From an uncultured Alphaproteobacteria bacterium (lineage in GTDB: Bacteria; Pseudomonadota; Alphaproteobacteria; Bin95), in the NCBI GenBank assembly GCA_938083135.1, contig CALLKY010000005.1:1-64000 (forward strand): a stretch of 64,000 nucleotides of DNA. The letters run 5' to 3'. Every line of letters begins with the position of its first letter. Within the stretch, counting starts at the first letter, position 1. A program made the translations under genes and the position numbers. The notes under the pieces were generated by a model. The model worked only from the letters and a program-made list of their open reading frames with translations, did not search any database and was not told where the DNA came from. Below are positions 1 through 64,000 of this stretch, piece by piece.

Positions 1-46
1 CCGCGACAACGCGACAACGCAGATCAAGAGAAAGAGCATTCGCCAT
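1..46 (-). CDS. N-terminus of an IS630-family transposase (partial, runs off the window)
   Basis: The ATG at 44-46 on the minus strand opens a frame reading MANALSLDLRCRVVA and then leaves the window. An AGGAGG ribosome-binding site lies about eight bases upstream. The start resembles the N-terminal helix-turn-helix of IS630-family transposases, which commonly begin with a short leader followed by a SLDLRxRVV motif. Only 15 residues are visible, so no catalytic DDE residue can be seen. The alternative is an ordinary operon partner of the PilM-like gene, which ends 35 bases upstream. The TA-bounded end sequence next to it favours the insertion-sequence reading. Confidence 0.55.
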   Translation of the reverse strand, partial: MANALSLDLRCRVVA

Positions 47-139
47 GTAAGCTGGCCTCCTTTGCCAGCAAACATCGTGAATCACATATTCCCTACCAAG
101 GGAATCCCAAACGATTCAATCAAATCCAAATCCGCTCTA
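1..139 (-). mobile_element. Left end of an IS630-like insertion sequence (partial)
   Basis: The transposase-like reading frame at 1-46 is preceded on the minus strand by about 90 bases ending at a TA dinucleotide (138-139). Just inside the TA, the minus strand reads GAGCGGATTTGG and then a GATTGAATC-type stretch. From memory, this form (TA followed by GAGC and a GATTGAATC block) is common at the ends of IS630/Tc1-type elements in alphaproteobacteria, which insert at TA. The adjoining PilM-like frame enters this segment and ends inside it at 82-84, as expected for an insertion in a gene. The other end lies outside the window, so the matching inverted repeat and the TA duplication cannot be checked. 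Confidence 0.55.
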
Positions 140-1476
140 GCTGGTGTGATTTCAGATCCGCCACTGCCGAATTGCGGCAATGTGAGACCGAAAAACTTCT
201 GCGGCGGTTTGCTATTGGTTTTCGCGCCGCCTTTCGCCCCACTGGCGTTTGCTTTGGTCCGTTGCTGCGTCCGCTCGTCCAGTTCCGTTCCGACCAGCTG
301 GTTATCCTTAAAACGGTATTCTTTGGTGCCGTCGCTAAACAGCGGTAAGTCAGGCCCGCGCAGCAAGTTCAGGTCAATCGCATTGGCGGCATGTGCCATG
401 GGCGTATTTTGCTGTGCTGCAGCGACTTCAATGCCAAGTGCCGCGGATAGCAGGGTGTCGAGCCCCTTAACGGTGGAGAACGCCCCCATGGCTTCAAGCA
501 CGCGGGGCGGTTCAGCCAGGCGGGATTCCGTGAAATAGGCCAGGGTTTCGCGCGCAACGTCAGCGAGGGTCTCTAAGGGCGCTGCACCGCCGCCAGACGC
601 AGCCCTGCCGACCATGTCTCGCTCCGCCATTTCCCGAACCGCTTCGGGCATGGGGAGGGAGTTGGTGTCCGATACCAAGGCCGCAAATGCATGCGCGCCG
701 ACACGGATATGACGCTGGGCAACAACGCCGCTTGCCGCGTCTGAAACCACAAGCAAGCTGTCATCGATTCCGATATGCAGCACCGCGCGCGTTTCGGTAG
801 CGTCCGGCTGCGCCATCCAAGACACGGTCGCGGGGGCAATGGAGGTAATGCGGATAGAGAGATCGCCAAGAGCCGCCAGATAGGCGCGGGCGCGATCTAA
901 CCGGCAGGCGCTGATCAGGCGGCGCTCAGCCTCGTTCTCAATGCGACGGCCATAAGGCGCGCTATCGAAGCCACATTCGGGCGCGCCAAGCAGCCGCTCC
1001 GCTAATTGCGCCATGCTTGATTGATCGGCACCGTAAGAGCGGACAGCCCGATTATCGAATATCTCAATTGCAGGATCGGCGGGCCAAAGCCGGACAGACC
1101 CGCACTGCGCGCGCTCGCCCGGTGCCAGGCTACGGATTGCGGCGCGCAAGCTATCGAGCGGACCCGCGCGGCTGGCCGAATCAGCGGAGAGCGCGTCCGC
1201 CCGGTCATCCCGGCGCTCAATAATTCGTTCCTGTGTGATGGGGTTTGTGACCGTCAGCGACCAATCAAAATCACTGAAAACAATGTCCAGGATCATCAGC
1301 GCGCCTGCGCCATCTGGGGCATCTAGCGCATTTTCGTTCAGCGTTGGGGCGGCGGTGGTCTGCTCGGTTTTGGCATCATCCGCTACGTGCTTCGACTCCA
1401 GGCCAAAGCGCCCGCCAAGTTTCCCTGGCAAGCGTTCGAGCGCACGGGCGCGGAGGTTTTGAAAATTGAAGCCCAT
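82..1476 (-). CDS. PilM/GspL-like actin-fold protein, 3' end probably disrupted by the IS630-like element
   Basis: This 464-residue frame resembles the cytoplasmic actin-like fold of PilM and GspL, which anchor type IV pilus or type II secretion assembly at the inner membrane. The support is structural pattern rather than a strong motif: an 'LHIGIDDSLLVV' strand pair followed by 'RHIRVGAHAF', and near residues 325-350 a 'PRVLEAMGAFSTVKGLDTLLSAAL'-type segment in the place of the phosphate-2/adenosine loop. No membrane helix is present, although GspL normally has one after this domain. The last 18 or so residues (about 447-464) lie inside the IS630-like end, so the native C-terminus, possibly with the membrane anchor, is probably missing. 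No other pilus or secretion gene is visible. Confidence 0.5.
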   Translation of the reverse strand: MGFNFQNLRARALERLPGKLGGRFGLESKHVADDAKTEQTTAAPTLNENALDAPDGAGALMILDIVFSDFDWSLTVTNPITQERIIERRDDRADALSADSASRAGPLDSLRAAIRSLAPGERAQCGSVRLWPADPAIEIFDNRAVRSYGADQSSMAQLAERLLGAPECGFDSAPYGRRIENEAERRLISACRLDRARAYLAALGDLSIRITSIAPATVSWMAQPDATETRAVLHIGIDDSLLVVSDAASGVVAQRHIRVGAHAFAALVSDTNSLPMPEAVREMAERDMVGRAASGGGAAPLETLADVARETLAYFTESRLAEPPRVLEAMGAFSTVKGLDTLLSAALGIEVAAAQQNTPMAHAANAIDLNLLRGPDLPLFSDGTKEYRFKDNQLVGTELDERTQQRTKANASGAKGGAKTNSKPPQKFFGLTLPQFGSGGSEITPARADLDLIESFGIPLVGNM

Positions 1477-1580
1477 AGGGCGTTTAGCCTGATGCCGTGG
1501 TGTGATCGGTCACCCTAGCGAGGCTTGGTTAACACGCACCTACTCACACCAAAGTGGTAGCAGGCCAGCGAATATTGGTC

Positions 1581-1820
1581 TTAGAGCTTGTTATGCGTGC
1601 CGTCGCAGAACGGACCCTTGCCTGTCGCCTTGCATTGGCAAAGTGCAGCCGAGCCGGTTTTCTCCGCCTTGAAGCGCATCGGTGCGAAATCGCTGCCTTT
1701 GTGGGCACCGTCGCAGAATGGCTGTTTTTCAGATTTACCACAGGTGCACCAGAAATAGGCCTTCTCGGCCTCTAGCTCGACGCGGGCAGGGACCTTGGCG
1801 GCGACAACAGGTTCGCTCAT
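1581..1820 (-). CDS. Tandem CDGSH iron-sulfur protein
   Basis: This 79-residue protein carries two CDGSH-type motifs. The first uses Cys25, Cys27, Cys36 and His40 (CTC...PFCDGAH) and the second Cys61, Cys63, Cys72 and His76 (CQC...PFCDGTH). In the mitoNEET family each motif holds a redox-active [2Fe-2S] cluster through three Cys and one His. The tandem arrangement is that of the soluble, MiNT-like class, and there is no membrane anchor. It stands alone between the PilM-like gene and the divergently transcribed reductase operon. Its partner is unknown; redox or cluster transfer is a family-level inference. Confidence 0.9.
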   Translation of the reverse strand: MSEPVVAAKVPARVELEAEKAYFWCTCGKSEKQPFCDGAHKGSDFAPMRFKAEKTGSAALCQCKATGKGPFCDGTHNKL

Positions 1821-1946
1821 ACTTCACATTCCTTTGGTTTTGCGGGCGGCAATCACTATCACGCGGCCGCGATTTCAAGCCTAAGGGTGCGTTGCGAATG
1901 GCTGATGGTCAATCGCTTTCATGGATAAGGGACTCGATCCAAACAC

Positions 1947-2939
1947 ATGCGGATTTGTATTTACGGTGCCGGCGCCGTCGGCTCATTCCTGGCGGCTCGT
2001 CTCGCCCATGCCGGTTTTGATGTGGCGGCAATCGCTAGGGGCGCGCAGCTCGCTGCCCTGCAATCGGATGGGATCACGCTGGAAGAGGCGGACGGCACGA
2101 TCAATGCGCGCGTCAAAGCCAGCAGTGACCCAGCAGATTTCGGCCCGCAGGACGCTGTGATCTTCACCACCAAAGCGCACTCGCTCGCCGGGATTGCTGA
2201 TGCGGCCCAGTCTTTGATCGGCCCGGAGACGGCGCTGGTCTTCGCCCAGAACGGTATTCCCTGGTGGTATGGCCATGCGTTTGATGCGCCTGGGCTAGCA
2301 CCCGGACCGCTGGCGAGGCTTGATCCGGATGGCGCGATTTGGAACGGCTTCAGGCCGGAACGGGCTATCGGTGCCGTGATCTACTCGCCAAATACGGTGG
2401 TGCGTCCCGGCGTCATCCGCAACAAGGCGACGCGGCCAGCGGAATACCCGCTTGGCCAGCCCGACGGCGGGGCGGATGCGCCGACGAAAAGCATCGCGAA
2501 AGCACTGGAAGCCGCAAACATCAAAGCACCTATCCTGGAGGATATCCGCCGGGAGGTCTGGACTAAGCTGATCATCAACATTTACGGCGCGCCGGTCTGC
2601 ACACTGACGGGCGCTTCGGTCAAAGGCTCCCTGCAGCAGGCGGGTATGGACCATGTTGCCGGAGCGGTCATGGCGGAAGGAGTGGCTGTCGCGAAGGCCC
2701 ATGGATTTGATCTGGATGTGAACATCGCGAACTATACTGACCCTGAAAAACGGCCGGATCATAAGTCATCCATGCTGCAGGACTTTGAAGCAGGGCGGCA
2801 GATGGAGGTCGATCCGATCATTGGCTGCGCCCATGATTTCGCCCGGGCCGCTGGTGTACCAACGCCGGTGCTGGATGTTCTTTTGCCGCTGGTTCGCGCC
2901 AAAGCCCGGACAGCGGGCCTTTATGGAGACACTGCATGA
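1947..2939 (+). CDS. 2-dehydropantoate 2-reductase family protein (ketopantoate reductase)
   Basis: This 330-residue protein belongs to the ApbA/PanE family, which reduces 2-dehydropantoate to pantoate with NADPH. The N-terminal Rossmann loop is GAGAVGS (residues 7-13). TTK (Lys76) and QNG (101-103) line the cofactor site. The C-terminal helical domain has Lys207 in 'EVWTKLI', which matches the family's catalytic lysine. It is the first gene of an operon: its TGA overlaps the ATG of CoA-transferase subunit A. That company is unusual for a pantothenate gene, and panC lies far away at 48615. It may therefore reduce another 2-oxo or 3-oxo acid made by the operon, so no gene symbol is given. Confidence 0.8.
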   Translation: MRICIYGAGAVGSFLAARLAHAGFDVAAIARGAQLAALQSDGITLEEADGTINARVKASSDPADFGPQDAVIFTTKAHSLAGIADAAQSLIGPETALVFAQNGIPWWYGHAFDAPGLAPGPLARLDPDGAIWNGFRPERAIGAVIYSPNTVVRPGVIRNKATRPAEYPLGQPDGGADAPTKSIAKALEAANIKAPILEDIRREVWTKLIINIYGAPVCTLTGASVKGSLQQAGMDHVAGAVMAEGVAVAKAHGFDLDVNIANYTDPEKRPDHKSSMLQDFEAGRQMEVDPIIGCAHDFARAAGVPTPVLDVLLPLVRAKARTAGLYGDTA

Positions 2940-3622
2940 TCGATAAACGCGTAGACAGTATTGAGGCTGCGCTGATTGATGTCCGGGATGGCGCATCGGT
3001 CATGATTTCAGGGTTTGGCGGTGCTGGCACGCCTGCCAACTTGATGCGCGGGCTGGATGCATGTGGGGCGAAAGACCTCACTGTGATTGTGAACAGTCTG
3101 CGCTTTCTGGAAGGCCAGGCACCAGGGCTGTTCGCAGAGAAGCGGGTGAAAAAGGCCGTATGCACTGCTGCGCGCGGCCGGGGCAAAACCCCGAGCGATT
3201 ATGAGCTGCAATGGCAAGCGGGTGAGCTTGATATTGATATGTGTCCGCAAGGCACGTTCGCTGAACGCATCCGGGCAGGGGGGGCTGGTATACCGGCGTT
3301 CTACACGCCAACGGCGGCGGGTGTTGAGCTTGGTAAGGGCAAGGAATTGCGCTTGTTCGATGGCAGGCCATGTGTGTTGGAAACGTCGCTTAGGGCGGAT
3401 TTCGCGATCATGCGCGGGGCAGAGGCGGATCGCTTCGGCAATGTCCGGTTCCGGGGCAGCCAAGCGAATTTTGGCATGGCAATGGCCCCAGCGGCGGACG
3501 TCGCGATTGTTGAAGTACAGGCATTTTCCGAAACACCATTAGCGCCGGAGGATATCGACCTGCCCGGCGTATATGTGCAGCGCATCGTACTAGCCCCTGA
3601 TACGGGAGAAATTCGTGGTTGA
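2936..3622 (+). CDS. 3-oxoacid CoA-transferase, subunit A
   Basis: This 228-residue alpha subunit belongs to the family I CoA-transferases (3-oxoadipate, acetoacetate and glutaconate types), which move CoA between acyl-CoA and a free acid. The glycine-rich N-terminal loop 'ISGFGGAGTP' (24-33) is the family's CoA-binding turn, and 'GKELRLFDGRPCVLE' is typical of the middle of subunit A. The start overlaps the preceding stop as ATGA, and the 3' end overlaps subunit B by eight bases, so the three genes are probably translationally coupled. The exact acid substrate cannot be read from the sequence. Confidence 0.88.
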   Translation: MIDKRVDSIEAALIDVRDGASVMISGFGGAGTPANLMRGLDACGAKDLTVIVNSLRFLEGQAPGLFAEKRVKKAVCTAARGRGKTPSDYELQWQAGELDIDMCPQGTFAERIRAGGAGIPAFYTPTAAGVELGKGKELRLFDGRPCVLETSLRADFAIMRGAEADRFGNVRFRGSQANFGMAMAPAADVAIVEVQAFSETPLAPEDIDLPGVYVQRIVLAPDTGEIRG

Positions 3623-4292
3623 GCCCCTAAGCCGCAATCAAATCGCCTGGCGCGCGGCCCAGGACCTGGAAGAAGGCATGGTTGTCAATCTTGGTATCGG
3701 CATGCCGGTTCTGGCATCGAGCTATGCACCTGCGGGCCGTGAAGTGATCTACCAGTCGGAGAACGGCATTGTCGGCGTTGGCCCGGAGGCTCAAGCTGGC
3801 CATGCAGACCCTGATCTTGTTGATGCGGGCAGCCGGAATGTCACCTTGGCGGCTGGCGGGACTGTGATTGATAGCGCCGGGGCCTTCGCCATGATCAGGG
3901 GTGGTCATATTGATGTGACCCTGCTTGGCGGGTTCGAAGTGGCTGCTAATGGTGATCTCGCCAATTGGGACGCACAGGTTCCGAACAAGGGCCAGCTTGT
4001 TGGCGGCGCTATGGATTTGGCGTTCGGTGCCAAGGCTGTGCGCGTGATGATGCAGCACAATACGAAGTCTGGCGGGCCGCGCTTGCTGAAAAAGTGCAGC
4101 TTGCCTTTGACGGCACCCGGATGCGTTACCCGCATCTATACCGATTTGGCAGTTGTTGATGTAACGGCGCAGGGCTTTGTGGTTCAGGAGATACTTGCCG
4201 GTATGTCGAAAGATGAGCTGCAGGCAAAAACCGATGCGCCGTTGAAACACTCCAATGATCTCAAAACGTTGGAAGCGCCTGCGGACCTATAA
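3615..4292 (+). CDS. 3-oxoacid CoA-transferase, subunit B
   Basis: This 225-residue beta subunit is the partner of the preceding gene. 'YQSENGIVGVGP' carries Glu49, which corresponds to the catalytic glutamate that forms the CoA-thioester intermediate in this family (usually written SENG). The gene starts with GTG at 3615, inside the last codons of subunit A; the next possible ATG would delete the conserved first strand. Together with subunit A it should form an alpha/beta heteromer. It is followed after 22 bases by an alpha/beta hydrolase. Confidence 0.88.
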   Translation: MVEPLSRNQIAWRAAQDLEEGMVVNLGIGMPVLASSYAPAGREVIYQSENGIVGVGPEAQAGHADPDLVDAGSRNVTLAAGGTVIDSAGAFAMIRGGHIDVTLLGGFEVAANGDLANWDAQVPNKGQLVGGAMDLAFGAKAVRVMMQHNTKSGGPRLLKKCSLPLTAPGCVTRIYTDLAVVDVTAQGFVVQEILAGMSKDELQAKTDAPLKHSNDLKTLEAPADL

Positions 4293-4314
4293 GCGCTGAC
4301 AAATATCAGGGGAA

Positions 4315-5010
4315 ATGAAGATGGCGACATTTGTATTGCTGCACGGGGCTTATCAAGGCGGATGGATTTGGAAGCCAGTGCGGGAACGGTTAGCGGCGGC
4401 TGGCCACACGGTCTTCGCGCCGACGCTGGACGGCTGCGCCGAGCGGGCTGACGCGCTCCGACCGGGCATCGACACAGAGGCTCACGGCGCTGAGATTGCC
4501 AAATTGCTGGAATTCGAGGACCTGAACGATGTTGTTCTGGTTGCAACGTCGTCTGGCGGCATGGTCATGGCTGCAGCGGCTGAACGGGTGCCTGATCGCA
4601 TTAGCCGTCTCGTTTTTGCCGATGCGCTGGCGCTCATGGACGGTGAGAAAATCCGGGATATCGTGACCCGGCCTTCCTCGATAGAAACAGACTTAGCGCT
4701 TGGTCCATCCAAAGAAGATGCAGCAAGCCGCTTGTTTGCAGACCTGGAGCCTGATGTCCGCGAATGGGCGGTAGATCGGCTCACGCTGCATCCGCGCAAT
4801 GTGTTCTATCAACCAGTGAAGCTGCCAAGCTTCTGGCAGAGCAAGTGGACGGCCAGCGTCATTTACTGCACGGAAGCCCAAAATCCTGGCAAACCGCACC
4901 AGAAGCGGGCCGCGGATGCGCTGGGTGCCAGCTGGCATGAGATTGAGACGGGGCATTACCCCATGCTCAGCACGCCAGACCGGCTGGTCGAGTTGATCCT
5001 ACAGGGCTGA
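4315..5010 (+). CDS. Alpha/beta-fold hydrolase (plant esterase/hydroxynitrile-lyase-like)
   Basis: This 231-residue protein has the core of the small alpha/beta hydrolases related to methyl esterases and hydroxynitrile lyases. The N-terminal 'LLHGAYQGGW' gives the oxyanion loop. The nucleophile elbow is A-T-S-S-G at residues 77-81 with Ser79 as the likely nucleophile, and 'GHYPML' near the C-terminus holds the catalytic His. The first glycine of the usual GxSxG is alanine here, as in several members of this subfamily. It is the last gene of the reductase/CoA-transferase operon and ends two bases before the convergent iron permease gene. The substrate is unknown. A second ATG two codons in is also possible. 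Confidence 0.8.
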   Translation: MKMATFVLLHGAYQGGWIWKPVRERLAAAGHTVFAPTLDGCAERADALRPGIDTEAHGAEIAKLLEFEDLNDVVLVATSSGGMVMAAAAERVPDRISRLVFADALALMDGEKIRDIVTRPSSIETDLALGPSKEDAASRLFADLEPDVREWAVDRLTLHPRNVFYQPVKLPSFWQSKWTASVIYCTEAQNPGKPHQKRAADALGASWHEIETGHYPMLSTPDRLVELILQG

Positions 5011-5012
5011 TC

Positions 5013-6719
5013 TTACTGCTTCCGCGTCGGGTCCATGACGCGGGAGAGGATGATCAGCGGGGCGAGACCAACAACCACTATGGCCAGCGCGGACAAGGCG
5101 CTGGCTTCCAGCTGTTCGGCGGAGGCGTATTGGTAGACGTGGGTCGCCAGTGTCTCGAAGCCGAATGGGCGGAGGAGCAGCGTCATTGGCAGCTCCTTCA
5201 TGCAGTCGACAAAAACCAATATCAGGGCGGCGACAATGCTGCCGCGGAGCAGCGGTGCATGCACCCTGGCGAGCGCGCCAAGCGGGCCGCAGCCAAGCGT
5301 GCGCGCGGCACCGTCCATGGATGGCGTCACCCGTTCTAGCCCAGCTTCGACAGAGCCATGGGCGAGTGGCAGAAACCGCACTGTGCAAGCGAAGACCAAA
5401 GCGGCGATAGAGCCTGTCAGCAGCAGCCCATAGCCGAACCCGAAGGCTTCGCGCATCCACCCGTCCAGCCAATTATCGAACGCGGCGAGTGGCAACAGCA
5501 CGCCAAGTGCCAGCACAGCACCTGGAATGCCATACCCCAGATTGGCGAAGCGGCTGGCGAGCTTCAGTGGGCGTTTTGGGCGGAGGCGATAGCCATAAGC
5601 TAGGCCCAACGCAACGAGCAGTGCCGCCACTGCGGCCAAGGCAGACATGATGACGCTATTGGCGGCCAGGCCCAAGAATCCGTCAGCGCTTTCAGGCGCG
5701 CCGATTGCAGACTCGACCAAGTGTGCTGCAGGCGCGATGAATCCCACGGCAACCGGTGCCAAGCAAAGCAGGGTTGCCAGCCAGCCATGCCAACCCAACA
5801 ATCGCTGCCGCTTCGGTTTCCGACCCATGCGCCCCACTTCGGCGAAGCCTCTGCCGCGCCGGCCCCAGCGTTCCAGCATCATGACGCAGGCAACCAGCGC
5901 TAGCATCGCCAGGGCCAATTGGGCGGCGGCAGCGGCACTTCCCATATGTAGCCAGGCGTCAAACACGCCAACGCTGAAGGTCTGTAGGCCGAAATGCAGG
6001 GGGATCGCGATATCGTTCAGCGTTTCCATCATCGCGACCGCAGCGCCAGCAACGATAGCCGGGCGTGCCAGTGGCAGTGCCACCCGGAAAAACGCCCGCC
6101 ACGGGCCAGCCCCTAGCGACCGTGCGGCTTCCAGCGGGCCAGCGCCCTGGGCCAGGAATGCAGCGCGGGCCAGCACATAGACGTATGGATAGAGCGCGAT
6201 GCCAAACAGCGCGATGGCACCTTCCAGCGACCGTACTTCTGGAAACCAGTAATCCCGGGGTGTCGCCCAGCCGAAGAGCGCGCGCAGGGTGGATTGCACG
6301 ATCCCAGAATATTCCAGCAATTCTGAATACACATAGCCGGTGATGTAGGCGGGGATCGCCAGGGGCAGCAGGAGCGCCCATTCAAACCAGCGGCGACCGG
6401 GGAATTCATGCATGGCGACGAGCCACCCAGCACCAACGCCAATGGCCGCCACCATAAGTCCGACACCAAGCGCCAGCAGCAATGTTGTCGTCAGATAGCG
6501 GGTCAGCACGGTGTCTGCCAGATGCGCCCAGACGTCGCCGGAGGGCGAAAGCGCTATGCCAACAACGGCGATGAGTGGGAATGCGGCAAGGGCGGCAAGC
6601 GACCACGCGAGGATAGCCCAGCCACCGCCAAATCGGGCGAGCGGGCTTTGTTTTGCTGTGAACGCACGGCCTGTCGCAGGGCCGTTTCCTGGCGCGTCAG
6701 CTTTTGAGCTTGCGGCCAT
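5013..6719 (-). CDS. fbpB: Iron(III) ABC transporter permease, fused two-domain (FbpB type)
   Basis: This 568-residue membrane protein has two homologous permease halves, each with about six hydrophobic helices and an EAA-type loop. The first reads 'EAARSLGAGPWRAFFRVALPLARPA' and the second 'DGAARTLGCGPLGALARVHAPLL'. The fused form is the hallmark of FbpB/SfuB ferric iron permeases, which work with a periplasmic FbpA and the ATPase FbpC. Neither partner is adjacent. The gene overlaps the 3' end of the Fur-like regulator by 23 bases on the same strand, so the two are probably transcribed together, which supports an iron role. Confidence 0.85.
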   Translation of the reverse strand: MAASSKADAPGNGPATGRAFTAKQSPLARFGGGWAILAWSLAALAAFPLIAVVGIALSPSGDVWAHLADTVLTRYLTTTLLLALGVGLMVAAIGVGAGWLVAMHEFPGRRWFEWALLLPLAIPAYITGYVYSELLEYSGIVQSTLRALFGWATPRDYWFPEVRSLEGAIALFGIALYPYVYVLARAAFLAQGAGPLEAARSLGAGPWRAFFRVALPLARPAIVAGAAVAMMETLNDIAIPLHFGLQTFSVGVFDAWLHMGSAAAAAQLALAMLALVACVMMLERWGRRGRGFAEVGRMGRKPKRQRLLGWHGWLATLLCLAPVAVGFIAPAAHLVESAIGAPESADGFLGLAANSVIMSALAAVAALLVALGLAYGYRLRPKRPLKLASRFANLGYGIPGAVLALGVLLPLAAFDNWLDGWMREAFGFGYGLLLTGSIAALVFACTVRFLPLAHGSVEAGLERVTPSMDGAARTLGCGPLGALARVHAPLLRGSIVAALILVFVDCMKELPMTLLLRPFGFETLATHVYQYASAEQLEASALSALAIVVVGLAPLIILSRVMDPTRKQ

Positions 6720-7110
6720 AAAGCTCGAGCCGATGGTCTACTAATTCATAGCCAAGTTCGTTAGCAACCCGTTCCTTCAGCGCTTCCAGCTCCTGGTGCA
6801 TGAACTCAATCACTTCACCGGTTTCGATATCGATCAGGTGCTCATGATGGTCGCCAGTTTCCTCATAACGCGCCCGGCCTTCGCCAAAATCGTGGCGGAC
6901 CAGCACGTTCGCGTCTTCAAACAGCTTCAGGGACCGGTAAACGGTCGCGATGCTGATGCGCGGATCAACAGCAGTCGCGCGGCGGTATACGGTTTCAACG
7001 TCAGGATGATCCTCAGCGTCGGCGATGACGCGTGCGATTACCCGGCGCTGCTCGGTCATTTTCAGGCCTTTGTCTTCGCAGGCCTTTTCCAGTTTTGTCA
7101 TCGCCGCCAT
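6697..7110 (-). CDS. fur: Fur-family metal-dependent transcriptional regulator (alphaproteobacterial Fur/Mur type)
   Basis: This protein has an N-terminal winged helix with the Fur recognition segment 'ISIATVYRSLKLFED' and a C-terminal metal-sensing domain with 'DHHEHLID' and 'GEVIEF'. The cysteine pairs that bind structural zinc in enterobacterial Fur are absent, as in the alphaproteobacterial Fur/Mur group, some members of which respond to manganese. I place the start at 7110 (137 residues) because GGAGG lies six bases before that ATG; a longer start at 7149 is possible. It precedes and overlaps the iron permease gene. Whether it senses iron or manganese cannot be decided here. Confidence 0.88.
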   Translation of the reverse strand: MAAMTKLEKACEDKGLKMTEQRRVIARVIADAEDHPDVETVYRRATAVDPRISIATVYRSLKLFEDANVLVRHDFGEGRARYEETGDHHEHLIDIETGEVIEFMHQELEALKERVANELGYELVDHRLELYGRKLKS

Positions 7111-7149
7111 ATGGTGCCTCCGACCGCTTTGCGGCTCAGAATGAGTCAT

Positions 7150-7558
7150 TCCAACATTAATGCGGCATCAGCGGGCAGGACGCAACGCAGAGAGTGCAAA
7201 ATTTGACCAAGCCAGATATTGCTTTGCCGCTAGTGAGGCGGTTCATACCGCATTTTGCGGAGAGTTTAATGCACCGCGGGCGCCCCCTCACCCTGCCCTC
7301 TCCCCCCGTTGGGGGGAGAGGGTTCAATCAGAAACAACGCGGCTTCTGTGAGGGTCTCCTCGCCCGCCCCCAATGGACGTATGGCGGGGGGAGAGGGATC
7401 AGGGTGAGGGGGGAAGATGGCGGGCCAAAGATCGCTTTGCCGCTAATGCGGTTGCGCGTACTTCATTTTGTAGAGAGTTCAATGCAACACAGATGCCTCC
7501 CGCACCCCGCCTTTCCCCCGCTAGACGTTTTCTTAGGGTGGGTGAGGAGCCAGATTGG
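7150..7558. repeat. 409-base spacer with an imperfect tandem duplication and palindromic repeat units
   Basis: No convincing gene lies here. A segment starting near 7215 recurs from about 7430, both reading roughly 'GCTTTGCCGCTA..TG..GG' followed later by 'CATTTTG..GAGAGTT.AATGCA'. Each copy runs into the start of a palindromic C/G-rich repeat; in the second copy that repeat is degenerate (about 7497-7522). A repeat pair occupies 7283-7413. The 5' end probably carries the fur promoter, but I cannot point to a clear box. Confidence 0.6.
7283..7413. repeat. Palindromic repeat pair A (head-to-head)
   Basis: The left unit (7283-7322) reads CCCCTCACCCTGCCCTCTCC, then CCCCGTTGGGG and a G-rich arm, folding into a hairpin. 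The right unit (about 7359-7413) is the inverted form ending GGGATCAGGGTGAGGGG, with a disturbed centre. Between them lies a short core, which on the minus strand reads GACCCTCACAGAAGCCGCG and matches the core in pairs C and G. This is one of seven repeat loci of the same family in the window. Confidence 0.85.
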
Positions 7559-7963
7559 CTATGCCTGCTCCAACTCCACCAGCGTCCCGCAGAAGTCTTT
7601 GGGATGCAGGAATAGGACGGGCTTGTTGTGGGCGCCGTTCTTGGGCTCGCCGTCGCCAAGGACGCGGGCGCCCTCTGCCACAAGCTTATCCCGCGCGGCC
7701 AGAATATCGTCGACCTCGTAGCAGACATGGTGCATGCCGCCGGAGGGCGAGCCTTCGAGGAACTTGGCGACGGGGGAGCCTTCGCCATAAGGCTCCAGCA
7801 GTTCGATCTTGGTGTTGGGCAGCTCCACGAACACCACTGTCACGCCGTGATCAGGCAGAATCTCTGGTGTCGAGACCGTGGCACCTAGGGCGTTGCGGTA
7901 TGTGGCCGCTGCGGCTTGTAAGTCAGGAACAACAATAGCGACGTGGTTCAAGCGGCCGATCAT
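7559..7963 (-). CDS. mce: Methylmalonyl-CoA epimerase
   Basis: This 134-residue VOC-fold protein interconverts the (R) and (S) forms of methylmalonyl-CoA, linking propionyl-CoA carboxylation to the mutase. It starts with 'LNHVAIVVPDL', the first metal-ligand His (His7). The second half has 'GGMHHVCYEVDD' (His79) and ends with 'GTLVELEQ' (Glu130). These match the usual metal ligands, and the length is normal. The downstream crotonase and MFS genes lie on the same strand upstream of it. No mutase or propionyl-CoA carboxylase gene is in the window. Confidence 0.92.
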   Translation of the reverse strand: MIGRLNHVAIVVPDLQAAAATYRNALGATVSTPEILPDHGVTVVFVELPNTKIELLEPYGEGSPVAKFLEGSPSGGMHHVCYEVDDILAARDKLVAEGARVLGDGEPKNGAHNKPVLFLHPKDFCGTLVELEQA

Positions 7964-8025
7964 GGCGGGCTATCCTTTGGTCCGGTAAGTGTTCGCGGCA
8001 GTTATGCGAGAATCAGACGCGTGGC

Positions 8026-8838
8026 TCAAGCACCGTCTTTGGCCCAATGCGGCGGGCGTTTTTCTTTGAATGCGGCAATGCCTTCCGCTGCTGCATCACT
8101 TTGCAGGAGGCGGGAGATGGTTACCGCAGCGTCGTCCAGCACCGCTTCTGATGGGCCGCTGGTGAGGCTGCCGATCAGGCGTTTGGATTGGGCGACGGCT
8201 GCGGGCTCTGCATAGCGCAATTGCTTGAGGGCGCGGGCGATAGCGGCGTCCATGGCTGCTGTGTCGGCAACGCTCTCGTGGACAATGCCAATGCGCTGCG
8301 CCTCTTCCGTGCCAATGATGTCCGTCATAACGGCCAGCCTCCGTGCTTGGCCCTCGCCGATGCGCCGAACAACACTTGGCAGGATCTGGCTTGGAATAAA
8401 CCCGGCGCGCACTTCCGGCATGCCAAACTTCGAACCTTCAGCCGCAATCACGTAATCCGCCGAACACGCCATGCCAAGGCCGCCGCCAACGCAGCTGCCT
8501 TCCACGGCGGCGATCACCGCTTGCGGAAGGGTGTTCAGCCCCATCAGTGCTTCGCCCATGCGCCGATAAGCGCGGGCGACGGGATCAGGTCCATCCTCAT
8601 CAGGCGGCTCCCGCATATGGTTCAGGTCCCCACCAGCGCAGAAATGCCCACCCTTGCCGCGCAATACGACCGCGCGGAGGGTTTCGTCCGATGCTGCGGA
8701 TTGGAAGGCTGCTGTTAGGGATCGCATCATCTGGAAAGTGATGGCGTTCCGTCGTTCAGGGCGATTGAACAATACATGCAGCACGGCACCCTCTCGTTTC
8801 AGCTCAAGAGGCTCATCGGTGTGCGAATTTTCAGTCAT
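8026..8838 (-). CDS. Enoyl-CoA hydratase/isomerase family protein
   Basis: This 270-residue crotonase-fold protein has the two oxyanion-hole segments of the family: 'GHFCAGGDL' in the first half and 'GSCVGGGLGMA' in the second. The region 'FGMPEVRAGFIPSQ' sits where hydratases place a catalytic glutamate. The exact reaction (hydration, isomerisation or hydrolysis) cannot be told from the sequence. Its ATG overlaps the stop of the upstream MFS gene by four bases, so the two are translationally coupled and may import and degrade the same acid. Confidence 0.85.
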   Translation of the reverse strand: MTENSHTDEPLELKREGAVLHVLFNRPERRNAITFQMMRSLTAAFQSAASDETLRAVVLRGKGGHFCAGGDLNHMREPPDEDGPDPVARAYRRMGEALMGLNTLPQAVIAAVEGSCVGGGLGMACSADYVIAAEGSKFGMPEVRAGFIPSQILPSVVRRIGEGQARRLAVMTDIIGTEEAQRIGIVHESVADTAAMDAAIARALKQLRYAEPAAVAQSKRLIGSLTSGPSEAVLDDAAVTISRLLQSDAAAEGIAAFKEKRPPHWAKDGA

Positions 8839-10094
8839 GCCGCTGCCAGAACAAGGCCTTTTGGCGTGCGCGCGAACACCAGGCCCTTAATGAAGAGAAT
8901 GAGCGCGATATTGGCTACATTGAATGCCACGCCAACGCCGAACGCTGCCGGATAGCTCAACGTGATGTCATAAACCATGGCACCAACAAGCCCGCCGCCG
9001 CCCATGCCGATATAGCCGAAGAAATAGACGTAGCCCGTGCGCTTCGCCGCTTCGCGCGCCGGGAAGAGATCCCGAACTGCCATGCCATAGGCCGGTACAA
9101 TCCCGCCAAACACCAGCCCAAACATTGCGCCGATAATATAAAGCTGTTCTTGGCTGTCGAAGAATATGAACAGCGAAAGCATGGCGCATTGTAGGGATGA
9201 ACCGATAAGGATCGTATTCACCCCGCCAATCCTGTCCGAGACGACGCCGAACGCAAGGCGGCTAATCGCGGAGCAAATCAGCAGCAGGGACCCGATCTCT
9301 GCGCCGACGGCCGTGCCGTATCCTAGTGTGGAGCAATAGGCGACCATTTGTGCAATTGGCATCGACATGGCGACGCAGCAGCCGACAATCGCCAAGCCCA
9401 AAAGCAATGTGAGGACGTTCTTGTTGATCTCTGGCAGGCGCTGTTCGGAGGCTGGGGCCGTGCCACTGGCCGTCTGCGCGCGCATCCGGGCCAATTCCGG
9501 CGGCTCACCCCGATGGAACAGGCTGAGCGGAATGATGATGGCGGCGGCAAACAGGCCGTAGCCGATATAGACTGCCCGCCAGCCATGGGCCACGACCAAT
9601 GGCTCAAACACGACCTGCCATATGCCGCCGGACACCGTCTGCCCGCAGGACACGACCGCGATGGCAAGGCCCCGGTTCCGGTCAAACCACAGGCTGGCGT
9701 TGGCGATCAGCGGTGCGAACCCACAACCCATGCCGACCATGCCGATAAACAGGAAGGCGGGGGCCAGAAGCGTCGTCAGGGAGTCTGCCAGCGCTGCCAG
9801 AATACAGCCGACCAGAATGGCAGCGGCAGCTACATGCAGTGCCGCCCGCACGCCGACCTTGGTGACGTAATAGCCCATGACGATGCCACCAACCCCAGCG
9901 CCAAGGGTAGTCGCACTGTAGAGCGACGAGGCGGCAGATCGGGACCAGCCGAAATCAGCCTCCAGGAATGGCACGGAGATCACGGCTAAATAGCTAGCGC
10001 CCATCGAAAGCGCGAGCGTCGCCAGGGACGCGAGGGCGATCACCCAGCTATAGGGCGTTTCAATTGAGTGTTCGCGCGCAATCCGGCTGGCCAT
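8835..10094 (-). CDS. MFS transporter (OFA/monocarboxylate-like)
   Basis: This 419-residue protein has about twelve hydrophobic helices in two halves. The loop 'GYYVTKVGVRAAL' between helices 2 and 3 and 'GVVSDRIGGVNT' in the second half are the paired major facilitator signature loops. The general pattern, with 'DFGWSRSAASSLYSATTLGAG' after helix 1, resembles carriers of small organic acids. The gene is coupled by an ATGA overlap to the enoyl-CoA hydratase gene, which suggests uptake of an acid that is then handled as its CoA ester. Confidence 0.82.
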   Translation of the reverse strand: MASRIAREHSIETPYSWVIALASLATLALSMGASYLAVISVPFLEADFGWSRSAASSLYSATTLGAGVGGIVMGYYVTKVGVRAALHVAAAAILVGCILAALADSLTTLLAPAFLFIGMVGMGCGFAPLIANASLWFDRNRGLAIAVVSCGQTVSGGIWQVVFEPLVVAHGWRAVYIGYGLFAAAIIIPLSLFHRGEPPELARMRAQTASGTAPASEQRLPEINKNVLTLLLGLAIVGCCVAMSMPIAQMVAYCSTLGYGTAVGAEIGSLLLICSAISRLAFGVVSDRIGGVNTILIGSSLQCAMLSLFIFFDSQEQLYIIGAMFGLVFGGIVPAYGMAVRDLFPAREAAKRTGYVYFFGYIGMGGGGLVGAMVYDITLSYPAAFGVGVAFNVANIALILFIKGLVFARTPKGLVLAAA

Positions 10095-10112
10095 CTGCTG
10101 ATTGAACCTAGC

Positions 10113-10751
10113 CTAATGCCCGGATCTTAGCAGTTTGACGAACTCACCCAGGCCGATCTGACGGGTGCGCTTCAGGCGCTCCGCTGCGAGGATTGTGCGA
10201 ACCTGCTGCAAGCTCTTGTCCAGGTCGTCATTGACGATGACATAGTCATATTCTTGCCAATGGCTCATTTCGGAGGAGGCCTCGCTCATCCGACGGGCGA
10301 CGACTTCTTCTGTATCCTGGGCGCGGGCGCGAAGCCGGGCTTCAAGGGCGCGGGTTGAGGGCGGCAGAATGAAAACCCGGACCAGATCATCCCCGGCTTG
10401 CTCATAAATCTGCTGGGTGCCTTGCCAGTCGATATCAAACAGAACGTCGCGCCCGGCAGATAGGGCTTTCTCTACAGGCGCACGGGGGGTGCCATAATAA
10501 TAGTCGAACACCTTGGCATGCTCGAGCAATTCACCCCGGTTCACCCGCTCGCCGAAATCCTGATTGTCAGTGAAATAGTAGTCCTTGCCTTCCGTCTCGC
10601 CCGGTCGCTTGCGGCGGGTGGTGGCGGAGACTGACATGGTCAGATCGTCCTCAATCTCCAACAGGCGGCGGGAGATCGTGGTCTTGCCAGCGCCTGATGG
10701 TGAGGAGAGGACCAGCATCAGGCCGCGTCGTTTTAGATGTTCGTCTTGCAT
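10113..10751 (-). CDS. gmk: Guanylate kinase
   Basis: This enzyme phosphorylates GMP to GDP with ATP. The P-loop 'SSPSGAGKTT' is near the N-terminus, followed by the GMP-binding segment 'SVSATTRRKRPGE' and the core 'DVLFDIDWQGTQQI'. I favour the ATG at 10751 (212 residues); an in-frame TTG eight codons earlier (10775) is possible. It follows yicC in the order fabG-acpP-fabF-mltG-yicC-gmk, a common alphaproteobacterial arrangement. Confidence 0.95.
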   Translation of the reverse strand: MQDEHLKRRGLMLVLSSPSGAGKTTISRRLLEIEDDLTMSVSATTRRKRPGETEGKDYYFTDNQDFGERVNRGELLEHAKVFDYYYGTPRAPVEKALSAGRDVLFDIDWQGTQQIYEQAGDDLVRVFILPPSTRALEARLRARAQDTEEVVARRMSEASSEMSHWQEYDYVIVNDDLDKSLQQVRTILAAERLKRTRQIGLGEFVKLLRSGH

Positions 10752-10789
10752 CACGCCCGTTTCAATTCCGCTCAAAGTGCATTCAGACC

Positions 10790-11680
10790 CTATTCAATGT
10801 TTTGCGCCTGCTCTTTAAGCGCGTCAATCGCAGCCTTTAAGTCCATAGCGACACGGGTGAGCGCGATGTCTGCAGATTTGGCCGCAAGGGTGTTGGCTTC
10901 GCGGTTAAATTCCTGCGCTAGGAAGTCCAGTCGCCTGCCTGCGGCTTCGGGACTGGCCAAGAGATCGCGCGCTTGCGCCACATGCGCTTTAAGCCGCTCA
11001 AGCTCCTCTGCTACATCCGCTTTAACCGCGAGGGCGGCGGCTTCCTGAATGATGCGATCCTCAGGCACGGTCGCATTGTCCGCGATCAGCGCCGTCAGCG
11101 CCGCACGATAGCGTTCCGCCAGGGCGGGTGGCTGACGGTCCGCAAGCTCTGCCGCATCCATTGCCAGACTTTCGATGCGATCCAGAATATCGTGCAGCAC
11201 GGCGGTGAGGCGGGCCCCCTCTCCGCGCCGGGCATTATCCAGCGCGTCAAGCAAGGCTGGGATATCGGCAAGCGGTGCCGTGTTCGCACCATCGTCTGCC
11301 GCGCTACCTTCATCAGCCACGATGATGCCGCGCAATTGCAGAATACCATCGAGCGTGGCGGGGGCGATGGGGGCATCTGGCGGGATATCAATCTTGGCAA
11401 TGTCAGCCAGAAGTGTATTCAGGGCCGCGTGATCAACGCGGCCAGCGCTTGCCGCTATTGTGCGTTCGACATTCAGTGAAACCTGCAAGGAGCCGCGCTT
11501 GAAACGTTCACCAGCGGCTTTGCGGACGATCTGTTCGGCACCTTCGACAAAGTTCGGTGCCCGCACCCGCACATCCAAACCTTTGCCGTTGACGCAGCGC
11601 ACTTCCCATACCCATGCAAGCGCATCTGTGCTGCCTTCGATTCTGGCAAAGCCGGTCATGCTGGCTGGGGTTGTTGTCAT
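10790..11680 (-). CDS. yicC: YicC/YloC family endoribonuclease
   Basis: The protein starts with the family signature 'MTGFAR' after a few residues, and has the C-terminal 'RRLDFLAQEFNREANTLAAKS' block that is the most conserved part of YicC. E. coli YicC is reported to be an endoribonuclease affecting small RNA turnover. I place the start at 11680 (296 residues), where the ATG overlaps the mltG stop as ATGA and GAGAGGA stands about ten bases upstream; a start at 11710 would add ten unconserved residues. Confidence 0.9.
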   Translation of the reverse strand: MTTTPASMTGFARIEGSTDALAWVWEVRCVNGKGLDVRVRAPNFVEGAEQIVRKAAGERFKRGSLQVSLNVERTIAASAGRVDHAALNTLLADIAKIDIPPDAPIAPATLDGILQLRGIIVADEGSAADDGANTAPLADIPALLDALDNARRGEGARLTAVLHDILDRIESLAMDAAELADRQPPALAERYRAALTALIADNATVPEDRIIQEAAALAVKADVAEELERLKAHVAQARDLLASPEAAGRRLDFLAQEFNREANTLAAKSADIALTRVAMDLKAAIDALKEQAQNIE

Positions 11681-12651
11681 TTTCGGCGCTTCCTCTCGAT
11701 GATGCGCCACTTCTGCACGTTCCGATTATGCTGGCGGAGTGTTTTGGCAAAGGCATGGCCGCCGGTGCCGTCAGCGACAAAATAAAGCGCATCGGTCGTA
11801 GCCGGGTTTGCTGCAGCCATCAGTGCGGCCTTGCCGGGATTGGCGATAGGACCCGGCGGTAATCCAGCGGACTGATAGGTGTTGTAAGGGTCTTTAAGCG
11901 CTAACTCACTCCGGCGGAGGCCGCGACCCAGCGGGCCAGCACCGCGGGTGACAGCGTAGATCGTCGTTGGGTCCGATTGCAGCAACATGCCCTTGCGCAG
12001 CCGGTTAACGAACACACCGGATACCAATGCCCGCTCGCCACCGACACCAGTTTCTTTCTCGATGATGGATGCGAGGGTGACTAAGTCTGCGGCGGTCTTC
12101 ACAGGATGGTCTGCCGGTTTGGTCGCCATCGCTGCCTGCACTGCTGCGGCCATGGCCCTGCGCATCCGGGCGATGACATCTGCGCGGCTGTCATTCCAGG
12201 AATAATGGTAAGTTTCCGGCAGCAATGCGCCTTCGGGAATGCCCGATGGCAGATCGCCGGTCAGGCCCTCTGCCGCTTGCACAATCGCCAAGGCTTCGAC
12301 CGTCAAAGCGCCTTCCGGCACGGTGAAGCGACGGACAATGGTTGGGCCTTCGGTTAGAAGTGTCAGGAGGGCGCGGGGGCTGGCTTTAGCGGGTGCCGCA
12401 AACTCGCCCGCACGGATTTTCCCGCTCTTCTTTTCGATTTTGGCCAGCAGACGGAAGACCAGTGGGTCCTCAATCAGACCTTGCCGTTCAAGCTGCTGGG
12501 CGACAGCAGATGTGCCCGATCCACGCTCGATATAGATACGCTGTTCTGCGGTATGCGGCCCAGGTGCGTCGAAGGATTCGAGCGTGCGCCACGCCAAGAA
12601 CGCGCAAAGCCCCAGCGCGATGAGCGCCAGGGCGAGAAATGCACGTAACAT
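11677..12651 (-). CDS. mltG: Endolytic murein transglycosylase MltG
   Basis: This 324-residue protein has one N-terminal membrane helix (about residues 3-22) and a periplasmic YceG domain. 'LASIIEKETGV' contains the catalytic glutamate of the family, and 'GVFVNRLRKGMLLQSDPTTIYAV' plus 'YNTYQSAGLPPGPIANPG' are the other strongly conserved blocks. It cleaves nascent glycan strands and is thought to set their length. It sits between fabF (nine bases upstream) and yicC (ATGA overlap). Confidence 0.94.
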   Translation of the reverse strand: MLRAFLALALIALGLCAFLAWRTLESFDAPGPHTAEQRIYIERGSGTSAVAQQLERQGLIEDPLVFRLLAKIEKKSGKIRAGEFAAPAKASPRALLTLLTEGPTIVRRFTVPEGALTVEALAIVQAAEGLTGDLPSGIPEGALLPETYHYSWNDSRADVIARMRRAMAAAVQAAMATKPADHPVKTAADLVTLASIIEKETGVGGERALVSGVFVNRLRKGMLLQSDPTTIYAVTRGAGPLGRGLRRSELALKDPYNTYQSAGLPPGPIANPGKAALMAAANPATTDALYFVADGTGGHAFAKTLRQHNRNVQKWRIIERKRRK

Positions 12652-12660
12652 CTTGAAGGA

Positions 12661-13917
12661 TCAGACTGCGCGGAACAGCAGCGACGCGTTGGTGCCGCCG
12701 AAACCGAAGGAGTTCGAAAGCGCGTGCTTAATCGGGCGCTCTCTCGCTTCCAACGGCGCCAAATCGATATCGCAGCCTTCAGATGGATCTTCCAGGTTTA
12801 GCGTGGGCGGTGCCACGCCATCCCGCATCGCCAGGATTGAGAAGATCGCTTCAACTGCACCCGCAGCACCAAGCAGATGGCCGATGGCGGATTTGGTCGA
12901 GGACATCGTGAGATTATAAGCATCCTGGCCAAACAACCGCTTCACAGCGCCGAGCTCAATCTCATCACCGAGCGGCGTTGAGGTGCCGTGGGCGTTGATA
13001 TAGTCGATATCGCCGGTGGAGACGCCGCCGCGTTTCAGGCAAGCCTGCATCGCGCGATAGCCGCCATTGCCGTCAGCGGCAGGGGCGGTGATGTGGTGGG
13101 CGTCGCCGCTCAAGCCATAGCCAATCAGTTCGCCATAGATTTTGGCACCCCGGGCTTTGGCGTGTTCGTATTCTTCAAGGACGACGACACCAGCGCCTTC
13201 GCCCATGACAAAGCCGTCGCGGCCTTTATCCCAAGGGCGGGAGCCTTTGGTCGGCTCGTCATTATAGCCAGTTGAAAGCGCGCGGGCTGCTGCGAATCCA
13301 GCGATGCCGAGCCGGCAGATCGCCGCTTCTGCGCCGCCTGCAATCATCACATCCGCGTCGTCATACTGGATCAACCGGGCCGCGTCGCCAATTGCATGGG
13401 CACCCGTGGCGCATGCAGTGACGGCGGAATGGTTTGGCCCCCGGAACCCATGGCGGATCGAAATCTGCCCAGACGCCAGGTTGATCAAGCTTGCCGGAAT
13501 AAAGAACGGCGAAACCCGGCGCGGGCCGCGCTCATGCAGAGTTACGGACGTGTCGTAGATAGTCGACAGACCGCCAATGCCGGAGCCGACCATAACGCCG
13601 GTGCGGTCGCCTGCTTCTTCTGTGTCAGCCTTCCAGCCGGAATCCGCAACGGCCATTTCCGCTGCCGCGATCCCGTACACGATGAACGGATCGCTCTTGC
13701 GACGGTCCTTCGCGGCCATGACGGCATCTGGATTGAAGTCACCTTCAGCCTCGCCATGGGGGACGTGCGCCGCAATGCGGCACGGCAAATCGTCGGTTTC
13801 GAAGCCTTGCATGGGACCAAGCCCAGACTGGCCTTCGAGCATCCGCTTCCACGGAACTTCGATCCCGCTGCCAAGCGGCGTGACCAAGCCGATGCCGGTT
13901 ACGACGACGCGACGCAT
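12661..13917 (-). CDS. fabF: Beta-ketoacyl-ACP synthase II
   Basis: This 418-residue condensing enzyme elongates acyl-ACP with malonyl-ACP. The active-site Cys169 is in 'VTACATGAH', and the two histidines are His310 ('NAHGTSTPLGD') and His347 ('IGHLLGAAG'). The C-terminal 'SNSFGFGGTNASL' is intact. It lies downstream of fabG and acpP and upstream of mltG on the same strand, the usual cluster. fabD and fabH are not in the window. Confidence 0.96.
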   Translation of the reverse strand: MRRVVVTGIGLVTPLGSGIEVPWKRMLEGQSGLGPMQGFETDDLPCRIAAHVPHGEAEGDFNPDAVMAAKDRRKSDPFIVYGIAAAEMAVADSGWKADTEEAGDRTGVMVGSGIGGLSTIYDTSVTLHERGPRRVSPFFIPASLINLASGQISIRHGFRGPNHSAVTACATGAHAIGDAARLIQYDDADVMIAGGAEAAICRLGIAGFAAARALSTGYNDEPTKGSRPWDKGRDGFVMGEGAGVVVLEEYEHAKARGAKIYGELIGYGLSGDAHHITAPAADGNGGYRAMQACLKRGGVSTGDIDYINAHGTSTPLGDEIELGAVKRLFGQDAYNLTMSSTKSAIGHLLGAAGAVEAIFSILAMRDGVAPPTLNLEDPSEGCDIDLAPLEARERPIKHALSNSFGFGGTNASLLFRAV

Positions 13918-13983
13918 GGGACGCCTCCGATTTTGAAAGTCTGCAGGTGCGGCAGGCGCACCGCGCGCCTAGCCAGCCGATCC

Positions 13984-14000
13984 TAACCCAGAATGGGTTA
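13984..14000 (-). promoter_or_regulatory. Small hairpin over the acpP stop codon
   Basis: TAACCCA and TGGGTTA form a seven-base-pair stem with a three-base loop. Its first three minus-strand bases are the TAA stop codon of acpP. There is no U-run after it, so it is unlikely to be a simple terminator. It may protect the abundant acpP message or mark a processing site before fabF. Confidence 0.4.
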
Positions 14001-14234
14001 GTCGGCGTTTTCGCTGATGAAGTCGATCGCGTTTTTCACGGTCACGATTTTTTCGGCGGCGTCGTCAGGGATTTCGCAGCCAAATTCTTCTTCGAAAGCC
14101 ATAACCAGCTCAACGGTGTCGAGGCTGTCTGCGCCCAGATCGTCAATGAAGGAGGAGTTTTCGTTGACTTTGCTTTCCTCGACGCCGAGGTGCTCAACAA
14201 CGATTTTCTTAACGCGCTCGGCGATGTCGCTCAT
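13998..14234 (-). CDS. acpP: Acyl carrier protein
   Basis: This 78-residue acidic protein carries the growing acyl chain on a 4'-phosphopantetheine. The attachment site is the serine of '[20 protein letters not shown]', the canonical ACP motif. The start at 14234 is chosen because AGGGAA stands about nine bases upstream and the product begins '[10 protein letters not shown]', as in other ACPs; an in-frame start at 14279 adds 15 basic residues that do not belong to the family. The 188-base spacer from fabG suggests a promoter of its own. Confidence 0.96.
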
Positions 14235-14422
14235 TCGAATAGTTCCCTGCGATCTAAGTCTTCTGTTTAAAGCAGTCATGCGTCTGCCGTAAGGCGAAAC
14301 GGCGCATGATTGCGCGGGTAGTTAACACACAATAACGGGCCTTGCTACAGGCCCAAGCCAAAGATTTAGGCAGTATTGGCAGCGAATGCCAACCCTTATT
14401 TTGTGCAGATTCGATATTCAGC

Positions 14423-15160
14423 TCAAAGCATCGCCATGCCGCCGTTCACATGCAGCGTCTGGCCTGTGACATATCCAGCCTCATTCGACGCCAAATAGGC
14501 GACAGCGGCTGCGATATCATCAGGCGCGCCCATGCGGCCAGCGGGGATGCGTTCGTTGATGCCGTCTTTTTGTTTGTCGTTCAGAACGTCGGTCATTGGG
14601 GTGTCGATAAAGCCGGGTGCCACACAATTCACCGTGATGCCGCGCGCCGCGACTTCCGCCGCCATGCTGCGCGTCATACCGGCAAGGCCAGCTTTCGCTG
14701 CAGCGTAGTTCGCCTGGCCCGGATTGCCGGAATGGCCAACGACGGAGGTGATGTTGACGATCCGCCCCCAGCGCCGCTTCATCATCCCACGCAGGGCCGC
14801 GCGGGAGAGCTTGAATGCAGCAGTCAGGTCCACGGCAAGGACAGTGTCCCAGTCCTCATCCTTCATGCGCATGGCGAGCCCGTCGCGGGTAACACCTGCA
14901 TTGTTGATAACGATATCGCATTGACCGAGCGCGGCCTCGACCTGGCCAATCAGACCTGCCACAGCTTCGCCATCGCCCAAATTGCATGGGGTGACGGCCG
15001 TGCGATCGCCAAGCTCAGCGGCCAGGGCTTCCAAGGGTTCGATGCGCGTGCCCGAGAGCGCTACGCTGGCACCCATGCCGTGCAGTTGACGGGCAATAGC
15101 AGCACCAATGCCGCCGGATGCGCCGGTCACCAGCGCAGATTTACCAGAAAGGTCACTCAT
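14423..15160 (-). CDS. fabG: 3-oxoacyl-ACP reductase
   Basis: This 245-residue short-chain dehydrogenase reduces 3-oxoacyl-ACP with NADPH. It has the cofactor loop 'TGASGGIGAA', 'NNAGVTRD', the catalytic serine in 'NITSVVGHSG', the YxxxK motif 'YAAAK', and the C-terminal 'GYVTGQTLHVNGGM' typical of true FabG. Position directly upstream of acpP and fabF supports the fatty-acid role. The spacer to acpP (14235-14422) holds small hairpins but no clear terminator. Confidence 0.95.
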   Translation of the reverse strand: MSDLSGKSALVTGASGGIGAAIARQLHGMGASVALSGTRIEPLEALAAELGDRTAVTPCNLGDGEAVAGLIGQVEAALGQCDIVINNAGVTRDGLAMRMKDEDWDTVLAVDLTAAFKLSRAALRGMMKRRWGRIVNITSVVGHSGNPGQANYAAAKAGLAGMTRSMAAEVAARGITVNCVAPGFIDTPMTDVLNDKQKDGINERIPAGRMGAPDDIAAAVAYLASNEAGYVTGQTLHVNGGMAML

Positions 15161-15207
15161 GGTGATTGTTCAGCCGCCTTGGAGCTTGGACATCAGAATA
15201 GATCGCG

Positions 15208-15248
15208 CCCCGATAGCGCCACGGGTAATGCCGCCTGCGCTATCGGGG
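15208..15248 (-). terminator. Strong inverted repeat between the molybdenum hydroxylase gene and fabG
   Basis: CCCCGATAGCGC (15208-15219) and GCGCTATCGGGG (15237-15248) form a perfect 12-base-pair stem with a 17-base loop. It lies just past the stop of the upstream molybdenum hydroxylase gene, on the route into fabG. The bases after it are only moderately U-rich, so termination is likely but not certain. Confidence 0.6.
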
Positions 15249-15260
15249 GTAGCCGTTAAG

Positions 15261-17519
15261 TCAGCCTCTGGCGTCGTCCAGCGCTTTCAGCACGCGTGGC
15301 GGCGACATTGGCAGTTCAGTCATGCGCAAGCCCGTTGCGTGATAGACGGCGTTCGTGATCGCTGCGAGCGGCGGTACGATCGTAACTTCGCCAGCGCCCT
15401 TAACACCATATGGATGCTTATCGTTCGGCACCTCAATGATGATCGGGGTGATCTCTGGCAGATCACTGGCGACTGGAATCCGGTAGTCGAGGAACCCAGC
15501 GTTATCAACGTCGCCGTCTTTGGCATAGATGTATTCTTCGTTGAGCGCCCAGCCAATGCCTTGCACAACGCCGCCCTGGATCTGCCCTTCGACATAGTCG
15601 GGATGGATCGCACGGCCCACATCCTGGGATGCAGTGAAGCGCAGCACTTTGACGTGGCCGGTTTCCTTATCAACCTCAACATCGACCATGTGCGCTGCGA
15701 ATGCGCCCTGATGCCCGGTTGCGTTCAGGGAGACTGATGCAGCGATAGGCGCGCCGCCCATGCCCGCAATGTCGGCCAATGTCAGTGGCTCAAATTCACC
15801 AGCGTTGGCACCAGCGGGGCTGGCTTGGCCGTCTGCCCAGTCAACCGCCTCAATATCGATGCCCCATTTTTCAGCAGCACGACCACGCAGGTTCACGATG
15901 ACTTCTGACGTTGCTTGCTCAACCGCCATACCAGCAGCGAAGGTAACGCGGCTGCCGCCGGTTACGGCGCTGATGCCGACAGAGTTTGTGTCGCCGATCT
16001 GTGCGCGAACCTTGCGATAGTCGACGCCCAGCAATTCAGCCGCGATGTTGACCATGGACGCGCGGCTACCGCCGACATCCGGGTGGCCCGTGATGACGAG
16101 CGCAGTGCCGTCTTCATTGATGTGCAATTGGGCGCTCGATTCGCCACCCGCATTGCCCCAATACCCAACAGCCACGCCGCGACCCTGGTTCGGACCAAGC
16201 TTGATCTGTGCGTTGGGGTGATTCTCAAGCGCTTCGATGCACTCCAGCATGCCATGGGTGCCAAGCTTAGCGCCGTAGAACGTTGGCTCATCCGCACCGA
16301 TCATGTTGACCTTGCGCAGCTGCAGCGGGTCCATGCCGATTTTCTCAGCGGCTTCATCCAACAGGCATTCCAGCGGATAGTTGCCGGCAGGTGCGCCCGG
16401 AGCACGGTACGCATTGACCTTCTGGCGGTTTGAGACGACGTCAAACCCGCGAACAATCGCGTTGTCGATCTTGTAGCTGGCGAACGGGAAATACACCGCG
16501 CGACCAACGGGGGAGCCCGGGAAGGGGCCAGCCTGATAGTAATAGTCAGCGGTGACGGCAGTGATCTTGCCGTCTTTGGAGACGCCGATCTTGACGTGGC
16601 TAACGGACCCGGACGTTGGGCCGGTTCCGACGAACACTTCTTCGCGGCTCATTTGCATTTTAACGGGGCGGCCGCACTTTTTGGAAAGCACCATCGCCAG
16701 TGGCTCGAGGTACACAACCGTTTTACCGCCGAACCCGCCGCCGATTTCAGCTGGGATCGCTTTAATATCGCCAACCGGCAGGCCGGCCATCTCAGCCGTC
16801 ATAAAGCGGACCATGAACTGGCCCTGGCTGCTGGACCAAATGGTGGACTGGCTGTCCTTGCCGTAATGCACGACGCAAGCGTGGGGCTCGATATAGGCCT
16901 GGTGGACGGCAGCGGTCTTAAAGCTGCGCTCTACGATAACGTCCGCAGCCGCAAACCCGGCCTCAACGTCGCCAGACTGTTCAGTCAGGACGGAGGCGAT
17001 GTTTGATGCTTTTGTGGGCGCAGGCTCAACGCCTTTCGTCTGGATCCAGTCATGCAGGACGGGAGCGTCTTCCTTGATCGCGTCTTCGATTTCCACCACA
17101 TGCGGCAGCACTTCGTAGTCGACCTCAATCAACGCCAGTGCTTCTGCGGCGATGGATTGCGTGGTTGCCGCGATGGCAGCGACGGGATGGCCGACATACA
17201 GTGCCTTGCCATGTGCCATGGTGTTGCGGCAGATCCAGCGCAGATCCTGCGGGCCCATCGGGCGCGGAATGTCCAGGGGCAGAAGCGGCAGGTCGTCCGC
17301 GGTCATCACAGCCAGAACGCCGTTCAGGGCTTCAGCCTTCGCAGTGTTGATGGACTTAATCTTGGCGTGGGCGTGCGGGCTGCGCAGCACTTTGCCCCAG
17401 ACCATGCCCGGCATATCGCCATCGGCACCGTACCGGGCCATGCCGGTGACTTTTTCTACACCATCGGGACGGACCGTGTTCGTACCGATCCATTTGAAAT
17501 CTGTGACTGTTCCGTCCAT
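15261..17519 (-). CDS. Xanthine dehydrogenase/aldehyde oxidase family, molybdopterin-binding large subunit
   Basis: This roughly 752-residue protein matches the molybdenum-cofactor subunit of the xanthine oxidase family. The N-terminal hammerhead domain ('ARYGADGDMPGMVWGKVLRSPHAHAKI') is followed by Moco-binding blocks such as 'GGGFGGKT' and 'AYRAPGAPAGNYPLE', and near the end 'GVKGAGEVTIVPPLAAITNA' carries the active-site glutamate. I use the ATG at 17519, with AAAGGA just upstream; an earlier in-frame start at 17627 has no family support. The [2Fe-2S] and FAD subunits that normally accompany it are absent from the neighbourhood. Hydroxylation of an aromatic or aldehyde substrate is a family inference. 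Confidence 0.88.
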   Translation of the reverse strand: MDGTVTDFKWIGTNTVRPDGVEKVTGMARYGADGDMPGMVWGKVLRSPHAHAKIKSINTAKAEALNGVLAVMTADDLPLLPLDIPRPMGPQDLRWICRNTMAHGKALYVGHPVAAIAATTQSIAAEALALIEVDYEVLPHVVEIEDAIKEDAPVLHDWIQTKGVEPAPTKASNIASVLTEQSGDVEAGFAAADVIVERSFKTAAVHQAYIEPHACVVHYGKDSQSTIWSSSQGQFMVRFMTAEMAGLPVGDIKAIPAEIGGGFGGKTVVYLEPLAMVLSKKCGRPVKMQMSREEVFVGTGPTSGSVSHVKIGVSKDGKITAVTADYYYQAGPFPGSPVGRAVYFPFASYKIDNAIVRGFDVVSNRQKVNAYRAPGAPAGNYPLECLLDEAAEKIGMDPLQLRKVNMIGADEPTFYGAKLGTHGMLECIEALENHPNAQIKLGPNQGRGVAVGYWGNAGGESSAQLHINEDGTALVITGHPDVGGSRASMVNIAAELLGVDYRKVRAQIGDTNSVGISAVTGGSRVTFAAGMAVEQATSEVIVNLRGRAAEKWGIDIEAVDWADGQASPAGANAGEFEPLTLADIAGMGGAPIAASVSLNATGHQGAFAAHMVDVEVDKETGHVKVLRFTASQDVGRAIHPDYVEGQIQGGVVQGIGWALNEEYIYAKDGDVDNAGFLDYRIPVASDLPEITPIIIEVPNDKHPYGVKGAGEVTIVPPLAAITNAVYHATGLRMTELPMSPPRVLKALDDARG

Positions 17520-17651
17520 CGAGTGATCCTTTAAGGCAACGGGTTTACGGCTGGGCGCAGGTGTGCGCCCGAAACTGGTGGGATATTTCCCTTGCCAGAT
17601 AATGCCGGTATCTTCAACGCCAAGCAAGTAACCGGTTCAAGGAAGATTGCA

Positions 17652-18458
17652 ATGAGCGCGCCGCACAGCACCTTTGACGTGAATGAGGACGGCGTTGCCG
17701 TGTTCACCCTCAACCGTCCCGAAAAAATGAATGCGATCAGCCAGCATATTTTCGACGTGGACTTGCCGACTATGATTGATCGCGCGGAGAAGGATGACAG
17801 CATCCGTGCACTGGTGCTCGCAGGCGCCGGTGGCAATTTTTGCTCCGGCGCGGATGTCACGCGCATGCAGAAAAGTGACGGCGGCCCCGTTGAAAGCCGT
17901 GCGTCTGGCCTGCGCGATACGCTTGGCGTCATCTATCGGATTGTGAACCTGCCAAAGCCAGTGATTTCGGCGGTTGATGGCATCGCATTTGGCGGCGGGT
18001 TCAGCTTGGCAATGACAGCGGACATTATGTTAGCCACGCCGCGCGCGCGCTTCTGCTTGGTATTTGGGCGGATTGGCCTGATCCCAGATATGGGCATCGC
18101 CTACACGCTGCCGCGCGCGATTGGGGCGCGGCGGGCCAAGGAATTGGCATTCACCGCGCGGTCGTTCGGGGTTGAGGATGCGGAGCGGATGGGGCTCGTC
18201 AACGCTGTCCACGGGCCAGATGACCTGCTGGGTGCCGCTATCAAGATGGCGGCGAATTTGTCGAAAGGCAGTGCTGAAGCGCAGGCGCTGGCGAAATCCC
18301 TGATCGATCGCAGCCTGTCATCCAGCCAGGCGGAGATGACGGACGCTGAATGCGCTGCCCAACAGGCGCTCCGCCCCAGCGCCTTCCACGCCGAAGCCGT
18401 CCGCCGTTTCCTGGCGAAAGAACCGCGGCTTTATGATTGGGACGGGATGACGCGGTAG
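17652..18458 (+). CDS. Enoyl-CoA hydratase/isomerase family protein
   Basis: This 268-residue crotonase has the oxyanion segments 'GNFCSGADVTRM' and 'DGIAFGGGFSLAMTAD'. 'RIGLIPDMG' carries an aspartate at the position where hydratases and dehalogenase-like members vary. The start at 17652 has GGAAG about eight bases upstream; the upstream in-frame codon at 17592 would add 20 unconserved residues. It is transcribed away from the molybdenum hydroxylase gene, and the two share a divergent promoter region (17520-17651). Confidence 0.85.
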   Translation: MSAPHSTFDVNEDGVAVFTLNRPEKMNAISQHIFDVDLPTMIDRAEKDDSIRALVLAGAGGNFCSGADVTRMQKSDGGPVESRASGLRDTLGVIYRIVNLPKPVISAVDGIAFGGGFSLAMTADIMLATPRARFCLVFGRIGLIPDMGIAYTLPRAIGARRAKELAFTARSFGVEDAERMGLVNAVHGPDDLLGAAIKMAANLSKGSAEAQALAKSLIDRSLSSSQAEMTDAECAAQQALRPSAFHAEAVRRFLAKEPRLYDWDGMTR

Positions 18459-18488
18459 CTTTTTGGCGCCGTGTTCCTGCTGCAGACG

Positions 18489-18597
18489 CCCCCCTCACCC
18501 CGCCTCTCCCCCCGTTGGGGAGAGAGGAGCTAAAGAGTAAGCACTGCAACGCATTCTCCTCGCCCCCCAACGGGGGGAGAGGTTGGGTGAGGGGGGA
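18489..18597. repeat. Palindromic repeat pair B
   Basis: The left unit (18489-18527) starts CCCCCTCACCCCGCCTCTCC and closes on CCCGTTGGGG. The right unit (about 18558-18597) is its inverted form ending AGAGGTTGGGTGAGGGGGG. The pair fills the spacer between the convergent crotonase and class II aldolase genes and could act as a bidirectional transcription barrier. Confidence 0.85.
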
Positions 18598-18619
18598 CTT
18601 GCCGCCTAAAACGCCGCTC

Positions 18620-19351
18620 CTAATTCCGAACTTCAGGCGCTTCTTGTTCTACCACCCGGCGAATGGCGGCGAAGTGGCCTTCGCGTTGTACGCCGTTATC
18701 CGATGCGATCTGGGCGGCGGTTTCTGCCACGACAGCATCTGGGAGTTTGCGGAACGGCAGGCCCTGGGATCGGGCGATGGCCTGCACCTGGCAAGCGCGC
18801 TCTAAGTAATACAAATCGTCGAACGCGGAGGCGAGGTCAGCCCCGCATACGACGACGCCGTGGTGGGCCAGAAAGCCAATGTCCTTGCCCTGCATGGCGG
18901 CGGTAATGCGATCGCCTTCTTCCATGCTCAGCGCTACGCCGCCATAGGTATCGTCATAGGCGATGCGGTCATGGAAGCGGAGCGCGTTCTGCTCAACCAT
19001 TTCTAAGCGGCAGTCTTGTAGCAGCGTGAAGGATGTGGCGTAGGGCATGTGCGTGTGCAGCACGGCCTTGGCGTTCGGGTGCTTCAGGTGCAGGCGGCTA
19101 TGGATGAAGAATGCCGTCTCCTCCACCGGGTGCTTGCCCTCCAGCACTTCGCCGTCATGGCGGCAAAGCACGATGTCGCTGGCGGTGATCTCACTCCAGT
19201 GCAGGCCCTGGGGGTTCACCAGAAAGGTCTCGCCCGCATCGTCCACGGCGAAGCTGAAATGATTGCAGATGCCTTCACTTAGCCCCAGCCGGTCCGCCCA
19301 GCGAAGTGCGACGGCCAGTTCAATTTTCTGTTCGTGCAGGTCATTGCGCAT
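18620..19351 (-). CDS. Class II aldolase/adducin family protein
   Basis: This 243-residue protein has the zinc-binding pattern of class II aldolases related to fuculose-phosphate aldolase: 'VLHTHMPYATS' supplies two His and 'GFLAHHGVVVCG' another. 'ICNHFSFAVDD' and 'LVNPQGLHWSEI' are the usual substrate-loop blocks. Members include aldolases, epimerases and decarboxylases, so the reaction is open. It faces the dimethylformamidase-like gene across a 152-base divergent promoter region. Confidence 0.85.
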   Translation of the reverse strand: MRNDLHEQKIELAVALRWADRLGLSEGICNHFSFAVDDAGETFLVNPQGLHWSEITASDIVLCRHDGEVLEGKHPVEETAFFIHSRLHLKHPNAKAVLHTHMPYATSFTLLQDCRLEMVEQNALRFHDRIAYDDTYGGVALSMEEGDRITAAMQGKDIGFLAHHGVVVCGADLASAFDDLYYLERACQVQAIARSQGLPFRKLPDAVVAETAAQIASDNGVQREGHFAAIRRVVEQEAPEVRN

Positions 19352-19503
19352 GGGCGTTTATCCTATTCCTGGGATCATGATGTGCGCACTTGCCTAGCCC
19401 GTGCGGAAAAATCCGGCAAGGCTCAGTGAATGGGCTTGCGTTAAATGGCGTCGTGGCCAGACAATCATGGCCTCAATTTTCCTCGACGACAGAGTGCGCA
19501 TTC

Positions 19504-21717
19504 ATGATCCCGATTATCGGCTATGCAGACAAGCTTTCCGTGGCACCCGGCGATGAGATCGCTTTCAAGATTTCAAGCGCTGGCAAAGCGGATTATTCGG
19601 CGCGCTTGGTTCGCCTGATTTCTGGAGACCCGAACCCGGCAAGCCCGGGGCTACAGGAAGCAGAAATTCCGGCTGATTTTGCGGGATCATACCCTTCCCG
19701 GATGCAGACGGTCGCGCTCGGCTCATTCGTGCGCGTGCCAGCGCATGCCGCATTCTCTGACCTCGAATCCTTCACGCTCTCCGCCACGATTTGGCCGACA
19801 ATGCCAGGGAAGCCAAACCAAGGCATCGCGTCCTGCATGGCGGACGGCAAAGGCTATGCGCTGACAATCGGGCCGGATGGGGCGGAAGCCAGGATTGGCG
19901 CGACTAGGCTGGCGGTTGGGAAACCCTTGACGGAACGGCGCTGGACTCGCGTTTGGATGTCCTATGATGCCGCAAGCCGTACGCTGACAGTCGGACAATT
20001 CCCTATCGGCCAGATCTTTGACCGGGACGATGCAGGCACGGCAGACACGCAGCTCGACGCAGCACCAGACCTTGCGTCTGGCCAGGACATGCTCATTGCC
20101 TCAATTGATGGTCTCGGGCCGGAAACTTGCTTCAATGGCAAGCTTGAGCGGCCAATGTTGCATAACCGGGCGCGCAGCATCGCCCAGGCCAAGGCCTCAG
20201 CCAGTGCAGCGGCGGATGATGTTGTGGCGGTGTGGGATTTCTCCCAGCGCATTAGCTCGCTGGATGTGATGGAAGCGGGCCGTCATGGCTTGCATGGCCG
20301 GGTGGTCAACCTTCCCTCACGGGCGATGGCGGGGTCGAACTGGTCCGGCGATGAAATGGCATGGCGGCATCGGCCAACGGAATACAGCGCCATCCATTTC
20401 CATGATGATGATATCGACGATTGCCGCTGGGAGACCGATTTTACCTTCACCATCCCGGAGGGCATGAAGAGCGGCGTTTATGCTGCGAAATTGGCCCTGC
20501 CTGATGGTGGTGAGGATGCAATTCCGTTCTTCGTCCGCCCGAAGCGGGGCGAGCGCCAGGCGGATTTCTGTGTCGTGATCCCGACATTCACTTATGTGAT
20601 CTACGCCAACCAAGCCCGTGAAAACACAACGGAGGGCTATCTGGCGAAGGCAAAATCCTGGGGCGCGCGGGAGCATACGCCGGACCTGTATCCGGATTTC
20701 GGCCTCTCGACATATAACTTCCACAGCGACGGCAGCGGTATCAGCCATACCACCCGTCACCGCCCAATTCTAAATATGCGCCCGGGTTATATGGCCATTG
20801 CGAATGGGTTCGCGGCATCCGGCCTCCGCCATCTGCCAGCGGACCTGCACTTGATCCAGTGGTTGGAATCGAAAGGTATCGACTACGACATCCTGACAGA
20901 TGAGGATTTGGACGCTGAGGGTGCGGATGTGCTCGCAGGCTATAAGGCTGTCGCGACAACAACCCATCCCGAATATCACACCAAGGCCAGCCTGGACGCG
21001 TTCCAAAACTATGCGCACAAGCTTGGCGGGCGGTTACTCTATTTAGGCGGCAATGGTTTTTACTGGCGGATCGCGAAACATCCGGAACTTGAAGGTGTTT
21101 ATGAAATCCGCCGGGCAGAGGGCGGCATTCGCGCCTGGGCGTCAGAACCCGGTGAATATTACAACGCCTTTGATGGTGCCTATGGTGGGCTTTGGCGGCG
21201 GAATGGCCGTCCCCCGCAGGCGCTTGGTGGCGTTGGCTTTACCAGTCAGGGGCTGTTTGAAGGCTCATATTACCGTCGCACCAAGGCCTCATACGAAGGC
21301 GATCAGGCCTGGATTTTTGACGGGATCGACGACGAGATCATTGGTGATTTCGGCTTCTCTGGCGGTGGTGCCGCTGGCTTTGAATTGGACCGGGCGGACA
21401 AAACCCTCGGCACGCCCGAAAACGCCGTCACGCTCGCATCATCCGAAAACCATCAGGACCACTTCGTCCTGGTGCATGAAGACCAGTTGACCCACGTGGA
21501 CACATATCCCCGCATTAAACAAACGCCAGGCGGGCGCCCGGAACCTTTGATTCGTGCGGATATCGTCTATTTCGATACAGCGGATGGCGGGGCTGTATTT
21601 TCCACTGGCTCCATCACCTTCTGCGGCAGCCTGCCTTGGAACGGCGGCGACAATAATATCAGCCGCATGACCGAAAACGTCATCCGGCGGTTTTTGGCGG
21701 ATGAAGCGGAGGTGTAA
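19504..21717 (+). CDS. N,N-dimethylformamidase large-subunit-like protein
   Basis: This roughly 737-residue protein looks like the large subunit of N,N-dimethylformamidase, an iron enzyme that hydrolyses dimethylformamide to dimethylamine and formate. The start 'MIPIIGYADKLSVAPGDEIAFKI' is characteristic; a LamG-like jelly-roll segment (about residues 60-240) is followed by the catalytic region with 'RPGYMAIANGFAASG' and 'GGRLLYLGGNGFYWRI'. I use the ATG at 19504, since a 38-residue longer version lacks support. The small subunit known from the Paracoccus/Alcaligenes enzymes is not adjacent. The real substrate may be another N-substituted amide. The nearby nitrile hydratase genes suggest amide metabolism. 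Confidence 0.82.
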   Translation: MIPIIGYADKLSVAPGDEIAFKISSAGKADYSARLVRLISGDPNPASPGLQEAEIPADFAGSYPSRMQTVALGSFVRVPAHAAFSDLESFTLSATIWPTMPGKPNQGIASCMADGKGYALTIGPDGAEARIGATRLAVGKPLTERRWTRVWMSYDAASRTLTVGQFPIGQIFDRDDAGTADTQLDAAPDLASGQDMLIASIDGLGPETCFNGKLERPMLHNRARSIAQAKASASAAADDVVAVWDFSQRISSLDVMEAGRHGLHGRVVNLPSRAMAGSNWSGDEMAWRHRPTEYSAIHFHDDDIDDCRWETDFTFTIPEGMKSGVYAAKLALPDGGEDAIPFFVRPKRGERQADFCVVIPTFTYVIYANQARENTTEGYLAKAKSWGAREHTPDLYPDFGLSTYNFHSDGSGISHTTRHRPILNMRPGYMAIANGFAASGLRHLPADLHLIQWLESKGIDYDILTDEDLDAEGADVLAGYKAVATTTHPEYHTKASLDAFQNYAHKLGGRLLYLGGNGFYWRIAKHPELEGVYEIRRAEGGIRAWASEPGEYYNAFDGAYGGLWRRNGRPPQALGGVGFTSQGLFEGSYYRRTKASYEGDQAWIFDGIDDEIIGDFGFSGGGAAGFELDRADKTLGTPENAVTLASSENHQDHFVLVHEDQLTHVDTYPRIKQTPGGRPEPLIRADIVYFDTADGGAVFSTGSITFCGSLPWNGGDNNISRMTENVIRRFLADEAEV

Positions 21718-21728
21718 GGCTGGGGGTG

Positions 21729-21874
21729 CCCCCCCTCACCCTGATCCCTCTCCCCCCGTTGGGGGGCGAGGGGACCCTCACGTAGGCCGCGTTTCAAACT
21801 AGTTATTATCTTCCGGCTGCCAAGCTGGAACTCCTCGCCCCCCAACGGGGGGAGAGGGATCAGGGTGAGGGGGG
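21729..21874. repeat. Palindromic repeat pair C
   Basis: This is the best-preserved pair. The left hairpin (21729-21771) is CCCTCACCCTGATCCCTCTC plus CCCCGTTGGGG. The core follows as GACCCTCACGTAGGCCGCG, then about 45 bases of variable spacer. The right hairpin (about 21832-21874) ends GGGATCAGGGTGAGGGG. It lies between the convergent dimethylformamidase-like and nitrile hydratase activator genes. Confidence 0.88.
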
Positions 21875-21906
21875 ACGCCTACGGGTTGGCCTAACGCCAG
21901 CAACCC

Positions 21907-22275
21907 CTACCGTCCGCCCCGCGCCGCTTTCTCCAAAGCAATCGGCTCGCCATGAGGTGTGGCTTTGGCGGCGGCGTCCCAGGCGGCTTGGCGTTGGGCG
22001 CGTTCTGGTTCGGTGATGAAGCCTTTGGCGGCTGTCAGGCGTTCGAGCGCGCGGAGCCAGTGGCGGTAATAATCCTCGCCGTCTTGGGCGGTACCTGCTG
22101 CCAATAATTCCTCAGATAGCAAGTCTGCGAATTCCTGCCATTGGAACAGGCCGCGTTGGTTCAGCTCAACCGCCATGGCGAAGGCTTGCGCTTCCCAGGG
22201 TGCGGCGAAAACCGGGCGTTCAGCCGGCAGGCCGTTGCGGAGCACTGCAGGATCAGGCCGGGTCAAGGTAATCAT
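21907..22275 (-). CDS. Nitrile hydratase accessory (activator) protein
   Basis: This small protein resembles the nitrile hydratase beta-subunit N-terminal domain, as the cobalt-enzyme activator (P14K type) does. The block 'FAAPWEAQAFAMAVELNQRGLFQWQEFADLL' and later 'DYYRHWLRALERL' are characteristic. The start is uncertain; the ATG at 22275 (122 residues, 23-base overlap with the beta subunit gene) keeps all conserved sequence, while an earlier start at 22413 would read through the beta gene in another frame. It should help insert cobalt and oxidise the alpha-subunit cysteines. Confidence 0.82.
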   Translation of the reverse strand: MITLTRPDPAVLRNGLPAERPVFAAPWEAQAFAMAVELNQRGLFQWQEFADLLSEELLAAGTAQDGEDYYRHWLRALERLTAAKGFITEPERAQRQAAWDAAAKATPHGEPIALEKAARGGR

Positions 22276-22918
22276 CCCAAAGGTCAACATAGACGCATGC
22301 GCCGGCCTCCGCATCCGGTCCCCAAAGCTCCTGGCCTTCAAACCGAACGGCGTAGAGCCATTGCGGCTTTTCATCGGCCGACTTGGCGTTGGTATCCGGA
22401 AATACGAAGACACCGTGCACCCTCTCTATCACGCCGGCCCGCCCGCGCACGTAGCGGGGGACGCGGGTATGCGTCGGCGGGTTGATATTGCGGGCGATCA
22501 CGCGGTCACCAGCGTTGAACTTCGCTGGGCCAGCGCTTGCTTCATCGCGCTTGGCACTGCCGCCTTTTTGGAGGGTCGCAACAACATCTTCAGCATTCAG
22601 AATCCGCTGTACGGGCTTGGCGGGGCCGATCGGTTTCGCTGCCTGAATTTCTGCTTCGCTGACCAGGCCACGGTCCGCCAAAAGCACTTCAAGGCCGTGC
22701 GCCCAATGCTCGTAATATGAGGTTTCCAGATAGCGGCCAGGTGCCATGCTCTCCCTGGCAAAGCGGGATTGGTCGATATTCCATTGGCCGGTGAAGCCCA
22801 TGGCGAGGGTGAGGGAGAACGCCTTGCGCTCCCAATCGCCGTGGAAAAGCGGCTCGTTCGGATCCGGCGCGATTGGCCCGTGGCCGTGGCCGCCGCCAAG
22901 ATCATGGGCACCGTTCAT
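22253..22918 (-). CDS. nthB: Nitrile hydratase beta subunit
   Basis: This 221-residue beta subunit begins with the family signature 'MNGAHDLGG'. It continues with the helical block '[16 protein letters not shown]' and has a C-terminal SH3-like barrel with '[27 protein letters not shown]', all standard for NHase beta. Its ATG overlaps the stop of the alpha gene (22915-22918). The order alpha-beta-activator is that of cobalt-type operons. Confidence 0.94.
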
Positions 22919-23535
22919 GATACGGCCTCCACCAGCCCTGTGCCGATCATGCTGTCCCGGGTGACGATGTCTGCCAGCTGCTCAGTGGACCAGCCATCTG
23001 TGCCGTCCGGGCGCATTGGCAGGACCATATATCGGGTCTCTGCGGTCGAATCCCATACGCGGATTTCTGTGGTATCCGGCAAGGTCACGCCGAATTCTGC
23101 CAGCACGCTGCGCGGTTGTGAGACGGACCGGGCGCGGTAGGGGGCGGCTTTATACCAAGTAGGCGGCAAGCCCAGCACCGGCCAGGGGTAGCAGGAGCAC
23201 AATGTGCAGACGACCATATTGTGGGTCTCTGGCGTATTCTCCAGAACGATCATGTCCTCCCCCTGGCGACCGGTATAGCCAAGCGATGCAATGGCGGCAC
23301 TGGCGTCTTCAAGCAGCCAGGCTTTGTAATCCGCCTCATCCCAGGCTTTGGCGACGACGCGGGCACCGTTCCTCGGGCCGACATTCTTTTCATATGTCTC
23401 AACCAGCACATCCAGTGCGGCGGGGTCCACATAGCCCTTTTCGACCAGCAGGCTCTCCAGCGCACGGACCCGAAGCTCAGTTTCAGTCAGTTCTGATCCG
23501 TGATCATGATCGTGATGATGGCCGTCATGGGGCAT
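22915..23535 (-). CDS. nthA: Nitrile hydratase alpha subunit, cobalt type
   Basis: This 206-residue catalytic subunit hydrates nitriles to amides. The metal claw is C-T-L-C-S-C at residues 110-115, where Thr after the first Cys marks cobalt enzymes (iron enzymes have Ser there). It is followed by '[23 protein letters not shown]', a highly conserved loop. The N-terminus is His-rich (residues 6-12), which could bind metal. It is the first gene of a three-gene unit and is divergent from the DUF169 gene. No classical amidase follows. Confidence 0.95.
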
Positions 23536-23627
23536 GGCGATTCTCTTCTGTTAGCGGTTCTAGAAGCATCATAGCAAAGGCTGAACCAGCATGGCATGCT
23601 TTCGAGTAACGAACCCGATGGAGAGAC

Positions 23628-24464
23628 ATGATGCCTGATACAGCAGCCCACCCGCAGCCCACCCCGCTCGACGCACACCCCGATTATGAGCATGTCTCAG
23701 CCGAGGAATTGCAGGACCTAAACAACCGGCTGACGGCAGTGTTAAAGCCGCGCACGCTCGCCATTGGCATGAAGCAATACACGAGCCTGGATGAAATGAA
23801 CGAGATCCAGGGCCTTCGCCGCCCGAAGGCTGGTCGTTTCCACACCATGTGCCAGTTGGTGACGCAATCCCGCATGGCCGGGTTCACGCTGGGCATCACG
23901 GCAGAAAACGTGCGGCCTAATTCCAATTGCGGCGGTGTCCACGGTATTGATCTGCCGGATGAGCCGACGCTGGATGGCACCCACATGACCGGCGTATGGT
24001 TTGAAAACCAAGTGGCCGCCGCAGCGCACCAAGCCGAAATGCCCCGCCAAGTGTACGGGACATATGTGGCGACGGTGGTATCGCCGATCCGCTCAGCACG
24101 ACTTGATCCGCCGGATATCATTCTGCTGTACGGCACGCCTGCACAGATCATTATCTTCGTGAATGGGCTCCAGCATAAGCGCTATCGCCGCTACGACATG
24201 TCGATCACGGGCGAATCCGCTTGTGCCGATAGTTGGGGCAAAGCGCTGCTGACCAAAGACACCTCTATCTCCATCCCTTGCTTCGCGGAGCGCCGTTACG
24301 GCGGCGTTGCAGATGACGAGATGCTGATCGCCATGCCGCCCCATGAATTCAAGCGCGGCATTGAAGGCATGGAGGCGCTGTCTCGCGTCGGTCTTCGGTA
24401 TCCAATTCCGCCCTATGGCCCGTTCACGGATCCAAGCGAAGGCATGGGAGCATCCTATGCCTGA
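23628..24464 (+). CDS. DUF169 family protein
   Basis: This 278-residue protein resembles the DUF169 family, whose function is unknown. Recognisable features are 'FHTMCQLVTQSRMAGFTLGITAENVRPNSNCGG' and 'ILLYGTPAQIIIFVNGLQ', with several cysteines (in 'TMCQ', 'SNCGG' and 'SACADSWG') that could bind a metal or cofactor. GGAGAG stands just before the start. It overlaps the methyltransferase gene by eight bases and faces the nitrile hydratase operon across 92 bases, so it may share regulation with both. Confidence 0.75.
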   Translation: MMPDTAAHPQPTPLDAHPDYEHVSAEELQDLNNRLTAVLKPRTLAIGMKQYTSLDEMNEIQGLRRPKAGRFHTMCQLVTQSRMAGFTLGITAENVRPNSNCGGVHGIDLPDEPTLDGTHMTGVWFENQVAAAAHQAEMPRQVYGTYVATVVSPIRSARLDPPDIILLYGTPAQIIIFVNGLQHKRYRRYDMSITGESACADSWGKALLTKDTSISIPCFAERRYGGVADDEMLIAMPPHEFKRGIEGMEALSRVGLRYPIPPYGPFTDPSEGMGASYA

Positions 24465-25488
24465 GGCTAAGTCTGGAAGCCCAGACGGGCAGAATGCGCG
24501 GCCAACGACAAAGCGGCTGCAAACCATGGTGCGTGCGTATCGGGAAGCCGGCGCGCTAATGGCGGCGGTAGAGCTGGAGTTGTTCACGCATCTTGATGGG
24601 GGTGCGAATACAGAGGCAGCGCTGACCAACGCGATGGGGCTGCAGCCACTGCATGGCGAGCGGATTATCATTGCCATGCTTGGCCTCGGCATGATCGCGC
24701 GCGATGGCGAAACCTTGCGCAATGTGGCGGACGTTGATCGCTACCTTGTCAAAGGTAAGCCCACATATGCCGGTGAATGGATGCTGTTCACCAAGCCGGA
24801 TTGGAACCATTGGGGCCGCATGGCAGAGGTTCTAAGTGAACAAACGCCGCCCGTCCTCAAGAACCCAACAGTGGACGGCATCACGATTGAAGAAGCGCGC
24901 CGCTATCATCGCGGCACCTATTCAATTGGGCGGGGTGCGGGACGGCTGTTCCTGCGGCACGTGGATATGTCGAACGCCAAGCTGTTGATTGATATTGGCG
25001 GCGGATCGGGTGCCTATTGCATCGAAGCCTGCAAGGCCAACCCAGCCCTGAAAGCTGTTGTGCTGGACCTGCCTGCCGTCGTGCCGGTAACGCGGGAATT
25101 CATCGCAGAAAATGGGCTTGAGGACAGGATTGAAGCGCAAGCTTGCGACTTCAACAGCGATCCATTCCCCGATGGTGCGGACGTTGCCGTCATGGCGTCC
25201 AACCTGCCCATGTATGGCCGTGAAGCGTTCGCCGCCGTCGCCAAGAAAGCCTATGCGGCCATGGCACCCGGCGGCACTTTCCACCTGATCGGCGAATCCC
25301 TGGACCCAGACCGCTCCGGCCCCAGCGACCCTGCCATGTGGGGCTTGGCACAAGCCATCAACAACACCACCGGCATCGCCCACTCCACCGCCGAAGTCGA
25401 AGGCTACCTCTCAGACGCAGGCTTCACCGGCGTCCAAACAAATGTATTCGTCCAGGGCATCCTCCAACGGACATCCGGGGTGAAATAG
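24457..25488 (+). CDS. SAM-dependent O-methyltransferase-like protein
   Basis: This 343-residue protein has the layout of small-molecule O-methyltransferases related to acetylserotonin methyltransferase. An N-terminal helical, winged-helix-like dimerisation domain (about 15-100) is followed by a Rossmann domain whose SAM loop is 'IDIGGGSGAYC' (178-188) and whose acidic ribose-binding residue is in 'AVVLDLPAVV'. The start at 24457 is inside the last codons of the DUF169 gene, so the pair is coupled. The methyl acceptor is unknown. An earlier in-frame start would overlap DUF169 by over 100 bases and is less likely. Confidence 0.82.
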   Translation: MPEAKSGSPDGQNARPTTKRLQTMVRAYREAGALMAAVELELFTHLDGGANTEAALTNAMGLQPLHGERIIIAMLGLGMIARDGETLRNVADVDRYLVKGKPTYAGEWMLFTKPDWNHWGRMAEVLSEQTPPVLKNPTVDGITIEEARRYHRGTYSIGRGAGRLFLRHVDMSNAKLLIDIGGGSGAYCIEACKANPALKAVVLDLPAVVPVTREFIAENGLEDRIEAQACDFNSDPFPDGADVAVMASNLPMYGREAFAAVAKKAYAAMAPGGTFHLIGESLDPDRSGPSDPAMWGLAQAINNTTGIAHSTAEVEGYLSDAGFTGVQTNVFVQGILQRTSGVK

Positions 25489-25499
25489 GGGCGGCACTG

Positions 25500-25820
25500 C
25501 TATTTCGGAAACCAGTAGCCCGGGTCCGTTGGGAATACGGATCGGGTTTCTATTCGGGTGGTGGGTTCTGCCAGGGTATGGGCGGCGGCTTTCCATACGG
25601 CGTAATGGGGGGCGGCGCGGTGCTCTGCGCGGGCGGCTTCGTCCTTGTAGACTTCGTAGAAGTAGTAGGTGTTCTCGTCTTCAGCGTCCTGAAGGACATT
25701 GAAACGGGCGCAGCCGGGCTCGTCGCGTTCCGATCCAATGGCGTCTACCTCGATGGCATCCAGGAATTCTTGCCTGAGTTCCGGTTTGATTTTGACTGTG
25801 ACCCATACTGCCAGCATCAC
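25500..25820 (-). CDS. Antibiotic biosynthesis monooxygenase (ABM)-domain protein
   Basis: This 106-residue ferredoxin-like-fold protein resembles YgiN/LsrG. 'MLAVWVTVKIKPELRQEFLDAI' and 'EPGCARFNVLQDAEDENTYYFYEVYKDEAARAEHRAAPHY' are the typical blocks, ending on the conserved His of the active site. Members are cofactor-free quinol oxygenases or degrade small signals. It ends twelve bases from the convergent methyltransferase gene. The substrate is unknown. Confidence 0.82.
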   Translation of the reverse strand: MMLAVWVTVKIKPELRQEFLDAIEVDAIGSERDEPGCARFNVLQDAEDENTYYFYEVYKDEAARAEHRAAPHYAVWKAAAHTLAEPTTRIETRSVFPTDPGYWFPK

Positions 25821-25887
25821 TTGCTCCTATCCTGATTTTCAGTTCGGGATAGAGCTTAGCACCGGCGTCAGCGTTCGTGTCAGTGGC

Positions 25888-27999
25888 TTACGGGGTTTGG
25901 TCGAGGGCGTTGCGCACTTTCTCTTCCAGTTCCTCCAGCCGATAGGGCTTGCTGACCAACTCAAAGCTATTGCCGATATCGCCTTCGCGCAGCACTGCCG
26001 CTTCTGCATATCCAGATGTGTAGAGGATCGGCAGATGCGGGAAAACGGCCCTGGCTTCCTTCGCCAGCGCAGGTCCATGCATGCCGCCGGGCATGACGAT
26101 GTCCGTAAACATCAGGTCAAACTTGCCATTCTCCGCCTTCAAAGCTTCCAGGGCGGAGAGGCCATCCTGTGCTTCGATCACGTGGTAGCCCATGTCTTCC
26201 AGCATGGCGACGGCGACATCGCGCACGGCGTCATTGTCTTCGACGACGAGGATACGATGGGCCTGGATAGCCTCTGGCACGGCTGCAGCAATTTCTGTTT
26301 CGGCTTCAAACGGATCGGATACTTCAGTTTGCAAGCGCGGCAGATACATAGCGATAGAGGTGCCGTAACCAATCTCGGAATAGACGGTGATATGGCCACC
26401 GGACTGTTTGATGAAGCCATAGACCATGCTCAGGCCAAGGCCGCTGCCTTCGCCGACATCCTTGGTGGTGAAGAACGGCTCAAACACCCGTTTGACCACA
26501 TCCTCAGACATGCCTGTTCCGGTATCCGTCACTGAAATGCGCACATAGTCGCCCGGGGGAAGGTCATCTGCATCGGCGAAATGGGCGGGCCCGATGTGCA
26601 TGTTCTGGGACTCGACGGTCAACCGCCCACCGCCCTTCATGGCATCCCGGGCATTGACGCAGAGGTTGAGCACAGCGGATTCAAGCTGGCTTTCATCCAC
26701 CGTGACAGTCCAGTTCTCAGCAGCCGGCATGATAGCGATATTCACCCATTCACCGAGCGTCCGTTCTAGCATATCGGCCATGCCTGTAATAAGCGCATTG
26801 GCGTCCGACGGCGTTGGCTTCAGGTCTTGCTTGCGGGAGAATGCGAGCAGGCGCTTAGTCAATTCCGCCCCACGGCGCACTGCATCTAAGGCAGCATGGG
26901 TGCGGCGGAGCGCTTTTTCGTCAGTTTTCACGACGCGCTCGATCAGCTGTAGATTGCCCATAACGACGGCCAACAGATTGTTGAAATCGTGGGCGAGGCC
27001 ACTGGTGAGCTGCCCGACGGCTTCCATCTTCTGGGCTTGCTGGAGGTGTTCTTCCATGCGCCGGGCTTCTGTAATGTCTTCAATCGCGGATACGGCACCG
27101 ACGCCGTTGCCATCCCGGTCTAGCAAAGGCCGCGCGTTAATGCGGACGACGCAGGCATGGTCGGTGCCGGAAGAAACGATGAGTTCCTGATCAACCACTT
27201 CACCACGTAAAGCCCGCAGAATGGGTGCGCTTTCTGGCTCGATTGGTGTCACGCCGTCTGGCTGCCGCATCTCCATACGGCCCACCAGTTGGTAGATCGT
27301 TGGGGGGGCGGATTCCAAGCCGTACATCTTTCGCGCAGTTGAATTCATCACGGACAAGACGCCGTTCTGATCACAAGAGAGGATTCCATCTCGCAGGCTT
27401 TCGACAAACCTGCGGTGCTGCTCCAGCGCGCTATCGACATGCGGTTCCAGGTCCGTCAGCGTCCGTTGCGCAACAACCCGCGCCTCTAAAGCGCCGCTGA
27501 TGATGTCTGCAAAGTCCAGCAGCAATTGCTGCTCGCTGTCACTGAAAGTATCGCGCGGCGTGATATCACCAATCGACAGCACACCGATGTTATGGCCCTC
27601 AGCGGATTTGATGGGCGCGCCAGCATAGAACCGAAGCCTGGTCGATCCTGTGACGAGGATGTTTTTGTCAAAACGTGGGTCGACCTGAGCATCCGGGACA
27701 ATCAGCACGCTGTCCTGATCAATAACAACGCTGCTAAATCCGTTTGCTCGGGACGTTTGTGCAATGCCAATGCCAACTGCGGCTTTGATCCAAGAGCGTT
27801 CTTCATCCAGTAGAGAAATGATGCTTATTGGAGCCTTGAATTGGCGGCTGGCGACTTGCGCGATCCGGTCGAAGTTCTCTTCGGGCAAACTGTCCAGAAC
27901 TGCATAGCGATGCAGCGCTTCTAAGCGAAGGGCCTCACCTGCCGGACCCGCGCTAATCTGGTCAGCCTTAGGCGTCGCAGCCAAATTGGATTGTGACAC
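25888..27999 (-). CDS. Hybrid histidine kinase (GAF-PAS-HisKA-HATPase-REC)
   Basis: This 703-residue soluble sensor has the domain order GAF (about 30-175), PAS (about 195-312), HisKA (325-392) with the phospho-acceptor His337 in 'GLAHDFNN', HATPase (435-556) with 'NLCVNARDAM', 'DTGTGM' and 'GSGLGLSMVYG', and a C-terminal receiver domain (582-700) with Asp633 in 'FTDIVMPGG'. There is no membrane segment, so it should sense a cytoplasmic cue. No cognate response regulator or phosphotransfer protein is beside it. It resembles the blue-light/redox kinases of alphaproteobacteria, but lacks an evident LOV motif. Confidence 0.9.
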   Translation of the reverse strand: MSQSNLAATPKADQISAGPAGEALRLEALHRYAVLDSLPEENFDRIAQVASRQFKAPISIISLLDEERSWIKAAVGIGIAQTSRANGFSSVVIDQDSVLIVPDAQVDPRFDKNILVTGSTRLRFYAGAPIKSAEGHNIGVLSIGDITPRDTFSDSEQQLLLDFADIISGALEARVVAQRTLTDLEPHVDSALEQHRRFVESLRDGILSCDQNGVLSVMNSTARKMYGLESAPPTIYQLVGRMEMRQPDGVTPIEPESAPILRALRGEVVDQELIVSSGTDHACVVRINARPLLDRDGNGVGAVSAIEDITEARRMEEHLQQAQKMEAVGQLTSGLAHDFNNLLAVVMGNLQLIERVVKTDEKALRRTHAALDAVRRGAELTKRLLAFSRKQDLKPTPSDANALITGMADMLERTLGEWVNIAIMPAAENWTVTVDESQLESAVLNLCVNARDAMKGGGRLTVESQNMHIGPAHFADADDLPPGDYVRISVTDTGTGMSEDVVKRVFEPFFTTKDVGEGSGLGLSMVYGFIKQSGGHITVYSEIGYGTSIAMYLPRLQTEVSDPFEAETEIAAAVPEAIQAHRILVVEDNDAVRDVAVAMLEDMGYHVIEAQDGLSALEALKAENGKFDLMFTDIVMPGGMHGPALAKEARAVFPHLPILYTSGYAEAAVLREGDIGNSFELVSKPYRLEELEEKVRNALDQTP

Positions 28000-28071
28000 G
28001 GACAGTCCCCCTCACGCTTAATTGCGCAGGGACTATGGCGAAATGACCCGATCTGATCCGAATATGCTCTT

Positions 28072-28815
28072 TTAGTGATTCATTCCCTGACCGCCATCCA
28101 GATAAATCGTTTCGCCGTTCAGGAAGTGTAGGTTCTCATCTGCAAGACCGGCGACCAGCTTGGCGACCTCTTCCGGTGTGCCGATTTCGCCGGATGGAAT
28201 GCGCTTCGTAATGAAGTCCCGAAACCGGTCATTCTCCATATGGGTTTGGTTCAAGTCCGTGCCAATGAATCCAGGTGCCACGGTAACAACACGAATCCCG
28301 GCCTTTGCCCATTCCACAGCAAGACAGCGCCCAATAGCGGCAACGGCGGCTTTTGATGCGCAATAGGCTGCATGAAAGCGCACGCCAAGCTTGTCGTAAT
28401 AGCTGCCCATATTGATGATCTGGCCGCGCGTTTCCGCCAGATACGGATAGGCCTCCCGGCTGGCGGCGAACACGGCTGTTGTGTTGACGCGGAGCAGGTT
28501 TTCGAAGGCGTCGGTCGTGTAATCCGCACTTTTGCCTTCGTCGTGCTGGCCGGCATTATTGACCAGAAGATCAATCCGCCCGAAGCGATCATGGACCGCT
28601 TTGAATGCGGATTTCAGGGCAGCGTCATCACTCACATCACAAGCGAAATCTGCAGAATTGGCGGCCTCCTCTGCCGAGCGATCCCGGTCCTCCGGCCCCA
28701 AGCCTTTGCGCGACAGGCAGGCAACCAGATAGTCTCTAGCCGCGAGTTCTGCTGCGATACAGGACCCGATGCCTCTGCTGGCACCCGTGACGGCGGCGAC
28801 TTTTTGTGCGGCCAT
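28072..28815 (-). CDS. Short-chain dehydrogenase/reductase
   Basis: This 247-residue classical SDR has the cofactor loop 'TGASRGIGSC', 'NNAGQHD', a catalytic serine in 'NMGSYYDK' and the YxxxK motif 'YCASK'. It ends 'FLNGETIYLDGGQGMNH', as in FabG-like enzymes. It follows the crotonase gene with a two-base gap, so the two probably act in one pathway on 3-hydroxy/3-oxoacyl or related compounds. The true substrate is unknown. Confidence 0.85.
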   Translation of the reverse strand: MAAQKVAAVTGASRGIGSCIAAELAARDYLVACLSRKGLGPEDRDRSAEEAANSADFACDVSDDAALKSAFKAVHDRFGRIDLLVNNAGQHDEGKSADYTTDAFENLLRVNTTAVFAASREAYPYLAETRGQIINMGSYYDKLGVRFHAAYCASKAAVAAIGRCLAVEWAKAGIRVVTVAPGFIGTDLNQTHMENDRFRDFITKRIPSGEIGTPEEVAKLVAGLADENLHFLNGETIYLDGGQGMNH

Positions 28816-28817
28816 GA

Positions 28818-29585
28818 TTACCGGTCCACGAAGGTTGCGGGGCGCTTTTCCAGGAATGCGGATGTGCCTTCCTTGGCGTCCTCCAGGAAGAAGGACAGCG
28901 TGTTGACGTCTGCCTCAATCTTCAAGCCTTCATCCAGGCTGACATCAAGCGCGCGCCGGGTTGCTTCGCGGGCGAAGCGCAAGGCGGGCAGGCTGTATTT
29001 TGTGAACTCACGGGCGAAGGTTTTGGCGTTTGGGATCAACGCATCCTCAAACACGCGCTGGACTAAACCAATGCGTTCGGCCTCCTCCGCGTTGATGAAC
29101 TTGCCCGTCAGGATCATCTCCATGGCGCGGCTTTCACCGATATGTCGGGGCAGGCGTTGGGTGCCACCATAGCCAGGAACCGCACCGAGTTTGATTTCCG
29201 GCAGGCCCATGCGCGCGCTGGAGGCCGCGACCCGGAAGGTGCAGGCAAGCGCCAATTCCAGTCCACCGCCAAGGGCAAAACCATTGATGCAGGCGATGGA
29301 GGGGATCGGCAGCTCATCCAGTTTGGCAAAGGTCAATTGGCCTTTGCGTGCGCCTTCGCGGACGTCTGGAATCGAGCGACCTATGAGCTCTGAAATATCC
29401 GCACCCGCACAGAACGCCTTTGGTCCAGCGCCTGTGAACAGCAGCGCCCGCGCGTCAGAGCTGGCGGCCTCATCAATCGCGTCGCTGATTTGGCTGACGA
29501 TATCGAAGCTCAGCGCATTCAGCGCTTCAGGGCGGTTCAAGGTGATGACTGCAAACTCTTCATCGCGGGAATATTCGACAGGCAT
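28818..29585 (-). CDS. Enoyl-CoA hydratase
   Basis: This 255-residue crotonase is close to fatty-acid enoyl-CoA hydratases. It has 'PKAFCAGADISEL' and 'INGFALGGGLELALACTFRVAA', and the glutamates in 'GLPEIKLGAVPGYGGTQRLPR' match the catalytic pair of true hydratases. I choose the ATG at 29585, with GGAG nine bases upstream; an ATG at 29615, four bases past the hemW stop, is also possible. It is downstream of rph-rdgB-hemW and upstream of the SDR, all on the minus strand. Confidence 0.87.
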   Translation of the reverse strand: MPVEYSRDEEFAVITLNRPEALNALSFDIVSQISDAIDEAASSDARALLFTGAGPKAFCAGADISELIGRSIPDVREGARKGQLTFAKLDELPIPSIACINGFALGGGLELALACTFRVAASSARMGLPEIKLGAVPGYGGTQRLPRHIGESRAMEMILTGKFINAEEAERIGLVQRVFEDALIPNAKTFAREFTKYSLPALRFAREATRRALDVSLDEGLKIEADVNTLSFFLEDAKEGTSAFLEKRPATFVDR

Positions 29586-29616
29586 TGGGGCAAGCTCCGG
29601 TGGGTGATCGTGCATC

Positions 29617-30822
29617 TTAGCGCGCCAGAAGCATCTCCAAAACCGCATTGAGCCGTTGGCGTCCGGCATCTGTTGCGATGATGTGTTCTGGGGTGTGCTG
29701 GATAAACCCGCCATCGAGCAGCCGCTGAAGTCCGTCGCTATCAACGAAGTCTAGGAGACTGCCCCCGGTTTGGCGGCTGAACCGGTTGAGATCGACGCCT
29801 TCTGTCAGGCGGAGGCCCATCATCAGCGCTTCGGCGGCAACATCTTCCGATGTCAGGCTGTCGGATGCAGTGGTTGCATGCCCGGCGGTCTCGACTTTGG
29901 TCAACCATGCTTCGGGGGTGCGGGTTTGGGCGAAGGTGCGGCGGGTGCCAGACTGGATCAAGCGGCCATGGGCACCTGGACCAACACCAGCCCATTCCCC
30001 GCCGCGCCAGTAAATCAGATTGTGCGCGCATTCATGGCCGGGTGCGGCGTGGTTCGAGATTTCGTAGCGGGGCATGCCAGCACCCTCAAGGATTGTCTCT
30101 GTCGCTTCATAAAGTGCGGCACCGGTGTCTTCGTCAGGAATTTGGAAGGCACCACGTTGATGCAATCCGTGGAAGGCCGTGCCTTGCTCAATCGTCAGCT
30201 GATAGACGGACATATGGCCGCCAGCGAGGCCAATGGCTGTTTCAAGCTCCCGCCGCCACTGGTCCACGGTTTGACCGGGCCGTGCATAAATCAGGTCGAA
30301 CGAATAGTGGGCGAACGTTGCCCTCGCGATCTCAAGCGCACGCAGGGCTTCGGTGTGGGAATGCATGCGGCCAAGGAATTTAAGGTCGGCATCATTTAGC
30401 GCCTGAACGCCAAGCGACACCCGATTAACGCCGGCTGCTGCGTAGCCTTCAAAGCGATCTGCTTCGACCGATCCTGGATTGGCTTCCAGCGTGATCTCAA
30501 TGGCGTTGGAAAAACGCCAACCCGTCCGCGCGGCATGGATGACAGCTTCCACCGTCTCTGGCGGCATGAGCGATGGGGTGCCGCCGCCGAAGAAGATGGC
30601 GTCCAGCGTGCGGCCTGGTGTTATTGCTTGAAAATGCGCGATTTCGGCGGCCAGTGCCGCTTGCCAGCGGCCATGATCAACCTCGGCACGGACATGGCTG
30701 TTGAAGTCGCAATAAGGGCATTTCGACTGGCAGAAGGGCCAGTGGACATATAGGCCAAACCCACCCGTTTCCAGTGTCAGGTCAGCCCCGGAGGCAGTTA
30801 TTGGCGAAAGCGCGGAATGCAT
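29617..30822 (-). CDS. hemW: Radical SAM heme chaperone HemW
   Basis: This roughly 401-residue protein has the radical SAM motif 'FCQSKCPYCDFNSH' (CxxxCxxC) near residue 30, then 'FFGGGTPSLM' and 'SLGVQALNDADLKFLGR', and the C-terminal HemN-like extension. It lacks the extra cysteine of true HemN, consistent with the heme-trafficking protein HemW. The start overlaps rdgB by about 40 bases. I take the ATG at 30822 over a GTG at 30828. It follows rph and rdgB, a conserved alphaproteobacterial order. Confidence 0.92.
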   Translation of the reverse strand: MHSALSPITASGADLTLETGGFGLYVHWPFCQSKCPYCDFNSHVRAEVDHGRWQAALAAEIAHFQAITPGRTLDAIFFGGGTPSLMPPETVEAVIHAARTGWRFSNAIEITLEANPGSVEADRFEGYAAAGVNRVSLGVQALNDADLKFLGRMHSHTEALRALEIARATFAHYSFDLIYARPGQTVDQWRRELETAIGLAGGHMSVYQLTIEQGTAFHGLHQRGAFQIPDEDTGAALYEATETILEGAGMPRYEISNHAAPGHECAHNLIYWRGGEWAGVGPGAHGRLIQSGTRRTFAQTRTPEAWLTKVETAGHATTASDSLTSEDVAAEALMMGLRLTEGVDLNRFSRQTGGSLLDFVDSDGLQRLLDGGFIQHTPEHIIATDAGRQRLNAVLEMLLAR

Positions 30823-31384
30823 AGGCACGGTGGCTCATCGCGTCTTTGGCGGCGGGTGACATTTCAGCGAATGTCATTGAATGGCCGCTTGGTTGGAAAA
30901 TCGGATCATACCCGAAGCCGCTTTTTCCGCGCGGTGGCGAGACCATATCTCCCCAAACTTCGCCGCGAAAGGTGAGCTCTGGTCCGTTCGGCCAAGCAAT
31001 CGCCAGGACACAGACGAACCATGCTGTATGGTCCGTTTTGCCCTCCATTTCTTGTAAGACTCTGTCCATTGCGAACGAAAATTCGCCGTTCTTCGCCCAC
31101 CGTGCGGAATAGACTCCGGGTGATCCGTCAAGGGCGGCGAGACAGAAGCCAGAATCGTCAGACAGCGCGGGCAATCCAGACGCGTCTGCTGTCGCTCTGG
31201 CTTTGATGCAGGCGTTTTCTTCAAATGTGGTCCCTGTTTCCTCTGCTGCTGGAATTCCCAGATCGCCAGCAGAGATTGCTTCGACGCCATACGGATCCAT
31301 TAGAATCCGCATTTCCTTCACTTTTCCCGGGTTGTGCGTCGCCAATACCAGGCGGTCCCCTGACTGTAATTTGGGCGTTGGCAT
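30782..31384 (-). CDS. rdgB: XTP/dITP diphosphatase (non-canonical purine NTPase)
   Basis: This 200-residue HAM1-family enzyme removes dITP and XTP from the nucleotide pool. It shows 'LVLATHNPGKVKEM' at the N-terminus, 'ALSDDSGFCLAALDGSPGVYSARW' with the catalytic acidic pair, and 'GFGYDPIFQPSGHSMTFAEM' near the C-terminus. It lies three bases after rph and overlaps hemW. Confidence 0.95.
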   Translation of the reverse strand: MPTPKLQSGDRLVLATHNPGKVKEMRILMDPYGVEAISAGDLGIPAAEETGTTFEENACIKARATADASGLPALSDDSGFCLAALDGSPGVYSARWAKNGEFSFAMDRVLQEMEGKTDHTAWFVCVLAIAWPNGPELTFRGEVWGDMVSPPRGKSGFGYDPIFQPSGHSMTFAEMSPAAKDAMSHRAYAFRAFANNCLRG

Positions 31385-31387
31385 GGA

Positions 31388-32128
31388 TTATGAGGACATG
31401 CCGAGCGCTTTGCGCTGCATCTCACAAAGGTCAGCAATGCCGGCCTCAGCCAAATTCATCAGCTCATCCATCTGGCCCCGGCTGAATGGTGCACCTTCTG
31501 CGGTGCCTTGCACTTCCACCAGCATGCCTTGGTCGGTGATGACGAAATTGGCGTCCGCTTCGGCGTTGGAATCTTCGTCATAGTCCAGGTCGAGCACGGC
31601 CTGGCCTTCGAAGATGCCACAGGAAATGGCACCGACCTGGCCCGTCAGCGGCCAGCGCTTAATCGCGTCGATCCGCTTCAGGTGCTGGCAGGCTTGCGCC
31701 AAGGCTACATAGCCGCCAGTTACGCTAGCGGTGCGGGTGCCACCGTCTGCCTGCAGGACATCGCAGTCAATCGTGATCTGAATTTCGCCAAGCGCCTTTG
31801 TGTCGACGACGGCGCGCAGCGCGCGACCGATCAGACGCTGAATTTCCTGGGTCCGACCAGACTGCTTGCCGCGGGCGGCTTCCCGGTTCGAACGCGTGTG
31901 GGTTGAGCGTGGAAGCATGCCGTATTCGGCAGTGACCCAGCCACGTCCAGAGTTCCGCAGGAACGGTGGTACACGGGTTTCGACAGAAGCAGTGCAAAGC
32001 ACATGGGTGTCGCCAAACTTCGCAAGGCAAGCGCCTTCAGCATGTTTGGTCCATTCAGTCTCAAGGCTAACGCTGCGCAACTCATTGTGCGCGCGCCCAG
32101 ATGGTCTGGTCACGATACTTATCCTCAA
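31388..32128 (-). CDS. rph: Ribonuclease PH
   Basis: This 246-residue phosphorolytic 3'-5' exoribonuclease trims tRNA precursors. Conserved blocks include '[11 protein letters not shown]', '[17 protein letters not shown]', '[12 protein letters not shown]' and '[20 protein letters not shown]', the last holding the catalytic acids. It is the first gene of the rph-rdgB-hemW unit and faces the SDHAF4-like gene across 117 bases. Confidence 0.96.
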
Positions 32129-32245
32129 AAAATGTGTTTGATGCCCCGAATCTGGCGAAATGGTTAACAGACTACTTGTGGCAAATCCAGCACAGTCATA
32201 AGAAAATGACTTGATGCTAGGTTTTCGCGCGCTAAATTGAGCGAT

Positions 32246-32416
32246 ATGTCCAAAAAAACATTAGAATCGAACTCATCCCCTGCACCCGAACCCGAATCGG
32301 CAGCGCAACCAACGCCCGAGGCACCGAAGGCAGTTGAGGAGGTTGGTGGCCCGAAGGGATTGGACCCAACGCGCTTTGGCGATTGGTCCGTCAATGGTCG
32401 GTGCATCGATTTCTAG
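32246..32416 (+). CDS. SDHAF4-like (DUF1674) succinate dehydrogenase assembly protein
   Basis: This small frame of 56 residues starts MSKKTLESN and ends '[23 protein letters not shown]', which is the DUF1674 signature (GG-GP-PTR-GDW-GR-DF). In mitochondria the homologue SDHAF4 binds flavinylated SdhA and helps complete complex II; alphaproteobacteria have the same short protein. The N-terminal half is a low-complexity Pro/Glu/Ala stretch. It lies between rph (divergent) and pntAA (117 bases downstream). No sdh gene is near. Confidence 0.85.
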
Positions 32417-32533
32417 GTCGGTAGCCTCGGGTTCCACGGCTCTGCTGTGCAATTCAGCTATGCAAAATCCAGGTCGTGCAGGCCGCCAAAGGCTCCGCTA
32501 TAGTCGTCTCCGAAATTCCACGCCGGAGGGGCT

Positions 32534-33661
32534 ATGCTGCTATTTGCGCCGAAAGAAACTGCGCCTGGAGAAAACCGGGTTGCGATCACGCCAGACTCCG
32601 CCAAACGCCTTGCTGCCGTCGGTATCGACGCAGCGATTGAGGCTGGTGCCGGTCTAAACGCTGACTATCCAGACAAGCTCTTCGGAGACGCGGGCGTGCG
32701 CATATTTGCGGACGGCTCTGAAGGCTGGGCGACAGCGGATGCCGTCGCCTGTGTCCGGCCAGCTGCGGCAGAGGACGCCGCCCGAATGAAGGCTGGCGCC
32801 TTGCTCATCGGCTTGCTGGAGCCCCATGGGGACAAAGCACGGGTCAGCGGGTATGCCGAAGCCAATGTCGCTGCGTTTTCATTTGAATTTGTGCCGCGCA
32901 TCAGCCGCGCCCAAGGCATGGACGCATTGTCCAGCCAGGCGAACCTGGCGGGCTATGCATCTGTCATCTTGGCGGCAGAGCGGTTCAGCCGCGCTTTCCC
33001 GATGATGGTGACGGCGGCGGGCACGGTCTCCCCGGCACGGGTGCTGATCTTGGGCGCTGGCGTTGCTGGCCTCCAGGCAATCGCGACGGCGCGTCGGCTG
33101 GGTGCAGTGGTTTCCGCCATGGATGTGCGTGACGCCGCCCGTGAACAGGTCGAAAGCCTGGGTGCGGCGTTCGTCACCGTTGAGGCAGAGGAAAAGGGCG
33201 AAGGCACTGGCGGATATGCCAAGGAAATGAGCGACGATTATAAGCGCCGCCAAGCTGCCAAACTGCGCGAAACCCTTTCCCGTACGGACATTTGCATCAC
33301 CACCGCGCAAATCCCCGGGCGTCCGGCACCCGTTTTGCTGCCATCGGACATGCTGTCCGCCATGAAGCCGGGTTCTATCGTGGTTGATCTGGCGGCGTCT
33401 TCCGGCGGCAACTGCGAAGTGTCGAAGAACGGCGAGACAGTGGATGTCGGCGGCGTCAATGTGATTGGTGCTAGCGATTTACCAAGCGCCGTAGCCCAGG
33501 ACGCAAGCAATCTGTATGGCCGCAATGTTCTGAACTTTCTGTCGCCGCTTATGGATGCAGACACAAAGACGTTCAAAATTGACTGGGAGGATGAAATTGT
33601 CGCCGGCGCGCTGCTCACGCGTGATGGCGCTATCGTCCACCCAAGCCTGAAAGGGGAATAA
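32534..33661 (+). CDS. pntAA: NAD(P) transhydrogenase subunit alpha, part 1
   Basis: This 375-residue soluble NAD(H)-binding domain (dI) belongs to the proton-translocating transhydrogenase, which makes NADPH using the proton gradient. It starts '[26 protein letters not shown]', has '[53 protein letters not shown]' with the dinucleotide loop, and ends with the '[12 protein letters not shown]' block. A GGAGGGG site precedes it. Splitting alpha into two genes is typical of alphaproteobacteria. Confidence 0.95.
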
Positions 33662-33665
33662 CGCC

Positions 33666-34112
33666 ATGAGCGATCCCAAAGACGTAGCGGGCGGTGCTGC
33701 CGATCTCGCTGGCCGGATGAATGAACTGGCCCAGGAAGCGCAGCGCCTCGCGGGCGAATCCGCAGCCCTTGCTAATCGCGCCAGTGATCTGGACGCAGGC
33801 GGCACTATTCAGGGCGCGGACCCGATGATCTTCGGCCTAACGGTTTTCGCGATGGCCTGTTTCGTTGGCTATTACGTCGTGTGGAAGGTGACGCCGGCGC
33901 TGCATGCACCGCTCATGTCCGTGGCAAACGCGATTTCTGGCGTCGTCATTCTGGGCGCAATGATTGCTGCAGGTCCGGCGCTTTTGGGCGTCTCCAAAAT
34001 CATGGGCTTCATCGCAGTTTTTTTGGCTGCTGTGAATATCTTCGGCGGGTTCATCATCACCCATCGCATGCTTGAGATGTTCCGCGCCAAGAAGAAGGGA
34101 GCAGCCCGATGA
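33666..34112 (+). CDS. pntAB: NAD(P) transhydrogenase subunit alpha, part 2
   Basis: This 148-residue membrane segment holds three or four helices of the dII domain, after a roughly 45-residue hydrophilic, partly coiled N-terminus. '[26 protein letters not shown]' and '[17 protein letters not shown]' are conserved in PntAB. It lies four bases after pntAA and overlaps pntB by four bases (ATGA). Confidence 0.95.
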
Positions 34113-35500
34113 GCGGTGATATCACTTCATATGCCTATCTGTTCTCGGCGATCTGCTTCGTGCTGGCGATCCGTGGGCTCGCGAGCCCAGAGACGGCGCG
34201 GACCGGTAACTTAATCGGCATCCTCGGCATCGCCGTCGCTGTAGGCGCGACGATGCTGCTGCCGCAAATCTCCACGTGGCTTTTCGTGTTCGTCGGCATT
34301 GTGCTTGGCGGTGCGATCGGCGCTTTCATTGCGCTGAAAGTGAAGATTACGGACCTGCCGCAGTTGGTCGCAATCTTCAACAGTTTGGTTGGCTTGGCGG
34401 CTGTGCTGATTTCTGGCGCTGCCCTACATGACCCATCGCTTTATGGCATGGCGCAAGGCTCCACCATGCCATTGCAGTCCTTGATCGAGATGGCGATTTC
34501 CGCGTGTATTGGCGCTGTGACATTCACGGGCTCTGTCATCGCATTCGCTAAATTGCATGAATTGATGACTGGTACGCCCATTGTGTTCAATGGCCAGAAA
34601 GCCGTGAATGGCCTGCTGGGTCTCTCGGCAGTCTTTGCAGCATTTGCCTTTGCGGGCTGGGGCAGTGAGGGCGCGTTCTGGGGCATGGTCATTCTGTTCA
34701 TGGTCTGGGGTGCCATGGTCGTGCTGCCGATTGGTGGTGCGGACATGCCCGTGGTGATTTCAGTCCTGAACTCGCTGTCGGGTTGGGCTTCTTGCGGCAT
34801 TGGCTTCACGTTGGATAACCCGCTGATGATCGTTACGGGCGCGTTGGTTGGCGCATCGGGCGGCATTCTCTCCTTCATCATGTGCCGGGCGATGAATCGG
34901 GACCTCCTTTCCGTGCTGCTTGGTGGCTTTGGCGCAGAAGCAGGTGCTGGCGCGCCGGGCGGTCCGGCCCCTGCAGGCACCGTTAAATCCGGCAATGCGG
35001 ATGATGCAGCCTTCATGCTGAAGAACGCGCGATCGGTCGTGATTGTACCGGGCTATGGCATGGCTGTGGCGCAAGCGCAGCATGCATTGCGTGAAATGGT
35101 GGACATGCTGAAAGAAGAAGGCGTCAAGGTGCGATACGCTATCCACCCCGTCGCTGGGCGCATGCCAGGGCATATGAATGTGCTGCTGGCGGAAGCGAAT
35201 GTCCCCTATGATGACGTGTTGGAAATGGATGACATCAACCGCGATTTCGCCACGACTGACGTAGCGTTTGTCATCGGTGCGAATGACACCACCAACCCGT
35301 CTGCCCGCAATGATCCGGCAAGCCCGATCTATGGCATGCCGGTATTGGATGTAGAGAATGCGGGCATGGTCATGTTCATCAAGCGCTCCATGGCGACAGG
35401 CTATGCGGGCGTTGATAACCCGCTGTTCTATAACGACAATACCATGATGCTGTTTGGCGACGCCAAGGGCATGTGCGAAAACATCGTGAAGGCACTTTGA
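34109..35500 (+). CDS. pntB: NAD(P) transhydrogenase subunit beta
   Basis: This 463-residue subunit combines about eight or nine membrane helices of dII with the C-terminal NADP(H)-binding dIII. The dIII block has '[21 protein letters not shown]', '[21 protein letters not shown]' and '[31 protein letters not shown]', the standard NADP-site signatures. Together with the two preceding genes it should form a complete enzyme. Confidence 0.96.
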
Positions 35501-35504
35501 CCCC

Positions 35505-36215
35505 ATGAAGTTTACGGATTTCGACGCCCTATCATTCGACTGCTATGGCACCCTGATTGATTGGGAATCCGGTATTTGGAATGCGATGCAGCCCCTTGCC
35601 GCCCGTGCTGGCCTAAAGCTGGTACGGGAGCAGGCGCTCGTGGCGTTCGCGGAGACAGAATCGGCGGCTCAAGCAGCGACGCCGGAAAAGCTGTATCCGC
35701 ACCTGCTAGAGGACTTGTTTCCAGATCTGGCCAGGCGCTTGGGCGGCGAAGCAACGGCGGAGGAAGCCTATGCGTTCGGCCAATCTGTCCCGGAATGGCC
35801 AGCGTTCCCGGATAGTATCGAAGCGCTTGGGCGGTTGAAGCAGCGCTTCAAGCTGGTGATCCTGTCCAATGTGGATGTGGCAGGCTTTATTGCTAGCGCC
35901 AAGCGGCTCGAAGTGCCGTTTGACTATGTCTTTACCGCCCAGGAAATTGGGTCCTACAAGCCAAACCCTCAGAACTTTGACGTCATGTTGCGGAAGCTGG
36001 ATGGCGCTGGTGTCGCCAAGCCGAAGCTTTTGCATGTGGCGCAGTCGCTTTTCCATGATCACCAGATCGCGACTGCCAAAGGCCTCGCCACCTGCTGGAT
36101 TGACCGGCGGGAAGGCACAGGCTGGGGTGCGACCAAAGAAATTCCGAATCAGCCAAAGACCGACTGGCATTTCCCAAGCCTAAAAGCGTTCGCAGACGCC
36201 GTAGAGGCGGAGTAA
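35505..36215 (+). CDS. (S)-2-haloacid dehalogenase-like HAD hydrolase
   Basis: This 236-residue protein has the HAD motif I in 'SFDCYGTLIDWESG' with Asp12 as nucleophile, motif II in 'LVILSNVD', and a late block 'KPKLLHVAQSLFHDHQIATAKGLATCWIDRR'. The 'DCYGTL' and 'WIDR' forms are those of type II haloacid dehalogenases, which hydrolyse 2-haloacids, though many members act as phosphatases. It begins five bases after pntB and is probably cotranscribed. Confidence 0.83.
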   Translation: MKFTDFDALSFDCYGTLIDWESGIWNAMQPLAARAGLKLVREQALVAFAETESAAQAATPEKLYPHLLEDLFPDLARRLGGEATAEEAYAFGQSVPEWPAFPDSIEALGRLKQRFKLVILSNVDVAGFIASAKRLEVPFDYVFTAQEIGSYKPNPQNFDVMLRKLDGAGVAKPKLLHVAQSLFHDHQIATAKGLATCWIDRREGTGWGATKEIPNQPKTDWHFPSLKAFADAVEAE

Positions 36216-36221
36216 TTCTGC

Positions 36222-36380
36222 TCCTCTCCACCCAACGGGGGGAGAGGTTGGGTGAGGGGGGTGCTTCAGAACCAAGGCTTTGCGGAAGCGCGCAGAATAT
36301 TGCTACTGTTTTGCAACACTATTCCTGGCCCGATAAAGCCCCCCTCCCCCTCCCCTCTCCCCCCGTTGGGGAGCGAGGAG
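36222..36380. repeat. Palindromic repeat pair D, reversed arrangement
   Basis: The first unit (36222-36261) is in the 'right' orientation (ends GAGAGGTTGGGTGAGGGGGG) and the second (36339-36380) in the 'left' orientation (starts CCCCCTCCCCCTCCCCTCTC, closes CCCCGTTGGGG). The order is therefore opposite to pairs A, B, C and G. They fill the spacer between the haloacid dehalogenase and aminopeptidase genes. Confidence 0.8.
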
Positions 36381-36423
36381 ACCTGGATGCCAGGGCCTCA
36401 TAGCTTTCTCTAAGGAGCACCCC

Positions 36424-37797
36424 ATGCCCGATATTCTTGCCGCATCTGGCCGCAATGCCATCCCTTTGCATCTCGTGACCGCAGACGGCTTGGAAGATTG
36501 GCTGGATGAGCTGGATACGGGCGCTGTTCGATGGGTCGAGGTGTCTGGTTTTAAGGGTAAAGCTGGTCAAACCGTGCTGTTGCCAGGTCAAGACGGCAAG
36601 GCAGCCAGCGCGGCACTTGGCATATCAAGCCTAGACGACTTCTGGGCTTGTGGCGGTGCCTCCAGCCAATTGCCGGATGGTCTTTACGCGATCCAGACTA
36701 AGCTCACCAAAGCGCAGGCGACCAATATCGCCGTCGCGTGGTCGCTCGGCGCGTATAAGTTCGACAAATACAAAAAGAAGCCCGCTAACGGTGCCCGGCT
36801 TGTATGGCCGAAGGGGGCGGACAAGACGGTCGCGGAGGCAATCCGGGCAGGTGTGGCGACCACCCGCAGCCTGATCAACACGCCTGCCAGCGATATGGGC
36901 CCGGCGGAACTTGCCGCCGCCGTCAAAGCCGTTGCCAAGCCGCATAAGGCCAAAGTGGCGCTGACTGTTGGCAATGACTTGCTGAAGAACAACTTCCCGA
37001 CAATCCATGCCGTCGGCCGCGCCAGCGACCGCGCACCCCGGCTGATCGATATGACTTGGGGGCCGAAATCAGCGCCCAAGGTCACGCTGGTCGGCAAGGG
37101 CGTTTGTTTTGATACCGGCGGGCTGGACCTTAAATCTGCTGCCGGCATGCTCACTATGAAGAAGGATATGGGGGGGGCTGCAGCCGTCCTTGGCCTTGCA
37201 GAATCCATCATGCGGATCGACTTGCCGGTCCGCATGCGTGTGTTGATCCCGGCGGTTGAAAACAGTGTGTCTGGCAACGCCATGCGCCCATTGGACGTGA
37301 TCAAAACCCGCAAGGGCATCACGGTCGAAGTCGGCAATACGGACGCGGAAGGCCGCCTTGTGCTGTGTGATGCCATCGCGCTCGCCATGGAAGAAAAGCC
37401 GGATCTGGTGATTGACTGCGCGACACTGACGGGTGCGGCCCGTGTCGCCCTTGGTCCCAGCCTTCCGGCACTGTTCTGCAATGACGATACATTGGCGAAC
37501 GATATCCTCGCCGCTGGCCTCAAAACGGATGATCCGCTTTGGCGCCTACCGCTGCATGCACCCTATAAAGAGATGTTGGATAGCGATGTGGCAGACATGA
37601 ACAACGTGTCCACTGGCGGTTTTGCAGGTGCCATCACGGCGGCGCTTTATCTCTATGCCTTTGCTGAAGACACTGCACCCTGGGCGCATATCGACATGAT
37701 GGCCTGGAATCCGGGTGCGAAACCTGGCCGCCCCAAAGGCGGCGAAGCGCAGTCAACCCGTGCGCTGCTGGCAATGTTGCAGAAGCGGTTCGGGTAA
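36424..37797 (+). CDS. M17 leucyl aminopeptidase family protein
   Basis: This 457-residue metallo-aminopeptidase has the C-terminal M17 catalytic domain intact: 'LVGKGVCFDTGGLDLK' (catalytic Lys and a metal Asp), 'MKKDMGGAAAV' and the signature 'NTDAEGRLVLCDA'. The N-terminal domain is short and divergent, as in the PepB-like alphaproteobacterial group. It should release N-terminal residues from peptides in the cytoplasm. AAGGAGCACC stands just before the ATG. Confidence 0.92.
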   Translation: MPDILAASGRNAIPLHLVTADGLEDWLDELDTGAVRWVEVSGFKGKAGQTVLLPGQDGKAASAALGISSLDDFWACGGASSQLPDGLYAIQTKLTKAQATNIAVAWSLGAYKFDKYKKKPANGARLVWPKGADKTVAEAIRAGVATTRSLINTPASDMGPAELAAAVKAVAKPHKAKVALTVGNDLLKNNFPTIHAVGRASDRAPRLIDMTWGPKSAPKVTLVGKGVCFDTGGLDLKSAAGMLTMKKDMGGAAAVLGLAESIMRIDLPVRMRVLIPAVENSVSGNAMRPLDVIKTRKGITVEVGNTDAEGRLVLCDAIALAMEEKPDLVIDCATLTGAARVALGPSLPALFCNDDTLANDILAAGLKTDDPLWRLPLHAPYKEMLDSDVADMNNVSTGGFAGAITAALYLYAFAEDTAPWAHIDMMAWNPGAKPGRPKGGEAQSTRALLAMLQKRFG

Positions 37798-37827
37798 TTT
37801 GTTAGTTCATCTGCCCTTACTTCTTGA

Positions 37828-37869
37828 ACCCTCGCCCCCCATCGGGGCGAGAGGGCAGGGTGAGGGGGG
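37828..37869. repeat. Palindromic repeat, single unit E
   Basis: One unit in the 'right' orientation: ACCCTCGCCCCCCATCGGGG, then CGAGAGGGCAGGGTGAGGGG. It lies in the spacer after the aminopeptidase gene, about 80 bases before pair F. Confidence 0.8.
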
Positions 37870-37931
37870 TGCCTGCCACGAGAACCAAATGGCTGCATTT
37901 CCCGTCCACAATGCGCTGATGGACTTCGAGA

Positions 37932-39323
37932 ATGTCTGACCCCCGCTGGCATCCCCCCTCATCCCAACCTTCTCCCCCCGTTGGGGGGAGAAGGGGCTAT
38001 GGCGGTGATGCTTCTAAAAACCCCCTCACCCCCCAGCGGGGGGAGAGGGCTGGGGAGAGGGGGGCGCCTGCAAGAGAACTAAGCCCGTCTGAACCGACCC
38101 CCAAAGCCAAAGCCCCAATCAGCCAGAAACTCTGGATCATGTTGATTTGTGGCGTGTTGGTCGTATTGATTGGCAATGGCGTTCGGCTGACATTCGGCAT
38201 CCTGCTCAAGCCCATTGCCTTCGATCTTGAAATCAGCCGTGAAACCTTTGGTCTCGTGATCGCGATGCAGGCGTTGCTGTATGGTGCGTTTCAGCCAATT
38301 GCGGGCATTCTGGCGGACAGGTTTGGCGCGGTCATTGTCATTACCGTGGGCGCGCTTCTGTATGCAGGCGGGCTGTTTCTCGCCAGCATGGCGTCATCCT
38401 CGCTGGAGCTATCGATCTCGCTTGGCCTGCTTGTTGGCATCGGCCTCAGTGGTGCTACCAATGTGATCGTGCTGGGTGCGATTGCCCGCGTCGTCCCGGC
38501 GGAGCGGCGGGGCATCGTATTCGGTACGGTGATTGCTGCGGGCTCGCTCGGCATGTTCATTTTTGCACCTGCTGTGCAAGCGATTATGCAGGCGTTTGGT
38601 TGGCGGGAAACACTGCTGGCGCTGGCAGCGTTGATCCTAGTTTCACCATTGATGGCGCAAGGCCTCCGCGCGGCTAAGGCGGGCGCGGGGGCGGCCGTGC
38701 AAACAGCCCGGCAGTCCTTATCTGATGCAACATATGAAGCCGCGCGGCATCCGGGATATCTGCTGCTAACGGCAGGGTTCTTTGTCTGCGGGTTTCACGT
38801 CACATTTATCAGCACGCATTTCCCGGCATATTTGCAGGACAATGGCGTCTCCGCGTCCGCAACATCCTATGCGTTTGGGGCCATTGGGCTTTGTAATATC
38901 GCGGGTGCCTATATTTTCGGGGCGTTGAGTGACAAGTTCAGCAAGAAAAGTGTTCTAACGCTGATCTATCTGCTCCGCGCGGTCCTCATGACGATCATCC
39001 TGATATCCCCGATGACGGATATGACCGCCATTATGTTCGGCGCGCTGATGGGGCTGCTATGGCTCAGCACTGTGCCGTTGACCAGTGGAATCGTGGCGCA
39101 GGTTTTTGGCCCGGCCCATTTCTCATTCCTGTTCGGGATTGTGTTTATGGGTCACCAGTTCGGCGGTTTCACGGGTGCCTGGCTGGGCGGGCGCATCTAT
39201 GACATGACCGGCTCCTACGACATCATGTGGATGATATCGATCGGCCTCGGCTTGGTCTCCGCGATGCTCCATTGGCCGATCAGGGACCAACCTTTGCCGA
39301 GGCTTGGCGCGGTGCCGGCTTAG
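37932..39323 (+). CDS. MFS transporter with a repeat-derived N-terminal insert
   Basis: This 463-residue carrier has about twelve helices starting at residue 67 ('KLWIMLICGVLVVLIGNG'). Paired MFS loops are 'GILADRFGAVIV' and 'GALSDKFSKKSVL'. Residues of about 8-45 are encoded by repeat pair F, giving a Pro/Gly/Arg-rich leader ahead of helix 1. The only good ATG with a normal N-terminus is at 37932. An ATG at 38139 would begin inside helix 1 and has no ribosome-binding site. The second half resembles organic-acid carriers. The substrate is unknown. Confidence 0.8.
   Translation: MSDPRWHPPSSQPSPPVGGRRGYGGDASKNPLTPQRGERAGERGAPARELSPSEPTPKAKAPISQKLWIMLICGVLVVLIGNGVRLTFGILLKPIAFDLEISRETFGLVIAMQALLYGAFQPIAGILADRFGAVIVITVGALLYAGGLFLASMASSSLELSISLGLLVGIGLSGATNVIVLGAIARVVPAERRGIVFGTVIAAGSLGMFIFAPAVQAIMQAFGWRETLLALAALILVSPLMAQGLRAAKAGAGAAVQTARQSLSDATYEAARHPGYLLLTAGFFVCGFHVTFISTHFPAYLQDNGVSASATSYAFGAIGLCNIAGAYIFGALSDKFSKKSVLTLIYLLRAVLMTIILISPMTDMTAIMFGALMGLLWLSTVPLTSGIVAQVFGPAHFSFLFGIVFMGHQFGGFTGAWLGGRIYDMTGSYDIMWMISIGLGLVSAMLHWPIRDQPLPRLGAVPA
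37952..38065. repeat. Palindromic repeat pair F inside a coding sequence
   Basis: Unit one (37952-37995) starts CCCCCCTCATCCCAACCTTC and closes CCCCGTTGGGG. Unit two (about 38020-38065) starts ACCCCCTCACCCCCCAGCGG. Both lie within the MFS transporter frame and keep it open. The first two thirds of each unit match the intergenic copies. Confidence 0.82.
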
Positions 39324-39351
39324 GGGTGAGGCCGCCTCTAACCTGCAAGCC

Positions 39352-39471
39352 TCCACCCTCACCCTGATCCCTCTCCCTCCTGTGGAGGGCGAGGGGACCC
39401 TCACGAAGTCCGCGTGTCTTCCTTTTGGAACCCTCGCCCTCCACAGGGGGGAGAGGGCAGGGTGAGGGGGG
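39352..39471. repeat. Palindromic repeat pair G
   Basis: The left unit (39352-39394) has CCACCCTCACCCTGATCCCT then a CCTCCTGTGGAGGG centre, a compensated variant of the usual CCCCGTTGGGG. The core GACCCTCACGAAGTCCGCG follows. The right unit (39429-39471) has the matching variant centre CCTCCACAGGGG. It separates the convergent MFS and helicase genes. Confidence 0.85.
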
Positions 39472-39513
39472 AAGGTCGCAGGACAGAACGTGCGCCCATA
39501 TTCAAAAAAAACC

Positions 39514-42000
39514 CTAAAGCGGCAGCGCGGCTTGATCTTGGCCCATGGCCATGGCTTCCTCGATCAAAGCGTCGGCGGCATCTTCCTCAGCTTCCGCCAA
39601 GAGCGCTTCGTCGACGTCGCCATAGACGAACTCTTTGCCGATCTCCAGCAGCACCGGAACGGCGAGTGGTGAAACGCGGTCCAGGCGGCGGACAGTGGTT
39701 TTGCCTTTGGCGCGCGCTAGCATTTCGCCAAGGCGGCGCACATCTGTCAGCCCTTTGGCGGCGTCCCGTACTGTCGCGCGCAGCAGAATGTGGTTCGGCT
39801 CATATTTGCGCAGCACGTCATAAATCAGGTCTGAATTGACGGTGACCTGACGACCCGTTTTTTCCTGGCCCGGGTGGCGGCGTTCGATCAATCCGGCGAT
39901 CACGGCGACATTGCGGAACGTGCGCTTTAGCAGTGTTGATTCCGCCATCCATTCCTCCAGGTCATCGCCCAGCATGTCCTCTGCGAAGAGCGCGGGGATA
40001 TCCTGGGCTTCTTTCACGGACCATACGGCAATCACATAATCCGTGGCGCAGAACCCAAGTGGCCCATAGCCCATGCGCGCCATCCGTCGTGTCAGCAGCA
40101 TGCCGAGCGTTTGGTGCGCGTTCCGGCCTTCAAAGCAATACGCCACCAGATAATTCCGCCCGCCGCGCGGGAACGTCTCGACCAGTAGCCCATCCGCCCC
40201 GGGCAATTGGGAGCGCCAGCACTGCATGCGCAGCCATTCGAGCACATCATCAGGCATGCCTTTCCAGCGTTTCGGGTCCGACAGAATTTCGCGGACACGG
40301 CGGGCCAGCCGGGTCGTTAGCGGCAAGCGTCCACCGCCATAGGCTGGCACTTTCGGCTGGTCCCCTTTGCCGGGGCGCGCCATCAATGTGGTTTCGCGGA
40401 TGCCGGTGAATTCCAGCAATTGGCCAGCAAACATGAAGGTGTCGCCAATCTCGAGCCCGTTGGCGAAATATTCTTCAACCTCACCAATTGTGCGCCGACC
40501 GACGCGGACTTTCAGCACCGGCGCGTCGACGATCACGCCGACATTCATGCGCCATTGCCGGGCGATGCGCGGTTCCGCAACGCGCCATCCGCCGTCTTCA
40601 TCCTGTGTGAGACGATGGTAGCGTTCGTAGGCTTTCAGCGCGTATCCACCAGTGGCAGCGAATGTCAGAACGGCGTCGAAGTCGGTTCGCGAAAGATCGG
40701 CGTAAGGGGCCGCCCGGATAACTTCCTCGTAGAGGGCGTCAGCGTCGAATGGCGCGGAACATCCAACGCCGACAAGATGCTGCGCTAACACATCCAATCC
40801 GCCATTTTCATAGCTATCGCCGTCAAGCTCGCCCGCTTCAGCGGCTTCGATTGCCGCGCGGCATTCCAGCAGCTCAAAGCGATTGCCGGGGGTCAGCAGG
40901 GCCCGGCTGGGTGCGTCCAGGCGATGATTGGCACGGCCAATCCGCTGTAGCAGACGGGCAGCCCCCTTCGGCGCCCCCACCTGCACGACGAGATCGACAT
41001 TCCCCCAATCAATCCCAAGGTCTAGGGATGATGTTGCGATGACAGCGCGCAGCTTTCCCGCCGCCATCGCCGCTTCCACCTTCCGGCGTTGCTCCACGGC
41101 AAGGCTGCCATGATGCAGGGCGATTGCCAGATGGTCCTCATTCAAGCGCCACAACGCCTGGAACGCCATTTCCGCCTGGGCGCGAGTGTTGACGAACACG
41201 ATGGACGATTCGGCTGTTTTCAGTGCTTCATACACATCTGGCATTGCGTGCATGGCCATATGGCCAGACCATGGCACGCGGGCTTTGGCATGGATGACAT
41301 CGATGTCTGGCGCGGCGCCAGCTTCCCCAACCACCAGGGACACATCATCCCCTCGCCCTGCCGTCTTGCTGAGCCATTTGGCGAGTGCTGGCGGGTCCGC
41401 AACGGTTGCGGATAGGCCAATGCGGCGGTGGTTGGGGGCTAAGGTTGCCAACCGCGCAAGGCCAAGTGCCAGCATTTCGCCACGCTTATTGTCCGCCAAT
41501 GCGTGCAGTTCATCGATGATGACGGCTTTCAGCTTGCCAAACATGCGCGGTGCGTCCGCATAAGACAGCAATAACGCCAGGCTTTCAGGGGTTGTCAGCA
41601 GGATATGCGGCGGCTTGCGGCGCTGGCGAACGCGCTTCGATTGCGGCGTGTCGCCCGTTCGGGTTTCGATGGAGATCGGCAGCGCCATTTCCACAGCAGG
41701 CGCTTCCAGGTTCCGCGCGACATCAACCGAAAGCGCCTTCAGAGGTGAAATATAGAGCGTGTGCAATCCAGCAGGAGGTTCACCGTCATGGCTGGCGAGA
41801 TCGATGAGGCTTGGCAGGAACCCGGCCAAAGTTTTGCCGCCACCTGTCGGCGCTGTCAGCAGTACGGACCGGCCCTGGTGCGCCAAACGGGCGAGTGCCA
41901 ATTGGTGATCACGGGCAGCCCAGCCCCGGCTTTCAAACCAGCGCTCGAACGGCTCCGGCAGGATCGCCGAATTCTCTGATAGGGGGGTTACGTCCGCCAT
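39514..42000 (-). CDS. Ligase-associated DNA damage response DEXH-box helicase (Lhr-like)
   Basis: This roughly 828-residue superfamily 2 helicase has motif I 'TAPTGGGKTLAGF', DEAH-type motif II 'IIDELHAL', 'GLSATVADP' and the C-terminal helicase part with 'ATSSLDLGIDWGNVDLVVQVGAPKGAARLLQRIGRANH'. The long DEAD-associated C-terminal domain ('LMARPGKGDQPKVPAYGGGRLPLT') marks the Lhr branch that normally travels with a LigD-type ATP ligase, an exonuclease and a phosphoesterase. None of these is beside it. The start at 42000 (ATG) is preferred to a TTG at 42009. Confidence 0.9.
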   Translation of the reverse strand: MADVTPLSENSAILPEPFERWFESRGWAARDHQLALARLAHQGRSVLLTAPTGGGKTLAGFLPSLIDLASHDGEPPAGLHTLYISPLKALSVDVARNLEAPAVEMALPISIETRTGDTPQSKRVRQRRKPPHILLTTPESLALLLSYADAPRMFGKLKAVIIDELHALADNKRGEMLALGLARLATLAPNHRRIGLSATVADPPALAKWLSKTAGRGDDVSLVVGEAGAAPDIDVIHAKARVPWSGHMAMHAMPDVYEALKTAESSIVFVNTRAQAEMAFQALWRLNEDHLAIALHHGSLAVEQRRKVEAAMAAGKLRAVIATSSLDLGIDWGNVDLVVQVGAPKGAARLLQRIGRANHRLDAPSRALLTPGNRFELLECRAAIEAAEAGELDGDSYENGGLDVLAQHLVGVGCSAPFDADALYEEVIRAAPYADLSRTDFDAVLTFAATGGYALKAYERYHRLTQDEDGGWRVAEPRIARQWRMNVGVIVDAPVLKVRVGRRTIGEVEEYFANGLEIGDTFMFAGQLLEFTGIRETTLMARPGKGDQPKVPAYGGGRLPLTTRLARRVREILSDPKRWKGMPDDVLEWLRMQCWRSQLPGADGLLVETFPRGGRNYLVAYCFEGRNAHQTLGMLLTRRMARMGYGPLGFCATDYVIAVWSVKEAQDIPALFAEDMLGDDLEEWMAESTLLKRTFRNVAVIAGLIERRHPGQEKTGRQVTVNSDLIYDVLRKYEPNHILLRATVRDAAKGLTDVRRLGEMLARAKGKTTVRRLDRVSPLAVPVLLEIGKEFVYGDVDEALLAEAEEDAADALIEEAMAMGQDQAALPL

Positions 42001-42101
42001 TGTTCGCAATATAGACTTTGGCTGTCTATTTTCATCCCACGCCCTTTTTCGCCGTTATGGCTCAAGGGCTTTTGACAGACCTTTTTTTGGATTGAAGTTT
42101 T

Positions 42102-43694
42102 ATGGGCCACACGCCAGATGCGATCCGGTCCGCATTGTTCGTCGATTTCGACAATGTGTACCTCGCTCTCCGTAATTTTGACCGCCGTGCGGCGGATGCG
42201 TTCGCTGAACGCCCGGCCCTCTGGCTGGATTGGCTGGAATCCGGGGCGCATGCAGCGCTTGAGGACGGGGTTGATCCAATTCCGCGCCGCGTGCTGATCC
42301 GGAATTGCTACCTGAATCCGGCAGCATTCAGCCGCCAACGAAGCTTCTTCACCCGCGCGGCATTCACCGTTGTTGATTGTCCGTCCCTGACCGCGCGCGG
42401 CAAGAACAGCGCCGATATCTTGATGGCAATGGATATTCTGGACGCGGTGAACCATCCAACGCGGTTCGACGAATTTATCATTCTGACATCAGATGCTGAT
42501 TTTACGCCCGTCCTGCTGCGCCTCCGCGCCCATGACCGTATTACATCTGTGTTGACCAGTACGATTACGGCGGCGGCGTTCCGGGAAGCCTGTGATGTCT
42601 CCATTGACCTGGAGACGTTTGCCGTTGAAGCGCTTGGCTTGCCGCAAGAGGATCTCCGCTCGCCACGGGGGCCGGGCGTCATCAGCGAAGGCCAGCCACC
42701 GCCAGAGAAGTTCGCCGACGCGCGCCCCAATGCAGCGAACGTGCTGCTGGAGGAAGTTCGGAAATCTGGTGCCATACCAACCCAGGACGCCCACAAGATC
42801 CTGTCCCGCGTGCCCACGTTCCAGAACAGTTACTGGTTCGGCATGGGTACGTTGAAGGCGTTGCTTGATGATCTGGTTCGCCATGAACCAGACCTGTTCG
42901 TTGAAATGGATGGATCATTGCCAGCCGCCATCAGGCTCCGCCGTGCAGGGGATCCAGAAATGGCGGAGGTTATTGAGCCACCCGCTGCACCGCAAACGCC
43001 AGAAGCGCCAGCGCCACAACAGGCGCCTGCACCAGAGCCAGAACCAGCGTTTTCGCCTGAAATGGCGCGGTTCATGGAAGACATCAACATGCTGGTCGGC
43101 GCGCCGAAGCTTAGCCCAGAAAACTATGACGCTTTGTTCGATGCGCTTGCTATGGCGTTGGCGGGAGGGGCGGTTGACCGGGATCAATTGCTGCAGGAAT
43201 CCGGTGCGAATCTGCCAGACGGGGCCCGCGTGCGGCGGGGTGAGGCAAGCTTTGTTATCTCTAGTCTTGCGGATGAAGGCGTTCTAGCGCGGGAGGATGC
43301 CGCCCAACTTGGTGCAGAACGCCTGGCGGAGCATTTCCGGGATATCGTGTTGAGCGCCGTTGCGAACACACAGCGCAGTCTGGATGAGAATGAACGCCAG
43401 ATGCTGGAAGAATGGCTGATTGGCGAAGAACTTTCCGGTGCCAGCGCCGTTGGTGACGCGCTGGATGATGATCCCGACGACTATTCGGATGCCGATGACA
43501 TCGACATTGCAGACGACCGAGATAATGACGATTCAGATGATGACGATGACGACAGCGACGATGATCATGAGTCCGAAGCGACGCAACAAAGGCTCAGCAG
43601 CGATGATGACGATGCGCCGGAACCGCCTAAATCAGGCGAAGCCCCGCGGGATGGTCTGCGCCTGCCTTGGGACCGGCGCTGGCGTAGCCGATGA
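42102..43694 (+). CDS. NYN-domain ribonuclease-like protein with LOTUS-like and acidic C-terminal regions
   Basis: This 530-residue protein starts with a PIN-like NYN domain (about 8-175). The acidic metal-site residues are visible as Asp15 and Asp17 ('FVDFDNVY'), Asp105/Asp111 in 'NSADILMAMD', and Asp131/Asp133 in 'LTSDADFTPVL'. A second domain (about 205-290, 'LLEEVRKSGAIPTQDAHKILSRVP') looks like an OST-HTH/LOTUS RNA-binding fold. After a Pro/Ala/Gln-rich linker there is another helical segment (about 325-450), then a very acidic Asp-rich tail (about 453-507). Its stop overlaps the tusA-like start by four bases. It probably cleaves or binds RNA; the target is unknown. Confidence 0.82.
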   Translation: MGHTPDAIRSALFVDFDNVYLALRNFDRRAADAFAERPALWLDWLESGAHAALEDGVDPIPRRVLIRNCYLNPAAFSRQRSFFTRAAFTVVDCPSLTARGKNSADILMAMDILDAVNHPTRFDEFIILTSDADFTPVLLRLRAHDRITSVLTSTITAAAFREACDVSIDLETFAVEALGLPQEDLRSPRGPGVISEGQPPPEKFADARPNAANVLLEEVRKSGAIPTQDAHKILSRVPTFQNSYWFGMGTLKALLDDLVRHEPDLFVEMDGSLPAAIRLRRAGDPEMAEVIEPPAAPQTPEAPAPQQAPAPEPEPAFSPEMARFMEDINMLVGAPKLSPENYDALFDALAMALAGGAVDRDQLLQESGANLPDGARVRRGEASFVISSLADEGVLAREDAAQLGAERLAEHFRDIVLSAVANTQRSLDENERQMLEEWLIGEELSGASAVGDALDDDPDDYSDADDIDIADDRDNDDSDDDDDDSDDDHESEATQQRLSSDDDDAPEPPKSGEAPRDGLRLPWDRRWRSR

Positions 43695-43924
43695 GCAGTG
43701 CAGCTGATCAGGAACTGGATGCCACCGGCCTAAAATGTCCAATGCCCGTTTTGCGCGCCCGCCGTGCCCTGAAACCGCTGGCCGTTGGGGCGCGGCTTCT
43801 GGTGCGTGCGGATGACCCGGCGTCCGCCAAAGACTTTCCAGCCTTCTGCGAAACAACGGGGCATGTGTTGGAGGATGTAGCGGAGGTTGAGGGCGAGTTC
43901 AGGTTCCTAATTCGGAAAGCCTGA
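43691..43924 (+). CDS. TusA-family sulfurtransferase
   Basis: This 77-residue protein has the single catalytic cysteine motif 'GLKCPMPVLRARRAL' of TusA/SirA proteins, which pass persulfide sulfur to tRNA thiolation, molybdenum cofactor or other paths. 'DDPASAKDFPAFCETTGH' is the second conserved block. It is coupled by an ATGA overlap to the NYN nuclease gene, which suggests a joint tRNA role. It ends 19 bases from the convergent dehydrogenase gene. Confidence 0.92.
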   Translation: MSSAADQELDATGLKCPMPVLRARRALKPLAVGARLLVRADDPASAKDFPAFCETTGHVLEDVAEVEGEFRFLIRKA

Positions 43925-43942
43925 ACATTTTTTGCCCCAAAA

Positions 43943-44815
43943 TCAGCGCGTTGGAATGGGTTCCGGGCCGCTATAATCATAAAAACCACGCCCGGTTTTT
44001 TTGCCGAGCCACCCTGCCTCGACATATTTCACCAGCAATGGGCAAGGGCGGTATTTGCTGTCAGCCAGGCCTTCATACAGCACCTGCATGACAGATAGGC
44101 ACGTGTCCAGGCCGATGAAGTCCGCAAGCTCAAGCGGGCCCATGGGGTGGTTGGCACCAAGCTTCATCGCCGTGTCGATGGCTTCAACAGAACCAACGCC
44201 TTCATAAAGGGTGTAAACGGCCTCATTTAGCATTGGCAGCAGAATACGGTTGACGATGAACGCGGGAAAATCTTCCGCTGCGACGGCCTGTTTGCCAAGC
44301 CGCCCGGTCAGCTCCCGAACGGTTGAGACTGTCTCGTCCTTAGTCGCGATGCCGCGGATCACTTCCACCAACTGCATCATCGGCACTGGGTTCATGAAAT
44401 GCATGCCGATGAACAGGCCGGGCCTATCGGTCGTGGTCGCCAAACGCGTGATTGGGATAGAGGACGTGTTCGTGGCGATAATCGTATCGTCGCGCAGATG
44501 TGGAATGATGCTCTGATAGATATTGCCTTTGACGGCTTCATCTTCTGTGGCGGCTTCAATCACCATGTCGCAATCGCCGAGTACCGCAAGATCGGTGCTG
44601 GGCAATACGCGAACGAGCGCTTCTTCGAGCTGCACTTCGTCGATCAGGCCGCGGCGCATTTGCCGATCCATGTTTTTCCGCATCGCTGCAGCGGCGGCTT
44701 CCAGCCGATCAGGCGCTACATCAATCAGGCGGACATTAAGCCCCGCCATTGCGCAGACATGGGCGATGCCGTTGCCCATCTGGCCAGCGCCGATAACCCC
44801 AATGCGTTCAATCAT
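43943..44815 (-). CDS. hbd: 3-hydroxybutyryl-CoA dehydrogenase
   Basis: This 290-residue NAD-dependent dehydrogenase oxidises (S)-3-hydroxyacyl-CoA. The dinucleotide loop is 'GVIGAGQMGNGIA' (6-18). The catalytic histidine-glutamate pair lies in 'GMHFMNPVPMMQLVEV', and 'DFPAFIVNRIL' precedes the C-terminal helical domain with 'GANHPMGPLELADFIGLD'. The short single-domain form fits butyrate/acetoacetyl-CoA metabolism. It follows etfBA after a terminator. Confidence 0.92.
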   Translation of the reverse strand: MIERIGVIGAGQMGNGIAHVCAMAGLNVRLIDVAPDRLEAAAAAMRKNMDRQMRRGLIDEVQLEEALVRVLPSTDLAVLGDCDMVIEAATEDEAVKGNIYQSIIPHLRDDTIIATNTSSIPITRLATTTDRPGLFIGMHFMNPVPMMQLVEVIRGIATKDETVSTVRELTGRLGKQAVAAEDFPAFIVNRILLPMLNEAVYTLYEGVGSVEAIDTAMKLGANHPMGPLELADFIGLDTCLSVMQVLYEGLADSKYRPCPLLVKYVEAGWLGKKTGRGFYDYSGPEPIPTR

Positions 44816-44843
44816 AGTTTCAAGCTTTCAGCTTCAGAAATAA

Positions 44844-44879
44844 GAAACGCCCGCCACCAGGGACGGCGGCAGGCGTTTC
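44844..44879 (-). terminator. Rho-independent terminator after etfBA
   Basis: On the minus strand GAAACGCC.GCC pairs with GGCGGGCGTTTC, forming a long GC-rich stem, followed by TTATTTCT. It lies just after the etfA stop and ends the etf transcript before hbd. Confidence 0.82.
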
Positions 44880-44907
44880 AATAAAAACGTCAGTCGCCAG
44901 CGGCTGA

Positions 44908-45858
44908 TTAGCCTGCGGCTTTGCGTTTAGCCAATTCTTCCGTCAATTCTGGGATGATCTTGAACAGATCGCCCACGAGGCCATAGTCGGCCACCTGGAA
45001 GATCGGCGCTTCTTCATCCTTATTGATAGCGACGATGACTTTGGAGTCTTTCATACCGGCGAGATGCTGGATCGCGCCGGAAATGCCAACCGCGATATAC
45101 AGCTCAGGGGCAACGACCTTACCGGTCTGGCCAACCTGATAATCGTTCGGCACAAAGCCCGCATCAACGGCGGCCCGGCTGGCACCGACAGCAGCGCCAA
45201 GTTGATCAGCCAAGGCTTCCAGAATGGCGAAGTTTTCGCCGGAACCCATGCCACGACCACCGGATACGATGACGCCAGCCTGGGTCAGTTCCGGGCGTTC
45301 GCTTTCGGTCAGCTCACGGCCAATGAAGCTGGACAGGCCTGCATCGCCTGCAGACGCCACATCTTCAACGCTTGCAGATCCGCCGTCTTGTGCGGCAGCT
45401 TCAAACGCCGTCGCGCGAACGGTAATGGCTTTGACACTGTCGTTCGATTTGACCGTCGCCATGGCGTTGCCGGCGTAGATCGGGCGAACGAATGTGTCTG
45501 CGGATTTAACTTCCGTGATTTCGGAAAGCTGCTGCACATCCAGCAGTGCTGCAATCCGTGGCATCACGTTCTTACCGAAGGACGTGGCACCAACGACCAA
45601 GTGGCCGTAGCTCGATGCCATGCCGGTCACCAGATTGGCGACATTTTCAGCAAGGCCGTTGGCATAAGCTGCGTCATCAGCTTTCAGCACTTTGGCGACA
45701 CCGGCGATTTTGGCACCAGCGTCTGCAGCAGCACCGCAATCTTGGCCAGCGACCAACAGATGCACGTCGCTGTCGATTTCAGCGGCGGCGGTGACGGCGT
45801 TCCGGGTTTGCGGGACGATGCCGTTTTCGTCCAACTCGGCGAGTACGAGGACGCTCAT
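44908..45858 (-). CDS. etfA: Electron transfer flavoprotein alpha subunit
   Basis: This 316-residue FAD-binding subunit takes electrons from acyl-CoA dehydrogenases and passes them to ETF-ubiquinone oxidoreductase. '[35 protein letters not shown]', '[47 protein letters not shown]' and '[14 protein letters not shown]' are the standard FAD-domain blocks. The start overlaps the etfB stop (shared base, TGATG). Confidence 0.96.
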
Positions 45859-46607
45859 CAGATCACCTTCGCTTCGTTCATCAGCTTGTTCACAAGCTCG
45901 TTCACATCTTCGACCTTCGCACCGCCTTCGCGCTTCGGCGGCTCAGCCACAGAAATGGTTTCAAGGCGCGGTGCTTCGTCTACGCCCAAATCTGCCGGGG
46001 AAGATTCATCAATCGGCTTTTTCTTCGCCTTCATGATGTTCGGCAGGGATGCATAGCGCGGCTCGTTCAAGCGGAGATCAACCGTGACAACCGCTGGCAG
46101 GGAGACCTTAATGGTCTCAAGGCCGCCATCGACTTCGCGGGTGACGTCTGCGCTGTCGCCGTCGATTTTGATTTCGGATGCGAACGTCGCCTGTGCCCAG
46201 CCCATCAGCGCGGCGGTCATTTGGCCGGTCTGGTTGCTGTCATCGTCGATCGCCTGTTTGCCGACGATCACGAGCTTCGGCTCTTCCTTTTCGATCAGCG
46301 CCTTCAGGCACTTCGCGACGGCGAGCGGCTCAAGATTGGCGTCCGTCTTGACCAGGATGCCCCGGTCAGCGCCCATAGCAAGCGCGGTGCGGATGGTTTC
46401 CTGCGCCTGCTGCGGACCGATGGAAACGGCGATGACTTCATCAGCCACACCAGCTTCCTTCATGCGAACCGCTTCTTCGATGGAAATCTCATCGAACGGG
46501 TTCATGGACATCTTTACGTTCTGCGTTTCGACACCGCTGCCATCCGGTTTCACTCGGACTTTGACGTTATAGTCGATGACGCGTTTGACGGGCACCAGCA
46601 CTTTCAT
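45858..46607 (-). CDS. etfB: Electron transfer flavoprotein beta subunit
   Basis: This 249-residue AMP-binding subunit starts '[19 protein letters not shown]' and has '[19 protein letters not shown]' and '[22 protein letters not shown]', the ETF-beta signature. I use the ATG at 46607 with GGAAGG about a dozen bases upstream; a GTG at 46628 would add seven residues. It should form the heterodimer with EtfA and serve the acyl-CoA dehydrogenases, including the one at 49521. Confidence 0.96.
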
Positions 46608-46733
46608 GGGGGAGCGGTCGCCTTCCACGGAATTGAGTTTGCGTTAGCGCACAGCCAGAATGCTGCACACGCGAACATCTGTCTTAAGAATGCGTGATAA
46701 GTGAGTCAAGCGGCTGCCACCTCAAATGGCGGA

Positions 46734-48506
46734 TTAGCCGCGCCCTGGAACTGATTTCCGCCAAGGTTGGACGCGATCCCGCGTGCGGGCTGTCCCAAGT
46801 CCGCGGCGGTCAGCGGCCGCGTCATAATTCCCAGTGCCATCATTGCGGCGGCTAATCAGCAGCAAATGGCTTTCCAGTTTCCGCACTCGGGACCGGTGGC
46901 CGATATCATCAAGCTGGTTGGCGAGCCGTTCAGCCGGGGTGCGCTCTTCCAGTTCCGTCAACCGGGTGGCACTGGCAACATTCGGGGCGCCGAGGGCACC
47001 TTTCGCCGTTTTGCCATAGAGCAATGTCGCGGACACAGCTTTCGTCAAATAGGCTGGCGCGTTTAACCCGCTGGACGTTGCGGCAAGAACAAGGCGGCGG
47101 TCTTGGTCCAGCGCCATAACAGGGGCTGCGAACAGGGCGGCGCGTTTGCCGGGCTCCATACTATTGGCGACCAGGTAGCCTTGACGGGCATGGGCGCCGT
47201 CAAACCCCGCATTTGCGGCATTCAGGATCACACCGCGCGCAGCGATGCCTGCGCCATATGGGTATGAAAGGGTGATTGATAATGCGACGGCGTGGCCCGC
47301 TTGATCCACCACAATGATGCTGGCCGTGGGCGGGTTCATGCGCCGATCCCTGGGCGTTGTCAGACCACGCGGTGCCTCGGACAGCCTGGAGGCTCCCGGC
47401 CGCCCAGGATTGCGGGTAGCACTGATGCGGCGGGCGCGCCGGTCGAGGCGACGGGGTTCAAGCAATGCGGGGTAGAGATCTGGGAAGAAATCCGGGTCGG
47501 TCAGAAAATGCCGGGCATCCGTGATCGCCAGCCGATGCGCTTGCGCCATTCGGTTGGTCCAATCGAAAGCGGAGGCTTCGCCTGTTGTCGTTCGGTCGAA
47601 CAATGCGGCGGCTTGGAGAACGGCTGGGGCCAGTGTTGGCGCGGGCGGCCCGCATAGCGCTGCACGGCTGAGTGCGACGCAGGCGGGTGCCGCGACCACG
47701 ACTTTCGCCTGTTCAAGGTCATCAAGGGTTACCGGCATCGGATCAACCCGGGATTCGGAGATCGCGCGGATGATCGCATTGCCCGTAACGCCGCCCGACA
47801 GCACAGTCGGGCCATCGCGCCCAATTGCCGCCAGCACGGCTGCCAGCTCGCGGTTGCGAATGATCGTGCCAGCGGGTTGCGGCGTGCCGGTATTGTCCAG
47901 AAATATTTCCTGCGCGCCGCCACGTTTCACCAGATATACCCGTTTCAGCGCTTTGGCTGCGAATTCAGACAAGGGCACGCCGACGCGCGCCAACTGTTCC
48001 GCGCGCTCCGCCAGCTTTGACCAGGGAAGCAATCCACCGTCTGCGTGCAGTCGTTCCAGCATGGATAACAAGCTAGGTGCACCAAAGGATCGGCCACCAA
48101 TAAGCGCTTGCGGTGGCTTCTCACCCCGGGGTTTCAGCCATTGGGGATCGACTGCTGCTGGTGCCCGCTCCCGTGCCACATAGGCCACGACCTGGCGCGC
48201 TTCCCCGTCATAGCGCATTGCAGCCCCACCCCCAGCCAAGCTGGCGGCATGGGGCATGGTGACAGATAGGGTGAGCGCCCCGGCGATGGCGGCATCCACT
48301 GCTGTTCCGCCTGCTTCCAGAACGGCCCATGCAGCGTCCGTTGCGGCCTGATCATCGCTGGCGACGGCAGCGCCGGCTGCGGGATCACCCTCTACGCGCA
48401 CCGGCGGCTGGGCGGCGAAGCTTTGCGCTGTCGGCGCAAGTGATAGTGCCAGCAAGGCGGCACCTGCGATCAATCCTGTTATGCGTCCGCTCATATCCGT
48501 TCGCAT
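46734..48506 (-). CDS. Divergent gamma-glutamyltransferase family protein (secreted Ntn-hydrolase)
   Basis: This 590-residue protein has a signal peptide (about 1-32) and the gamma-glutamyltransferase fold. The self-cleavage and nucleophile threonine fits Thr394 in 'NPPTASIIVVDQAGHAV', and Arg112 ('ARERAPAAVD') matches the substrate-carboxylate arginine. However, the serine pair that binds the substrate (PLSSM in E. coli) is replaced by 'AALFAAP' (Leu458, Phe459), the glycine pair by 'SSG', and the TTH after the cleavage site by TAS. So it may process itself but act on a different gamma-glutamyl or acyl substrate. It lies upstream of etfBA on the same strand and divergent from panC. Confidence 0.78.
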   Translation of the reverse strand: MRTDMSGRITGLIAGAALLALSLAPTAQSFAAQPPVRVEGDPAAGAAVASDDQAATDAAWAVLEAGGTAVDAAIAGALTLSVTMPHAASLAGGGAAMRYDGEARQVVAYVARERAPAAVDPQWLKPRGEKPPQALIGGRSFGAPSLLSMLERLHADGGLLPWSKLAERAEQLARVGVPLSEFAAKALKRVYLVKRGGAQEIFLDNTGTPQPAGTIIRNRELAAVLAAIGRDGPTVLSGGVTGNAIIRAISESRVDPMPVTLDDLEQAKVVVAAPACVALSRAALCGPPAPTLAPAVLQAAALFDRTTTGEASAFDWTNRMAQAHRLAITDARHFLTDPDFFPDLYPALLEPRRLDRRARRISATRNPGRPGASRLSEAPRGLTTPRDRRMNPPTASIIVVDQAGHAVALSITLSYPYGAGIAARGVILNAANAGFDGAHARQGYLVANSMEPGKRAALFAAPVMALDQDRRLVLAATSSGLNAPAYLTKAVSATLLYGKTAKGALGAPNVASATRLTELEERTPAERLANQLDDIGHRSRVRKLESHLLLISRRNDGTGNYDAAADRRGLGTARTRDRVQPWRKSVPGRG

Positions 48507-48614
48507 CGCTTTCGTTCGCTTATCCCGTATTGCGCCCGTATCGACCTAGCGCATCCGGTCGTTAGAATGCGCGCCAATCGGTTAACGGGTCCCTTTAATT
48601 CCTGGGTAAAGGCT

Positions 48615-49490
48615 ATGACGGAAAAATCTCAAGAAGCCGTTGAAATCTGCCGAACTGTCGCGGATTTGCGCGCCCGCGTCGCTGCGTGGCGTCGCGATGG
48701 CCTGACGGTTGGTCTGATCCCAACGATGGGCGCATTGCATGCGGGCCATATCAGTTTGGTCGATGCAGCACTTGCCCAGTACGACAGGGCGGTTGCGACG
48801 CTGTTTGTGAACCCGCGCCAGTTTGACCGCCCGGACGATCTCGCAGCCTATCCAAGGACGGAAGAGGACGACGCCCAAAAGCTTGGCGCCGCCGGGGCAC
48901 ATCTGCTGTATGCGCCGAATGCACATGAGATGTATCCGGATGGCTACGCGACCAATGTGTCTGTATCCGGCGTCAGCGCTGGGCTTTGTGGCGGGGACCG
49001 GCCAGGGCACTTTGATGGCGTTGCCACGGTCTGCTCCAAGCTTTTTCTGCAATCGGGCGCGGACGGCGCGTTCTTTGGCGAGAAAGACTATCAACAGCTT
49101 CAGGTGGTGCAGCGGTTTGTCAGTGATCTGAACATCCCGATTCTGATCCATCCCTGCGCGACAATCCGTGAAGATGATGGACTAGCACTTTCGTCCCGCA
49201 ATAAACGATTAACGGCAGTGCAGCGCGCCATCGCCCCCCGGCTGTATGAGGTTATGCAGGGTGCCGCGCAGGCGTTTGGGGCGGGCGGTGACGCAGCACC
49301 TGTGTTGAAAGCTGCTGTGGAGGCAATCAACGCAGCCGGGTTTGATAGCGTTGACTATCTTGAGTTCAGAGACGCAGTCAGCCTGACGCCGCTTGAAAAA
49401 GCAGGTGGCGTCTCTGGCGGGCAAGCAGCGCGGCTTTTCGCCGCCGCATGGCTTGGCGATGTGCGCCTGATCGATAATATCCCTGTATAA
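48615..49490 (+). CDS. panC: Pantoate-beta-alanine ligase
   Basis: This roughly 291-residue enzyme joins pantoate and beta-alanine with ATP. It has the HIGH-like 'PTMGALHAGHISLV', 'FVNPRQFD', 'GDRPGHFDGVATVCSKLF', 'FGEKDYQQLQVVQRF' and the KMSKS-equivalent 'LALSSRNKRL'. I use the ATG at 48615; an upstream start at 48567 adds 16 unsupported residues. It stands apart from the ketopantoate-reductase-like gene at 1947. Confidence 0.94.
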   Translation: MTEKSQEAVEICRTVADLRARVAAWRRDGLTVGLIPTMGALHAGHISLVDAALAQYDRAVATLFVNPRQFDRPDDLAAYPRTEEDDAQKLGAAGAHLLYAPNAHEMYPDGYATNVSVSGVSAGLCGGDRPGHFDGVATVCSKLFLQSGADGAFFGEKDYQQLQVVQRFVSDLNIPILIHPCATIREDDGLALSSRNKRLTAVQRAIAPRLYEVMQGAAQAFGAGGDAAPVLKAAVEAINAAGFDSVDYLEFRDAVSLTPLEKAGGVSGGQAARLFAAAWLGDVRLIDNIPV

Positions 49491-49520
49491 TAACCGCATT
49501 CTTTTTTCAGGAGCTTTCCT

Positions 49521-50729
49521 ATGTCCGCATTCCTCGCCCCCGAACAGGCCGCCCTTAAAGCCAAAGCCCGCGAAGTCGCGCAAGACACTGTCCGTGCGCG
49601 CGCCGCTGAAGTTGATCGGACGGAGGAATATCCTTGGGATCACCTTGAGACCTTCAAGGATGCGGGCTTCCTTGGCATGACCATCCCCGAAGCTTATGGC
49701 GGCCAAAGCAAGACATGGCTTGACGCTGTGGTGGTGATTGAGGAAATGGCGAAATGCTGCTCCATCGCGGGGCGCATCGCCGTTGAAACCAATATGGGTG
49801 CGGTTTCCGCGATCATGGCCTATGGCTCCGAGGAGCAAAAGAAAATGGCCGCCGATATGGTGCTGGCTGGCGACAAGCCCGCTATCTGCATTACCGAGCC
49901 GGAGGCTGGGTCTGACGCAAGCGGGATGACCACGCGGGCCGATAAGCGCGGCAATCAGTATGTTTTGAACGGCAAAAAACACTGGATCACTGGCGGTGGC
50001 GTATCCCGCCTACACCTGATCTTCGCCAAAGTGTTTGATGAGCAAGGCAATTTCGAAGGTGTCGGCGGATTCCTGGCGATCCGGGATGAGACTGAAGGCC
50101 TGGAGATCGTGAAGCGCGAACCGACCATGGGCCTGCGCGGCATTCCAGAAGCCGAAATCGAATTCAACGATATGCAGCTGCCGCCATCCGCGCTGGTTAT
50201 GCCGCCGCGCGGCCTCAAGAAAGGTTTCGCCGACTTGATGACCGCCTATAACTCCCAGCGTGTTGGCGCAGGTACGGTCGCACTTGGCATCATGGAAGGT
50301 GCTTATGAGTTGGCGAAAGATTGGACCGAAGAGCGCGAACAGTTTGGTCGCCCCATCAACGAATTCCAGGGCGTGCAGTGGAATTTGGCCGACATGTCGA
50401 TCCGCATCGCCGCTGCCCAGGCGCTCATTTATAAGGCCGCGGAGAGCGGGCGTGACGGATTCCCGGATATGGTGATGGCGGCCCAGGCCAAAATTTACAC
50501 ATCCGAAAACGCCATCCAGGTCGTGAATGAGGCGCTGCAGCTATTCGGTGCGCGCGGATATTCCCGCAACCTGCCGCTCGAACGCATGGCGCGGGACGTG
50601 CGGATGTTCACGATTGGCGGCGGCACGGCGGAAGTGCTGCGGAATGTCGTGGCGTCTGGCCTGCTGCAGAAAAAGCTCCCGCAAACCCGCGACGGCTATT
50701 CGAAACTGGCGGCGAGGGCGGCGGAATAA
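49521..50729 (+). CDS. Acyl-CoA dehydrogenase with atypical catalytic positions
   Basis: This 402-residue FAD enzyme has the three acyl-CoA dehydrogenase domains: 'CITEPEAGSDASGMTTRA' (flavin and substrate loop), 'GKKHWITGGG' and the C-terminal 'ALQLFGARGYSRNLPLERMARDVRMFTIGGGTAEV'. The usual base glutamate of IYEGTSE is glycine here (Gly367), and the alternative position used by isovaleryl-CoA dehydrogenase reads Gln246 ('YNSQRVGAG'). So the base, or the reaction, may differ. It lies 30 bases after panC with its own AGGAG site. Confidence 0.86.
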   Translation: MSAFLAPEQAALKAKAREVAQDTVRARAAEVDRTEEYPWDHLETFKDAGFLGMTIPEAYGGQSKTWLDAVVVIEEMAKCCSIAGRIAVETNMGAVSAIMAYGSEEQKKMAADMVLAGDKPAICITEPEAGSDASGMTTRADKRGNQYVLNGKKHWITGGGVSRLHLIFAKVFDEQGNFEGVGGFLAIRDETEGLEIVKREPTMGLRGIPEAEIEFNDMQLPPSALVMPPRGLKKGFADLMTAYNSQRVGAGTVALGIMEGAYELAKDWTEEREQFGRPINEFQGVQWNLADMSIRIAAAQALIYKAAESGRDGFPDMVMAAQAKIYTSENAIQVVNEALQLFGARGYSRNLPLERMARDVRMFTIGGGTAEVLRNVVASGLLQKKLPQTRDGYSKLAARAAE

Positions 50730-50735
50730 GCGCCC

Positions 50736-51665
50736 TCAGATAGGGCGGAGATCGTAGCCGAGGCGGGGGAAGTGCACTGTCACGGCACCTACGAGGGCGT
50801 CCGTTCGGTGCACAGCAAATTCTTCTGGCGTGATGAGCACAAGTTCGCCTTCAACCGGGTCGCGGGCATAGTCGTCGGCGCGGATACGGACGTTTGACCC
50901 CAATGGCGGGTCTTCATCGAACGGTGTTGAAAGTCTGGGCGCTTCTGGGTCTGCGGCGGCAGCGATGTTTAGCGCTTCCTGCGGCTCCATTCGCTGTGCG
51001 TCGCCATGGCCGAAAGCCCGAACGCGCTGCATCCAGGCTTGGATATTTTGGTGCGGTGCCAGTTCGTGGGCCAGGCGATCACTCCGCGCAGTGATGAACC
51101 AAAGTGCATGATAAACGGCGAAATCGGCAATTGTTACGGCACCTCCGGCGATCCATTCGCGTCCGTCGCTTAGCAGGCTCTCAATCCATGTGAGTTGCGT
51201 GCGGACCATCGGCGCATTCCGCCGGGCGGCGCGTTTCACCGTCTCTGTGCTGGGAATGGGCAGGCCACGCATGCGGGACCTGTCGGCTTGAAGGCTCTCT
51301 GGAAGCAGGTCCATATTGCTGCCGGAAACATACAGCGCCATAGGTCGGAACAACTGGTTCTCTGCCCAAAAAGCGATCATGCGAGCTTCTGCCGAAAGCG
51401 CTGGCGGGAAGATTGCGGGTGTCGGAACACGGCGTTCTAGCTCAAGCAAGATAAGCCGCGTATCGCAATAGATATCGGCACCGATCTGCAAGACGGGTGT
51501 CCGCCTGTATCCACCAGTCAGTGGTGTCAGGTCTGGTTTTGGCGCTACGGGCGGGATTGTTACGGACCGCCAGGACAGGCCCTTATATCCAAGTGCAAGC
51601 CGTGCTTTTTCTGCGTAATTGGAAAAGTCATAATTGTGCAGAATAAGCTCTGGCGGGTACATCAC
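50736..51665 (-). CDS. Glutathione S-transferase family protein
   Basis: This 309-residue protein has an N-terminal thioredoxin-like domain ('LILHNYDFSNYAEKARLALGYKGL', then 'RRTPVLQIGADIYCDTRLILLELER' with a cis-Pro loop) and a helical C-terminal domain ('WIAGGAVTIADFAVYHALWF'). The extra 70 or so C-terminal residues ('NVRIRADDYARDPVEGELVLITPEEFAVHR') are longer than in a plain GST. Its start overlaps the photolyase stop by four bases. Confidence 0.85.
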   Translation of the reverse strand: MMYPPELILHNYDFSNYAEKARLALGYKGLSWRSVTIPPVAPKPDLTPLTGGYRRTPVLQIGADIYCDTRLILLELERRVPTPAIFPPALSAEARMIAFWAENQLFRPMALYVSGSNMDLLPESLQADRSRMRGLPIPSTETVKRAARRNAPMVRTQLTWIESLLSDGREWIAGGAVTIADFAVYHALWFITARSDRLAHELAPHQNIQAWMQRVRAFGHGDAQRMEPQEALNIAAAADPEAPRLSTPFDEDPPLGSNVRIRADDYARDPVEGELVLITPEEFAVHRTDALVGAVTVHFPRLGYDLRPI

Positions 51666-53122
51666 TTGATCTCTTTATAGGCGGCTAAGGCGCGTTCTCG
51701 GGCTGCTTTGTGGTCAACAATCGGCTTCGGGTAAGTCTCACCAAGCTTGACGCCAGCTTTTTCCAATATCAGCGCTGGGGCTTCCCAAGGTGTATTCAAA
51801 TGCTTGTCCGGTAGGCCTGCAAGTTCTGGCACCCATTGGCGGACATATTGGCCGTCTGGATCAAACTTCGTGCCCTGGGTCATGGGGTTGAAGATGCGGA
51901 AATAGGGCGCGGCATCCGCGCCAGACCCCGCCACCCATTGCCAGTTGGCGGGATTGCTGGCGGGGTCGGCATCCACCAGCGTATCCCAGAACCATTGCTC
52001 ACCGCGTCGCCAGTCGATGAGCAGATGCTTGGTCAAGAATGACGCCGTAACCATGCGGATGCGGTTGTGCATATAGCCGGTATGCCAAAGCTCACGCATG
52101 CCAGCGTCAACGATCGGATAGCCTGTCTGGCCTTTGGTCCAAGCCTTAAACGCAGCGTCATCATCGGCCCAAGGGAAGGTATCGAACTTCGGTTGGTGGT
52201 TCTTGGTCGTGATGTCATCGCCGAAGAACAGCAGATTATGGGAGAAGTCGCGCCAATACAGCTCGCGCTCGAAGGTTTCGAAGTCCGCATCAAGTGCGCC
52301 ACCGGCTTGTTCCGCCGCAGTCAATGCCGCCTGTCGGGCTTGGCGGGGGCTGATCTCGCCAGTCGCCAAATAGGGTGAAAGGCCAGAAACATGAGGGGCG
52401 GCGGGCAGGTTGCGACCGTCTTTGTAGCCTTTAAAGCCATCCTCCAGGAACCCGTGCATGCGCGCCTTCGCCGCTGCTTCGCCCCCTGGCCATCTGGCAT
52501 TTAGACCCTCCGTCCAGTCTGGTTCCGTCCACGCGGGCGAGGCTGGGGTCAGCCCCCAGCTCTCAAGATCATCGCCAAGATCGGGGGGCGTATCCCATGG
52601 GTGTGCGGCATCGGGCGCGGGGCGGGGGCGGAGGTCTGAATGGCGGGCGCGGGCGGCGCGACAGAAAGGGGTGAAGACCTTGAATGATCCGCCAGCGCCG
52701 GTTTTCACTGTCCATGGTTCGGCTAGAAGTTTGCTGTTGAAGCTTTCAACTGTCGTCCCGAGGGATTTCAGGCGGGCCATGATGGCTTTGTCCTGCGCCA
52801 CCGCATCGGGTGCATACCGGCGCGACCAGAAAACTGCGTCTACCTGAAGCGTCTGAATGAGGCTTTCGAGCGTTTCTGCAGCGTCCCCTTGCTGCAAAAC
52901 AAGGGGGATATTCAGTGTTGCTAGCGCGGCCCGCAGATTGTTCAGCGCGCCATGGAGTTTCCAGCGGAACGCGCCGCCAGGGGAACGTACGCCGCCCATC
53001 GTATCGAGGACGTATAGAGCGATGACTGGCAGACCCGGTGCGATGGCCGCTGCCAGCGCTGGCTGGTCGCCAATGCGTAGGTCCTCTCGGAACCAAATGA
53101 GTGCCCTGGCGTTATGATCCAT
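51662..53122 (-). CDS. phrB: Deoxyribodipyrimidine photolyase
   Basis: This 486-residue light-dependent repair enzyme splits cyclobutane pyrimidine dimers. The N-terminal antenna domain begins 'ALIWFREDLRIGDQPAL'. The FAD domain has 'FERELYWRDFSHNLLF', 'DAGMRELWHTGYMHNRIRMVTASFLTKHLLIDWRRGEQWFWDTLVDADPASNPANWQWVAG' and 'YFRIFNPMTQGTKFDPDG', close to CPD class I photolyases. The start at 53122 is used; a longer frame from 53185 adds 21 basic residues. Confidence 0.93.
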   Translation of the reverse strand: MDHNARALIWFREDLRIGDQPALAAAIAPGLPVIALYVLDTMGGVRSPGGAFRWKLHGALNNLRAALATLNIPLVLQQGDAAETLESLIQTLQVDAVFWSRRYAPDAVAQDKAIMARLKSLGTTVESFNSKLLAEPWTVKTGAGGSFKVFTPFCRAARARHSDLRPRPAPDAAHPWDTPPDLGDDLESWGLTPASPAWTEPDWTEGLNARWPGGEAAAKARMHGFLEDGFKGYKDGRNLPAAPHVSGLSPYLATGEISPRQARQAALTAAEQAGGALDADFETFERELYWRDFSHNLLFFGDDITTKNHQPKFDTFPWADDDAAFKAWTKGQTGYPIVDAGMRELWHTGYMHNRIRMVTASFLTKHLLIDWRRGEQWFWDTLVDADPASNPANWQWVAGSGADAAPYFRIFNPMTQGTKFDPDGQYVRQWVPELAGLPDKHLNTPWEAPALILEKAGVKLGETYPKPIVDHKAARERALAAYKEIK

Positions 53123-53717
53123 AGTCTGCCTTGCAACTTGTCTTAATATTGCATAGGATTTAGAGCGTTTTGGCCAATTTATCAAACGTGGTGCAGGTGT
53201 TAGAGTTTGCTGTTTCTAAGTTAACGCAAAAGTAATGGGCGCTGGATGAATAAATAAATACCGATAAGTTACACGGATTATAGGCGGACAGCATTCTGAT
53301 ATTTATCTGGGATATTAAATTATCCCAGGCTCACGTGAAAAAACATCATCTGTGCATCCATTCAGCTCTTATTTGGCATTTACGGCAGTGTGCGGTGCAG
53401 CAATGCTTTGGTTCGAAGCAAAAAACTAAAAAATACAATATAATCAAATGCTTGGCGATATTTTTGGAAAGCGTAAGCCTTTAGGGTAACACTTAAACAA
53501 AAGTAATGACTCTTCTTCGTAGTAAGTCTTGCGGTTGAAAGTTCGATTATTTGCTTGACTAATGCAAGAGATTACCTTTATCAGCCGATCATGCATTAAC
53601 TTCTGGCTTAAATCGCCAGATGCAGAGGGATCAAACTGACCGGAACCGGCTCGGAGCGTATGTAGCGCTGTCGTAGGCCGCAAATCGGCGCAAACGTGCT
53701 GATTTAGGAGACTAATT
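53123..53717. other. 595-base AT-rich intergenic region with a perfect palindrome
   Basis: No convincing gene is seen, although base composition drops well below that of its neighbours. CTGGGATA and TATCCCAG form an eight-base-pair stem at 53307-53328. A TTGACT (53555-53560) with TTATCA 17 bases later could be a promoter for the XRE regulator. TCTGGC/GCCAGA near 53602-53622 is another weak hairpin. The region may hold regulatory sites for the photolyase and the regulator, a small RNA, or the remains of lost DNA. Confidence 0.5.
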
Positions 53718-54191
53718 TTGGTAGATGATGTCGAAGAAGAAAAGCCAAAACGGCGCAAGCAGCGCAAGACGCGCGGGAAACCGACATATATCGACGTTCA
53801 TGTTGGCCAGCGTGTCCGCCAGCGGCGCACCCTGCTCGGCTACAGCCAGGAACGTTTGGCTGATGCCCTTAATCTGACCTTCCAGCAGGTGCAGAAATAC
53901 GAGCGTGGCGCTAACCGCGTTGGCGCGGGCCGCTTGTATGAGCTGTCCCATGCGCTTGACGTGCCCGTGAACTACTTCTTCGAAGAGCTGCCGGACGCGC
54001 CAGAAGGTGCTGCATCCGGCCCAGCCATGCAGGAAGCAGCGCAACGGCAATATGATGCTGATCCAATGGCGCAACGCGAAACTTTGCTGCTGGTGCGTGC
54101 CTATTACGACATCAATGATCCTGCCGTGCGACGCCGCGTGCTGGACTTGATTCGTGCCATGGGCCGTTCTTCTGAAGCCGAAGACGAATAG
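53718..54191 (+). CDS. XRE-family transcriptional regulator
   Basis: This 157-residue protein has a lysine/arginine-rich N-terminus and a helix-turn-helix at about 29-85 ('VGQRVRQRRTLLGYSQERLADALNLTFQQVQKYERGANRVGAGRLYELSHAL'), then an Ala/Glu-rich region and a conserved C-terminal 'RETLLLVRAYYDINDPAVRRRVLDLIRAM'. This arrangement is that of a widespread alphaproteobacterial regulator group. It starts with TTG; TAGGAG stands seven bases upstream. The methyltransferase gene follows three bases after its stop. Confidence 0.88.
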   Translation: MVDDVEEEKPKRRKQRKTRGKPTYIDVHVGQRVRQRRTLLGYSQERLADALNLTFQQVQKYERGANRVGAGRLYELSHALDVPVNYFFEELPDAPEGAASGPAMQEAAQRQYDADPMAQRETLLLVRAYYDINDPAVRRRVLDLIRAMGRSSEAEDE

Positions 54192-54194
54192 ATC

Positions 54195-54914
54195 TTGGCG
54201 GCTTCCGGCGCTGATAGCGTAGCGGGTATTGCGGCCAGTCTTTCGTCACTCGCGGATAAGCACGGGTCCGACAAGGGCTTTGGCGCTGGGCTGCGCCATG
54301 GCTATACGCGGGCCTATGCTTCAGCGCTTGCGGGCTATCGTGACAAGCCGCTGAAGCTATTGGAGATCGGGCTCTCGATTGCGCGCGACGGGGTCTACTG
54401 CCCCAGCTTGGCAATGTGGTCGGATTGGCTGCCGGGTGCTGAAATCTATGGACTAGATATCCATGATTTTTCGGCATTTCAGCATGATCGCTGCCAAACG
54501 TTTCAGGTGGACCAAACGGACCCGGCGGCGTTGCAAGCCTTTGCGGCGGAGCATGGGCCGTTCGATGTGATCATCGATGATGGTGCGCACTTATCTGATG
54601 CGCAGCAGATCAGCTTCTTCGCGCTTTGGCCAACGCTGAAGCCAGGCGGGTTCTACTTCATTGAAGACCTGCACTTTCAACCACCGACTGAGCCTGCAGA
54701 CGCTGTGAAGACCAAGGTGCTCTTCCATGGCTGGCGCGGTGGCCTCTCGCCACAAGCAATTTGGCGCCTTGCGCGCCGGCACCGTTTCCAGCCTGCCCAT
54801 GTCGCCGGATGCCTGGCGGAAATCGCTGCGGTCCAGTTCTTTGATTCCCAAAGCCCAGACCGCAATGCGTTCTTGATGGCAGATGCCCTGCTGGCCGTTC
54901 AGAAGGCAGGCTAG
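54195..54914 (+). CDS. Class I SAM-dependent methyltransferase (macrolide sugar O-methyltransferase-like)
   Basis: This 239-residue protein has 'LADKHGSDKG' followed by a Rossmann domain with SAM loop 'LLEIGLSIARDGVY', 'IYGLDIHD' (ribose-binding acid) and 'FDVIIDDGAHLSDAQQISFFALWPTLKPGGFYFIEDLH'. The pattern resembles MycE-type sugar O-methyltransferases, but the acceptor is unknown. It starts with TTG just after the XRE gene, so the two are probably cotranscribed. Its TAG stop lies in the arm of the inverted repeat at 54912-54953. Confidence 0.8.
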   Translation: MAASGADSVAGIAASLSSLADKHGSDKGFGAGLRHGYTRAYASALAGYRDKPLKLLEIGLSIARDGVYCPSLAMWSDWLPGAEIYGLDIHDFSAFQHDRCQTFQVDQTDPAALQAFAAEHGPFDVIIDDGAHLSDAQQISFFALWPTLKPGGFYFIEDLHFQPPTEPADAVKTKVLFHGWRGGLSPQAIWRLARRHRFQPAHVAGCLAEIAAVQFFDSQSPDRNAFLMADALLAVQKAG

Positions 54915-54953
54915 AGCGCCGTGCGTCGCTTGGCCACGCAGCCCGGCGCTCTA
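54912..54953 (+). terminator. TA-bounded 42-base palindrome at the methyltransferase stop
   Basis: TAGAGCGCCG (54912-54921) pairs with CGGCGCTCTA (54944-54953), and the interior TGCGT/ACGCA extends the stem. It starts with the stop codon of the methyltransferase. There is no U-run, so termination is likely but not proven. The TAGAGC...GCTCTA ends match those of short IS630-type repeats. Confidence 0.5.
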
Positions 54954-54997
54954 TCACATAGATTGCCCGAGTTCCCATTAATCCAGTAGGGGTGCCG

Positions 54998-55549
54998 TTA
55001 TTCCGGGAAGGGCAGCGGCTCGCCGTCTGGCAGCGGTACATCAGCGACGTTAAGCGTAAGCCCGACGAGCGTGTAATACCCGCAAGCCGCAACGATCTCG
55101 ACGACACCTTCTTCACCAAACGCCTCTACAGCGCGGGCATAGGTTGCGTCTGACAGGCGTTTGGTGCGCGTGATTTCTTCGGCGGCCTCATAGGCCATCA
55201 TCTGGTCAGCGGGCAGGGTCGTCGGGCGCGCGCCAGTGCGGATCGCTTCCATCGCGGCTGCATCAACGCCAGCCTCCAGCGCAATGCGACAATGGGCAAA
55301 CCATTCATATTGCGCCTTCAGGCTTTTGGCTGTCTGGCAGATCACAATTTCCCGTACTTCATCCGAAAGGCAGGAGCGAAACCGCACATGGGCCCCAAGT
55401 TCTTGCGCTAGAACAGCCATTTCGGGGCTTCTGATCCATGCACCGAAGGGACCGCGCACGCCGCCACGTGGGCCATTTGTGACCAGCTCAATCACCTCTT
55501 TCTGGCGCGGGGAGAGGTCTGCAGCGTCGGGGAGCGGGAGGCGGGTCAT
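54998..55549 (-). CDS. Carboxymuconolactone decarboxylase-like (AhpD-fold) protein
   Basis: This 183-residue helical protein resembles gamma-carboxymuconolactone decarboxylase-like proteins: 'LSPRQKEVIELVTNGPRG' and 'VREIVICQTAKSLKAQYEWFAHCRIALEAGV' are the characteristic blocks. The AhpD redox pair CxxC is absent, so peroxidase activity is unlikely. The function is uncertain. It ends 44 bases past the XRE-methyltransferase unit on the opposite strand. Confidence 0.78.
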   Translation of the reverse strand: MTRLPLPDAADLSPRQKEVIELVTNGPRGGVRGPFGAWIRSPEMAVLAQELGAHVRFRSCLSDEVREIVICQTAKSLKAQYEWFAHCRIALEAGVDAAAMEAIRTGARPTTLPADQMMAYEAAEEITRTKRLSDATYARAVEAFGEEGVVEIVAACGYYTLVGLTLNVADVPLPDGEPLPFPE

Positions 55550-55748
55550 TCAGGCGATCCTTATTGTTGCACTGGGCCATGCCATGACTTGGCCTGGAAT
55601 TAGGTCAAATGCCGCCATGTTTTGTGGCGAATATTCTCGCCATACCGCAAGCGTGCGTTCAGCGATCCCAGTGATGATAGCGCTCGTTGCAGGGGATTGG
55701 CCAGATCGGCTTTGAACCAAGATTTAGCAGAACCAGGAGCGCCCGCAG

Positions 55749-56036
55749 ATGACACATGCAGCAGAAGCGACACGTGCATCCATGGGTGCGGGAGCGTTCA
55801 CCCCATTCTCCTCCGCCACAGGGGATGCCCCTTCCTTGCCTGCTGTGGCGGCGCGGGCTCCGGCGAAGCGTCCCCTCCTCCGCTTGTTGCGCCGGAGCCT
55901 GCAGGCCGTCCCGGCGGATGAAGCCCTCTGTGCCTTACTTGACAGCAAAGCGACCGACCGGGAGATCATTATTTGGGCGTTTTGTCTAAACGGTCTTTGC
56001 TGGATCGGGCTTTTATACAGTTTCGGGGCTTTTTAG
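55749..56036 (+). CDS. Small hypothetical membrane protein
   Basis: This 95-residue frame lies alone before the ABC importer. The N-terminal half is Ala/Arg-rich, and residues 72-95 ('REIIIWAFCLNGLCWIGLLYSFGAF') form one membrane helix. AGGAG stands nine bases upstream. I do not recognise a family; it may be a false frame. Confidence 0.4.
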   Translation: MTHAAEATRASMGAGAFTPFSSATGDAPSLPAVAARAPAKRPLLRLLRRSLQAVPADEALCALLDSKATDREIIIWAFCLNGLCWIGLLYSFGAF

Positions 56037-56125
56037 GCGGAACCTTGCATCATTCGCTTGGCGTTCTGCCGCGTTTGTCGTTATCGTCTAGCCTTCGATG
56101 ATAATAACAAACGGAGGCAGGCCCT

Positions 56126-57700
56126 ATGAGGCGATCCCTTAAATTTGGCGCGGCGCTTGGCGCTACGCTTTTGCTCGCAGCGGGTGCCGCCCGTGCGGAT
56201 GAAGTGAAAATCGGCATCTATTCAGAGCCGTCGGCGATGGACCCGCATTATCATAACCTTGGACCGAACAATTCGTTCTCGTCCAACATCTATGATGCGT
56301 TGATTATCCAGGACGAAAACCAGAATTTGACGCCAGGCCTCGCCGTTTCCTGGGAGCCGGTCAGCGATCTGGTTTGGGAATTCAAGCTCCGCAAGGGCGT
56401 CAAATTCCATGATGGTTCGGACTTCAACGCTGATGATGTGATGTTCACGTCTAAACGGGCGCTAAACGTGCCGAACAGCCCGTCCTCCTTTGGCACGTAT
56501 CTCAAAGGCAAAACCTTCTCCAAGGTTGACGACTTCACGATTCGCGTCACGACTGAGCGCCCCTATCCGCTGATGCCGGTTGATCTCTCCACTGTCTCCA
56601 TCATCTCCAGCGATGTTGGCACAGACGTCAAAACAGCAGACTTCAATGCAGGTCCCGCCATGGTCGGCACCGGCCCTTACAAGTTCGTTGAGTGGCTGCC
56701 AAGTGACCGTATCGTGCTCGTCAAAAACGAAAACTATTGGGGTGAAAAGGCGGCTTTTGATAAAGTCACCATGAAGCCGATCAAGTCCAACCCTACCCGT
56801 GTTGCGGCGCTGCTTTCTGGCGATGTCGATATGATCGATAGCGTCCCGACGGCTGATATCGAAACCCTGAAGAAGACAGATGGTGTTACCCTCGCCAGCG
56901 GCATCTCAAACCGTGTGATCTATCTGCACATGGATCGCTTCCGTGACAACTCACCATTCATCACCGGTACAGATGGCAAGAACCCGCTGAAGGACCTGCG
57001 CGTCCGTCAGGCGATTTCTATGGCTATCAATCGGGACGCTATCGTCTCCCGCGTGATGGAAGGTATTGCTATCCCGGCAGGCCAGCTGTTGCCACCAGGC
57101 TTCTTCGGCACGTCCGACAAGCTGAAGCCACAGGCTTATAATCCTAAGCGGGCTAAGGAATTGCTGGCGGAAGCGGGTTATCCAAACGGCTTTGGCCTGA
57201 CCATCCATGGGCCAAATGACCGCTACATCAACGACGCCAAAATCGCGCAAGCGATTGGCCAGATGTTGACCCGCGTTGGCATCAAGACCCAGGTCGAGAC
57301 CATGCCGAAGAGCGTCTATTTCCGCTCCGCCTCTCGTGGTGGGCCGAATGGCGAACCGAAGTATAGTTTCATCTTGGTTGGCTGGGGTTCCGGTACGGGT
57401 GAGGCCTCCTCACCGCTGAAATCCTTGGTGCACACGCATGACAAGTCCCAAGGCTTTGGCGCTTCCAACCGGGGCCGCTATTCCAACCCTAAGACAGACA
57501 AACTGATCGAAGATGCGCTTGCGACCGTTGACGACACGAAGCGCGCGGCCCTTCTTGCCGAAGCGACTGAAATCGCCATCAATGATCTGGCTGTGATCCC
57601 GCTGCACTATCAAGTCAACACGTGGGCAACCACGAAGGGCTTGAAATATCTGCCACGCACGGACGAGCGTACATCGCTTCGTTCGCTGAAGAAGCAGTAA
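56126..57700 (+). CDS. Peptide/nickel-type ABC transporter substrate-binding protein
   Basis: This 524-residue periplasmic protein belongs to the SBP-5 (DppA/OppA) family. It has a signal peptide ending near 'GAARA' (about residue 24), then 'EPSAMDPHYHNLGPNNSFSSNIYDALI', 'LRKGVKFHDGSDFNADDVMFT' and 'VRQAISMAINRDAIV', the usual ligand-binding blocks. The substrate cannot be assigned. GGAGGC precedes the ATG. It is followed by two permease genes but no ATPase. Confidence 0.93.
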   Translation: MRRSLKFGAALGATLLLAAGAARADEVKIGIYSEPSAMDPHYHNLGPNNSFSSNIYDALIIQDENQNLTPGLAVSWEPVSDLVWEFKLRKGVKFHDGSDFNADDVMFTSKRALNVPNSPSSFGTYLKGKTFSKVDDFTIRVTTERPYPLMPVDLSTVSIISSDVGTDVKTADFNAGPAMVGTGPYKFVEWLPSDRIVLVKNENYWGEKAAFDKVTMKPIKSNPTRVAALLSGDVDMIDSVPTADIETLKKTDGVTLASGISNRVIYLHMDRFRDNSPFITGTDGKNPLKDLRVRQAISMAINRDAIVSRVMEGIAIPAGQLLPPGFFGTSDKLKPQAYNPKRAKELLAEAGYPNGFGLTIHGPNDRYINDAKIAQAIGQMLTRVGIKTQVETMPKSVYFRSASRGGPNGEPKYSFILVGWGSGTGEASSPLKSLVHTHDKSQGFGASNRGRYSNPKTDKLIEDALATVDDTKRAALLAEATEIAINDLAVIPLHYQVNTWATTKGLKYLPRTDERTSLRSLKKQ

Positions 57701-57726
57701 GCTGAAGCGGTAAGCTAATGTAACCA

Positions 57727-57783
57727 AGGGCGCTTCACTGCTTCGCACTGCCATCTGGCAGGAGCGGGGCGGTGAGGCGCCCT
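57727..57783 (+). promoter_or_regulatory. Long stable hairpin between the substrate-binding protein and permease genes
   Basis: AGGGCGCTTCACTG and CGGTGAGGCGCCCT pair over 14 bases with two G-U pairs. The stem continues for about six more, closing on a GCC..GGC loop. Such hairpins after a binding-protein gene often protect its message or lower transcription into the permeases. Confidence 0.65.
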
Positions 57784-57814
57784 CCGCATTTCGGGCTCGC
57801 AGGAAAGCAAACCC

Positions 57815-58792
57815 ATGTGGTCCTACCTTCTAAGGCGTCTTGTCCAGGCTGCACTTGTTGTTGCAGTGATGGCAGCGATTGTTTTTTTCGGCGTCAACGT
57901 GATTGGCAACCCGGTTGATATTCTGATCAATCCGGAATTTGACCAGGAAGAAATGGCGCGGGCCATCAAGGCGCTTGGTCTTGATAAACCGCTGCACGAG
58001 CAATTTTTCTATTTTGTGAAGAATGCCCTTCAGGGCGATTTGGGCATATCTTTCGTCTTTGGCGAACCGGCGTTGCAGTTGATTATCCAGCGCATGCCCG
58101 CGACCCTCGAACTGGCATTCGCCTCGCTCTTTCTGTCTATCGTGCTTGGTGTGCCGCTTGGCATGTATGCCGGGCTCAAGCCTGACTCTAAGATATCAAA
58201 AACCATGATGGCAGGCTCTATCCTGGGCTTCAGCCTGCCGACCTTCTGGGTCGGCATCATGATGATTATGCTGTTTGCAGTTATGTTGGGCTGGCTGCCG
58301 GCGACTGGTCGTGGTGACACGACGGAACTATTTGGCGTTCAGGTCAGTTTTTTGACATGGGACGGCCTGACCCATCTGGCGATGCCCGCAGTTAATCTCG
58401 CACTCACCAACATCTCATTGGTTATGCGGCTGGCGCGCGCTGGCTGTAAGGAAGCGGCACTGCAGGATTATGTGAAATTTGCCCGTGCAAAAGGCATGTC
58501 AGAGCAGCGCATCGTCCTCAAGCACATCCTGAAAAATATCATGATCCCGGTCGTGACTGTATTGGGGCTGGAATTTGGCTCTCTGATCGCATTTTCGGTC
58601 GTGACAGAAACCGTTTTCTCCTGGCCGGGTATGGGCAAGCTCATTATCGAGTCGATCCAGGTCCTCGACCGCCCGATCATCGTTGCGTATTTGATGATGA
58701 CGGTGCTGATGTTCGTTACGATCAACCTGTTGGTTGACCTCACATATTCCCTGCTGGACCCCCGTGTTCGGTTGGGTGGAGCCGGCAAATGA
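57815..58792 (+). CDS. Peptide-type ABC transporter permease (DppB-like)
   Basis: This 325-residue inner-membrane permease has six predicted helices. The N-terminal 'MWSYLLRRLVQAALVV' and the EAA-type loop 'DYVKFARAKGMSEQRIVLKHILKNIMIPVVTVLG' are typical of DppB/OppB. It overlaps the second permease gene by four bases (ATGA). Confidence 0.93.
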   Translation: MWSYLLRRLVQAALVVAVMAAIVFFGVNVIGNPVDILINPEFDQEEMARAIKALGLDKPLHEQFFYFVKNALQGDLGISFVFGEPALQLIIQRMPATLELAFASLFLSIVLGVPLGMYAGLKPDSKISKTMMAGSILGFSLPTFWVGIMMIMLFAVMLGWLPATGRGDTTELFGVQVSFLTWDGLTHLAMPAVNLALTNISLVMRLARAGCKEAALQDYVKFARAKGMSEQRIVLKHILKNIMIPVVTVLGLEFGSLIAFSVVTETVFSWPGMGKLIIESIQVLDRPIIVAYLMMTVLMFVTINLLVDLTYSLLDPRVRLGGAGK

Positions 58793-59721
58793 GCGTAGAC
58801 AGCGAAGCCGCCAACCTTCCTATAGAGGCGCCGGTGCCAGAAAAGGCGGAGCATCCGTTCCGCCGTTTTGTCAGCCAGTATTGCCATAGCCCGGTGGCTA
58901 TCGTGGGCTTGGTTGTTCTGGTCGCCATCATTCTGGTAGCCCTCCTGGCACCGTGGATATCGCCACAGAACCCGTATGACCTTGGCCAGATCGACGTCAT
59001 GGATGCGCGCCTTGCCCCAGGGGAGACCGACTTCACCGGTGAAAAGGTCTACATGCTCGGCACGGATGATCAGGGCCGGGATATGGTAAGCGCTATATTC
59101 TACGGGCTCCGCATCAGCCTCACGGTTGGCGTCATCAGTGGCCTGATCGCGCTCAGTATCGGTGCGGCGATTGGCTTGCTTGCGGCGTTTTACGGCGGCC
59201 GTATTGATGCCTTCATCATGCGGATTGTCGATTTGCAGCTAAGCTTTCCAGCAATCCTCATCGCGCTGATGCTGCTGGCCGCACTCGGCCGTGGTGTCGA
59301 CAAGACGATGATCGCGCTCGTGGCGGTGCAATGGGCCTATTACGCCCGCACCGTTCGCGCCACGGCACTGGTCGAACGGCAGAAGGAATACATCTCCGCC
59401 GCTACCTGCCTTGGCCTTGGGCGCGCGCGCATCATCTTCCGCCATATGTTGCCCAATGTCGTCGCCCCCTTAATCGTTGTTGGTGCGGTGCAGACAGCCA
59501 GCGCAATCAGCCTGGAAGCAACATTGTCCTTCCTTGGCATTGGCCTGCCTGTGACGGAGCCGTCACTGGGCCTGCTGATCGCCAATGGCTTTGAATATAT
59601 GCTGACCGGCAAATACTGGATCAGTGTGTTTCCAGGCCTGGCACTCTTGGTAACCATCGTCAGCATCAACTTGGTTGGTGACCAATTGCGCGACGTGCTG
59701 AATCCGCGATTGAGTAGATAG
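58789..59721 (+). CDS. Peptide-type ABC transporter permease (DppC-like)
   Basis: This 310-residue partner permease has the DppC layout: a cytoplasmic N-terminus, 'MLGTDDQGRDMVSAIFYGLRISL' and the EAA loop 'EYISAATCLGLGRARIIFRHMLPNVVAPLIVVG'. It should pair with DppB to form the pore. The usual two ATPase genes (DppD and DppF) do not follow; the next gene is convergent. They must be encoded elsewhere if the importer works. Confidence 0.93.
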   Translation: MSVDSEAANLPIEAPVPEKAEHPFRRFVSQYCHSPVAIVGLVVLVAIILVALLAPWISPQNPYDLGQIDVMDARLAPGETDFTGEKVYMLGTDDQGRDMVSAIFYGLRISLTVGVISGLIALSIGAAIGLLAAFYGGRIDAFIMRIVDLQLSFPAILIALMLLAALGRGVDKTMIALVAVQWAYYARTVRATALVERQKEYISAATCLGLGRARIIFRHMLPNVVAPLIVVGAVQTASAISLEATLSFLGIGLPVTEPSLGLLIANGFEYMLTGKYWISVFPGLALLVTIVSINLVGDQLRDVLNPRLSR

Positions 59722-59744
59722 GGACGGGCTGCCTGCCCCGTCCC
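59721..59744. terminator. Convergent hairpin after the permease gene
   Basis: GGGACGGG and CCCGTCCC form an eight-base-pair stem with an eight-base loop, starting on the last base of the permease stop. It lies between convergent genes and probably ends transcription on both strands, though no U-run is seen. Confidence 0.55.
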
Positions 59745-59772
59745 CTATTCGAGACCGCCCAAGCCGCCTCTG

Positions 59773-60678
59773 CTACATCATCCCTTTGGGAGCAGCCTTG
59801 TCCTCTCCAGACTGGGCGGCGTAGATGGACGTATACCCGCCGGACCAATCGGGCGGCAATTGGCAGGGGCGCGGATCATGGTCCGCCCAACGCACCTGCT
59901 CGCCGCGGACGATTTTATAGGTGTTCCGGGTTGGCATGGGGTGCGCCGTATAGGGCTTGGCGTCAGAAGATGTGTAGCAGTTCAGCAGCAGCGGACGCGG
60001 CACCGGCGATTTCGATGATGGTGAGAAATGCAGTGTCCGTGCGTTATGGATGGTGATAGATCCTGCAGGCCCAGTCAGATACGCAACGCGGCTTTGGTCG
60101 ACCCCAGCGGCGTCCTCATCAGAAAGCATGCCGGTCCAATTGCCGTCACTGTCATATTGGTCATATAGCGGCTCATTATGGGAGCCTTTCAGCACGGCCA
60201 GCGGGCCGTTGATCATGTCTGTATCTTCCAGATAGCACCCAATTGTCAGCACGTTGTAATTGGTATGCGGGAAGAATTGGATATCCTGGTGCCACTTCAC
60301 CGTGTCGCTTTCATCATACCATTTGAAGTTCAGCTTGGAGTGATGGAACGTCACGTTCGGCCCGACCAAATCCGCCGCCACATCTGCCATTAACCCGGTT
60401 GAGAACTGCCAGTAGGCGTCAGATTGCTCATCCGGGCTTTTCAGGCGGCGCAGCACGGGGTTTGCAGCCGAATGGCCGGGGCCGACGTCAAACACATTGC
60501 CGGATTCAGTTTCGTGGCGGCTTTTGTCCAGAAAATCCGCCGTCACGGCTTGAAGCTCGGCCAACACATCCTTCGGCACAATGCTCTCAACCCCGACATA
60601 GCCGTGTTCGAAATAGCATTCGCGCTGGGCTTGGGTCAGCACGCGGGCGGGATGTTTCAGAATGTCTTCCGGCGTCAT
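59773..60678 (-). CDS. Phytanoyl-CoA dioxygenase family protein
   Basis: This 301-residue Fe(II)/2-oxoglutarate oxygenase has the iron triad His130 and Asp132 ('VKWHQDIQFFP') plus His217 ('NARTLHFSPSS'), with an Arg soon after for 2-oxoglutarate ('PVPRPLLLNCYTS'). Members hydroxylate small or acyl-carrier-bound substrates. It lies two bases after the epimerase-like gene, so the two form a unit. The hydroxylation substrate is unknown. Confidence 0.86.
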   Translation of the reverse strand: MTPEDILKHPARVLTQAQRECYFEHGYVGVESIVPKDVLAELQAVTADFLDKSRHETESGNVFDVGPGHSAANPVLRRLKSPDEQSDAYWQFSTGLMADVAADLVGPNVTFHHSKLNFKWYDESDTVKWHQDIQFFPHTNYNVLTIGCYLEDTDMINGPLAVLKGSHNEPLYDQYDSDGNWTGMLSDEDAAGVDQSRVAYLTGPAGSITIHNARTLHFSPSSKSPVPRPLLLNCYTSSDAKPYTAHPMPTRNTYKIVRGEQVRWADHDPRPCQLPPDWSGGYTSIYAAQSGEDKAAPKGMM

Positions 60679-60680
60679 GA

Positions 60681-61631
60681 TCAGCCTCGATTGTTGGGGT
60701 AGGGGCTTTCCTGCTTCAAAAGCTCGAACATGGCGTCAGCGCTTTCAGGAAAATCATATGCGGGCTTCCAGTCCCAGTCGGCGATAGCGGCGGTCATGTC
60801 CATCGCGTCCGGCCATCCGCTTAGCAGCGCTTCAACTGCCGGGTCCGGCGCGTAGTCGTGGGCAAAATCCGGGTATCGGGCCTTGATGGTATCAACGACG
60901 GATGCAGCGGACACGAAATAGCCGTGCAGATTATAGGCATGTTCCGTCAGCCGATCGCGCGCTGCAAAGCTGTATTCTTCGATGGAGCGGATCACATCAT
61001 CCAGATACAGCGTCGACATGCCGATATCTGGGGAGACCGGGAACGTGAACGACCGGCCTTCATAGGCCGCCCGGAGTGCATGGGAGGGATATGCTGTGAC
61101 AGCGCTCGGGGGCGCGAAGGGGGAGATTACCAGCGGGAAGCGGAGGCAGCGGAAATCCAGCCCGTGCTTCTGCTTGAAATAAACACCAAGCCGCTCCACC
61201 GCGACCTTCGTCGCCCCATAGAAATTCTCGGGCCATTGTTGCGCGTTCAAGGGCAGCGGATCCCCCATATCGGCACCATATGTCGCGACCGTGCTGGCGA
61301 AGAAGAACCGGTCAACATCATGGCGCATGGCCGATTGCAGCAGATTAAACGACGCCGTCGCGTTGATCGCCCAGGAGGCCGCAAGATCAACCTCAGAACT
61401 GCCAGAAAGCAGCGAGGCGAGGTGGTAGATGGTATCCGGCTTATGGTCAGCGATGATTTTGTCTACCGCATCAGCATCCCGGATATCGCCCAAGATCACC
61501 TGATCCTGCTCTTCCGGTTTCTCCGTACCCGGCAGGTCAAACTTGATAACCGCGACACCGCGCGCCCGCAGCCGATCCGCCACCAAACGCCCCAAATTCC
61601 CATTCCCGCCCGTCAATAACGCCGTTTTCAA
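60681..61631 (-). CDS. NAD-dependent epimerase/dehydratase family protein (DenD-like)
   Basis: This 316-residue extended SDR has 'LLTGGNGNLGRLVAD' (6-20) as the cofactor loop, 'GDIRDADAV', 'FFASTVATYG' and a catalytic YxxxK 'YGATK'. It resembles D-erythronate dehydrogenases and nucleotide-sugar epimerases. It precedes the PhyH gene and faces the riboswitch across about 190 bases of divergent promoter DNA. Confidence 0.85.
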   Translation of the reverse strand: MKTALLTGGNGNLGRLVADRLRARGVAVIKFDLPGTEKPEEQDQVILGDIRDADAVDKIIADHKPDTIYHLASLLSGSSEVDLAASWAINATASFNLLQSAMRHDVDRFFFASTVATYGADMGDPLPLNAQQWPENFYGATKVAVERLGVYFKQKHGLDFRCLRFPLVISPFAPPSAVTAYPSHALRAAYEGRSFTFPVSPDIGMSTLYLDDVIRSIEEYSFAARDRLTEHAYNLHGYFVSAASVVDTIKARYPDFAHDYAPDPAVEALLSGWPDAMDMTAAIADWDWKPAYDFPESADAMFELLKQESPYPNNRG

Positions 61632-61787
61632 AACCAGAATCCCTCAAAAATTTGCTCGGGGGAGAATGCGGCATGGGAAAGCATTGATGCAACACTGAAA
61701 TCCAGGGAGGAGCCACGGACACGTTCGGCATTGATTCCTATGCTTCCATTTCGAGCGACCTTCACCACTTGCACATGGAGCCGCGCG

Positions 61788-61825
61788 GGTTGACGCAATG
61801 CCTGCCTCAGCCTAGCTTTCAGGAC
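61788..61825 (+). promoter_or_regulatory. Likely promoter of the riboswitch-LuxE-LuxC unit
   Basis: TTGACG at 61790-61795 is followed after 17 bases by TAGCTT at 61813-61818. Transcription would begin near 61825, just before the riboswitch P1 stem. The -10 is weak. Confidence 0.5.
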
Positions 61826-61827
61826 AT

Positions 61828-61926
61828 ATCCATAGGGGAGCCTCTCCTTCGAGGCTGAGATGTCGCTGGCATGGTGCGATGACCCTTTGAACCTGACCCG
61901 GATCACGCCGGCGTAGGAAATGGGAT
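61828..61926 (+). promoter_or_regulatory. TPP (THI-box) riboswitch
   Basis: The aptamer is complete. P1 pairs 61828-61833 (ATCCAT) with 61920-61926 (ATGGGAT, one bulged base). P2 is GCCTC/GAGGC, followed by the invariant CTGAGA (61855-61860). Then come GACCCTTTGAACCTGA, CCGG/CCGG-type P4 pairing, and GCGTAGG. These are the pyrimidine- and pyrophosphate-binding blocks of the thiamine pyrophosphate riboswitch. It points at the LuxE-like gene, 62 bases downstream of P1. Confidence 0.95.
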
Positions 61927-61982
61927 TTGCTCCATCCAGCAAAGTCATGTTCCGCGCCGGAAATCCGTGCGCACGAAGGATG
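61923..61982 (+). promoter_or_regulatory. Putative riboswitch expression platform (translation control)
   Basis: TTTGCT/AGCAAA (61926-61931/61938-61943) form a hairpin whose loop contains CATCC (61933-61937). That is complementary to GGATG (61978-61982), which includes part of the ribosome-binding site of the LuxE-like gene. GGATTT (61923-61928), partly the 3' strand of P1, can instead pair with AAATCC (61961-61966). These alternatives could expose or hide the ribosome-binding site. No intrinsic terminator with a U-run is present. Confidence 0.5.
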
Positions 61983-61987
61983 ACCTG

Positions 61988-63070
61988 ATGAGCCAGGACG
62001 CAATTGTTGCGGCATTGCTGGACTTTATTGCGGCGGACGGGGCGGATGATGCCCAGTTCAATGCCATGGCCCTTGAGCTGTTTGCCTATCAGTTTGAGAA
62101 CAATGCGCCTTTCCAGAAATTTGCCCGCTCGCGCGGGAAAACCCCGCGCATGGTCAAGTCCTGGGTGGATATTCCAGCTGTCCCCATCAACGCCTTCAAA
62201 ACCATGGACCTGACATGCACGCCAATCACGGATGCGGCAGCGATCTTTATGACCAGCGGCACCACGTTGGGCGGCGTGCGCGGTAAGAGCTATCACCCGG
62301 TATTGGATGTCTACGACGCCTCCATGCGCCGGAATTTCCGGGACCGGTTTATGGGGGGGCGCGAGCGGATGCATATGGGCATTCTGTTCCCATCGCCTGC
62401 CATGATGCCGAACTCCTCCCTGGCGCATTACCTTAATCTTGCGGTCCAGGACTTCGGTGCCAATGGCAGCGGCCATCTTGTGTACGAGCGCGGAATTGAA
62501 TTTAGCCGGCTGTATGCGGACCTGGCAGAAGCGGAAAAAACGGGCGAGCCATATGCCCTTCTTGGCGCAAGCTTCAGTCTTGTCCATGTGCTGGATGAAA
62601 TGGCGCGTATTGGGCATACGGTCAAACTACCGCCCGGCAGCCGTATTCTGGATACAGGCGGATTTAAGGGCCAATCCCGTGAGCTAAAGCCAGATGAATT
62701 CTATGACGGGCTCACCGCTACATTCGGCATTCCCCGCAGCGCTTGCATCAATATGTACGGCATGACGGAGCTGTCATCCCAGTTCTACGATGAGGGCAAT
62801 GCCAGCTGTCCTTCTATCAAATCAGGTCCCCATTGGGTGCGGAGCCGGGTGGTGAACCCGCTGACGGGGGATAGCCTGCCTGATGGCCAGACCGGCATTC
62901 TGGCGCATACTGACCTGGCGCATTTTAATATCGTTACAACGATTTTGACTGAGGATGCAGGGATCGCCGTTGATGGCGGGTTCCAATTGCTTGGTCGGGC
63001 GGCAGGAACGGCGGCGCAGGGCTGCTCCATGGCCGTGGATGAATTCCTGAAGGCGGCTGGCGCTGCCTGA
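61988..63070 (+). CDS. LuxE-like acyl-protein synthetase/acyltransferase
   Basis: This 360-residue adenylate-forming enzyme belongs to the LuxE family, which activates a carboxylic acid with ATP and passes the acyl group to a cysteine and then to LuxC. The AMP loop is 'FMTSGTTLGG' (88-97). 'DTGGFKG' (222-228) and 'MYGMTELSSQFYD' (256-268) are the next blocks. Cys346 in 'QGCSMAVDEFL' is the conserved acyl-accepting cysteine near the C-terminus. The ATG at 61988 has AAGGA eight bases upstream; a GTG at 61967 would overlap that site. It is directly under the TPP riboswitch and five bases ahead of the LuxC-like gene. The acid substrate is unknown; a luminescence role is unlikely because luxAB and luxD are absent. 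Confidence 0.9.
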   Translation: MSQDAIVAALLDFIAADGADDAQFNAMALELFAYQFENNAPFQKFARSRGKTPRMVKSWVDIPAVPINAFKTMDLTCTPITDAAAIFMTSGTTLGGVRGKSYHPVLDVYDASMRRNFRDRFMGGRERMHMGILFPSPAMMPNSSLAHYLNLAVQDFGANGSGHLVYERGIEFSRLYADLAEAEKTGEPYALLGASFSLVHVLDEMARIGHTVKLPPGSRILDTGGFKGQSRELKPDEFYDGLTATFGIPRSACINMYGMTELSSQFYDEGNASCPSIKSGPHWVRSRVVNPLTGDSLPDGQTGILAHTDLAHFNIVTTILTEDAGIAVDGGFQLLGRAAGTAAQGCSMAVDEFLKAAGAA

Positions 63071-63075
63071 CGATT

Positions 63076-64000
63076 ATGGCTGAGCGCGCATGCCATCTGC
63101 CTGGGCTTGATTCGGCCGCACTTCAATGGGAAGCGCTTCACTTTGATGGCGCGGGCCGGGATATCGCCGTTGAAGTCCCCGTACTTTCGGGTGCTGATAT
63201 GCAGGCGATGGCAGCGCATGTGCGGGCGCATACTAAGCGGTATCTGGCGCAGTATCCTGTTGCGCGCGTGGTGGATATCATAGATCAAGCGATTGCCCGC
63301 TTGCTGGATCGCAGCGATCCCTACCGGCGCCGTATGGAAGACCTTCTGCCTGCGATCACCGGCTATGACCGGGAGATGTTACAGCTTGGATTGACCGAAT
63401 ACCTGAAATCGTTCCGCAAACCAGAGCTACAGCGCTTCTTGGCGGAAGATTTTCCCAATCCAGCGCTATTGGATGATTTCCAACCTTTGACAAAGGGCGG
63501 TTATGGCCGGGCCTATGGTCCAGAGGTTCTGGCGCATATCTGGGCTGGCAATGTGCCGGGCCTGCCGCTTTGGAGCCTCGTTTCCGGGCTTCTGGTGAAG
63601 GCCGGAACGATTGGGAAAGTCCCAAGCGCTGAACCCATGTTCGCAACCTGGTTCGCTCAACTGCTGGCGGAGATCGAGCCTGAACTGGCAGATAGCATCG
63701 CCATCACATGGTGGAAGGGCGGTGATGAGGAAGCTGAGCGGGCTTTGTTGGCCGAAGCGGACGTCGCTTTGGCGTTCGGCGGCAATGAAGCGCTTGCCGC
63801 CATCCAATCCCGCGCACCCATCACGACGCGCTTTCTGGCTTATGGCCACAAGGTCAGCTTCAGCCTGATTGGGCGGGAGGCACTGGATGCCGCCAAGGCA
63901 TCTGACACAGCGCGCCGTGCCGCCTATGATGTGGCGCGCTATGACCAGCAAGGCTGCTACAGCCCCCACACGCTTTTTGTGGAAGCGGGCGGCAGCGCCG
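63076..64000 (+). CDS. LuxC-like acyl reductase (partial, runs off the window)
   Basis: The visible 308 residues match the LuxC family of fatty-acyl reductases, which receive the acyl group from LuxE and reduce it to an aldehyde with NADPH. The frame begins at the ATG at 63076, five bases after the LuxE-like stop. Recognisable blocks are 'WAGNVPGLPLWSLVSGLLVKAGTIGKVPSAEP', 'ITWWKGGDEEAERALLAEADVALAFGGNEAL', 'TTRFLAYGHKVSFSLIG' and 'YDQQGCYSPHTLFVEAGG'. Cys294 in the last block is the catalytic cysteine. The reductase domain is complete to that point and the C-terminus is missing. Tight spacing implies one operon with the LuxE-like gene under TPP control. Confidence 0.92.
   Translation, partial: MAERACHLPGLDSAALQWEALHFDGAGRDIAVEVPVLSGADMQAMAAHVRAHTKRYLAQYPVARVVDIIDQAIARLLDRSDPYRRRMEDLLPAITGYDREMLQLGLTEYLKSFRKPELQRFLAEDFPNPALLDDFQPLTKGGYGRAYGPEVLAHIWAGNVPGLPLWSLVSGLLVKAGTIGKVPSAEPMFATWFAQLLAEIEPELADSIAITWWKGGDEEAERALLAEADVALAFGGNEALAAIQSRAPITTRFLAYGHKVSFSLIGREALDAAKASDTARRAAYDVARYDQQGCYSPHTLFVEAGGSA

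Follow-up and report, generated by a model that had tools for sequence, protein, structure and literature searches.

The Rickettsia palindromic element RPE-1 is a palindrome read in frame within protein, and it is recurrent within genes. The repeat pair described here comes from the genome (G000) of an uncultured alphaproteobacterium and lies in the window, the whole stretch of 64,000 nucleotides that was analysed (contig CALLKY010000005.1, positions 1 to 64,000). It is like RPE-1 in that a palindrome falls in the frame of a protein, here a predicted one, and differs in being a single case in G000 and of an intergenic type.

Other described systems also share features with this repeat family. 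The triplex motifs of E. coli (TM or TMECO; Holder et al. 2015, PMC4666352) are laid out as CCCTCNCCCC-loop-GGGGAGAGGG-loop-GGGTGAGGGG, like the G000 units, and they sometimes occur as inverted pairs, as in G000. The copies in E. coli K-12 are always intergenic according to the same paper; G000 differs in having one copy overlapped by an open reading frame. Also unlike TM, 51 of 58 G000 clusters have two or more matches, a few of these being one hairpin scored on both strands. REPINs (Bertels and Rainey 2011, PMC3116915) are like the G000 repeats in having inverted short palindromic units with a short spacer, a mostly extragenic location, and a long predicted hairpin. GTAG- and CGTC-tagged REPs, which include RPE-4 and RPE-6 (Di Nocera et al. 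2013, PMC3733652), are described with siting past stop codons, convergent or same-direction neighbors, and occasional overlap with the N-terminus of an open reading frame, all as here; the G000 units lack the tag layout given there, and their stem is longer and G/C-rich.

We interpret the locus as an intergenic REP-like pair ahead of a transporter gene that has probably lost its start, is initiated at 37932, and tolerates the resulting leader (probability about 0.58).

Identity and siting of the repeat family

The identity of the family was found through a literature search for its core sequence, GGGGAGARGG, of which the genome has 99 copies (50 + 49) versus 24 (9 + 15) of the reversed control. 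A covariance model built from an alignment (A1) of 13 window copies matched at least 115 units in G000 and at least 35 in a close relative, G003, both lower bounds from the best 150 candidates scored per genome; Holder et al. give 23 for E. coli TM. Matches were found in 8 of 14 genomes. In the sister genus, six of eight genomes have at least 1 to 20 units each, and within the genus itself the three remaining genomes gave no covariance match among the best 150 candidates scored in each. A profile of the window copies aligned near end-to-end with four of five E. coli TM sequences (E 6e-7 to 3e-5) and partially with the fifth. The triplex-motif layout is present in the 13 aligned copies as a stem, CCCTCNCCC/GGGNGAGGG, and an adjoining third tract, GGGTGAGGG.

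What marks a REPIN, two REP units in inverted orientation that form a hairpin, is found here in the arms and the predicted fold. A REPIN is also expected to have a RAYT transposase, but Y1/RAYT (PF01797) had no match in the 14 family genomes searched, all of them drafts, with named controls matching in 5 of the 14; yet a single genome carries more than 100 repeat units. The A1 consensus, compared by eye with the description in PMC3733652, does not show the features of CGTC-tagged REPs (CGTC tag, 8-9 bp stem, A/T first pairs, and CCA tail); CCTC is given there as a variant of the tag, but the G000 stem and tail still do not fit. A scan of IMG/VR with an exact 26-base pattern gave no match, nor did a literature search for REPIN and RAYT in alphaproteobacteria. 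The pair at 37951-38066 belongs, as an ordinary member, to a known repeat family that is mostly intergenic.

At E < 1e-4 there are 58 clusters in the window together with 47 fetched stretches of G000; three fetched stretches had no match at E <= 0.01, and one (L186) had weaker matches only. Genes were called with our own hexamer model rather than a published caller. There is no overlap with a called open reading frame for 53 of the 58 clusters, the other five being the transporter and clusters in L153, L166, L169, and L182. We judged these last four by later starts and Pfam stretches. In each, the element touches only the front of the frame, and the frame has a later start past the element: an ATG at residue 61 (L153), 19 (L166), and 18 (L182), and a GTG at residue 13 (L169). 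The best Pfam match starts at residue 535 in L153 (the better of two Radical SAM stretches), 19 in L166, 39 in L182, and 32 in L169. All four were rejected as further in-gene copies. By these gene calls the transporter is the sole cluster of the 58 that lies well inside an open reading frame and at which starting later would truncate the conserved protein, so insertion in frame within coding genes is not recurrent.

Neighboring genes are convergent at 22 clusters, same-direction at 28, and divergent at one, with one side uncalled at seven. The median distance is 30.5 nt to 3′-facing gene ends (n = 78) versus 58 nt to 5′-facing ends (n = 31); the family is sited mostly just past stop codons.

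The preliminary description pointed to the frame being kept open across about 114 bases. The frame is indeed open, for 463 codons, but not beyond chance. Through 36 '+-' pairs, 80 of 216 frames are open, and 42 of 216 are still open 52 nt further on. An open frame through the repeat is for that reason no evidence on its own, and we rejected it as evidence of coding. Among 35 gene frames facing clusters, the stop falls after the element in 22 and inside it in 10, and three run through it uninterrupted: L153, a single unit in L155 (where the called gene starts beyond), and a minus-strand frame in L174 that is not a called gene. The transporter is counted among the 10 because a third unit is joined to its cluster.

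The repeat tag, GGGTGAGGGG, places a GTG in frame behind a G-rich stretch, immediately upstream of genes for RNase HII (L169, 1900-2577, -), glycine cleavage P-protein (L166, 3712-5115, -), and gamma-glutamyltranspeptidase (L182, 839-2530, -). A GTG derived from the tag may mislead start prediction.

The repeat pair and the transporter start

The open reading frame at 37932-39323 (+) has a predicted product of 463 amino acids, leader included, and this product is an MFS transporter (PF07690, E 1.7e-46; the best stretch starts at residue 77). Two palindromic units had been placed inside this frame from the letters of the sequence, and both are confirmed. Inverted arms at 37953-37996 and 38021-38064 are 84% complementary, with a 24-nt gap, and the covariance model finds a left unit, the C-rich strand, at 37951-37996 (+; E 5.5e-12) and a right unit at 38021-38066 (-; E 4.4e-11). 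The right unit is G-rich on the + strand, with its third tract altered to GGGGAGAGGG. Both are within the first 46 codons, at about residues 7-22 and 30-45, in agreement with the Pro/Gly/Arg-rich leader proposed for about residues 8-45 ahead of helix 1. The region 37925-38145 folds to -109.2 kcal/mol (z -4.49), and 0 of 200 shuffles were as good. A second inverted pair of the family is found just past the transporter stop (39351-39473, unstranded). The window also contains a TPP riboswitch (61824-61936; RF00059, E 2.6e-13).

Upstream is an M17 aminopeptidase gene (36424-37797, +; PF00883, E 3.9e-104) that is 97% identical in G003, where its stop anchors the repeat. An extra unpaired unit (37827-37871, -; E 1.7e-12) lies between the peptidase stop and the start of the transporter frame and is absent from the matching place in the G003 stretch. 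Matches to 37790-37950 outside its own place span the repeat unit and a few adjoining bases. A 16-codon ATG...TGA frame, MAAFPVHNALMDFENV (37889-37939, +), has a stop that overlaps the ATG at 37932 (ATGTCTGA), which may reflect translational coupling or chance.

The ATG at 37932-37934 (+) is the sole in-frame ATG, GTG, or TTG of the open frame upstream of the element. Past the element, a Pro/Lys-rich linker (38077-38117, +; from the G003 alignment) leads to the conserved transporter body, and the only other in-frame start codon ahead of the body is ATG 38139-38141 (+), at residue 70 and so inside predicted helix 1 (residues 65-85). These two starts are at -84 and -15 relative to a conserved Arg on which 79 of 80 homologues were anchored (L047 lacks the motif). 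An in-frame start lies 20-40 codons before this Arg in 78 of the 79, the exception being L058, versus 13 and 18 of 79 in the two other frames used as a control; with ATG alone, the counts are 72 in frame versus 5 and 8. Six orthologues of 61-66% identity carry ATG or GTG where the window has an ATC (38118-38120, +), and all six could start there without a leader, with Shine-Dalgarno energies of -3.4 to -7.3 (five of them at -5.5 or better). ATC is found at this position in both G000 and G003. The ordinary start of the transporter seems, from this alignment, to be gone in the window genome, which would be an unusual feature; a literature search for a REP as an N-terminal extension with a start codon gave no match.

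Shine-Dalgarno pairing at ATG 37932 is weak (-3.0 kcal/mol), and the reference medians are -4.8 for 129 genes and -2.2 for random sites. The predicted structure has a mean pLDDT of 86.3, with residues 7-44 below 50; this low confidence for the leader arises partly because no other aligned row covers it. With no normal start downstream, initiation at ATG 37932 with translation of the repeat is the most likely reading. The leader proposed in the preliminary description is retained to that extent, with its initiation predicted from sequence.

A doubtful alternative is that ATG 38139 is the start codon and that the pair forms an intergenic hairpin upstream of the gene that is not translated. Chance alone often leaves a frame open through the element, the leader drifts between G000 and G003 nearly as non-coding DNA does, and most REPs at the 5′ ends of open reading frames in P. 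putida, C. koseri, and S. maltophilia are perhaps non-coding, according to PMC3733652. This start would leave an N-terminus shorter than is apparent in 78 of the 79 anchored homologues and would remove five residues from predicted helix 1, and its Shine-Dalgarno pairing is almost nil (-0.9). The same paper also describes R. conorii proteins with an N-terminal RPE-1 as expressed.

Comparison with relatives

G003 is a draft of 660 contigs and is about 86-94% identical to G000 in the DNA around element sites. It has the same pair ahead of the same transporter, with 97% identity over the 58 residues that precede the contig end. At this contig end, which truncates the transporter gene, positions 30-48 of L009 are presumably Nextera adaptor sequence. 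The preliminary description had looked to relatives for a short N-terminus free of the repeat. The six orthologues, which could start leaderless, are consistent with this, but G003 has the same element in the same place.

Apart from the gene itself, there is no closer transporter orthologue at E <= 1e-100 in the 14 family genomes, a cut below which the 58-residue G003 fragment falls, and none at E <= 1e-110 in the same 14 genomes, drawn for the order. Two orthologues of 64-67% identity were found among 385 genomes of the class. When relatives were examined for an empty site, the peptidase and the helicase that lies downstream fell on separate contigs in G001, G002, and G004.

The first unit in G003 starts 20 nt past the peptidase stop, so the pair there looks like an intergenic insertion with the transporter frame running back through it. 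The leader frame is open in both genomes. The sole indel from the element to 38117 is of 12 nt, in the right unit (shorter in G003), and keeps the frame, whereas seven of nine control sites have indels and in six of these seven the net length is not divisible by 3 (L198 changes by 15), a comparison that covers one relative and one indel. Over the 55 leader codons there are 8 synonymous and 12 non-synonymous substitutions, versus 13 and 0 over the first 55 codons of the transporter body. Those in the leader are distributed 6/6/8 by codon position, with omega about 0.5 overall and about 0.9 in the right unit; in the left unit 2 changes are synonymous and 0 non-synonymous, and in the right unit 3 and 8. 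Together, the indel and the substitution counts indicate that the frame has been kept and the residues of the right half of the leader have not.

Synteny was compared for 12 G003 loci with a long G000 match (of 13 fetched), all element-bearing and from the draft assembly. At the repeat pairs, L193, L199, and L200 jump between G000 contigs, and the match of L191 stops there. The pair downstream of the transporter is among these 4 of 12 loci. The breaks could resemble those reported at E. coli triplex motifs (PMC4666352) or could be joins of the draft assembly.

G003 has an in-frame GTG from the repeat end with a Shine-Dalgarno energy of -10.7 kcal/mol, the strongest among the candidates scored, and further in-frame starts closer to the transporter body. 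Opposite the G003 GTGs the window has GAG and GCG in frame, the GCG being aligned with the GTG that has the strong Shine-Dalgarno. In the tag family consensus the first codon fits GTG and the second position is variable. It is conceivable, but unlikely, that the repeat end acts as a portable translation start, used as GTG in G003, and that GAG and GCG in the window push initiation upstream and turn the palindrome into coding sequence. A stepwise conversion of a repeat into an N-terminus would then be seen across two species, in a direction of change that we infer; we consider this conversion just as unlikely.

The preliminary description likened the pair to elements that insert within Rickettsia genes, that is, a selfish element inserted in frame into an existing coding N-terminus. 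The leader starts MSDP and ends Pro/Lys-rich, resembling the short tails of homologues such as L098 (MSDAASPAPASGLSRRAWIM), but the G003 pair is flanked on its left by the peptidase stop plus a further 15 bases, and the MSD codons are missing there. None of the other clusters in the set of 58 is well inside a called open reading frame, and the family is found mostly past stop codons. The likeness is therefore not supported, and we regard in-frame insertion as very improbable. Equally improbable is non-standard initiation in the linker, for example at ATC 38118, which holds the orthologue start position in both genomes but has no Shine-Dalgarno (-0.3), or a poorly expressed gene that is being lost, since a body free of non-synonymous changes over its first 55 codons does not look like that of a decaying gene.

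Formation of the leader and its significance

Under the preferred reading, with initiation at ATG 37932, an inverted G/C-rich triplex-motif (REP-like) pair would have arrived between the peptidase and transporter genes, past the peptidase stop. The ordinary start of the transporter, at about codon 38118 or elsewhere in the linker, would be missing in the window genome. With few stop codons in the repeat to interrupt it, the transporter frame extends upstream across the pair as far as ATG 37932, and this codon would then be the most probable start. The leader, about 60 residues long, would be a disordered tail in the cytoplasm that persists by tolerance, not by selection; both the tolerance of this tail and the order of events are what we infer.

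The frame kept in G003 despite the 12-nt indel, unlike at most indel-bearing control sites, supports this explanation. Counting against it are a Shine-Dalgarno at ATG 37932 that is below the gene median and near the random one, no clear coding constraint over the leader as a whole (the left unit alone excepted), and the ATG that precedes the pair in G003, which is a different codon from ATG 37932 and is accompanied by nearer in-frame starts.

The locus gives the impression of a minor local accident, not of a new kind of element that invades genes. Callers of open reading frames easily run through this stop-poor repeat family, so the predicted N-termini that adjoin it are not to be trusted without a map of starts. 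If the leader is made, the transporter gene would have taken over an adjacent intergenic palindrome as its N-terminus after its own start was lost, a clear instance of this instead of a gene invaded by an element.
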